From a bacterium (GTDB lineage Bacteria > CG2-30-53-67), in NCBI GenBank assembly GCA_919901565.1, contig CAKKPE010000041.1:1-32369 (forward strand): DNA of 32,369 nucleotides, read 5' to 3'. Of the stretch, positions 1 to 32,369 are shown one piece after another; within the stretch, counting starts at the first letter, position 1; every line of letters begins with the position of its first letter. The translations under genes were made by a program, and so were the position numbers. A model generated the notes under the pieces. That model saw only the letters and a list, made by a program, of their open reading frames with translations, did no database searches and was not told the DNA's origin.

Positions 1-71
1 GGGCGAGAGGATTTGAACCTCCGACCCCTGCGTCCCGAACGCAGTGCTCTACCAGACTGAGCCACGCCCCG
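1..71 (-). tRNA. tRNA-Pro(CGG), 3' end cut off by the window edge
   Basis: Read on the minus strand, the tRNA begins at 71 with the acceptor strand CGGGGCG. It continues with a D arm (GCTCAG...GAGC), an anticodon stem CTGCG/CGCAG around the loop TTCGGGA (anticodon CGG), and a T arm GGAGGTTCAAATCCTC. The last acceptor bases, the discriminator and the CCA lie outside the window. The T arm and acceptor are nearly identical to those of the tRNA-Pro(GGG) at 1773-1849, so the two are close paralogues. It follows the surE-pcm-membrane protein genes on the same strand with about 30 nt between. Confidence 0.93.
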
Positions 72-101
72 ACCCTAAAGAAATGGATTTTGCGCGCTTC
101 T

Positions 102-284
102 TTATCCCCCGGCATCCTTTCCCTGTGATACGGCACGGGCGGACATCTTCTTCACTACGTAGAAGCCTCCCAGCAGAAGGATAACAAAGAGAAATGATAC
201 TAAAATGAATTTTATAAAGTCAATATAAAAAACCCCGGCCGAGCAGGAAACGGTCCAGTCTTTGAGTTCATTAATCCAGTTCAT
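102..284 (-). CDS. small single-pass membrane protein (60 aa), function unknown
   Basis: A 60-aa protein with one strongly hydrophobic segment (about residues 18-44), then a short basic and polar tail, so it is probably a single-pass inner-membrane protein. The start at 284 is chosen because AAGGAGA lies 3-4 nt upstream of this ATG. Upstream in-frame starts would lengthen the overlap with pcm without a better ribosome site. The ATG overlaps the last codons of pcm by 14 nt, which implies translational coupling in a surE-pcm operon. I do not recognise a family. The tight coupling argues that it is a real gene. Confidence 0.6.
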   Translation of the reverse strand: MNWINELKDWTVSCSAGVFYIDFIKFILVSFLFVILLLGGFYVVKKMSARAVSQGKDAGG

Positions 285-963
285 GGGTCTCCTTTTGCAC
301 ATTCGTCTGTTTCTTTTCCCAGCCGAACTTGCCGATGAGTTTTACAAATTGGCAGAGGTCCAGTTCAGACCGCTCTATCCCTGACGGCCTTTTCACGATC
401 TTGATCAACCGCTGGGTCTTAGCCCCCCCTACCGGGATCATCATCCGGCCGCCGACACGGAGCTGCTGGATCAGATGGTCCGGTATGCCCGGTGAACCGG
501 CAGAGACCAGAATGGCATCATAGGGCGACTGGTCCGGCCAGCCATAGGTCCCGTCGCCTGTCCGGATGGCCACGTTGGAAATCCCGAGACTGCTCAGCCG
601 GTTCCATGCCTGTTTGGCCAGGGCTGGAATCCGCTCGATCGTGAACACATTTTCTGCGAGACAGGCAAGGAGGGCGCTCTGATATCCGGAACCGCTCCCG
701 ATCTCCAGTACCCTTTCCTTCCCTGTCAAATCGAGCGTCTGGAGGATCATGCCGATGGTGGAGGGCTGTGAAATGGTCTGCCCATGTCCGATGGGAAGGG
801 CCTTGTCTTCGTAAGCCCGCAACTGCAGGGCCTCTTCCACAAACAGATGCCGGGGGATCTTTCGGAATGCGCCCAGCACCTTAAGGTCGCTGATCCCTGA
901 CTTGGGCAGGATCACATCCGCCAGCCTTTTCCGTGCAATCTCAGGATTCGTATACTGAACCAT
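271..963 (-). CDS. pcm: protein-L-isoaspartate O-methyltransferase
   Basis: This enzyme methylates L-isoaspartyl residues in damaged proteins using S-adenosylmethionine, which starts their repair. The 230-aa length fits the family. Visible signatures are QTISQPST (residues 62-69), the conserved substrate-binding loop, and the SAM-binding motif VLEIGSGSG (about 85-93), followed by the acidic ERI and the GGR...PVGG segment near the C-terminus. The ATG at 963 overlaps the end of surE by 23 nt, with GAGGA about 9 nt upstream. The surE-pcm pair is a classic stress-survival arrangement in proteobacteria. The last codons overlap the start of the small membrane protein gene. Confidence 0.95.
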   Translation of the reverse strand: MVQYTNPEIARKRLADVILPKSGISDLKVLGAFRKIPRHLFVEEALQLRAYEDKALPIGHGQTISQPSTIGMILQTLDLTGKERVLEIGSGSGYQSALLACLAENVFTIERIPALAKQAWNRLSSLGISNVAIRTGDGTYGWPDQSPYDAILVSAGSPGIPDHLIQQLRVGGRMMIPVGGAKTQRLIKIVKRPSGIERSELDLCQFVKLIGKFGWEKKQTNVQKETHELD

Positions 964-1702
964 TCTGAAAAATCCTCTTCATCTTGGCCAGGACCGCATG
1001 GTGGGTCAGGTCCAGGTGCAAGGGGGTGACTGAAACATAGTTCTGCGCAATCGCATCGTAATCCGAGTTATCCCCCCGTTTCCAGACCACTTCTTCGCCG
1101 CCGATCCAGTAATAAGGCCTCCCCCTCGGGTCCTTTTTTTCTATGACCGGGTCCTTGAAGACCCTCTTGCCGAGAGTTGTGACCCGAATCCCCTGCATCT
1201 GGCCCGGCGGGATGTTGGGCACATTCACATTCAGAAAGGTGCCCGGCGGCAGACCGTGCCTAAGCACCTTCTCGGCCAGCCCGAGGGTGACCATGGCTGC
1301 GGCCTTGAACCGGAGCCTGCCGCTGTTGGTCAGGGATACGGCCATGGATGGGATGCCGAGCAGAGCCCCCTCCATGGCCGCTGAAACGGTCCCGGAATAG
1401 GTGATGTTATCTCCCAGATTGCTTCCGCAATTGATGCCTGAAACCAAAAGCGAGGGGGGTTCCTTGATAATCGTATTGACAGCCAGGGTAATGCAATCCG
1501 TGGGGGTCCCGTTGACGCTGTATACATCCTTACGGAGTGCATGAACCCTCAATGGCTTGTGAAGAGTCAGAGAATGGCCTGCCGCACTCCGTTCCCTGTC
1601 CGGCGCCACAACCACGGTACGGCCGATCGTACGCAAGACCTGTACAAGTGCCCGGAGACCCTTTGAATCGACTCCGTCATCATTGGAAACCAGGATCAGC
1701 AA
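941..1702 (-). CDS. surE: 5'/3'-nucleotidase SurE, TTG start
   Basis: SurE is a metal-dependent phosphatase of nucleoside monophosphates linked to stationary-phase survival. The N-terminus reads LILVSNDDG, where the Asp-Asp pair (residues 8-9) is a metal ligand, followed by SGINCGSNLGDNITYSGTVSAAMEGALLG, the conserved core. I place the start at the TTG at 1702 because GAGG sits 5 nt upstream and the resulting 253 aa match the family length. The longer open frame up to 1870 reads through an inverted repeat and a tRNA gene and is not coding. It is co-oriented with tRNA-Pro(GGG) and overlaps pcm, so it may be transcribed from the tRNA promoter. Confidence 0.93.
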   Translation of the reverse strand: MLILVSNDDGVDSKGLRALVQVLRTIGRTVVVAPDRERSAAGHSLTLHKPLRVHALRKDVYSVNGTPTDCITLAVNTIIKEPPSLLVSGINCGSNLGDNITYSGTVSAAMEGALLGIPSMAVSLTNSGRLRFKAAAMVTLGLAEKVLRHGLPPGTFLNVNVPNIPPGQMQGIRVTTLGKRVFKDPVIEKKDPRGRPYYWIGGEEVVWKRGDNSDYDAIAQNYVSVTPLHLDLTHHAVLAKMKRIFQNGSVYES

Positions 1703-1711
1703 AAAGACCTC

Positions 1712-1849
<138 letters not shown>

Positions 1850-1899
1850 GACAACCAAACCTATTGACATGCCCGTGTCAACCGCCTCCAGATCTTATG

Positions 1900-1928
1900 A
1901 TCTTACTGAGTCCATAATTTGATGTCAA
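1900..1928 (-). promoter_or_regulatory. sigma70-type promoter for tRNA-Pro(GGG)/surE
   Basis: On the minus strand, TTGACA (1928-1923) and TAAGAT (1905-1900) are separated by exactly 17 nt. The predicted start lies about 45 nt before the tRNA 5' end. The -35 is a perfect consensus and the -10 matches 5 of 6 positions, as expected for a stable-RNA promoter. The remaining 1929-2105 shows nothing I can assign. Confidence 0.65.
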
Positions 1929-2105
1929 GGCTTTTCTCCGGACCTTCTCTCCGGACCCGTTTTCCTGCTGTTTTCCTGCTTGATTCCATGAGTTTTTTTT
2001 GTTAGGGTATGCAGGCCATAAGCACCTCACCCATGATGAAAGGTCAATAATAATGCCGGATTCTTTCATGGATCCGCCTGTGTGACTTAAAGAAAGATAA
2101 ATCTT

Positions 2106-2834
2106 ATGATCCATCTCATGATTTCCACCGCCATCGGGGCCGCTGTTTTCTTTGCGATTTTCTATTTCAAGATCCACTGGGGGCTGGCCCTGACGGCTTC
2201 CATAGCCGCCATGATGGGGGTTAACTATCTGCTCGGCCGGCGTATCAATAAGGCCATCACCCAGCTCATGGAGCAGGTCAGCCAGGACCTCAAGGGAGGA
2301 AAGATGGACCGGGCCATCCGCACCCTTGAGGGCGGGCTGAAATACGGCCGCTACCAGTTCTTCGTGACCTCCCAGTTCCGGTCCCAGATCGGGGTCATCC
2401 ATTACATCAAAAAAGATTTCAACGCCGCATTCCCGTACCTCAAAAAGTCCTTTATCCGCAACTGGGTGGCCCAGGGGATGCTTGCCGTGCATTACATGCG
2501 GAAGAAGGACAAGGAAAATATGGTCAAGACCTTCAATCGGGCGTTACGGTACAACCCCAAGGAAAGCCTTCTCTGGAATCTTTACGCGTACTGCCTGCTC
2601 CGTATGGGCAACAGGGATGAGGCCATCGAGGCCCTGGTCAAGGCCTTGAAAAAACTTCCAGGCGACGAAAAGCTACAGAACAACCTCATCAATCTGCAGA
2701 ACAACAAGAAAATGAAGATGAAAAATTACGGGGAACTATGGCTGCAGTTCCACCTCGAAAAAATTCCGGGCGCCATTGGTCAGAAACCCCCTCCGTACCC
2801 CATGCAGCACGGAAAACGGGTAATCAGGCGTTAG
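2106..2834 (+). CDS. membrane-anchored TPR-repeat protein
   Basis: A 242-aa protein with two adjacent hydrophobic segments at the N-terminus (about residues 3-20 and 26-43), followed by a soluble helical region. TPR-like helices occur at roughly 60-190; the clearest pair reads YNPKESLLWNLYAYCLLRMGNRDEAIEALVKALKKLPGD. Such proteins usually act as scaffolds, but no partner can be inferred. It is the only plus-strand gene in the first 15 kb and converges on ptsI, with 20 nt between stop codons and no evident terminator. A second in-frame ATG at 2118 is an alternative start; neither has a strong ribosome site. Confidence 0.8.
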   Translation: MIHLMISTAIGAAVFFAIFYFKIHWGLALTASIAAMMGVNYLLGRRINKAITQLMEQVSQDLKGGKMDRAIRTLEGGLKYGRYQFFVTSQFRSQIGVIHYIKKDFNAAFPYLKKSFIRNWVAQGMLAVHYMRKKDKENMVKTFNRALRYNPKESLLWNLYAYCLLRMGNRDEAIEALVKALKKLPGDEKLQNNLINLQNNKKMKMKNYGELWLQFHLEKIPGAIGQKPPPYPMQHGKRVIRR

Positions 2835-2854
2835 GGGATTGAAGAACCATAGGG

Positions 2855-4615
2855 TTAAGACTCTGAATTGGAATCCCATTCATATTCGTCCGGGAACCGG
2901 GAACGCATGTACTCCTTCGTGATCTCTTCGATCTCCCGGGCCGTGGAAAGGGTGAGTATCCTGTTTGCAAGACGTCTCGACTCTTCCAATGTGACTGAAA
3001 GGATGATTCTCTTGACCCTCGGGACCGACACTGAATTCATGCTGAACTCTCTCAGGCCCAGCCCCAGCAATGCAGGGGCATAAGTCGGGTCCCCGGCCAC
3101 TTCACCGCACATGGCCACAGGGATCCCGGCTTCCTTGGCCACGGAAATAACATATTTGATCATCCGCATCACGGCCGGGTGAAGCGGTTCATACAGATAG
3201 GCAACATGTTCATTCATCCGGTCAATGGCCAGGGTGTATTGAATCAGATCGTTGGTGCCGATACTCAGGAAATCGACTTCCCTGGCAATCATGTCGGCCA
3301 CAATAGCGGCGGACGGGACCTCGATCATCGCTCCCAGCGGGATATCTTCTCTGAACTCCTGCCCTTCCCTGTGAAGGTCATCCAGAACCTCGCGAAAGAT
3401 ATTTTTAGCCGCCCGCAGCTCCATAACTCCGGAGATGAGCGGGAACAATATCCTGAGATTCCCGTAAACACCGGCCCGGGCAAGCGCCCTGAGCTGGGCC
3501 TTGAAGATGTCCTGATGCACCAGACAAAACCGGATGGCCCGGAGACCCATGGAGGGGTTGGGCTCTCTTAAATAGGGAATCTGCATCGACAGTTTGTCTC
3601 CGCCGAGATCAAGGGTGCGTATGGTCACAGCTTCCGGATAGATCATCTCCAGGGCGCTCTTGTATGCCTGGAACTGTTCCTCCTCGCCGGGCAGATCGGA
3701 ACGGTTGAGGAAGATGAATTCGGTTCTGTACAGCCCGACTCCGTCTGCACCATGCTCCAGGACACTGCAGACATCGCCAGGGGTTTCAATATTCGCAGAA
3801 AGCCGTACCTTGCATCCATCAGTAGTTTCCGCAGGAACTTGGGTCAGCTTCTGCAGCTCTTTCTCGAAATAGACATAGCGCCTCTGCTTTTCGAGATACC
3901 GGTTGAATGTCTCATTGTCCGGATGAATGATGACCGTGCCGCTGCCCCCGTCCAGGATCAGAGGGTCCCCGCTTTGCACACAGGACGTAATATTCCCCAA
4001 ACCGACCACGGCCGGAATCTCCAAAGACCTTGCCATGATCCCCGTGTGGCTTGTCCTCCCGCCCAGATCGGTCGCAAATCCTTTGACATGGTTGCGATCC
4101 ATCTGCATAGTGTCTGCCGGAGTCAGGTCATGGGCGATCACAATGACATCCTCCTGCAATAAAGAGAGGCTCGTCTGGACGTGGCCCGAGAGATTGTGCA
4201 GTATCCTGTCCCCTACATGAACCACGTCCGATCTCCGTTCCTTGAGGTAATCGTCCTCAATGGCTGCAAAGACTCTGAGAAATTCATCCAGAACCTTCTC
4301 CAGGGCGCCTTCGGCTGCAATCATCTCCTTCCGGATCATCTCACGCGTTCCATCGACAAGCATTTTGTCCTTAAGCATCAGAATATGGCTGTCCAGGATA
4401 TAGGCATGAGATTCTCCAGTCCGGCTGCTGAACTGTCTCTTTACGGCTTCAAGCTGCGAGATGGATTTGGAGAGGGCCTGCTCAAAACGCAGGATCTCCG
4501 CATCAGCCTGGTCCTCCGGAATCCTCCTGATCTCTGTCTTGATCTTCTCCCTGCTGAAGACCAGGGCCTTCCCGATCACAATGCCGGGGGAAATGCCTAT
4601 GCCGTGAGATTTCAT
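2855..4615 (-). CDS. ptsI: PTS Enzyme I (phosphoenolpyruvate-protein phosphotransferase)
   Basis: Enzyme I takes phosphate from phosphoenolpyruvate and passes it to HPr in the cytoplasm. At 586 aa the protein is full length: the N-terminal HPr-binding and phosphohistidine domain contains GGRTSH with active His190, and the TIM-barrel PEP domain carries RTEF (297-300), RTLDLGGDK (333-341), the EVPSA and FSIGTND-like motifs (about 432-457) and the catalytic CGEVAGDP with Cys503. The ATG at 4615 follows the ptsH stop codon directly, with GGGGAGGAG just before it. It is the last gene of the minus-strand PTS cluster. Confidence 0.97.
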   Translation of the reverse strand: MKSHGIGISPGIVIGKALVFSREKIKTEIRRIPEDQADAEILRFEQALSKSISQLEAVKRQFSSRTGESHAYILDSHILMLKDKMLVDGTREMIRKEMIAAEGALEKVLDEFLRVFAAIEDDYLKERRSDVVHVGDRILHNLSGHVQTSLSLLQEDVIVIAHDLTPADTMQMDRNHVKGFATDLGGRTSHTGIMARSLEIPAVVGLGNITSCVQSGDPLILDGGSGTVIIHPDNETFNRYLEKQRRYVYFEKELQKLTQVPAETTDGCKVRLSANIETPGDVCSVLEHGADGVGLYRTEFIFLNRSDLPGEEEQFQAYKSALEMIYPEAVTIRTLDLGGDKLSMQIPYLREPNPSMGLRAIRFCLVHQDIFKAQLRALARAGVYGNLRILFPLISGVMELRAAKNIFREVLDDLHREGQEFREDIPLGAMIEVPSAAIVADMIAREVDFLSIGTNDLIQYTLAIDRMNEHVAYLYEPLHPAVMRMIKYVISVAKEAGIPVAMCGEVAGDPTYAPALLGLGLREFSMNSVSVPRVKRIILSVTLEESRRLANRILTLSTAREIEEITKEYMRSRFPDEYEWDSNSES

Positions 4616-4882
4616 CTACTCCTCCCCGAATTTGCCGTTTACAAGTTGAGACAGGTTTTCAATCGCCTCAACCTCGTCCGGTCCATCGGCATGAAGAATC
4701 AACTCGGTCCCTTTGGCCGCTGCAAGCATCATGATTCCCATAATGCTTTTCCCGTTCACCTCGGAATCATCCTTCTTGATCAGGATTCGGGACTGGAAAC
4801 GGCCGGCCATCTCCACAAACATGGCAGCGGACCTCGCATGCATACCTAACTTGTTCTGAATAAAGACTTTCGCAGAGTGCAA
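4616..4882 (-). CDS. ptsH: HPr phosphocarrier protein, TTG start
   Basis: HPr relays phosphate from Enzyme I to sugar-specific IIA domains. The 88-aa protein has the active site NKLGMHARSA with His15 and the regulatory site GKSIMG with Ser46 at the canonical positions. Ser46 is the residue phosphorylated by HPr kinase/phosphorylase, whose gene lies in the same cluster, so both modes of HPr control look intact. Translation begins at a TTG at 4882, supported by AAGGAG 8 nt upstream. It lies 16 nt after the IID gene and abuts ptsI. Confidence 0.96.
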   Translation of the reverse strand: MHSAKVFIQNKLGMHARSAAMFVEMAGRFQSRILIKKDDSEVNGKSIMGIMMLAAAKGTELILHADGPDEVEAIENLSQLVNGKFGEE

Positions 4883-4898
4883 ATCTTATTTCTCCTTA

Positions 4899-5666
4899 TC
4901 ATATCATCCACCCCATATGAGACAATCCTTGAGAAAGGATAAGCAGGACAACCCCCTGGACCAGGAGGGGCACACCCTTTTGTTCGGCTTTCAATCCGGT
5001 CCAGACCAATAGAACCATAAAAAGGAACAGGCCTAAGTAGGTAAAGCCCACAGCGGGGACGGCCTGCATGATCCACAAGGGAAGGAATGCCCCGACAGCA
5101 AAGAGAATCATACCGTTCATCCAGTAGATTTTCTTCTGAAGTTTTATGTTGCTCAGATATGTCAACAGATCCGGCCCGCAGGCATATCCGTTCCAGAAGC
5201 CCGCTCCTCTGATCCAGAAGACCCCCATATTATATACGGCAAGAAATACAAGAGGGGCCGATGTCTCGTAAATCATGGCGGCAAGCACCCCCGCCAGCCC
5301 CGCCAATGGACGAAGAGCCCCCCATGTGAAGGAATCTCCCAGTGCCCCCAGCGCGCCTGTTAGGTCATTCTTGAACGTTTCGATCTGTTCTGCAGTGACC
5401 CGGCCCTGTATCCGTTCCTCCTCCATACGCATCGTGCCTCCCAGAATCATTCCGGCAAAATAGGGATTGGTATTGAAACAGGAGAGATGCCGCTTGACAA
5501 GCGATTTGATCTCCTCCTCGGAAAATTCGGACTGACGGAGAAGCGGGACCAGGGCGTAGACAAAACCAACCCCCTGAAAGTTATCGAAATTCCAGGCGGC
5601 TTGTATAAAAAATCCTCTGAACAGGGCCTTTGCAAGAACGGAAATGGGAAGATGTTTCTTATTCAT
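4899..5666 (-). CDS. PTS mannose/fructose/sorbose family IID component
   Basis: This is the membrane-associated IID subunit of a mannose-family permease, which works with IIC to import a sugar. It starts MNKKHLPISVLAKALFRGF and contains the family hallmarks QAAWNFDNFQGVGF, NTNPYFAG and GDSFTWGALRPL, with hydrophobic segments in the C-terminal half. I chose the ATG at 5666 because AAGGTGAT lies directly upstream; a GTG at 5687 would add seven residues and overlap IIC. The 255-aa length is slightly short for IID. Sugar specificity cannot be read from the sequence. Confidence 0.92.
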   Translation of the reverse strand: MNKKHLPISVLAKALFRGFFIQAAWNFDNFQGVGFVYALVPLLRQSEFSEEEIKSLVKRHLSCFNTNPYFAGMILGGTMRMEEERIQGRVTAEQIETFKNDLTGALGALGDSFTWGALRPLAGLAGVLAAMIYETSAPLVFLAVYNMGVFWIRGAGFWNGYACGPDLLTYLSNIKLQKKIYWMNGMILFAVGAFLPLWIMQAVPAVGFTYLGLFLFMVLLVWTGLKAEQKGVPLLVQGVVLLILSQGLSHMGWMI

Positions 5667-5683
5667 ATCACCTTGCAGACACG

Positions 5684-6457
5684 TCACGAGACGCTTACCC
5701 GGCGCTCCTGAACGTAGACCATAATGAACGAAAGAAGAAAAAGAGATACAAGGACCGGCATGCTCTGCTGTTTCAACCCTATAAAGATCAGGAAGGATGC
5801 AACGGTTCCGGCTGCAAGATGGATACGACCCTGCATGATATCCTTTCTGGCCAGCAGGGAGGCGAGACCGAGAGCTGGAAGAAGGAACAAGAACAGACGC
5901 AGCCCCTGCAGGGCATCACCGGGAAGGAGCGCATATCCCCTGCCCAACAGCCCGCCGGTAAACCCGACGACCATAAACGTCACCCCGAAATAATAGAGGA
6001 AAAAGATCAGTATCCCCATCCAGACCGCCCGGGTGACCCCGTGCTCCGGTGATTCCGATGAGAGCGCCATCCGGATAAGCAGCGCATTCTTCCTGCGTAT
6101 CCACTGGTCCAGAAAACCGGCGGGGAGCAGCAGGATACCCACCCACAGGAAGACCCAGGCCATCCAGGCCGTATCGAGTCCCTGAATGGAACCCGGACGG
6201 GAAAGGCAGAGCCCTGCAGTCAAGATTGCAGATAGGGTTGCATCCCTGGGAATGTGTCCTCCAATCGGCAGGCCCCTGAGCCAGAAGAGCTCAAGAACGA
6301 CCCCGATCAGCAGACCTGTATGGAAATCTCCCATCATCCATCCGATCAGGGGCGCCGCAACAATCGGCTGAGAAACCATGAACTGACCGAATGCCAGCCG
6401 GTCCAATCCTATGAGCCCTGCAACAAGGGCTATTTGAAAGATTTTCAAAAACAACAT
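5684..6457 (-). CDS. PTS mannose/sorbose family IIC component
   Basis: A 257-aa multi-pass membrane protein forming the translocation channel of the mannose-family PTS. Family features visible are GLDRLAFGQFMVSQPIV near residues 17-33, GDFHTGLLIGVVLELFWL (43-60) and GGHIPRDATLSAIL (66-79), followed by several further hydrophobic stretches. Its partner IID starts 17 nt downstream. AGGT lies before the ATG at 6457. The context of IIA, IIB, IIC and IID in order supports one dedicated transporter. Confidence 0.92.
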   Translation of the reverse strand: MLFLKIFQIALVAGLIGLDRLAFGQFMVSQPIVAAPLIGWMMGDFHTGLLIGVVLELFWLRGLPIGGHIPRDATLSAILTAGLCLSRPGSIQGLDTAWMAWVFLWVGILLLPAGFLDQWIRRKNALLIRMALSSESPEHGVTRAVWMGILIFFLYYFGVTFMVVGFTGGLLGRGYALLPGDALQGLRLFLFLLPALGLASLLARKDIMQGRIHLAAGTVASFLIFIGLKQQSMPVLVSLFLLSFIMVYVQERRVSVS

Positions 6458-6521
6458 AATCTACCTATTGATATGGTATTACCGGAGGCTCCTCGTTGTT
6501 CCTTCACAGAATGTGCCCCGC

Positions 6522-6995
6522 TCAGATCAGGCTTTTGAGGTCCAGGGCCGGTTCAGACGGCACGGAGCGGATCTCTACCGTGACACCGTGCTTGAGGATC
6601 GCCTGCAGGTCCAGGATGTCCTCTTCGGTGGCAATGATCCCTTTGTACAAAGACCTGGTCTTTCCGACCCCATGAAGGCCCCCAAGATTCAGTCGGTCAA
6701 TGGCAAGACCGGAATTAATGGCCGCCAATACATTTCTGGGCAACCGGAAGATAATCATGGCCCGGCATTCAGAATAGGCCCCCTCCCGGCAGGAATCAAC
6801 GGCCTCCTGAACCGTCATAATTTCAGCCTGTATCCCATAGGGGACCACCAGTGCCATGAGGCTGCGCTGGAATGGGCTTGCCGCAGCCTCGTCATCTGCA
6901 ACAACAACCCGGTCCGGATGGAGATGATGGAACCACCCTTCCACAACCTGGCCATGGATCAGACGATCATCAACCCGAAACAGAACAATGCCCAT
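6522..6995 (-). CDS. PTS mannose/sorbose family IIB component
   Basis: The cytoplasmic IIB subunit takes phosphate from IIA and passes it to the sugar. The signature FRVDDRLIHGQVVEGW holds the active-site histidine (residue 14 from the chosen ATG). The start at 6995 is preferred because AAGAGA lies 7 nt upstream and MGIVLFRVDDRLIHGQ is the usual N-terminus; a GTG at 7010 is possible. The 157-aa length matches the family. A 26-bp palindrome separates it from the IIA gene. Confidence 0.94.
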   Translation of the reverse strand: MGIVLFRVDDRLIHGQVVEGWFHHLHPDRVVVADDEAAASPFQRSLMALVVPYGIQAEIMTVQEAVDSCREGAYSECRAMIIFRLPRNVLAAINSGLAIDRLNLGGLHGVGKTRSLYKGIIATEEDILDLQAILKHGVTVEIRSVPSEPALDLKSLI

Positions 6996-7017
6996 AAATT
7001 TTCTCTTCACCTATGCC

Positions 7018-7043
7018 ATCAGATTTGAAATTTCAAATCTGAT
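7018..7043. repeat. perfect 26-bp palindrome between IIA and IIB genes
   Basis: The sequence is self-complementary over 26 bp (core TTTGAAATTTCAAA). It fills nearly the whole gap between the IIA stop and the IIB start. In RNA it would form an AU-rich hairpin just upstream of the IIB ribosome site, a position suited to transcript processing or differential expression. It could also bind a dimeric repressor. No U-run suggests termination. Confidence 0.85.
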
Positions 7044-7045
7044 TT

Positions 7046-7462
7046 TCAGATCGACCGGCCCTGCTGCTCCTTGAGCAGCGTGCTGGCGACAATGATACCG
7101 CGCTTCCCGTACTCTTCAAGATGACCGCAGAGCTCTGTCAGCTGATGATCCTTCCGCAAAGTAATCCCCTTGATCAGCATCGGAAGATTCACACCTGTGA
7201 TCACTTCAACCTTGGGGTTTTCAAGAAAGGAGAGGCTGACGTTTGAAGGGGTGCCTCCAAACATATCCGTCATGATGATCACCCCATCCCCCTGGTCCAC
7301 AGCCTTGAGAGCCTCTTCAATTTCCGACCTGGCCACTTCCACGGCCTTGGTGAAATCCACGGAAACAGCGGCCATCCCCTCCTGCTTCCCCAAGATCCCT
7401 TCCGCGCATGCATTCAACTCTTCACCGATGTGGGCATGAGTCACAATCACGAAACCTACCAT
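7046..7462 (-). CDS. PTS mannose-family IIA component
   Basis: IIA accepts phosphate from HPr. The 138-aa protein starts MVGFVIVTHAHIGEEL with phosphorylatable His9, followed by the conserved MTDMFGGTPSN (about 65-75) and GVNLPML motifs of the EIIA-Man fold. GGAG lies 9 nt before the ATG. It follows rapZ by about 30 nt and precedes IIB. As a single-domain IIA it could also have a regulatory role, but the adjacent IIBCD set makes transport the simpler reading. Confidence 0.94.
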   Translation of the reverse strand: MVGFVIVTHAHIGEELNACAEGILGKQEGMAAVSVDFTKAVEVARSEIEEALKAVDQGDGVIIMTDMFGGTPSNVSLSFLENPKVEVITGVNLPMLIKGITLRKDHQLTELCGHLEEYGKRGIIVASTLLKEQQGRSI

Positions 7463-7491
7463 CCCGTATTTCTCCTATTTTAGAAAACACC

Positions 7492-8361
7492 TCATCTCCG
7501 GTCGATATCCCTGTATCGTGCAGATGTTTTGTAGCCATTCTCCTCAAGATGTTTCTTCACGGCATCGACAATCACCACAGACCGATGATGTCCACCGGTA
7601 CACCCAAACCCCAGGGTCAGGTAAGACTTCCCTTCCTGAATAAAGAGGGGGAGCAGATAATCCAGGAAGCCATAAAACCGTGTTAAATATTCCTGCGTTT
7701 CTTTCCGATCGAAAACGTACTGGATGACCTCAGGGGCCTTGCCGGTGAGATCCCGTAAAGAATCAACGAAATAGGGGTTGGGAAGGAACCGGACATCAAA
7801 TACCATATCTGCATCGTATACGATTCCATGTTTAAATCCGAATGCAACCAGAGAGATGGATATCTGCTTGCTCTGGATCGTGGATTCAAACTGCTTCCTG
7901 AGAACATCTTTCAGCTCATGAATGGAATAACCGGAAGTGTCGATCACGAGGTCGGAACTCTCCTTGACATCGGCAAGCATCTCCCGTTCGAGGGCCAGGC
8001 CCTCAAAAACAGAGGTTTCAGCGAGGGGGTGCCGCCGCCGTGTCTCCTTGAATCGGCGAAGCAGCACTTCGTCCGAGGCATCCAGAAAGAGGATCTGGTA
8101 TTCGAATCCCTTTCTCATGATATCGCTGAGCACATCTCTGTACTTCTTTAAGAACTTCTTCTCCCGGATATCCACCACCACGGCAACTTTTTCAATCTCG
8201 TTCCCGCTTTGCGCACAAAGCTCCAGAAACTTGGGGATCAGCTCCATGGGAATATTGTCCACGCAGAAAAACCCCATGTCTTCGAACTGGTGGATCGTGG
8301 TGCTCTTCCCCGATCCCGAAATACCGCTGATAATGACAAGTTTAATCGTCTGTTTCTTCAT
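7492..8361 (-). CDS. rapZ: RapZ/YvcJ-family nucleotide-binding protein
   Basis: In Escherichia coli RapZ is an RNA-binding adaptor controlling glucosamine-6-phosphate synthase through small RNAs; in other phyla the role is less clear. This 289-aa protein has Walker A GISGSGKS (13-20), VDNIP, RRRHPL and a C-terminal domain with SLVAFGFKHG, DVRFLPNPY and GCTGGHHRSV, all typical of the family. Its start overlaps the end of hprK by 20 nt, implying coupled translation. The hprK-rapZ-PTS order is common in Deltaproteobacteria. Confidence 0.95.
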   Translation of the reverse strand: MKKQTIKLVIISGISGSGKSTTIHQFEDMGFFCVDNIPMELIPKFLELCAQSGNEIEKVAVVVDIREKKFLKKYRDVLSDIMRKGFEYQILFLDASDEVLLRRFKETRRRHPLAETSVFEGLALEREMLADVKESSDLVIDTSGYSIHELKDVLRKQFESTIQSKQISISLVAFGFKHGIVYDADMVFDVRFLPNPYFVDSLRDLTGKAPEVIQYVFDRKETQEYLTRFYGFLDYLLPLFIQEGKSYLTLGFGCTGGHHRSVVIVDAVKKHLEENGYKTSARYRDIDRR

Positions 8362-9292
8362 GCCGGCTCTGAATTTCCTGGATCAGTTTCTTCTCGAAGA
8401 GGCGCGCTGAAAAATGACCAGAGGATTTCAAGAGGTAGTTTCGCGCAGCGACCTCCATGATCAAAGCCATATTTCTTCCTGGCGTCACGGGCATCCTCAG
8501 GAAAGGCTTCATGACATCCATGATCTCAAAGGAGCGTTCTTCCAGACCCAGGCGGTCAAAACTTTCCGAGGCCTTCCATTCTACCAGTTCAACAACCAGG
8601 TCTATCTCCTTTTCCTGCTGAATCGAAGAAACTCCATACAGATCCTTGATATTGATAACGCCCAGCCCTCGGATCTCCATATGATGGCTGGTCATGTCAT
8701 GGCAGTTCCCCACAAGCGTCTCCATGTCCTTCTTCTTGATCATCACCGTATCATCCGCCACCAGCCTGTGCCCGCGGTCTATTAGATCCAGTGCGCACTC
8801 GCTCTTTCCGATCCCGCTCTTACCGAGGATCATGATCCCGACACCATAGACATCCACCAGCACACCCGAACGCGTGATCCGGTGTGCCAGCGCCTCCTCC
8901 AGGTAGGAGGTAATACGCTTGACACAATGGGAGCTGAACAGCGGCGAACGAAGGACAGGGATCTTCTTATGATCACATACCCGGACCAGTTCCTCAGGCA
9001 CACCCAATCCCTTGGTGACAAAAAAACAGGGAATCATGCTTTCACTGAACTGATTCAACCTCTGTTCTCTCCCTTCAGGAGTCAGGGAGAGCAGATAGGA
9101 GATTTCGGTTTCGCCGAGAAATTGGATTTTTGAAGGATCGATATGTGCGGTATAACCGGCAAGGGCCAGGCTTGATTTTTGTATCCGGGGCTTCCGAATG
9201 AAATTCTTGAGGCCCTCTTTCCCCGCGATCAGCTCAAGCTGGAGCTTGGATTGATTCGCCTTGAACAGGTCTTCAACGGTTACCTGAGTCAT
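8342..9292 (-). CDS. hprK: HPr kinase/phosphorylase
   Basis: HprK phosphorylates and dephosphorylates Ser46 of HPr, linking carbon supply to regulation. The 316-aa protein has the N-terminal domain, the Walker A GKSGIGKS (157-164), the conserved region DRGHRLVADD (172-181), the signature HMEIRGLGVINI (about 203-214) and the C-terminal K3-like loop PVTPGRN. AGGAGAGGTT directly precedes the ATG at 9292. The target serine is present in the HPr encoded downstream, so the regulatory circuit is complete within the cluster. Confidence 0.96.
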   Translation of the reverse strand: MTQVTVEDLFKANQSKLQLELIAGKEGLKNFIRKPRIQKSSLALAGYTAHIDPSKIQFLGETEISYLLSLTPEGREQRLNQFSESMIPCFFVTKGLGVPEELVRVCDHKKIPVLRSPLFSSHCVKRITSYLEEALAHRITRSGVLVDVYGVGIMILGKSGIGKSECALDLIDRGHRLVADDTVMIKKKDMETLVGNCHDMTSHHMEIRGLGVINIKDLYGVSSIQQEKEIDLVVELVEWKASESFDRLGLEERSFEIMDVMKPFLRMPVTPGRNMALIMEVAARNYLLKSSGHFSARLFEKKLIQEIQSRHEETDD

Positions 9293-9412
9293 AACCTCTC
9301 CTCACCGCAATGCCGGATGGGGCGGTACGCTTTCTGTTTGTGCGCTTGCCCTCCTGCATCTTGCCTTCTCACCGTTTGACCGGTCAGACTTTCGAACAGC
9401 AAAGATCATGGG

Positions 9413-9880
9413 TCAGGGACCGTACTTCTCATCCTCTTCCCGGATCTGATCATACAGTTTTTCACGGGTTTGTGCCTTCAGAAGGCGTTCCCTGAAGCTC
9501 CTGTTCTTGAGAATCTTGGAGATCCTCGCCAGAGACTTCAGATGATCCACCGGAGCGTCCTCAGGAACGATCAGGACAAAAAAGATATGGACCGGGTTCC
9601 CGTCCGTGGCATCGAAATCGATCCCCTTCAAGGAGAGGCCGAAGGCAAGAACCATACGGTCCAGGTTCTTCAACCTCCCGTGCGGGATGGCGATCCCTTC
9701 TCCGATGCCGGTACTCCCCAGCGCCTCCCTGGCCAGGATCACTTCCAGGAATTCGCTCTGGTCGCTAATCTTCTTTTGCTCATACAACAACGAAGCAAAC
9801 TCGTTCAAGACATCCTTTTTGTTCTGTCCCTTAAGATCTGTAAGAACCAGATTTTTTTCAAGCAGATCCGTCAGTTTCAT
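9413..9880 (-). CDS. ptsN: PtsN, nitrogen-regulatory IIA-type protein
   Basis: PtsN (EIIA-Ntr) is a regulatory phosphoacceptor, not a sugar transporter. The motif STGIGEGIAIPHGR carries the active histidine (residue 67 from the chosen start), and the protein ends after the conserved helical region with KSLARISKIL. I place the start at the ATG at 9880, with AGGATAGAG immediately upstream, 8 nt after the hpf stop; an ATG at 9895 overlaps hpf and lacks a ribosome site. No ptsP or NPr gene is in view, so it may be served by the general EI/HPr. The 120 nt to hprK holds only a short palindrome, TGACCGGTCA. Confidence 0.94.
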   Translation of the reverse strand: MKLTDLLEKNLVLTDLKGQNKKDVLNEFASLLYEQKKISDQSEFLEVILAREALGSTGIGEGIAIPHGRLKNLDRMVLAFGLSLKGIDFDATDGNPVHIFFVLIVPEDAPVDHLKSLARISKILKNRSFRERLLKAQTREKLYDQIREEDEKYGP

Positions 9881-9887
9881 CTCTATC

Positions 9888-10445
9888 CTACTCATATATC
9901 GGCACGATCAGGCCGAAATTCCCGTCTTTCCTCCGGTACAGAACATTGACCTGCTCGGTTTTTGAATCCGTATATACAATGAAATTATTCTCCAAAAGGT
10001 CTATCTGCATGGCGGCTTCATCCACGGACATGGGCTTCACCGCATATTTGCGCGAACGGATGATTCTCGGTTTTGCTTTGGGCTTGCCGGTCTTTTTCTG
10101 CCCCTCCGCCTCCGGGGAAACAAGTTCTATCGGCTCCTCTTTCAGACGAGTCTTTCCCTTTCCGCTCCATTTTTTGGATTTGAATTTATTGTATCTCTGC
10201 CCGATACTCTCAATGGCCCGGTCCACAGACTGATACATATCTTTGGTCTCTTCGCTGACCTGCAATACCGAACCGCCGACATTGCATGAGACCTCGGCGA
10301 TATGCCGGTATTTTTCCACGCGCAGCCTCACCTGGATATCCGCCTCCTTATGGAAGTGGCGCTGCAGTTTCTTCAACTCCTTTTCAATATGTTCCCTCAG
10401 CCCATCGGTCAAATCCATATGCCTGGCCGTAATGTTCAAATGCAT
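9888..10445 (-). CDS. hpf: long-form ribosome hibernation promoting factor
   Basis: The 185-aa protein has an N-terminal ribosome-binding S30AE domain (residues 1-100), a charged linker rich in Lys and Glu (about 105-130), and a C-terminal dimerisation domain (about 133-185) with KPMSVDEAAMQIDLLENNFIVYTDSKTEQVNVLYRRKDG. Long HPF alone dimerises 70S ribosomes into inactive 100S particles during starvation. GGAGG lies 7 nt before the ATG. It sits between rpoN and ptsN, as in many proteobacteria. Confidence 0.95.
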   Translation of the reverse strand: MHLNITARHMDLTDGLREHIEKELKKLQRHFHKEADIQVRLRVEKYRHIAEVSCNVGGSVLQVSEETKDMYQSVDRAIESIGQRYNKFKSKKWSGKGKTRLKEEPIELVSPEAEGQKKTGKPKAKPRIIRSRKYAVKPMSVDEAAMQIDLLENNFIVYTDSKTEQVNVLYRRKDGNFGLIVPIYE

Positions 10446-10649
10446 GGTATTCCCTCCATGGTTCTAATTTAAATGTCGTTTTGATTTTTGATTCTTTATC
10501 TTTAATTTTCAATGCAAATATCACCCGAAAAGGGCTGGAGATGCATCGGGCAAAGAACCATGAATATGGACGCATGAAGAAAAACCGGCTCAACTGAGAA
10601 AAAATCCCCCTTGAAAGCGTCATGACATGATCAGGAATTAAAGAATAGT
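10446..10649. other. 204-nt intergenic region between rpoN and hpf
   Basis: The region is AT-rich near hpf, with an A-rich stretch on the minus strand. It may hold a promoter for hpf, but I see no clear -35/-10 pair. The open frame crossing it has no coding character. It is the largest gap inside the long minus-strand cluster. Confidence 0.5.
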
Positions 10650-12086
10650 CTATCGGCTTGAACGCCTTCTTTCGGTCGTAGAATGTATCTTCTGCTCCGT
10701 CCTGTATTTTGCAACCGTCCTTCTTGCAATACTGATTCCTCTTTTATTCAGTATTTCCACAATCTTCTGGTCGCTCAACGGCCTTCCCTGTTCTTCTTCC
10801 ATAATGATCTTGCGGATCTCCTCCTGAACGCTGACCGATGACATATCTCCTGTATTGGACGATATCCCACTGCAGAAAAAGTACTTCAGCTCAAAGATCC
10901 CATGGGGCGTATGTACATATTTATTGGTGGTCACACGGCTCACGGTGGACTCATGCATTTCAATGTCTTCGGCAACATCTCTCAGAACCATGGGCTTCAG
11001 ATAAGTCGGCCCCTTCTCGAAAAATGCTCTCTGAAACTTGAGGATGCTCTCCATGGTCCGATAAATGGTCTTCTGACGCTGCTCAATGCTTCTGATCAGC
11101 CAGAGGGCCGATTTGAACTTGTTTTCTACATATTCCGAAGTAGAATCATTCATCTCCTTCTTGTTCTGGAGCATCCTCCTGTAAAAACTGGAGATCTTCA
11201 GCCGGGGCAGGCCTTCATCATTCAATAAAACAACAAAACTATCCCCATCGCGGACCACATAGATATCCGGAATGATATAGACCGGATCTTCTCCCCCGAA
11301 CGAACGGCCAGGCTTGGGTTCGAAGTTTTCAATCACACTGGCCGCCAACGCCACGTCCTGCAACGGTATCCCAAGCTTGCGCGAAATACCGGCAAGGTCC
11401 TTCTTCTGCAACAGGGGAAGATAATCCTTGATCAGGGTCTCCACCAGACTGCTGTCGCTGACCAGCTGTCCGGCCTGGATCAGCAAACACTCATTCAGGT
11501 CTCTCGCAGCGACCCCTGCCGGATCGAAATTTTGGACCAGGGTCAGCGCACCCTGGACATCCTCCGCAGAAGACTCCGTCATTTTCATAATCTCTTCCAG
11601 AGATACGCGCAAATAGCCATCGCTGTCAAGATTGCCGATGATAAACTCACCGATCCGCCTCATTGTGCTGTCTTCGGTGGAGAGACCCAACTGCCAGATC
11701 AGGTGATCGGCGAGCGTAGTCTTTCTGGAAAGGGTATTTTCATAGGAAGGGGCGTCATCCTGGTCAGAGTAGGGTTCGTAGGCAGAATAGCCGGAATCCA
11801 TGGAACCGCGAAGATAGTTTTTCCAGTCAAAATCTTCTTCTTTTTTCCCGTGCTTTTCTCCAGCCACCCTGTCTTTATCGGCGTTCAGGGTCTGTTCCTC
11901 GAAAGAAGGTTCCAGGAGTTCTTCTTCCAGCACAGGGTTCTCTACCAACTCCTGATGGATGCTCTGTATCAGCTCAAGCTTGGAGAGTTGGAGAAGCTTA
12001 ATGGCCTGCTGAAGCTGGGGGGTCATGACCAGCTTCTGGGTCAGTTTTAGGTTAAGTCTCGTATCCAACTGCATAATGTCTATCAC
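10650..12086 (-). CDS. rpoN: RNA polymerase sigma-54 factor
   Basis: Sigma-54 directs RNA polymerase to -24/-12 promoters and needs enhancer-binding activators. The 478-aa protein has the Gln- and Leu-rich region I (KLVMTPQLQQAIKLLQLSKLEL), an acidic region II, the core-binding and DNA-binding domains including DVAEDIEMHESTVSRVTTNKYVHTPHGIFELKYFF, and the RpoN box ARRTVAKYR (454-462). A GTG at 12086 and an ATG at 12074 are both possible starts; neither has a strong ribosome site, so the first few residues are uncertain. It lies 39 nt downstream of lptB, as in Geobacter-like genomes. Confidence 0.96.
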   Translation of the reverse strand: MIDIMQLDTRLNLKLTQKLVMTPQLQQAIKLLQLSKLELIQSIHQELVENPVLEEELLEPSFEEQTLNADKDRVAGEKHGKKEEDFDWKNYLRGSMDSGYSAYEPYSDQDDAPSYENTLSRKTTLADHLIWQLGLSTEDSTMRRIGEFIIGNLDSDGYLRVSLEEIMKMTESSAEDVQGALTLVQNFDPAGVAARDLNECLLIQAGQLVSDSSLVETLIKDYLPLLQKKDLAGISRKLGIPLQDVALAASVIENFEPKPGRSFGGEDPVYIIPDIYVVRDGDSFVVLLNDEGLPRLKISSFYRRMLQNKKEMNDSTSEYVENKFKSALWLIRSIEQRQKTIYRTMESILKFQRAFFEKGPTYLKPMVLRDVAEDIEMHESTVSRVTTNKYVHTPHGIFELKYFFCSGISSNTGDMSSVSVQEEIRKIIMEEEQGRPLSDQKIVEILNKRGISIARRTVAKYRTEQKIHSTTERRRSSR

Positions 12087-12125
12087 GCCCTGTTATAACA
12101 TAGGTAAAAATAATGAAACCATTTC

Positions 12126-12878
12126 TTATCGAACTTCAAAATCATGACCAAGGTATTGATTTCTCACCACCGGATCGAGAGTCACCTCTTCCGGCGAACC
12201 GCTGATCTGGATACCACCTTTAATCATTATATACAACCTGTCGGCAATTTTCAACATCTCTCTTGCATTATGATCCGTAATAAGAACCCCGATCCCTTTC
12301 TCCTTCAATTTAGCGATTATTCCCTCGATTTCGCTCACAGCAATCGGATCAATCCCCGCAAAGGGCTCATCCAGCAGGATCAGCGCCGGAGAGATCACAA
12401 GGGCGCGGGCAATCTCCACCCGCCGTCTTTCGCCGCCGGAAAGGGTATAGGCTTTCTGTCCTCGAAGATGGGCAACCCCCAAGTCCCGCAACAGGGTCTC
12501 CAACCGTTCCTTCCTCTCCATGGCGGTCAGGGGAAGGTTCTCGAGGATCGCTGTCAGATTCTGCTCGACCGTCAGCTTCTGGAATACCGAAGCCTCCTGA
12601 GGAAGATAGCTGATCCCCTTGCGAGCCCGGACCACCATGGGGTCATGTGTAATATCTTCGTCCCCGAGCAATACCTGCCCTCGATCCGCCTGAATCAGGC
12701 CTACAATCATATAAAAAGTCGTGGTTTTCCCCGCACCGTTGGGACCCAGCAATCCTACGATTTCACCCGGCTCCACCACAAGGTCCACGTCCCGCACGGC
12801 ATCGGTTCCATTGTACCGTTTCATGAGACCGACTGCCCGAAGTCTCTTCTGATTCTGAACCGTACGGTTAGACAACAC
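12126..12878 (-). CDS. lptB: LPS export ABC transporter ATPase LptB
   Basis: LptB is the cytoplasmic ATPase that powers transport of lipopolysaccharide from the inner membrane through LptFGC and LptA. Visible motifs are Walker [10 protein letters not shown], the Q-loop YLPQEASVF, the signature [15 protein letters not shown], Walker [13 protein letters not shown] and the switch ITDHN. I take the GTG at 12878 as the start because AAGGAG lies 9 nt upstream and it gives 250 aa, the usual length; the open frame to 12926 would add 16 atypical residues. The LptF and LptG permeases are not in the window. Confidence 0.95.
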
Positions 12879-12972
12879 GTTATGGCACTCCTTCACTCTG
12901 CAAGAGATAGCTGACGGCTCATACATCTTTATCCGGTGATGATGATAAAAAAACCACCATCTATAACGGAGC

Positions 12973-13497
12973 TCACGGTTTCGGTTTTTTCAGTGTATCG
13001 GGATGGAACAGAAACTTGGGCCGCTCCCCTGTGCTCCCCTCGACCTCGGCCCGGTCCTCCTTGAGATAGACCCGGATCAGGGGCCCGCTAATGGTATTGT
13101 TCCCGTCCGAGACCTTGGCATTGCCCGTCAGAACCAGAAGATCCTGCGCCTGGACATATTCCACCCGGTCTGATATCGAAGACCGTGTACCGGATATCAC
13201 GCGGGCATTCCCTTGCGCTATGATCCGTTCGACATCTTGTCCGGAATTTGCGGTCTGTACATCCACCTTATCGGCATGCATGACCATCTCACCCCGGATC
13301 ACCTTGACGCCTCCTATGAAAACAATGACCCCGGACTTGAAATCACCTTCCATCCTGTCCGAGGTAACGGTAATCGGAAGGTTTTCCCCATCCTGTTCAT
13401 GGACCTCTTCAGCGGTCACGTCGTTGAACAGGCCGGAACAGAAAAAGAGGACCACTATAATGCCGTGCAACCGGAACCGGCTTTTTTTTGTATTCAA
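12973..13497 (-). CDS. lptA: periplasmic LPS transport protein LptA, TTG start
   Basis: LptA bridges the periplasm for lipopolysaccharide export. The 174-aa protein has a signal peptide (about residues 1-29, cleavage after VTA) followed by a beta-jellyroll OstA domain with [23 protein letters not shown] and repeated beta-strand patterns. It starts at a TTG whose TTGA overlaps the lptC stop by 4 nt, with AAGGAAAG upstream, so the two are translationally coupled. Confidence 0.9.
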
Positions 13498-14084
13498 GGT
13501 TTCTTTCCTTCTGCCTGTGCACCAGGCGTAATCACCGTCTTAATCCCTCCGATCAATTCCACTTTACGAAGATCCGTACGAAAAGTCATCCGGTCACCGC
13601 TCACCATGTATCCGGCTGTGACCAGCCTTACTGGTTTCTCGGAAGAAATCAGGTTCTTGTCCTTTTCCCAGACGAGCCGGTCAGCATATAGGGTATACCC
13701 TGAATCGGTCACGACCTGGACATTGCCGGAGAGTTCCACGCGTTTCTCCTTTTCGAAGTAATCGCCGAGAAGACCTGACAAATGGACCCAGCCCCCTTCG
13801 CTCATGGGATACTCTACCCTGACCTGGTCCATGTGCACCTGAGATCTGTCCAGAAAACGCTCTGCACGCTCCGCCCAGATCTCCCATTTCTGTTCTCCGC
13901 TTCCCCGTTCTGTAAAATGAAACTTCTGTATGGACAGGTCGGCACGGTTCTTTGACGCCTGGGTACCGTCCCCCTTTTTCCTGAATTGCCCGTTCCCTGA
14001 GATATAGAAAAAAATCAGAACGGGAATCAGTATCCCCATAACCACGAAGAGAGCGGGTCGATTTCTCTTGATCAAACCGGCCAT
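13494..14084 (-). CDS. lptC: LPS export protein LptC
   Basis: LptC is the bitopic inner-membrane partner of LptB2FG and hands lipopolysaccharide to LptA. The 196-aa protein has one N-terminal transmembrane segment (about residues 10-28) and a periplasmic beta-rich domain with GWVHLSGLLGDYFEKEKRVELSGNVQVVTDSGYTLYADRLVWEKD, the typical LptC/YrbK pattern. AAGGT precedes the ATG at 14084. It starts 16 nt after the lipoprotein gene and overlaps lptA by 4 nt. Confidence 0.92.
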   Translation of the reverse strand: MAGLIKRNRPALFVVMGILIPVLIFFYISGNGQFRKKGDGTQASKNRADLSIQKFHFTERGSGEQKWEIWAERAERFLDRSQVHMDQVRVEYPMSEGGWVHLSGLLGDYFEKEKRVELSGNVQVVTDSGYTLYADRLVWEKDKNLISSEKPVRLVTAGYMVSGDRMTFRTDLRKVELIGGIKTVITPGAQAEGKKP

Positions 14085-14100
14085 AAAAGACCTTAGCGTG

Positions 14101-14718
14101 TTAAAAGTAATTTATTGATTTCTTTATATATTCAGAAGCCTCCATGCCGCTGACCGGCTGGTCCACGGAAAACCTCCCATTGGCATCCAGGCTCATCACC
14201 CCGGCCTCCAGTACACGCCTGACTGCTCCGTATGAGAGATGATCCTTCGGAAGATCGGCCGGCAGTTCCGGGGAAATATGCCTTGGAACGGCTGCGCTCC
14301 CCCCTCTTTCAAGGATTCCGGACAGGACCTGGGCCATCTCTCCCCGTGTAACCGCCTGGTCCGGCAAGAACCGGTGATTCCTGAAAACCGGTATCATACC
14401 CAGTTGTACGGCATTCAGAACCTCTTTCCTGGCCCAATGGCCTGAAAGATCCACAACAATCGGGATATCCGGATTTTCATGGAACCGCCCTGTGGGAAGC
14501 TGGTTCACCAGCAGCACAGCCAGCCCGCCGCGGGTAAGAACCTGTACCCTGGACAGCGGTGTCATTTCTTCCGGCAATTTTTTCTGAATTGGAATCTCCG
14601 GAACAGGCACAGGAACCGGCACCGCCGGACCTGAAACGGGTCCATACGGCACACAGCCGAAAATGATCACCGCCGCCCCCAACCCGGCGAGGTACCGCAA
14701 CACCACTCGGTCAATCAA
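14101..14718 (-). CDS. probable lipoprotein with SLH-like repeats, TTG start
   Basis: A 205-aa protein with an N-terminal signal and lipobox (IIFGC, Cys22), a Pro/Val-rich linker (about 28-45) and two S-layer-homology-like modules. These contain VVDLSGHWARKEVLNAVQLGMIPVFRNHRFLPDQAVTRGEMAQVLSGIL and a weaker C-terminal copy with YGAVRRVLEAGVM...GRFSVDQPVSGMEASEYI. SLH domains usually anchor proteins to envelope polymers; with a lipid anchor it could link the outer membrane to the cell wall. Start TTG at 14718 with AAAGGA 8 nt upstream. It heads the lpt-rpoN-PTS cluster, which fits an envelope role. Confidence 0.75.
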   Translation of the reverse strand: MIDRVVLRYLAGLGAAVIIFGCVPYGPVSGPAVPVPVPVPEIPIQKKLPEEMTPLSRVQVLTRGGLAVLLVNQLPTGRFHENPDIPIVVDLSGHWARKEVLNAVQLGMIPVFRNHRFLPDQAVTRGEMAQVLSGILERGGSAAVPRHISPELPADLPKDHLSYGAVRRVLEAGVMSLDANGRFSVDQPVSGMEASEYIKKSINYF

Positions 14719-15137
14719 AGCATACGTCCTTTATTTTGGTCTGCCGCCCATGGTTGGCAGACCAGAACTGAAATGTGAGTAGAAATGATAGTAAAAGAAA
14801 CACGTAAAAAAGTCAAGAAGGGTTCTGGCGGTGGTTCTGCCCGGGGCGAAAACCAGGATGGGGTCTTTTCTTCGGACCAAGCCGGAGCTTTGCGTTCAAC
14901 GTAGACATGAGGTGGCTCATCACGCTCTCCCGTATTCAGAAAAATATTCTGTAGATCTCGAATTCGTCTCTCATTTCAGCGATTGCCTGTCGGCTCTTGA
15001 CCGATTGGAGAGGTGAATTTGTTTTCATCTTGCATTTCCCCGGGGTTTGTAATATCTTTGAATCCCGTAGACATCCGGCGAGGATTTTCTCAAGGTGCCC
15101 GATATCATGAAACATTTCTGCAAGAACAGGTGAGACC
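14719..15137. other. 419-nt intergenic region with a small dyad
   Basis: The stretch separates the divergently transcribed lipoprotein and MNT genes. Near the lipoprotein start a 9-bp inverted repeat (TGGTCTGCC at 14737-14745, GGCAGACCA at 14756-14764) with a 10-nt loop lies in the presumed leader or promoter of the minus-strand cluster; it could be an operator or an RNA hairpin. Open frames on both strands between 14830 and 15115 show no recognisable family and may be debris. I see no convincing promoter. Confidence 0.45.
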
Positions 15138-15455
15138 GTGGAGCAGCGGGACCGGGAAATTGCGCGTGAACTGAAGGACAGGTTGGCAGAGATTGTCCCA
15201 CTCGTGGATTTTCGGGTGTTCGGCTCCCGTGCGCGCGGAGACCGGGACGAGTACTCTGATCTGGATGTGTTCATTGAAGTGGAATCCCTCGACCGTAACC
15301 TGGAGGATAAAATCCACCAAGCCGTCTGGGAGGTGGGTTTTGCGCATTCTGTCTACATATCGCCCCTGATCTTTACACGATACGAACTTGAGAACACTCC
15401 TCTGCGGTCTTCTCCGATCGTGAAGAACATCAGCGAAGAAGGGGTGAAAGTATGA
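15138..15455 (+). CDS. MNT-domain nucleotidyltransferase (antitoxin of a HEPN/MNT pair)
   Basis: A 105-aa minimal nucleotidyltransferase with the signature FGSRARGDRDEYSDLDVFIEV: Gly29-Ser30 and the metal-binding pair Asp41 and Asp43. In HEPN/MNT modules this protein adenylylates and neutralises the HEPN RNase. The GTG start at 15138 follows AGGTGAG. Its stop overlaps the ATG of the next frame by 4 nt, the usual arrangement, but that HEPN gene is broken. It is therefore an orphan antitoxin. Confidence 0.9.
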   Translation: MEQRDREIARELKDRLAEIVPLVDFRVFGSRARGDRDEYSDLDVFIEVESLDRNLEDKIHQAVWEVGFAHSVYISPLIFTRYELENTPLRSSPIVKNISEEGVKV

Positions 15456-15668
15456 CCGATACGGAGAGCCTCTTCGAATATCGGATGAAGCAGGACGAGG
15501 AAACCCTGTGGGAAACAGTATTCGGTCATGCTGCACAACATATTCAACGCTCGGCAGAAGGCTGACTACAGGGAGTTCATCGATGCGCCCCTTGACGAGG
15601 CGCGCGGGTACGTGCGGCAGGTGCGGGAGTTCCTCGACCGCATCAAGCAGTTCTGCGGATCAGAATGA
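15452..15668 (+). pseudogene. HEPN toxin gene with internal deletion and frameshift
   Basis: The first codons encode MTDTESLFEYRMKQDEETL, the usual start of a HEPN partner. The frame then fuses out of phase and stops after 37 codons. From 15519 the +1 frame encodes the matching C-terminus, YSVMLHNIFNARQKADYREF through VRQVREFLDRIKQ, ending at 15668. The central part, which normally carries the catalytic R-x4-6-H motif, is absent. The pattern shows one deletion that removed roughly 60-80 codons and shifted the frame. The toxin should be inactive. Confidence 0.85.
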
Positions 15669-15720
15669 AGGCAGTCCTCACCGACATACCAGAATCTCAT
15701 TCGTTTAAACGGTCGCTGTG

Positions 15721-15862
15721 GGGCTGTTGAAAAAGTCTCTTATGGTAAATAAGTTTGTCATGCCCGAGAAAGCGGGCATCCAGTAATACTATGAAAGACC
15801 TGGATTCCCGCCTACGCGGGAATGACGGCATGAGACCAGAAAAACACTTTTTCACCAGTCCC
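15721..15862. mobile_element. MITE-like element with nested inverted repeats
   Basis: The ends are imperfect inverted repeats: GGGCTGTTGAAAAAGT on the left and the reverse complement of GGGACTGGTGAAAAAGT on the right. Inside, a 27-bp unit at 15757-15783 pairs with one at 15800-15826 at 22 of 27 positions, and each unit is itself a short palindrome around CCCG/CGGG. No protein is encoded, so it would need a transposase in trans. Units of this CCCGC-GCGGG type are common dispersed repeats in proteobacterial genomes. The remaining 15863-15988 holds GTCCCTAATTT (15866-15876) and a 13-nt palindrome, GACCTTAAAGGTC, but no clear terminator for the operon ending at 15989. Confidence 0.8.
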
Positions 15863-15988
15863 GCTGTCCCTAATTTCTGATCTGATCGCCCAACACACGA
15901 CCTTAAAGGTCAAGAACCTTCAAAAACCATAATAGAAAAACATATTACCGAAAACGCAGAACAAAGACGTCCGAGTGGCCTTGATGAC

Positions 15989-16207
15989 TTAAATTCTTAT
16001 GTCGTTGGAATGGATATTGTTTTTCCCGTCGAGTATCTTAGTCGCATCAGCAAGTCGCTCTTCATCAAGCTCTTTCAGGCATTGTTTTTCTTCTTCTGTA
16101 AGATCATATTTTGACAAAACGAAATCTGGCTGACTGAAAAACTTTGTCCTGAATTCCGGATCTGTAGCTGCATGTGTTAATACTCTCTTAACCTCTGTGA
16201 GTGCCAT
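15989..16207 (-). CDS. 72-aa leader-like protein, candidate RiPP precursor or carrier
   Basis: This small acidic protein is the last gene of the AT-rich operon, 13 nt after the radical SAM gene. AAGGAGG lies 6 nt before the ATG, the strongest ribosome site of the operon, as expected when the substrate must outnumber its enzymes. The pattern DPEFRTKFFSQPDFVLSKYDLTEEEKQCLKELDEE (residues 16-50) resembles the helical leaders of LigA-like and Franean1_4349-type precursor families, by recall and not by a search. The C-terminal tail (DGKNNIHSNDIRI) is a possible core; the only Cys is at residue 43. No leader-cleavage motif is evident. It could instead be a small partner subunit of the enzymes. Confidence 0.65.
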   Translation of the reverse strand: MALTEVKRVLTHAATDPEFRTKFFSQPDFVLSKYDLTEEEKQCLKELDEERLADATKILDGKNNIHSNDIRI

Positions 16208-16220
16208 GGCATTCCTCCTT

Positions 16221-17210
16221 TTACACAGTCATTAAATGCTTGCTCTTAATTGGACAGTCGCCTGCCCATTCTTCTCGCCATTGTTTCTCATTAATTGAAC
16301 GATAGATCATATTAACAGCTTCTCCTAAATTGCAATTCCTAATATTACCCAGATAATTGTAATCTTGCGGACAAACCGCTATCTCGCCTTTTTTCCTTAT
16401 TGTAATACAAGAGAATAATCTACAGGCTGTCGAAAAATCGTGGTGTTGCTCTGGATTAAGGAACATTGCCATTTCCATTGCCCGTGAGTGTTTTTGAGGG
16501 TCTACTGAAAGTCCAGGATTATATATTACATCTCCCCTATGGTTAAGGGCTTCCATCATCCATCTGGCATTATTATTCGTGGCAAAGCGAGCAAGGCTTA
16601 CATATTCATCAATATTTGATGCGTTACCAACGGTTGTAAAGAGCAATCTTACAAGCCGTTCGTTTTCATTCTCATAAGCCGTTTCCCCTATTGATGTCTT
16701 CTTCAAAATTTCAATGCTCTTCATTACACGGTCAAAACTACCGTCACGCTGAGTGAGATAATCATATTTCTCTCTATTGAGAGAGTCTATTTTAATAGCA
16801 ACTGACACATTATTGTCAGCCAGGTGTTTCGCCATATCCTCAGTTATCTGGCTTGCATTAGTATAAATAAGGGTGATAAGTCCATTTCTATTTGCTTCAT
16901 AAACGACTTCTTTTGTAATCGGCCATGTACTATCTAAAAGAACTTCTCCGCCAAGAAATAATAAAGTCTTTATCCCTAAATCTTTAGCTTGACCTATGAG
17001 GTTCTTAATCTCATAAAGGGATAATTCATCATTCTCTTTAACCCTTCGATCTTCGTGGCAGTATCTACATGACCAGTTGCAGAATTCCCAAGGGATGATA
17101 GACATATAAACAACTTTATTGGAAAAGTCTATCATTTCCCCTTCGAGTTCTTCCCTAAAGGAAAGGCCCTGCAAACGTATCTTCTTATTAATTTTCATTT
17201 CTCGGCCCAT
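16221..17210 (-). CDS. radical SAM protein with C-terminal cysteine cluster (SPASM/twitch-like)
   Basis: The radical SAM motif CNWSCRYC (Cys44, Cys48, Cys51; CX3CX2C) binds the 4Fe-4S cluster that cleaves S-adenosylmethionine, followed by LFLGGEVLL as the GGE motif (residues 84-92). The C-terminal third has Cys263, Cys268, Cys280, Cys293 and Cys319, a SPASM/twitch-like set that would bind an auxiliary Fe-S cluster, with CPQDYNYLGNI typical of peptide-modifying members. At 329 aa it is compact. The start is ATG 17210 or ATG 17198. It lies directly upstream of the 72-aa protein, so that protein is its likeliest substrate. The reaction type cannot be deduced. Confidence 0.88.
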   Translation of the reverse strand: MGREMKINKKIRLQGLSFREELEGEMIDFSNKVVYMSIIPWEFCNWSCRYCHEDRRVKENDELSLYEIKNLIGQAKDLGIKTLLFLGGEVLLDSTWPITKEVVYEANRNGLITLIYTNASQITEDMAKHLADNNVSVAIKIDSLNREKYDYLTQRDGSFDRVMKSIEILKKTSIGETAYENENERLVRLLFTTVGNASNIDEYVSLARFATNNNARWMMEALNHRGDVIYNPGLSVDPQKHSRAMEMAMFLNPEQHHDFSTACRLFSCITIRKKGEIAVCPQDYNYLGNIRNCNLGEAVNMIYRSINEKQWREEWAGDCPIKSKHLMTV

Positions 17211-17919
17211 CTGCCTTTACATATAAATATCTAATCGGAAATTTATTTGAAAATTTTAAGTGTTTATCTGGGTTAAGTCTGAATAACCGAGAAGCCAGAT
17301 AATTATTATATGCTTCAGCCGATATAACACCAAGCTCCTTTAAATGAACATCCTTAAATTTATGCTTAAGGACTGATATTATATCCAACTGATCATCTCT
17401 TAAATAAAAAATCATTTGAAAGCTTCCATTCGGCAGCAGATACTTAGGTGACCGTGCAACTATTTCTTTCAAGATGTTTGCCCCGGCTTCGCCGCCATCT
17501 GAGTGAAGATAATTAATGTATTCTGACGGGGTCGGTTCAAAAGGAGGATTAACCGTTATTACATTAAAACTCATATCCTTTACCGGATCAAATAAGCTGC
17601 CGATGCGGTAATCTATCTTATCAATTAATCCATTCAATTCCGCGTTATATTTAGCAAATTTTATTGCCCGAGGATTTACATCAACAGCAACCACGTTTTT
17701 TGCCTTTCTTGCCGCAAAGAGCGCAATAATGCCAGACCCCGTACAAAGATCTAATACAGTAGAATTTTTAGGGATAACAAAATTATCAACAAAATATAGA
17801 TTTTCATGGCAAAGCGGGAAGACAGCATCAGGTCTACCGCTCTCAGGAAAATCAGACAGAATTATGCTATCTCTGTAATGCCAGATTTTCGCTTCTTTCA
17901 ATAATGACATCTCTACCAT
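17188..17919 (-). CDS. class I SAM methyltransferase with NPPF motif (HemK/MTS-like)
   Basis: A 243-aa Rossmann-fold methyltransferase. Motif I is VLDLCTGSGIIALFAA (55-70), the acidic end of strand 2 is VAVDVNPRAI (78-86), and NPPF (124-127) is the catalytic motif of enzymes that methylate amide or exocyclic nitrogens, such as PrmC/HemK (glutamine) and RsmC. It has no N-terminal PrmC helical domain, so it is unlikely to be the housekeeping release-factor enzyme. The frame overlaps the carbamoyltransferase end by about 50 nt and the radical SAM start by about 20 nt, so all three are coupled. A later ATG (codon 4) is an alternative start. Confidence 0.82.
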   Translation of the reverse strand: MVEMSLLKEAKIWHYRDSIILSDFPESGRPDAVFPLCHENLYFVDNFVIPKNSTVLDLCTGSGIIALFAARKAKNVVAVDVNPRAIKFAKYNAELNGLIDKIDYRIGSLFDPVKDMSFNVITVNPPFEPTPSEYINYLHSDGGEAGANILKEIVARSPKYLLPNGSFQMIFYLRDDQLDIISVLKHKFKDVHLKELGVISAEAYNNYLASRLFRLNPDKHLKFSNKFPIRYLYVKADGPRNEN

Positions 17920-19657
17920 CTTTCTTAAAACCGTCTTTGTTTATAATACAATTCCCAAGAACCATATAGTCAAGTCCAGAGTTATAAAAACATTCAATCG
18001 CCTGTTCAGTCGTACACACGATTGGCTTACCTTTGTAATTTAAAGAAGTATTTATCACCACAGGGATTCCGGCAATCAAATAGAATTCTTTTATCAGTTC
18101 GTAAAACAGGGCATTCTGCTTTCTGCTAACGGTTTGCAGTCTTGCAGTTCCATCGATATGTACTGCCGAAGGAATTGAATTTACCTTAGATGGTTTAACT
18201 TTCCTTGCAAACAGCATAAAGGGTGAAGGCTCCGAAGCTTTAAAAAAATTACACGCTTCTTCTTCCAAAATAGCCGGAGCAACCGGTCTAAAATCCTCAC
18301 GACCTTTGATCCTGTTTATTTTATCCTTCATTCGCGGGTCTCGCGGGTCTGCGAGTATGCTCCTGTTCCCAAGAGCCCGAGGACCAAACTCCATCCTCCC
18401 CTGAAACCAGCCAACCACCTTACCTTTGGCAATAAGTTGTGCAGACTCTCGTGCTACATTTAAAGATTTATAGTAAGGGATTTTATTTGTGTTCAGGTGC
18501 GTTTCAATTTCGGAATCACTAAACTCCGGGCCTAAATAGACATCTTCCATGACATATTCTCTATGCTTATTTAGTATTGCATGGTTAATCCATAAAGCTG
18601 CACCGAGCGCCGTTCCAGCATCATTGGCAGCAGGCTGAATAAAGAGGTTCTCGAAATCTGATTCGTTCCTTATGCGCTCGTTCATAACACAGTTGAGCAC
18701 TACACCGCCGGCCATACAAAGATTTCTTGTTTTTGTTTTTTTGAAAAGCCATTCTAATACATGTAATACAGTATCCTCCAGGACTTTCTGAGCGCTTGCC
18801 GCAATATCCGCATGTCGCTCTGTAATTTTGCCGCCCACTATTCTCGGAGCACCCAAAACATCATGCAGTTCTTTCACACCGAAAAGAGTACCTTTTCTAA
18901 AGTCTATATTGACCCTATAGTCACCCTCCGGTTTAAGGGCAACCAGTTTCCTTAACTCGTTATAGTATTTGGGTTTCCCATAAGCAGCAAGGGCCATAAC
19001 TTTATATTCATCGTGATTACGCTGAAAGCCGAGGAACTTTGTAATCTCTTCATAGAAAAATCCTAAAGAATGAGGGTAATTTATTTCTTTTATCTTCTTA
19101 ATGCGATTGTCATAGCCTATTCCCAAGAGGGTGCAGGTTGTCTCTCCAATACCATCAATAGAAAGGAGAGCAGCCTCTTCAAAAGGTGAAACAAAAAAGG
19201 AACTTGCCGCATGTGCTATATGATGCCCGACAAAATGAAATTTCCATTTAGGTTTTCCGCTTAATATAAATCGACTCCGAATGGAGGGATCCCTTGGGGC
19301 TTCTTTGATAAGAAACTCTGGGATCTTCTTGTTGAAATAATAATAAGCAAGCTCTCGCTGTGCAAAGTTCAAGTCACCCTTCAAGAGTGAAAAAAGAATA
19401 TCTGGGAGATTACGCGATAGTTTCACCCAAGGCTTAAAAGAATATCCAATATGATCAATTTCTTCCAAAGTCATATCGGCTTCTTTAAGACAATAATGAA
19501 TTGAGTGGAATGGCAGTAGCCAAGAACCATAAGGACTGGCTTCTTTTCCATGCCTGATGCCAGTGAAACGCTCTTCTTCGGCAGATAAAAGCGCCTTGCC
19601 CATTAGCAGAGCCGCCGATGACTCATGATATGCAGAATTTATTCCAAGAACGGGCAT
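17867..19657 (-). CDS. NodU/CmcH-family O-carbamoyltransferase
   Basis: Family members transfer a carbamoyl group from carbamoyl phosphate, through carbamoyl-adenylate, to hydroxyls of antibiotics or Nod factors. The 596-aa protein is full length. It opens with VLGINSAYHESSAALL, has the Kae1-like His-rich GHHIAHAASSFFVSPF (about 144-159) and SIDGIGE nucleotide-binding segments, NLCMAGGVVLNCVMNERI (about 312-329), and the C-terminal domain signature QGRMEFGPRALGNRSILADPR (about 419-439). The ATG at 19657 has AGGA 6 nt upstream; the codon usage is AT-rich like its neighbours. It overlaps the upstream membrane-protein gene by 19 nt. The acceptor is unknown. Confidence 0.93.
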   Translation of the reverse strand: MPVLGINSAYHESSAALLMGKALLSAEEERFTGIRHGKEASPYGSWLLPFHSIHYCLKEADMTLEEIDHIGYSFKPWVKLSRNLPDILFSLLKGDLNFAQRELAYYYFNKKIPEFLIKEAPRDPSIRSRFILSGKPKWKFHFVGHHIAHAASSFFVSPFEEAALLSIDGIGETTCTLLGIGYDNRIKKIKEINYPHSLGFFYEEITKFLGFQRNHDEYKVMALAAYGKPKYYNELRKLVALKPEGDYRVNIDFRKGTLFGVKELHDVLGAPRIVGGKITERHADIAASAQKVLEDTVLHVLEWLFKKTKTRNLCMAGGVVLNCVMNERIRNESDFENLFIQPAANDAGTALGAALWINHAILNKHREYVMEDVYLGPEFSDSEIETHLNTNKIPYYKSLNVARESAQLIAKGKVVGWFQGRMEFGPRALGNRSILADPRDPRMKDKINRIKGREDFRPVAPAILEEEACNFFKASEPSPFMLFARKVKPSKVNSIPSAVHIDGTARLQTVSRKQNALFYELIKEFYLIAGIPVVINTSLNYKGKPIVCTTEQAIECFYNSGLDYMVLGNCIINKDGFKKDGRDVIIERSENLALQR

Positions 19658-20592
19658 TTGCAATCCTGGTTAGGAAAATAGTTTTCTGAAAAATAAAACT
19701 GGGGTCTCAATAAATAGGGAACAGCTATCTGCAATAAAAGCATTATGAAATAAACATAACCAGAAACTATAATATTGTTATAGCCAAAAAACTTGGGAAT
19801 GAAAAAGCCGAGCCCAAAAATCATAATAAAAACGTCAAGAATGACCCAGACTATAATCGTATAAGTTATGTTGGGAGAGATAACAAAATGCCAAATGCAA
19901 TTGCTATGCTCACCGTTAGTTACTGGTGAGCTTGTAGATTCTTCGAAATTTATTAGCAGTGCAATGTCCTGTATAATAAATCCCCCAAAAATTAAGATTA
20001 TTAACCACCATTTTAGATCCCCCGTAATAAAGGATGCCAATAGAACAATGAAAATTAACATAAGTATTCTGGCTGCAAAAAATAAAGCATTTATTGGAGT
20101 ACTAAATCGGCACTTAGAAAAAATAATGTTATCAATTCTTGTGGATTCATGGACATACTTTATTACAAAGAAAAAAACTGCAAATATTAGTAATTTTCTA
20201 ATGGATGCAATTGCAGAAAGTTTATCTTTTAAAAGTATATCAAACTCGCCGAACAAATCTTTATCATCACCGTTTATTTCCCGAGCTATCAATTTTCTTA
20301 AGGAAGCCACAAATAATCCAATTTGATTCTTATTATTGTCTAAGCTTGGATCATTGTCGTATATTGCCTCCTTCCAAGCAGTGTCTATTAAATGGGGAAG
20401 TTTCTTTTCAATCAGCTCCTGCCTTCCTTTATCTTCAGATATTTTATTGACATTTTGTAAAACAATGTCTTTGGATACATTGAACAGTGTCTGATAATGG
20501 ATGGGATTAAAAAATTGCTGGACGAGAGTGATAAGTACTAGACCAAGAATAACGTTTATAAATAGTTGGAAGAAATCTCGTTGATTATACAT
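19639..20592 (-). CDS. six-TM integral membrane protein, unknown family
   Basis: I do not recognise this 317-aa protein. Hydrophobic segments lie at about residues 8-27, 133-147, 169-189, 194-213, 243-265 and 274-295. A 100-residue charged region (30-130) separates the first two, and a polar loop (216-240) the fourth and fifth. The C-terminus contains a CKC motif. It has no transporter or peptidase signature that I can name. It sits between the ABC ATPase (22-nt gap) and the carbamoyltransferase (overlap), so it belongs to the operon. It may anchor the enzymes, act as an exporter or substrate-binding module, or give self-protection; none of these is shown. Confidence 0.75.
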   Translation of the reverse strand: MYNQRDFFQLFINVILGLVLITLVQQFFNPIHYQTLFNVSKDIVLQNVNKISEDKGRQELIEKKLPHLIDTAWKEAIYDNDPSLDNNKNQIGLFVASLRKLIAREINGDDKDLFGEFDILLKDKLSAIASIRKLLIFAVFFFVIKYVHESTRIDNIIFSKCRFSTPINALFFAARILMLIFIVLLASFITGDLKWWLIILIFGGFIIQDIALLINFEESTSSPVTNGEHSNCIWHFVISPNITYTIIVWVILDVFIMIFGLGFFIPKFFGYNNIIVSGYVYFIMLLLQIAVPYLLRPQFYFSENYFPNQDCKCPFLE

Positions 20593-20614
20593 TTGTCATT
20601 TTCTGCCTTGGTAA

Positions 20615-21469
20615 TTATTTATGTCTTCTCATAGAAAACTTGTGCTCATCTCTGAACTTTTCAGGTTGCACCGGTGTTTTTCTCCAGAGCATATCCGTCT
20701 TTTGAGCCTCCTTACGAGTATAGCTTAGTACCTCTCGCTTTAAATCCATAAATTCTGCGGAGGTCTTCATTTCCAATGTTCTAGGCTTGGGTAAGCTTAT
20801 AGTAAGTTCTTTCTTTATTTTTGCTGGTCTTGCAGTGAGAATTAGTAAACGATCGGCGAGGAAAATTGCTTCTTCAACATCGTGAGTCACAAAGATTATC
20901 GTCTTCTTCGCTACTGTCTGTGCTTCTAACAGCTGAAGTTGCAGAAATTCACGGTTCTGTGTATCCAATGCCCCGAAAGGTTCATCCATTAATAAAATCC
21001 TCGGATCAGTGGCTAATGTCCTTGCTATCGACACTCTTTGCTGCATCCCCCCTGAAAGTTGGGATATATAGGACTCCTCAAAACCATGCAAACCAACAAG
21101 GTCGATAAAATATTCAGCTACTTTATCCCCTTCCTCTTTCTTAATATCAGGCCGATATTTTAAACCAAATTTTATATTTTCTGATACGGTCAGCCACGGG
21201 AAAGACGAATAGTGTTGGAATACCATCCCCCTTTCCCTGCCCGGGCCTTTTATTTCTTTGTTATCAAGCAATATTCTGCCGTTCGTTGCAGTTTCAAGTC
21301 CGGCGACAATCCTAAGAAGCGTTGTCTTGCCACAACCCGAAGGTCCCAATAAAACAAGAAGTTCCCCTTCCGCAACTTCAAAAGTAAGATCTTCGATAGC
21401 AATTATGTCATTGCCAACCCTGTCATGAAAAACTTTAGAGACTGATTCAACCTTAAGAACTGGCTCCAT
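20615..21469 (-). CDS. ABC transporter ATPase, SsuB/TauB/NrtD type
   Basis: A 284-aa ATP-binding subunit for a nitrate/sulfonate/taurine-type importer. Walker A is GPSGCGKT (42-49), the Q-loop region MVFQHYSSFPWLTV, the signature LSGGMQQRVSIARTLA, Walker B ILLMDEPFGALD and the switch VTHDVEEAIFLADR. The start at ATG 21469 is preferred over an upstream frame overlapping the permease because AAGGAT lies about 10 nt before it. It has a short basic C-terminal extension. It forms a transporter with the next two genes upstream. Confidence 0.93.
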   Translation of the reverse strand: MEPVLKVESVSKVFHDRVGNDIIAIEDLTFEVAEGELLVLLGPSGCGKTTLLRIVAGLETATNGRILLDNKEIKGPGRERGMVFQHYSSFPWLTVSENIKFGLKYRPDIKKEEGDKVAEYFIDLVGLHGFEESYISQLSGGMQQRVSIARTLATDPRILLMDEPFGALDTQNREFLQLQLLEAQTVAKKTIIFVTHDVEEAIFLADRLLILTARPAKIKKELTISLPKPRTLEMKTSAEFMDLKREVLSYTRKEAQKTDMLWRKTPVQPEKFRDEHKFSMRRHK

Positions 21470-21473
21470 AATA

Positions 21474-22256
21474 CTACTTATCCTTATACCTGAAGAATAT
21501 TTTATATCCAAGCTTAAAACTGTAATCACTGACAAGCCCGATTACTCCAATAATCAAGACGCCTGACAATACAACTTGTGGTTTTGCAAAGCGCTGTGCT
21601 TCCTGAATGAGGTGACCTATACCAGAATTTGCCGCTACCATCTCTCCAATTAGCAAATAAGTCCAGCACCATCCGAGAGTGACCCTCAAGTCATCGTAAA
21701 TATTCGGAAGCACCGCAGGGAGCATAACCCGCCGAATTACGTCCTTAGTGTCTGCGCCAAGCGTATATGCTATCTCAAAATATTCCTTGCGGATATTATT
21801 GGCATCGTCCATAACCAGGAGTACAAGCTGGAAAAAAGTCCCAATGAACAACAGTAAAATCTTCGATGACTCACCTATGCCCACCCACAAGATAGTTAAA
21901 GGAACAAGAGCGGGAACCGGCAGGTATCTGACAAAATCAACGGGCGGCTCAATCAGAGCTTCCATGAACTTGAAAGAGCTCATCAATATGCCGAGAGGAA
22001 TGGCAATAACGGCAGACAAGAGAAAGGCTACAAGCACTCTAAAGATGCTTATCCATATGTCATATGTCAGATTGTGGTTTGAAAAAAGATTAAAGATAGT
22101 AGCTAATATGGTGGATGGAGATGGAAGAAAGAAAGGGTCGATCAATCCGCCGTAGGAAAGTATCGACCATAATACCAAGAGAATAATAAAAGATGTATTC
22201 GAGAAGCTCAGATACTGGCGTCTATTTAGTGTCTTCCCAAAACCAAATATACTCAA
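21474..22256 (-). CDS. ABC transporter permease, SsuC/TauC type
   Basis: A 260-aa inner-membrane permease with about six hydrophobic segments. The inner-membrane component motif is EYFEIAYTLGADTKDVIRRVMLPAVLPNIYDDLRVTLGWCWTYLLIGEM (EAA loop near residues 155-205). PVPALVPLTILWVGIGESSKI is the conserved mid-protein signature of the sulfonate/taurine group. The only plausible start is a TTG at 22256, preceded by GGGTGAT. It lies 12 nt after the binding-protein gene and 4 nt before the ATPase. Confidence 0.92.
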   Translation of the reverse strand: MSIFGFGKTLNRRQYLSFSNTSFIILLVLWSILSYGGLIDPFFLPSPSTILATIFNLFSNHNLTYDIWISIFRVLVAFLLSAVIAIPLGILMSSFKFMEALIEPPVDFVRYLPVPALVPLTILWVGIGESSKILLLFIGTFFQLVLLVMDDANNIRKEYFEIAYTLGADTKDVIRRVMLPAVLPNIYDDLRVTLGWCWTYLLIGEMVAANSGIGHLIQEAQRFAKPQVVLSGVLIIGVIGLVSDYSFKLGYKIFFRYKDK

Positions 22257-22268
22257 ATAATCACCCGT

Positions 22269-23285
22269 TCATTTTGGTGCCGCAATGATTGATAAGTCTA
22301 TTTTCTTATTCGCAGGCTCAACCTCTTTCGTCAAATTGTTGGCCTTTAATATCGTCCCGATCTCACCAAATATCTCGAAAATTTTACCAGGAGAATTCTC
22401 ACTGCCAAAATATTCTAAATTCTGCTTACTCCCGAAATACCTGATACCTGATATGGTGTCTTTAAACTCTTCAGGCGTCATTTTAAAAGCCTTTGCCATT
22501 ATAGCAATACTCTCATCAGGATTTTTTTCAAAATACTCAAGTGCCTTGGTCCAGCCAGCGTATATCTTCTTAACATCTTCATTACGTTTTGAAAGTACAT
22601 CTTCGCTCACGATAGCAACATCAACAATCAACCCTGGCAGGTCTTTACTCGATACTAATATATGAGCGCCTTTTCTTTTCTTCAGAGCTGTACTTAAGTA
22701 AGGCTCATAAGTTCCCGCTACCTCAACTTTTCTTGCAATAAATGCTGCTGCTGCGTCAGATGAGTTAGCACTCAGAAAATTGATGTCTTTCATCCCTAAT
22801 CCATCTTTGTTCAGTAAATATAACAAGATGAAATATGATGCAGAGCCGGGCTCGCCAATCACTGTCTTCCCCTTCACATCTTTTAATTTCTTCACCTTAT
22901 CGGATGCTAAAACTCCGTCCCCTCCATAAGATTCATCTATTCCGAATATGACTTTGCCCGAGTAGTCCAGAGTGTCTCTGTTTGCCTGGAGCATATCCAT
23001 AGTCTCACAAATCATCTGCAAATTACCTGAATAGAGTCCCGCTCTTTTATCGCCTTCCACCGCAATGAATTGCGTTTCAACCTGCAAATCTCCAAAAAAA
23101 CCCTTTTCTTTTGCCAGAAAGAAAGGAGCAAAACCAACCCATTCATTAAACCCGATATTAAACGGCGCTTTAGCTTGAGGTTTAGATGCTTCCTCTTTTT
23201 TCTTACAACCGAAAGGGAAAATCATCAAAGATACGACAAGTAAAAGAATCACAGCGAAAAATACTGACTTATTATTCTTAGTCAT
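22269..23285 (-). CDS. ABC importer substrate-binding lipoprotein, NMT1/SsuA-like
   Basis: A 338-aa binding protein with a lipoprotein signal (hydrophobic residues 9-26, lipobox FPFGC, Cys27) and a type II periplasmic-binding fold. FNIGFNEWVGFAPFFLAKEKGFF (about 42-64) is the start of the NMT1/SsuA domain and GKTVIGEPGSASYFILLYLL the hinge and ligand-contact region. Relatives bind sulfonates, taurine, nitrate, or thiamine pyrimidine precursors, so the ligand is open. ATG at 23285 with GAGGA 7 nt upstream. It is the first gene of the operon, about 35 nt downstream of the predicted promoter start. Confidence 0.92.
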   Translation of the reverse strand: MTKNNKSVFFAVILLLVVSLMIFPFGCKKKEEASKPQAKAPFNIGFNEWVGFAPFFLAKEKGFFGDLQVETQFIAVEGDKRAGLYSGNLQMICETMDMLQANRDTLDYSGKVIFGIDESYGGDGVLASDKVKKLKDVKGKTVIGEPGSASYFILLYLLNKDGLGMKDINFLSANSSDAAAAFIARKVEVAGTYEPYLSTALKKRKGAHILVSSKDLPGLIVDVAIVSEDVLSKRNEDVKKIYAGWTKALEYFEKNPDESIAIMAKAFKMTPEEFKDTISGIRYFGSKQNLEYFGSENSPGKIFEIFGEIGTILKANNLTKEVEPANKKIDLSIIAAPK

Positions 23286-23323
23286 AGCATTGTCCTCATC
23301 GGGGTTTCGACTATTTTACCAAA

Positions 23324-23353
23324 ATTATATACTACTTAACTATGGTTATACAA
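23324..23353 (-). promoter_or_regulatory. promoter of the AT-rich operon
   Basis: On the minus strand TTGTAT (23353-23348) and TATAAT (23329-23324) are 18 nt apart, with a perfect -10. The predicted start lies roughly 35 nt before the binding-protein ATG. No other comparable promoter is visible before the later genes, and all gaps are short or negative, which supports one transcript to 15989. It begins about 20 nt from the truncated end of the transposase remnant. Confidence 0.6.
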
Positions 23354-23369
23354 CAGTAAAAATAAGAGA

Positions 23370-23657
23370 CTAACATCCTACCATTGCTTTGTTGACATAT
23401 TGCGCATAGCGCATGTGCAGGGGTCGCAATACCTTTTCCAAAGAATCTCTGTGTTTTGGAACCACCACCAGATGAACATGGTTTGTCATCAGGCAATATC
23501 CCCATATCTTGAGACCATGCTTTTGTGAATATTCCAGAAGCTATTCCAAATATTTCTTACGGCCTTCATCAACAAAAAACACGTCCTCTCTTCTGTTCCC
23601 GCTCTGTGTTACATGATACGGGACGCCTTCAACCACTGCTCGTGACAATCTCGGCAT
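23370..23657 (-). pseudogene. REP-associated Y1 (IS200-like) transposase remnant
   Basis: From the ATG at 23657 the frame reads MPRLSRAVVEGVPYHVTQSGNRREDVFF, the usual start of RAYT proteins, continues to KKYLE, meets an in-frame TAG at about 23544, and resumes with LLEYSQKHGLKIWGYCLMTNHVHLVVVPKHRDSLEKVLRPLHMRYAQYVN. NHVH is the HUH metal-binding motif. The family's C-terminal part (normally RSGHLWQGR and beyond) is missing after 23370. It has both a nonsense mutation and a truncation, so it is inactive. Confidence 0.88.
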
Positions 23658-23736
23658 GGCCTCTACATACTATAACTGCTGCTACCCTGTCAAGAAAAAG
23701 GGTTGCGGCCCCTTTGCTACCCTTTGTTACTCGAAG

Positions 23737-23991
23737 CTAACCGGCCGCCTGCTTTTTGGCGTCCCGTGTTGAGCGCTTGGTTGGGCCAACGGAGTGTTGT
23801 GCCAACTTCATTAGGCTGCGCAATGCGGAATTGACGGAGTCTTCATCGGGAAAAGCCGCGGCCACATCCTGACTAAGGAGAACGAGGTTTGTACCTTTAT
23901 TGTATTCTTTATAGTATTTACCACGAACGCCGACTCCGAGGTCTTCCCTTCGATACTCTTTCCGCATTTCTTCTTTTTTAGCCGTTTTCAT
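23737..23991 (-). CDS. small antitoxin-like protein (84 aa)
   Basis: The motif VRGKYYKEYNKGTNLVLLSQDVAAAFPDEDSVNSALRSLMKLAQ is one seen in small proteins of bacterial toxin-antitoxin loci; the segment after residue 35 resembles a ribbon-helix-helix DNA-binding unit. The C-terminus is basic. It lies 85 nt downstream of an AbiEii-like nucleotidyltransferase on the same strand, but no RelE-, PIN- or BrnT-type toxin is adjacent, so its partner is unclear. GGAAT before the ATG at 23991 is a weak ribosome site; a second in-frame ATG is codon 9. Confidence 0.65.
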   Translation of the reverse strand: MKTAKKEEMRKEYRREDLGVGVRGKYYKEYNKGTNLVLLSQDVAAAFPDEDSVNSALRSLMKLAQHSVGPTKRSTRDAKKQAAG

Positions 23992-24028
23992 ATTCCGACA
24001 AATCTGACGGCGGAGATCCTGCGAATCT

Positions 24029-24060
24029 AATAGGGTCCGTCCCTAATTCCCGTCCCTATT
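24029..24060. repeat. GTCCCTAATT-type REP-like dyad
   Basis: AATAGGG (24029-24035) pairs with CCCTATT (24054-24060), and between them lie GTCCCTAATT (24039-24048) and a second GTCCCTA. The GTCCCTAATT core is shared with 1758-1770 and 15866-15876. It lies 370 nt from the RAYT remnant, the enzyme family that mobilises REP sequences. Confidence 0.55.
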
Positions 24061-24076
24061 GTTCCTATTCTGCACA

Positions 24077-24601
24077 CTACTCGACCTGCGCGGCGATGTC
24101 CGGGGGCAGCATGCTCTTAAGCTCTGAGTGCGTCTCCACAAGTCGCAGGATGTCGGACAGGTCTTTCTGGCGTTTGCTCTTGCGCCTGCTCTGGTCCGTA
24201 TATGCCCAGACCTTCCCTCGAATAACATCGGCCAGACTTGCGACAACCATCTCGTAACCCAGGATTTCGTGCCGCTCCGCCCTCTTGACGAAGTCCTGGT
24301 AGAGCGGATCCGTTTTAAGCTGAATGCGCAAATCAGAGCCCGATACGGAAAGGTTGATGCTATGTTCGAACTCCTCCACCTTCATCCCCTTGGCCTGGGC
24401 GGCTGAGCGGAGCGCATGGATCCGGTCGGAGACGACGACCAGATCCAGATCGAGACTCACCACCGGTTCGGCATAGGCATTGACCCCAAGGCCGCCGACC
24501 ACGCAGTACGCGGCCTCTGTCTCCTCCAGCAAAGAAAGAAGGAGCTGAACGATGTCCTCCTTGCCGTGAGCGATACTGTTGAAGAAAGTCTTGCCCGTCA
24601 T
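24077..24601 (-). CDS. AbiEii-like nucleotidyltransferase
   Basis: A 174-aa protein with the nucleotidyltransferase pattern YCVVGGLGVNAYAEPVVSLDLDLVV: Gly36-Gly37 and the catalytic aspartates Asp51 and Asp53. The C-terminal KSKRQKDLSDILRLVE is the motif common in AbiEii/type IV toxins and related proteins. In those systems the enzyme modifies tRNA and arrests growth; many members are uncharacterised. No AbiEi antitoxin with a winged-helix domain is next to it. The 84-aa protein downstream is the only candidate partner. ATG 24601 has a weak ribosome site. Confidence 0.8.
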   Translation of the reverse strand: MTGKTFFNSIAHGKEDIVQLLLSLLEETEAAYCVVGGLGVNAYAEPVVSLDLDLVVVSDRIHALRSAAQAKGMKVEEFEHSINLSVSGSDLRIQLKTDPLYQDFVKRAERHEILGYEMVVASLADVIRGKVWAYTDQSRRKSKRQKDLSDILRLVETHSELKSMLPPDIAAQVE

Positions 24602-24706
24602 GATAATATTCCGACTCGATTCAGTCCCGATTTACCGGCTTACGGAACGGGTCCCTTCAAGCTTTATATATACCCTGGAAGACTCAGGGGTCAAGGGGAA
24701 ATAGTT

Positions 24707-26320
24707 CTATCTCTTTCCCTCTGAGGGCCGTTGCCTTAAGACCGAGGGGAATTGCTTGCTATCCGTGTGGGGTAGAAACATGGAGGCAGTCAGCAGATTC
24801 ATGAAATCTCCATCCACATTCAACTCCAGGTAAGTGATCTTCCGCCGGATGTCATCCAGTTCATGGCGCTTCCTGTTGGAAAGAAGTGAGATACAGGCGC
24901 CCGTGCCTGCACTGTTTTTAAGTGACTCATACGTCTGAAGCGGGATATCCGGCACCATCCCGATGGTCACGGCCATCTTCGGATCAATATAGGCCCCGAA
25001 GGTCCCTGCCACATAAAAATGTTTCAGGTCCTGAAAGGATATCCCTGCTTTCCGGGTGATCACGGTCAAGGCCGTGTACATGGCCCCTTTGGTCCTGAGC
25101 AGGTTGCTGATATCGAGTTCACTGATGATGATGTCGCGGCCCGTCCCGGTCTCATCCCCGGAAGCCAGCCGATAGGCCTTCACCCCATCCAGTTCCATCA
25201 CGGAGGACGCCTCCAAGACGATCTTTCCCCGCTCGTCGATCACACCGCAGAGAAAGAGTTCAGCCATGAGGTCGACCAGCCCCGAACCGCAGATGCCCAG
25301 AGGGGGACCGCCTCCGATGGTGGCGCAAGAAGCTTTGAGCGTCTTCCGGTCGATCCGGACCTTTTCAATGGCCCCGTCAGCGGCGCGCATCCCGCACTTC
25401 ACCACCCCCCCCTCAAGGGCCGGCCCTGCCGCGCCTGCGGCTACCATGAGCCAGTGGCGGTTCCCGAGCACGATCTCCGCGTTGGTCCCCACATCCACAA
25501 GGATAGAAAGATCCTCGTTCTCATACATGCCGGAGACCAGTATTCCGGCCAGCACGTCCCCGCCCACGTAGCTCCCCACGTTGGGAAGAACATAAATGAC
25601 GGCGTTTTCATTCCCAATGATCCCAAGCGTCTGTGCCGGGTAGATCTCAGTGCGGTTGATCACAGGGGTGTAGGGCTCCCGGCAGATTCTCTGCGGAGAG
25701 AGCCCGAGAAAAAAATGGATCATGGTCGTGTTCCCGGCCACGGAAAGGGCATAGAGATGATGTTCCGCAATTTTATGCTTCTCAAGCATGTTTCGGATAT
25801 TCCGGTTTAAGATCTGTATCACCATGCTTTGCAATTCCTGAAGACCTTCCGGACGCTCGCAGTAATGGATCCGGCTCAGAATATCTTCGCCGTGCCGAAT
25901 CTGAGGATTTTCATCAGAGGTCTGATCAAGGATCACCCCTCCTGTCAGATCCAGAAGATAGAATGCGATGTTGGTGGACCCCAGATCCACGGCCACGCCG
26001 TAGTTCCGGTCGGATTGGTCGCCAGGCTCCACATCAATCACCTCACCCCGAGATCCAAAATCTGCGTGTGTCAGTGTGAGTGTCAGTGAAAATTCCGAGT
26101 CATGTAGCGTCTCGGAAATCCTCCGCACCATGGGAAGAGAAACATAGGGGCGAGGAAACCCTGCTGTTTTTTCCAGAATATCCAGGACCCGATCAACATC
26201 CCCCCGGTTATCGCGGAGGCTTGGCTTCTCCACCGTCAAAAAGACCTTCCGTACCATGGGATCGAGATCGTCCACGGAAAGAACCTCTTGCATATCATCG
26301 GTTTCGGGATCGTTCATCAT
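24707..26320 (-). CDS. ASKHA-domain protein, RACo/RamA-like corrinoid activator lacking the 2Fe-2S domain
   Basis: The 537-aa protein matches the linker and C-terminal actin-like domain of reductive activators of corrinoid proteins. DPMVRKVFLTVEKPSLRDN (20-38) is the linker start. YGVAVDLGSTNIAFYLLDL (107-125), the GNTTMIHFFLGL motif, VDVGTNAEIVLG, AAGAAGPALEGG, GICGSGLVDL and HFYVAGTFGAYIDPK are ASKHA phosphate and nucleotide elements. Family members normally carry a ferredoxin domain of about 90-100 residues before the linker. Here the frame begins just before the linker and no CX5CX2C motif is present. Only a 9-bp repeat array lies between it and the moeA-PBP gene. A separate electron donor may be used. 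Confidence 0.85.
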   Translation of the reverse strand: MMNDPETDDMQEVLSVDDLDPMVRKVFLTVEKPSLRDNRGDVDRVLDILEKTAGFPRPYVSLPMVRRISETLHDSEFSLTLTLTHADFGSRGEVIDVEPGDQSDRNYGVAVDLGSTNIAFYLLDLTGGVILDQTSDENPQIRHGEDILSRIHYCERPEGLQELQSMVIQILNRNIRNMLEKHKIAEHHLYALSVAGNTTMIHFFLGLSPQRICREPYTPVINRTEIYPAQTLGIIGNENAVIYVLPNVGSYVGGDVLAGILVSGMYENEDLSILVDVGTNAEIVLGNRHWLMVAAGAAGPALEGGVVKCGMRAADGAIEKVRIDRKTLKASCATIGGGPPLGICGSGLVDLMAELFLCGVIDERGKIVLEASSVMELDGVKAYRLASGDETGTGRDIIISELDISNLLRTKGAMYTALTVITRKAGISFQDLKHFYVAGTFGAYIDPKMAVTIGMVPDIPLQTYESLKNSAGTGACISLLSNRKRHELDDIRRKITYLELNVDGDFMNLLTASMFLPHTDSKQFPSVLRQRPSEGKR

Positions 26321-26339
26321 TGCCGCCTATGTGTCACCG

Positions 26340-26393
26340 GGTTCAAATCGTTCAAAGGGTTTAAACAGTTTAAACCGCTTAAACGGCTTGAAC
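26340..26393. repeat. six tandem 9-bp repeats (NGTTYAAAC type)
   Basis: Six 9-bp units with core GTTTAAAC or GTTCAAAN run from 26340 to 26393, filling the 76-nt gap between the ASKHA gene start and the moeA-PBP stop. Because 9 is a multiple of 3 the minus-strand frame reads as a repeating F-K-x tripeptide, which explains an accidental short open frame. There is no spacer structure, so it is not a CRISPR array. A role as operator cluster or leader hairpin is open. Confidence 0.85.
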
Positions 26394-26396
26394 CTT

Positions 26397-28325
26397 TTAG
26401 ACTTCATACATAACCTTTCCCATATCCGAGACATCATACCCCCCCATTCCAAGAAGGATCTTTTTGAATTCTTCTTGTTCGCGGATGATCCGGATGAGCC
26501 GCTGCATGGCCTCGTTCTCAAAAAACTCCATGGGGATCAAAAAATCATACCTCTCCCGGGCCAGGGGGATAAAATCAAGGGATAGGGCATGGGCTGCGGC
26601 CAGGATGCCGACGCCCGCGTCGGCCGTACCCCCGGCCACGGCCGAGGCCACGCCCATGTGCGTATATTCCTCCCGTTCATACCCCCGGATCGATCCGGGA
26701 TCTATCCCGAGGTCATGGAGATGCTTGTCCGTGAGGAGCCGCGTCCCTGATCCCTTCTGCCGGTTGACGAAGACCAGATCATCCCGGCAGAGGTCCTGAA
26801 AACCTCGAATACCCTTGGGGTTCCCTTTCAGGACCAGGAGCCCCTGCTGCCTGTAGACCAGGTTCACCAGCACGACCTTTTTTTCCGGGAGGAGGCGCTG
26901 AATAAAGGGGATGTTATATTCCCCGGTCTCTTCATCCAGGAGGTGTGTCCCTGCAAGATGGGCCTCCCCCCTCTTGACTGCGAGGAGCCCGCCCATGCTC
27001 CCGACATGGGCAGAGGAGAGGGACATCTCGGGATATTTCTTCTTCAGGAGGTTGGCGAGAATGTCCAGGCTGTTGTCGTGGCTTCCGATACAGACCAGGG
27101 TGTTCTCAATCTCCTTTCTCGATCGGATCAGATGGACCGTCACCTCAGATCGAACGGCAATCCCCTCGCTCAGGGCGGGGACCCGTACCATGCCGTCTGC
27201 GCGCACCAGGGACATGAGCATACCCGCTCCCCTGGAAATGGGGGTGGCGATGAAACGGCCTGCCACGATGCCGACCTTGACCCGGAGGAACTCTTCCACG
27301 CCCAGCGTGGAGGCAACCTGCCTGGAGAGGATGGCCTTTATGGTCTTCGGCTCCGGTACCGCTCGCCCCTGCCAGGCATGGACAAGCGGTTTGACAAAGA
27401 GATCCAAAGTCAGGACCGCAGAAACCGGATATCCGGGGATCCCGACCACGGGCTTGCCCTGCACCATGCCGAGAATCACAGGTTTCCCCGGACGGATATG
27501 GACACCGTGCACAAGGATCTCGCCCAGATCACGGATCGCATGGACCGTGAAATCCTGTTCTCCTGCAGAAGATCCGGCATTCACCACCACCAGATCAGCT
27601 CGGCCGAGGGCACTGAGTATGTTTTCCTTTAAAAGGCCGAGGTCATCCGGTACGATCGCGTGCCTGACAACCTGCCCTCCCCACTCCTGAACCATGCCGC
27701 AGAGGATCCGTGAATTGAATTCAATGATCTTTGCTCCCGTGACCTCCGACCCGGGCTGCACCAGTTCATCGCCTGTGGGAATGACCTCCACAACCGGCAG
27801 ACGGCGCACCCGGACCTCGGTCACCCCTCCGGCCAGCATGGCGCCCATATCCACCGGGCGGATCCGATGGTTCTCCGGGATGATCAACTCCGTAGCCACG
27901 ATATCCTCTCCCATGGTCCGGACATGCTGATAGGGAGTGGCGGGTGCCGTGATCTCGATCTCCGTCTCGCTGCACCGGTCCACGTCCTCGATCATGATCA
28001 CGGCGTCCATGCCCGATGGGAGAGGGTCTCCGGTATCCACAAAGACCGCCTCCTCGCCGATCGGGAGCCTCTTCGGAGAGGTCTCTGAAGCGCCCAGGGT
28101 ATCGGTAAACCGGACGGCCACACCATCCATAGCCGAACCATGATACGTGGGCGAAGAGATCCGGGCGGCCACCGCCTCGGCCGTAATCCGCCCGAGGGAA
28201 GCGTCCACATGGATCAACTCTCCGGCAAGGGGTTCAAGCAGACCTCGACCCGATAGCTCGGATGTCCACTTGGCAAGGGCATCGGCCAAAGGAGAATTTT
28301 CAGGATAGACCTGGCGTTTAATCAT
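26397..28325 (-). CDS. moeA: MoeA fused to a periplasmic-binding-like domain
   Basis: Residues 1-400 are a molybdopterin molybdenumtransferase (MoeA), with SAMDGVAV (64-71), PTGDEL, NAGSSAGEQDFT and GIPGYPVSAVL (296-306). Residues 408-642 form a PBP/LysR-substrate-like domain with CIGSHDNSLDILANLL and VNRQKGSGTRLLTDKHL, a known fusion in Mo/W-dependent anaerobes. MoeA inserts molybdate or tungstate into molybdopterin; the fused domain may sense the oxyanion. It starts 17 nt after the second moeA gene, so the two are likely co-transcribed. With two paralogues, one may handle Mo and the other W. Confidence 0.92.
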   Translation of the reverse strand: MIKRQVYPENSPLADALAKWTSELSGRGLLEPLAGELIHVDASLGRITAEAVAARISSPTYHGSAMDGVAVRFTDTLGASETSPKRLPIGEEAVFVDTGDPLPSGMDAVIMIEDVDRCSETEIEITAPATPYQHVRTMGEDIVATELIIPENHRIRPVDMGAMLAGGVTEVRVRRLPVVEVIPTGDELVQPGSEVTGAKIIEFNSRILCGMVQEWGGQVVRHAIVPDDLGLLKENILSALGRADLVVVNAGSSAGEQDFTVHAIRDLGEILVHGVHIRPGKPVILGMVQGKPVVGIPGYPVSAVLTLDLFVKPLVHAWQGRAVPEPKTIKAILSRQVASTLGVEEFLRVKVGIVAGRFIATPISRGAGMLMSLVRADGMVRVPALSEGIAVRSEVTVHLIRSRKEIENTLVCIGSHDNSLDILANLLKKKYPEMSLSSAHVGSMGGLLAVKRGEAHLAGTHLLDEETGEYNIPFIQRLLPEKKVVLVNLVYRQQGLLVLKGNPKGIRGFQDLCRDDLVFVNRQKGSGTRLLTDKHLHDLGIDPGSIRGYEREEYTHMGVASAVAGGTADAGVGILAAAHALSLDFIPLARERYDFLIPMEFFENEAMQRLIRIIREQEEFKKILLGMGGYDVSDMGKVMYEV

Positions 28326-28342
28326 AACTGCATTCTATATGC

Positions 28343-29623
28343 TTAAAAAATCCGGACCTCAACCTCCTCGTCCTTTTCCAGACCGAGCTTGTTTTCGGGG
28401 ATCACCACGGTCCCGGAGGCCTCGACCAGTGTGGAGATCAGACCGGACTTGCCCAGGATCGGCCGCGCCCGGAGCATCCCATCGCTTGACTCCAGGGCCA
28501 CCCGGATGTAATCCTCCCTGCCCGGACGGGAGGCGAGACTCCGTGTAATCCTTGCCCTGACCGTACACCCGGTGAACTGTTCCCAAATGGGAACCGCCTC
28601 ACCGGACAGAAGCCGGAGTACGGGTCTCACAAAGAGTTCGAACCCGATCGCGACCGCTGCCGGATGGCCCGGGAGGCCGATCACGGGTTTTCGGTTCACA
28701 ATGGCGCACAGGGTCGGTTTCCCCGGCTTTACGGCCACGCCGTGCACCAGGATCCCGGGCCTGCCCAGTTCCATGATGACCCTGGCCGTAAGGTCCCTGG
28801 CCCCCACAGAGCTCCCGCCGGATAAGAGGACGAGGTCTGTCTCCTGGACAGCCTTTAAGACCGCCTCCTTCAGGCGATCTTCCTCATCCGGCACGATCCC
28901 GAAACGGACCGGCACACCTCCATGCTGCAATACCAGGGCCGAGAGATGATAGGAGTTGATGTCCCGCACCTGTCCCGGAGCTGGGGCCTCATCCGGAGGG
29001 ATGATCTCGTTTCCAGTGGGAATCACGGCCACCCTCGGCCGTTGATAAACCATGACCCTCGTGACCCCGATGCCGCACAGGGCGCCGATATCCTGCGGCC
29101 TGATCCGGTGCCCCGGCTGGAAGACCGCCCGGTTTTGCCGGATATCCTCCCCGGTCTGGATCACATTCTCACCCGGGGCCACGGGCCGGCTGACTTCAAT
29201 CATCTTTTCGTCCACGGCTGATGCATGCTCCAGCATGACCACGGCATCAGCTCCCACCGGGAGCATTCCACCGGTGGCAATCTTTACCGCCTCCTGGGGA
29301 TGAACAACCATCTCGGCCCGGGTCCCCATAAAGACCTCGCCCGCAAGATTCAGGTAGGCAGGAAGAGTCTCGGCCGCTCCGAACGTATCCACGGCCCTGA
29401 CCGCATATCCATCCATGGTAGATTTTGCAAAATCCGGGAGGTCCACCGGAGAGCGTACCTCGGCACTTAGAATCCGACCCATGGAGGCCGATACGTCCAT
29501 CTCCTCCTCGCGAAGCTTCGGTACCTCAAAATTCCTGAGGAAAACCTTCTGCGCCTCCTCCCGGGGGATAACCCCGGTACGGCCCAGCATATCCTCGATC
29601 TTATTCCCAGTCTGATCTGTCAT
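28343..29623 (-). CDS. moeA: molybdopterin molybdenumtransferase MoeA
   Basis: A 426-aa stand-alone MoeA. Family signatures are STMDGYAV near residue 66, GGMLPVGADAVVM, TGEDIR, PTGNEI, SGGSSVGARDLT and GLPGHPAAVAIGFELFV. The enzyme binds adenylylated molybdopterin, hydrolyses it and inserts molybdate. The ATG at 29623 lies downstream of a good promoter and is the first gene of the moeA-moeA/PBP-ASKHA stretch. It is clearly paralogous to the fused copy but diverged. Confidence 0.94.
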   Translation of the reverse strand: MTDQTGNKIEDMLGRTGVIPREEAQKVFLRNFEVPKLREEEMDVSASMGRILSAEVRSPVDLPDFAKSTMDGYAVRAVDTFGAAETLPAYLNLAGEVFMGTRAEMVVHPQEAVKIATGGMLPVGADAVVMLEHASAVDEKMIEVSRPVAPGENVIQTGEDIRQNRAVFQPGHRIRPQDIGALCGIGVTRVMVYQRPRVAVIPTGNEIIPPDEAPAPGQVRDINSYHLSALVLQHGGVPVRFGIVPDEEDRLKEAVLKAVQETDLVLLSGGSSVGARDLTARVIMELGRPGILVHGVAVKPGKPTLCAIVNRKPVIGLPGHPAAVAIGFELFVRPVLRLLSGEAVPIWEQFTGCTVRARITRSLASRPGREDYIRVALESSDGMLRARPILGKSGLISTLVEASGTVVIPENKLGLEKDEEVEVRIF

Positions 29624-29675
29624 CCTGAATGTAACCCCGTTTTGTCGGGTTATCCGTCCACTTTCATTTCTGATT

Positions 29676-29704
29676 TTTATACCACACCCGTTATTTTAAG
29701 ACAA
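29676..29704 (-). promoter_or_regulatory. promoter of the moeA operon
   Basis: On the minus strand TTGTCT (29704-29699) and TATAAA (29681-29676) are exactly 17 nt apart, about 50 nt before the moeA ATG. Between them and the gene lies a small dyad, AACCCGACAAAACGGGGTT, which could be a leader hairpin. The promoter starts just past the cytochrome terminator. Confidence 0.6.
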
Positions 29705-29722
29705 TGGAATACGAAGGCTCAC

Positions 29723-29759
29723 AAAAAAAGCCGCTGTCTTTATAGGACAGCGGCTTTTT
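29723..29759 (-). terminator. rho-independent terminator after the cytochrome gene
   Basis: On the minus strand a stem GCCGCTGTCC/GGACAGCGGC-type pairing (about 12 bp, with a TATAAA-like loop) is flanked by A-runs and followed by a T-run, about 20 nt downstream of the cytochrome stop. The A/T symmetry would let it work in both directions. Confidence 0.85.
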
Positions 29760-29779
29760 AAAAACTGAAATGCTGCGAA

Positions 29780-30283
29780 TTAATGCTGCTTGGTCAGAGG
29801 GAAATGCTCATGGGCCTTGTCCTTGTCGAACGTGAAGGCTTTAAAGAACGGGCTCTTCTCGTTGTGGCACTTCTTGCATGTGGCCTCATCCGGAATCACG
29901 AGCCCTTTGGCCTTGATCTCGTCCATTTTGAAGTCCCGGTTGGTCATCATCATCTTCATGTAATCCGACCCTGCCCCGTGGCAAGCCTCGCACTGAACGC
30001 CAGGCATGTCTGCCTTGCCGTTCACCGTGTGGCATCCCAGACAGGTAGCATCCGTGGTGTAGTCCTTCTCAGGATCAAGCCCTGCTGCTTTCTTGGCATC
30101 AGCGGCCGCACCCGGCTTCAAGTCATCAAATGCCTTGGCCATCTTGCCCTGCTCCCAGCTCTTGAACTGTTTCATGTGGCACATCTTGCATTTGGCTACA
30201 CCCACGTAGTCTGCGGCGGAAACCATACCCGCGGAGACAAGGGCGAAGAGAGCGACCATCATCATTACGGTCCATTTCTTCAT
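29780..30283 (-). CDS. periplasmic tetrahaem cytochrome c
   Basis: A 167-aa secreted cytochrome with a signal peptide (residues 1-23, cleavage after VSA) and four CXXCH haem sites: CKMCH (32-36), CLGCH (81-85), CEACH (98-102) and CKKCH (136-140). It belongs to the small multihaem group related to cytochrome c554/NapC-fold domains found in metal- and sulfate-reducing bacteria, likely shuttling electrons in the periplasm. The ATG at 30283 has a near-perfect AAGGAGGTGAT 7 nt upstream; the longer frame to 30388 adds a segment without signal character. It is a monocistronic gene with its own terminator. Confidence 0.94.
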   Translation of the reverse strand: MKKWTVMMMVALFALVSAGMVSAADYVGVAKCKMCHMKQFKSWEQGKMAKAFDDLKPGAAADAKKAAGLDPEKDYTTDATCLGCHTVNGKADMPGVQCEACHGAGSDYMKMMMTNRDFKMDEIKAKGLVIPDEATCKKCHNEKSPFFKAFTFDKDKAHEHFPLTKQH

Positions 30284-30349
30284 TGACGTATCACCTCCTT
30301 CCCAAATAAAAATAAAATGCACATGTTGAAACAAACATCTCGATATCAC

Positions 30350-30378
30350 TTTTAACATAATAGACGATGACGGGTCAA
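30350..30378 (-). promoter_or_regulatory. possible promoter of the cytochrome gene
   Basis: TTGACC (30378-30373) and TTAAAA (30355-30350) are 17 nt apart on the minus strand, about 65 nt before the ATG. The -10 is a poor match, so an activator or another element may be needed. The AT-rich surroundings make chance matches likely. Confidence 0.3.
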
Positions 30379-30483
30379 ACATATTCACTTTTTTTTTATT
30401 TTCTTAAAAACAGGAAAGACCGGGGTTTTCTGTGAACCGGCCATCAAGCAGAGTGGTCAGGCATTTCTGCCCGGCTGCAATCC

Positions 30484-30804
30484 CTATCCGGCCTTGGATC
30501 CACGGTGGGGTTTATAGATCTGTCCGGGCATCATCAATAAAAACTTCCGGCCTTCTTCCAGTCTGACCATCTTGAAGAACCCGCAAACCAGGCAGGAATG
30601 GTGTTTTTCCGCAAATGTCCCCTGAGCCTCACCGCCGCAGAAAGTCCCTGTAAGGGCCCAGCAGATTCTCCCCCCGTTCTCCCCGTTGTTCAATCCATCT
30701 GCTGATTTGTCTATAGCCGCCGGACAGACACCAAGTTCCTCAACATTTTCTCCACCGGGTTGCCGCCCGCACTCACAATAATCCCAGCAATTATGCTTAT
30801 CCAT
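30484..30804 (-). CDS. two-CW domain cysteine-rich protein
   Basis: A 106-aa soluble protein with two Cys-Trp pairs: CW at 6-7 and CW at 48-49. Further cysteines lie at 10, 12, 27, 56, 71 and 74, in the pattern NCWDYCECGRQPGG...ELGVCPAA...GRICW...GTFCGGEAQGTFAEK...CLVCGFFKMV. This two-CW family is common in Deltaproteobacteria and anaerobes, often fused to or near sensory and redox proteins, and probably binds metal or an Fe-S cluster; its role is unknown. ATG 30804 has GAGG 7 nt upstream. It stands about 200 nt before the cytochrome gene on the same strand. Confidence 0.85.
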   Translation of the reverse strand: MDKHNCWDYCECGRQPGGENVEELGVCPAAIDKSADGLNNGENGGRICWALTGTFCGGEAQGTFAEKHHSCLVCGFFKMVRLEEGRKFLLMMPGQIYKPHRGSKAG

Positions 30805-31081
30805 GGTCACCCTCAAATAAAATCCAAAATAATGCCCGGTCCAGAACCGTTTTCATGACCTATATCCCCATTATCGGCCATATCCGGAAAATCTTAAGTA
30901 ATTTGTTGCATAATTATCAGATGATCCCCCCATCCTGATCAGATATCTTGCTTAAAAGGCTTCTCAAGAGGGTTGTCAACCACTTACCGGAATTATGTTG
31001 ACTGAGATCCTGAAATCCTTTAGTCTGAAAGGCCATGTCCCGGTTGCATGATAATAAAACCTTTAAAATCCAAGGATTAGG

Positions 31082-32320
31082 ATGCATACAAGGATAGCGG
31101 TCACCGGCATGGGGGCAGTGACTCCACTGGGGAATTCCATGGAGGAGACCTGGACGGGCTTGGTCAACGGCCGGTCGGGCATCGGTCCCATCACCCGTTT
31201 CGATCCTTCAAACCTCCCCTGCCGTATTGCCGGAGAAATCCGGAATCTTCCTGAAAGTCCGGTACAAAAAAAACTTCTTCGCCACCTCGATCCCTTTGTC
31301 TTATATGCGATTACTGCGTGTTCCGAGGCGTTCTCTCAGGCCGGCCTCGACCGCTCAGAGTGGGACCGGTCACGGGCCGGTGTGGTCCTCGGCTCCAGCA
31401 GAGGGGGGATCACAACCCTGGAGGCCAACATGGCCTCGTATGCCCGAAAGGGGTTCCAGGGTATTTCTCCCCATCTCACGGTTTCATCCCTAATCAACCA
31501 GGCTTCTGCCATGATCTCCATGCAGCATCAGCTGCTCGGGCCAAGCCTTACCGTATCCACGGCCTGCGCCTCCGGAGCCCATGCCATAGGGGAATCGGTC
31601 AGAATCCTCCGCTCAGGAGACGCAGACCTCATCATCACCGGAGGCTCCGAAGCGCCCATCACCCCGATGATCATCGGCGGGTTTGCCAGGGCGCGTGCCC
31701 TCTCCCGGAGAAACCATGAGCCGGAGAGAGCCTGCCGGCCCTTTGACAGGGACCGGGAGGGATTTGTGATCAGCGAGGGGGCGGGGATCCTGATCCTCGA
31801 GACATGGGAACATGCTGAATCGCGCGGGGCCAGAATCATCGGCGAAATTTCAGGGTTCGGCCTGTCATCCGATGCCTGCCACATGACGGCACCCGACCCT
31901 CAGGGAGATGGGATGACGCGGGCCATGCGGCTGGCCATGAGGGATGCCGGGATCGGGCCGGATGAAATCGACCTGATCAATGCCCACGGTACCGGCACAC
32001 AGCTGAATGACCGGACCGAGGCGCTGGCCCTCAACAAGGCCCTGGGCCCTCGGGCTGCGGTGATCCCGGTCTGCGCCATCAAGTCCATGACCGGCCATAT
32101 GCTCGGGGCCAGCGGAGCCCTGGAAGTTATTGCCTCGATCCTGAGCTCCAGGACAGGCACCATCCCCCGCATCCTTAATCTCGAACACCCGGACCCGGTG
32201 TGCGGCTTAAATTTTGTGCGCGGCGAGCCGCAACGGGCAAGGATATCAACGGTACTCTCTTCCTCTTTCGCCTTCGGCGGCGCCAATGCGGTCCTGATCG
32301 TACGGGGTGCCGCCCTCTAA
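31082..32320 (+). CDS. fabF: beta-ketoacyl-ACP synthase II
   Basis: FabF elongates fatty acyl-ACP by decarboxylative condensation with malonyl-ACP. The 412-aa protein has the nucleophile in TACASG (Cys162), the catalytic His302 in NAHGTGT, Lys334 and His339 in KSMTGHMLGASG, and the C-terminal SFAFGGANA. AAGGATTAGG is upstream of the ATG. It lacks acpP or fabG next to it in the window, so it could be a secondary paralogue. The 277 nt upstream contains TTGACT-17-TAGTCT (about 31000-31030) as a weak promoter candidate, shared with no other gene. Confidence 0.94.
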   Translation: MHTRIAVTGMGAVTPLGNSMEETWTGLVNGRSGIGPITRFDPSNLPCRIAGEIRNLPESPVQKKLLRHLDPFVLYAITACSEAFSQAGLDRSEWDRSRAGVVLGSSRGGITTLEANMASYARKGFQGISPHLTVSSLINQASAMISMQHQLLGPSLTVSTACASGAHAIGESVRILRSGDADLIITGGSEAPITPMIIGGFARARALSRRNHEPERACRPFDRDREGFVISEGAGILILETWEHAESRGARIIGEISGFGLSSDACHMTAPDPQGDGMTRAMRLAMRDAGIGPDEIDLINAHGTGTQLNDRTEALALNKALGPRAAVIPVCAIKSMTGHMLGASGALEVIASILSSRTGTIPRILNLEHPDPVCGLNFVRGEPQRARISTVLSSSFAFGGANAVLIVRGAAL

Positions 32321-32369
32321 GTGGTCCTGTTCGTAAATATGGTGACGTACCGAGAGGGTCGTAGGGCGG

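Follow-up and report, generated by a model that had tools for sequence, protein, structure and literature searches.

An eight-gene operon combining a NodU-type carbamoyltransferase, a methyltransferase, a radical SAM enzyme and an NHLP-clan small protein with an importer: a possible RiPP-like tailoring system

In the polytheonamide system an NHLP-clan leader occurs with a radical SAM enzyme and an N-methyltransferase, and borosin-type alpha-N-methyltransferases are PF00590 proteins. TobZ and GdmN, PF02543 enzymes with solved structures, have small molecules as substrates. SonA, a protein of 71 aa, is the stand-alone precursor of a split (type IV) borosin pathway in Shewanella oneidensis (PMC8429565). 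Lysine carbamoylation by a RiPP carbamoyltransferase was reported only recently: the NodU-like StdF of the std cluster in Streptomyces thermodiastaticus carbamoylates lysine to homocitrulline in a ribosomal peptide (PMC13174530). Recognition elements have also been reported fused to PF02543 proteins (PMC12710340). The small-protein fold common to NHLP, Os1348, LigA and SonA stands between peptide precursors and enzyme subunits; very small proteins of this type often bear a natural product during its assembly. The operon described here, located in a window of 32,369 nt (the whole stretch of DNA analysed), is a compact and directly expressible test of the role of this fold.

Layout, composition and edges of the gene block

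Eight ORFs run from 23285 to 15989 on the minus strand in the order substrate-binding protein (SBP), permease, ATPase, membrane protein, carbamoyltransferase, methyltransferase, radical SAM enzyme and 72-aa protein (Table 1). Using the likely start codons, the successive spacings are +12, +4, +22, -25, -53, -23 and +13 nt, so that three gene pairs overlap and four are separated by short gaps. The +4 nt spacing between permease and ATPase is counted with the ATPase start at ATG 21469 (its ORF opens at TTG 21535), and the carbamoyltransferase starts at TTG 19663 or ATG 19657. The original prediction had described eight co-directional genes, none more than 22 nt from the next and several overlapping, and this arrangement was confirmed. 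It had also placed them behind one promoter; a perfect TATAAT lies upstream of the SBP gene (23329-23324), but the accompanying -35 element is poor (TTGTAT, 23353-23348) and a consensus promoter scan did not accept the candidate.

Table 1. Features of the eight-gene block and its edges
Feature	Coordinates	Strand	Basis or remark
NTP_transf_2/MntA-like ORF	15138-15455		side opposite the transposase remnant
Host-genome interspersed repeat, left edge of the AT-rich island	15707..15878 (about)	.	
72-aa Os1348-family NHLP-clan protein	15989..16207	-	NF038399 49 bits, cut-off 40
Radical SAM enzyme, 329 aa, CxxxCxxC	16221..17210	-	PF04055 6e-21
HemK/PrmC-like class I methyltransferase, NPPF motif, 243 aa	17188..17919	-	PF05175 5.5e-18
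NodU/TobZ/GdmN-type O/N-carbamoyltransferase, 598 aa	17867..19663	-	PF02543 1.7e-66, PF16861 1e-70
Orphan membrane protein, 317 aa	19639..20592	-	hydropathy; no Pfam match
NitT/TauT-type ABC ATPase	20615..21469	-	PF00005 1.9e-35
NitT/TauT-type ABC permease, 260 aa	21474..22256	-	PF00528 6e-22
SsuA/NMT1-type lipoprotein SBP, 338 aa	22269..23285	-	PF09084 1.4e-17, PF13379 4e-15
Candidate promoter, TTGTAT - 18 nt - TATAAT	23324..23353	-	read from sequence
Y1/IS200-like transposase remnant, truncated, stop-interrupted, right edge	23373..23657	-	PF01797 3.2e-10, stop read as X
AbiEii-like ORF, weak	24077-24601		same side as the transposase remnant

The block had been described as far more AT-rich than its flanks, and the GC, GC3 and tetranucleotide profiles all set it apart. 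Its GC content is 0.39 compared with about 0.51-0.55 in both flanks; GC3 ranges from 0.31 to 0.47 in the eight genes and from 0.59 to 0.71 in seven flanking genes; and by tetranucleotide distance the island stands 0.29 from its flanks, where windows wholly outside it give about 0.09-0.11. Within the operon, GC reaches its minimum in the membrane protein gene (0.32) and GC3 its maximum in the permease gene (0.47). Mobile or toxin-antitoxin debris was found on both sides, as had been claimed: the Y1/IS200-like remnant and AbiEii-like ORF at one edge and the NTP_transf_2/MntA-like ORF at the other. The repeat at the left edge has further matches in its own genome, the best being 96% identical over 171 nt on another contig, and no direct repeats or att-like sites of at least 16 nt were found bounding the island. 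The eight-gene block appears to have been horizontally acquired from another microbe.

The encoded proteins

The NitT/TauT (SsuABC-type) importer set is complete, with an NMT1/SsuA SBP, one permease and one ATPase. The SBP matches TIGR01728 at 6.8e-28, under the model cut-off; the closest NCBIfam models of the permease are SaoP, TauC and SsuC, none of which reaches its cut-off; and that of the ATPase is SaoA (249 bits against a cut-off of 360). SBPs of the NMT1 type usually bind small solutes. Hydropathy of the orphan membrane protein indicates one transmembrane segment at the N terminus, followed by about 90 aa of hydrophilic domain and then several more transmembrane segments; it has no Pfam match and no homologue at 1e-5 in 356 genomes, and its single-sequence fold (pLDDT 53) was too poor for use. 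The operon contains no protease, peptide exporter or nutrient catabolic genes.

Both PF02543 and PF16861 are full length in the carbamoyltransferase, which matches the solved structures PDB 7xb6 (6e-82) and TobZ (1e-78). Its HHIAH, DGIGE, NDAG and GPRALGNRSIL blocks, which we take to be those of the metal and adenylate sites, align ungapped with 7xb6, and from its sequence the enzyme looks catalytically intact. The nearest relatives are 46-48% identical, and every one of their loci that was checked has a different genomic setting. The methyltransferase has both the (D/N)PP(Y/F) motif and the MTS fold; it matches a PRK14968-type NCBIfam model at 1.7e-30, under the cut-off, and reaches no equivalog cut-off. 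As a PF05175 (MTS) protein it is not a borosin-type alpha-N-methyltransferase, and no such partner is present in the operon.

The radical SAM enzyme had been called SPASM-like, and this was the one family assignment that did not stand: PF13186 was not detected at E <= 0.1. The C-terminal auxiliary-cluster region is short, with a C-x6-G-x4-C element close to the C terminus. No NCBIfam equivalog is reached (best NirJ2, 68.6 bits against 500), and the nearest full-length relatives are about 26-33% identical. The closest of these include three (L023, L317 and L318) whose neighbours form polyene/fatty-acid-type operons; they were set aside as paralogous.

The gene for the 72-aa protein lies directly behind the radical SAM gene, and no other gene of the operon has as strong a ribosome-binding site as the AAAGGAGG in front of it. 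Its NF038399 match spans residues 5-61, and the family profile reaches the solved Os1348 (6lk7, 5e-11) and, at lower significance, the borosin precursor SonA (0.0016, profile positions 2-59); it also reaches the LigA-like part of the gallate dioxygenase DesB. The predicted structure (pLDDT 72) consists of five helices with a floppy stretch at residues 66-72, and a Foldseek comparison of this model with SonA was not significant (E >= 2.8). The C-terminal tail, DGKNNIHSNDIRI, is short, at about 12 residues. Among NHLP models, TIGR04509 scored 22.7 bits against a cut-off of 34 and TIGR03793 was not listed; there is no Gly-Gly site in the 72 residues and no second copy of the gene. The original suggestion that the protein is leader-like is supported by the curated-cut-off match to NF038399 and by the profile matches to Os1348 and, weakly, SonA. 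Sactipeptide or ranthipeptide chemistry is unlikely, because the protein has a single cysteine, Cys43, which belongs to the predicted helical region, leaving the tail cysteine-free.

Related loci and competing interpretations

Genome samples were searched with the radical SAM enzyme, carbamoyltransferase, methyltransferase, Os1348 protein and membrane protein. For the radical SAM enzyme the search covered its own genome, the phylum, 98 and 356 genomes, genome contigs, viral contigs and plasmid records; for the carbamoyltransferase, 386 genomes and viral and genome contigs, with the available flanks screened for the other seven proteins; and for the methyltransferase, 386 genomes and viral contigs. 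Conservation of the genes together in other genomes, on which the original prediction had staked the idea of a single system, was not found: no orthologous cluster turned up among 8 genomes of the phylum, the 356-386 genomes sampled for each gene or two genome-contig scans, a search that distant clusters may escape. The literature searched likewise held no described system with this gene set, no case of a radical SAM enzyme, carbamoyltransferase and methyltransferase acting with an NHLP-clan protein, and nothing useful as an N-methylcarbamate precedent. No matching block was found in the genomes searched, so the product of the operon may be a modified peptide or small molecule of a new kind.

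The linkage evidence found elsewhere was limited to four loci. In another phylum, a 1282-aa protein (L296) fuses a carbamoyltransferase to a methyltransferase, which links these two kinds of step. At L126, together with YcaO, an Os1348 protein stands next to a radical SAM/SPASM enzyme with an Os1348 domain of its own at the C terminus, and at L130 an Os1348-type protein adjoins a YydG-like radical SAM enzyme and an ApyD-like B12-radical SAM enzyme. The fourth (L241, in a Phycisphaerae MAG) carries an NMT1-type importer and, on the same strand, a carbamoyltransferase and a CxxxCxxC protein; importer and carbamoyltransferase are separated by three genes, likewise on that strand, for which Pfam and NCBIfam give no match, and no Os1348 protein was detected within the stretch examined. 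A further candidate, L247, was dropped as a carbamoyltransferase-radical SAM pair, with no CxxxCxxC protein called next to its carbamoyltransferase.

The reading we prefer, which we rate somewhat short of an even chance, takes the block for a RiPP-like tailoring operon that was gained horizontally and carries an importer dedicated to it, with the 72-aa protein as substrate or carrier. According to this model, a five-helix leader of the NHLP/Os1348/SonA type would present the DGKNNIHSNDIRI tail, and the adjacent radical SAM enzyme would modify the protein. With carbamoyl phosphate and ATP, the carbamoyltransferase would place a carbamoyl group on one of the protein's nucleophiles, of which Lys62 and Ser67 are the only obvious candidates in the tail. 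The methyl group added by the NPPF-type enzyme would go to a planar nitrogen, that of the newly placed carbamoyl group or that of an Asn side-chain amide. The importer and orphan membrane protein would bring in a small precursor or retrieve the product once it is released. The analysis establishes which genes are present, their tight packing, their foreign base composition, the family of each part and the existence of a carbamoyltransferase-methyltransferase fusion in another organism; from these we infer the substrate role of the 72-aa protein, the order of modifications, the modified sites and the imported substance. The full pathway, in which radical SAM modification and NodU-type carbamoylation of an NHLP-clan carrier precede NPPF N-methylation at the nitrogen of the carbamoyl group or the Asn amide, would give a ribosomal peptide bearing N-methylcarbamoyl or N-methyl-homocitrulline and would have its own uptake through the SBP. 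It is distinctly improbable as a package; if true, it would add a new type of modified peptide, possibly bearing N-methylcarbamoyl groups.

The 72-aa protein as a RiPP substrate is favoured by the compact co-directional layout, the NF038399 match, the profile matches to Os1348 and SonA and the predicted helices with tail. Also in favour are the Os1348-type proteins beside peptide-type radical SAM enzymes at L126 and L130, the fusion at L296 and the action of NodU-like carbamoyltransferases in RiPP pathways (PMC13174530, PMC12710340). The reading is weakened by the failure to find a second cluster, by the lack of a protease, exporter or Gly-Gly site in an operon whose transporter is an importer, and by the short tail, unduplicated gene and undetected SPASM domain. 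It is weakened further by the radical SAM relatives in polyene/fatty-acid-type operons and by the many Os1348-family proteins in non-RiPP settings, beside adenylate cyclase-AAA-TPR proteins or fused to molybdopterin oxidoreductase-like proteins; only 2 of about 20 other Os1348-family loci above cut-off have a radical SAM neighbour.

Several of these observations would suit a small-molecule pathway, a doubtful but serious alternative in which the radical SAM enzyme, carbamoyltransferase and methyltransferase tailor a small imported precursor and the 72-aa protein, instead of being a precursor itself, serves as a LigA-like accessory subunit or a scaffold holding enzymes or substrate. As a NitT/TauT system the importer is of a kind typical for small solutes, TobZ, GdmN and similar solved PF02543 enzymes work on small molecules, and the family profile matches DesB. 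The Os1348 proteins without RiPP neighbours, the settings of the closest radical SAM relatives and the combination at L241 point the same way. Such a pathway accounts less well for a 72-aa gene placed directly behind the radical SAM gene with the strongest ribosome-binding site, as for a substrate, or for the pairings at L126 and L130. Alternatively, gene transfer could have collected two unrelated neighbours that do not function together: the SBP, permease and ATPase genes, perhaps with the membrane protein gene, as an uptake operon, and the carbamoyltransferase, methyltransferase, radical SAM and 72-aa genes as a separate tailoring set. This we consider unlikely: the linkage of importer and tailoring genes was found in the same form in no other genome, L241 being a partial parallel, and the extremes of GC and GC3 fall in the membrane protein and permease genes, but no gap exceeds 22 nt, the membrane protein and carbamoyltransferase genes overlap by 25 nt and low GC3 is common to all eight. 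The originally proposed single system stands only in part, with the compact layout and the linkage seen at L296, L126, L130 and L241 on its side and, against it, the failure to find an orthologous cluster in the genomes searched, the non-RiPP settings of the Os1348 family and the undetected SPASM domain. Methanobactin operons carry their own uptake genes, and by analogy a RiPP metallophore or cofactor might be released outside and recaptured by the SBP-dependent importer. The importer genes are co-directional and closely packed with the modification genes, and nutrient catabolic genes are absent; the operon has no outer-membrane receptor or exporter, however, and the small-solute preference of NMT1-type SBPs and the cysteine-free tail make this very improbable.

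Comparison with described systems

Under the preferred RiPP-like reading, one of the closest parallels is SonA/SonM, in which a stand-alone precursor has a five-helix LigA/NHLP-type leader and a short C-terminal core (PMC8429565); the predicted five helices and disordered tail of the 72-aa protein would correspond to the SonA borosin-binding domain and core. SonM is a borosin alpha-N-methyltransferase, whereas here a PF05175/NPPF methyltransferase is joined by a radical SAM enzyme, a carbamoyltransferase and an importer. Os1348 of Pseudomonas sp. Os17 belongs to the same curated family, NF038399, but its gene is accompanied by an acetyltransferase and other genes, and the parts of the report consulted mention neither a radical SAM enzyme nor a carbamoyltransferase (PMC7726476). 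Polytheonamide, with its NHLP-clan leader, radical SAM enzyme and N-methyltransferase, is a further parallel. Unlike proteusins and other NHLP-leader RiPPs (Haft 2010, PMC2887384), the present operon has no Gly-Gly site, long core or exporter-peptidase genes, and it has an added carbamoyltransferase. The std cluster differs in using YcaO-TfuA and an MNIO, in having its carbamoyltransferase fused to a peptidase and in its type of precursor, but its NodU-like carbamoyltransferase acts on a ribosomal peptide (PMC13174530). With the O-carbamoyltransferases NodU, TobZ, GdmN and NovN, the enzyme described here shares two-domain homology, at E values down to 6e-82 against solved members.

Layout and origin of the operon

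The window makes up contig 41 in a draft genome of 2.96 Mb. Eight open reading frames run along its minus strand from 23285 down to 15989, and with the likely starts used the successive junctions are +12, +4, +22, -25, -53, -23 and +13 nt, in agreement with the original prediction of eight co-directional genes with gaps of at most 22 nt and several overlaps.

Genes of the operon, in order, and elements at its borders
Feature	Position	Strand	Description
Substrate-binding protein	operon	minus	NMT1/SsuA-type lipoprotein
Permease and ATPase	operon	minus	NitT/TauT kind
Membrane protein, 317 aa	19639-20592	minus	no family
Carbamoyltransferase	operon	minus	NodU/TobZ-type
Methyltransferase	operon	minus	PF05175, NPPF motif
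Radical SAM enzyme	operon	minus	CxxxCxxC
72-aa protein	operon	minus	NF038399, Os1348 family
Transposase, truncated	right border		Y1/IS200-like
ORF	right border		AbiEii-like, weak match
Interspersed repeat, host-wide	15707-15878, left border		adjoins operon 3' end; best further copy 96% identity over 171 nt
Nucleotidyltransferase ORF	left side, beyond the repeat		MntA-like

The GC content noted as far below that of the flanks was confirmed by composition: the eight genes have a mean GC of 39% and a third-position GC of 0.31-0.47, compared with 0.59-0.71 in seven flanking genes (e.g. RpoN, LptB, LptA, LptC, RACo, MoeA), and the tetranucleotide distance between island and flanks is 0.29, compared with 0.09-0.11 for windows wholly outside the island. 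Judged by the radical SAM gene, the set is missing from the other genomes of this sparsely sampled phylum (eight in the comparison set). The mobile or toxin-antitoxin debris noticed on both sides was confirmed. Because of this deviant composition, the absence from relatives and the border debris, horizontal acquisition of the island is well supported, mechanism aside; direct repeats bounding the island were looked for and none of 16 nt or more was found. The left-border repeat, which has several further matches within the host genome, reads like a MITE/REP-type element.

Tailoring enzymes and their relatives

The enzyme described as a SPASM-like radical SAM protein carries the CxxxCxxC motif and, at its C terminus, a short cysteine-containing region; a domain search detected no SPASM domain. 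Among the matches listed, the full-length proteins nearest to it (26-33% identity) include enzymes of polyene/fatty-acid-type operons. For these two reasons homology does not reveal which class of substrate it acts on.

The full-length carbamoyltransferase aligns in every active-site block with solved members. Its nearest relatives among the matches listed (386 genomes and a contig scan) share only 46-48% identity. Across 386 genomes, one of the best matches of the methyltransferase is a 1282-aa protein (locus L296, G050:C33, 683-4531) in which a NodU-type carbamoyltransferase (residues 4-556) is combined with an NPPF methyltransferase (about 890-1030) that has an additional helical part at its N terminus; the gene after it is isochorismatase-like. 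We know of no described example of such a fusion. The fusion is an argument that enzymes of these two families can carry out carbamoylation and methylation as consecutive steps. Since HemK-type NPPY/F enzymes methylate planar amide nitrogens, it is an attractive inference that the operon methyltransferase would N-methylate the carbamoyl group, or an Asn amide.

Conservation of the genes together, on which the original prediction had made the single-system idea depend, was not borne out by co-occurrence searches. No second copy of the operon was found in the eight phylum genomes, in the sampled genomes or among the matches listed from contig scans; the searches covered the radical SAM enzyme (98, then 356 genomes, and contigs), the carbamoyltransferase (386 genomes and contigs, with flanks up to 10 kb inspected) and the methyltransferase (386 genomes), the contig scans depending on exact short peptide matches that could miss distant clusters. 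The membrane protein had no homologue at 1e-5 among 356 genomes. The nearest partial parallel among the matches listed is a Phycisphaerae MAG contig (JAJDDX010000129.1, 4029-14193), where an NMT1-type substrate-binding protein, ATPase, permease, three genes without family match (probably encoding membrane-bound proteins), a carbamoyltransferase, another unassigned gene and a CxxxCxxC protein all lie on one strand; it shows no similarity to the operon beyond importer and carbamoyltransferase.

The 72-aa protein and the possible product

With a score of 49 bits, the small leader-like protein of the original prediction exceeds the curated cut-off of 40 for NF038399 ('Os1348 family NHLP clan protein'), and its gene has the best ribosome-binding site in the operon, AAAGGAGG. 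Aligning it with 19 members of the family found in the sampled genomes gave a profile that matched solved Os1348 (6lk7, 5e-11), alpha chains of nitrile hydratase (down to 4e-9), the gallate dioxygenase DesB (1e-4) and SonA, a RiPP precursor (0.0016).

The family occurs in 43 of 386 genomes, over the cut-off in 20 of them. Adenylate cyclase-AAA-TPR proteins are among its neighbours, and in three genomes (L127, L135, L137) the domain is attached C-terminally to 976-aa proteins that, judged by reading their sequence, are molybdopterin oxidoreductase-like and resemble a formate dehydrogenase alpha chain. Three of the best-scoring members (70-72 aa; L113, L114, L116) adjoin proteins of 1439-1897 aa; both of the large proteins that were domain-scanned belong to the adenylate cyclase/TPR type, and one of them also has an AAA domain, a setting that suggests a non-RiPP role, possibly signalling. 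At two loci the neighbours are peptide-type radical SAM enzymes, at best a modest enrichment (2 of about 20 other loci). One (L126, G247:C41, 378-4266) encodes a radical SAM/SPASM enzyme with a C-terminal Os1348 domain; beside it lie an 84-aa stand-alone Os1348 protein and a YcaO protein of 744 aa. This is a probable RiPP cluster with a leader-like domain common to enzyme and candidate precursor. The other (L130, G321:C15, 6399-9655), also a probable RiPP cluster, has an 82-aa family member followed by YydG-like and ApyD-like B12-binding radical SAM enzymes. Because the family is this broad, membership points to a leader-like fold and is not proof of a RiPP precursor.

The best-supported reading, held tentatively, is that the genes form a RiPP-like tailoring operon, gained horizontally and equipped with its own importer. 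The 72-aa protein would serve in it as substrate or carrier, to be modified by the radical SAM enzyme, the carbamoyltransferase and the methyltransferase. Counted in its favour are carbamoyltransferases that act on ribosomal peptides (PMC13174530) and reported recognition elements fused to PF02543 proteins (PMC12710340). This reading is weakened mainly by the failure to find a second cluster in the genomes and contigs searched, by the many non-RiPP family contexts, and by the absence from the operon of an exporter, a protease and a clear core. Only slightly less probable, if itself rather doubtful, is a small-molecule pathway in which the 72-aa protein would act as an accessory subunit.

A model of the 72-aa protein predicted from its family alignment shows five helices followed by a tail that is disordered (pLDDT 72). 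In Foldseek no single match was significant (E at least 0.5), yet most came from the group that the profile had also pointed to: DesB, SonA, a proteusin precursor and nitrile hydratase. In SonA, a precursor of 71 aa, a leader of five helices is followed by a short core (PMC8429565), and the 72-aa protein, as modelled, would share that layout of five helices and a short tail.
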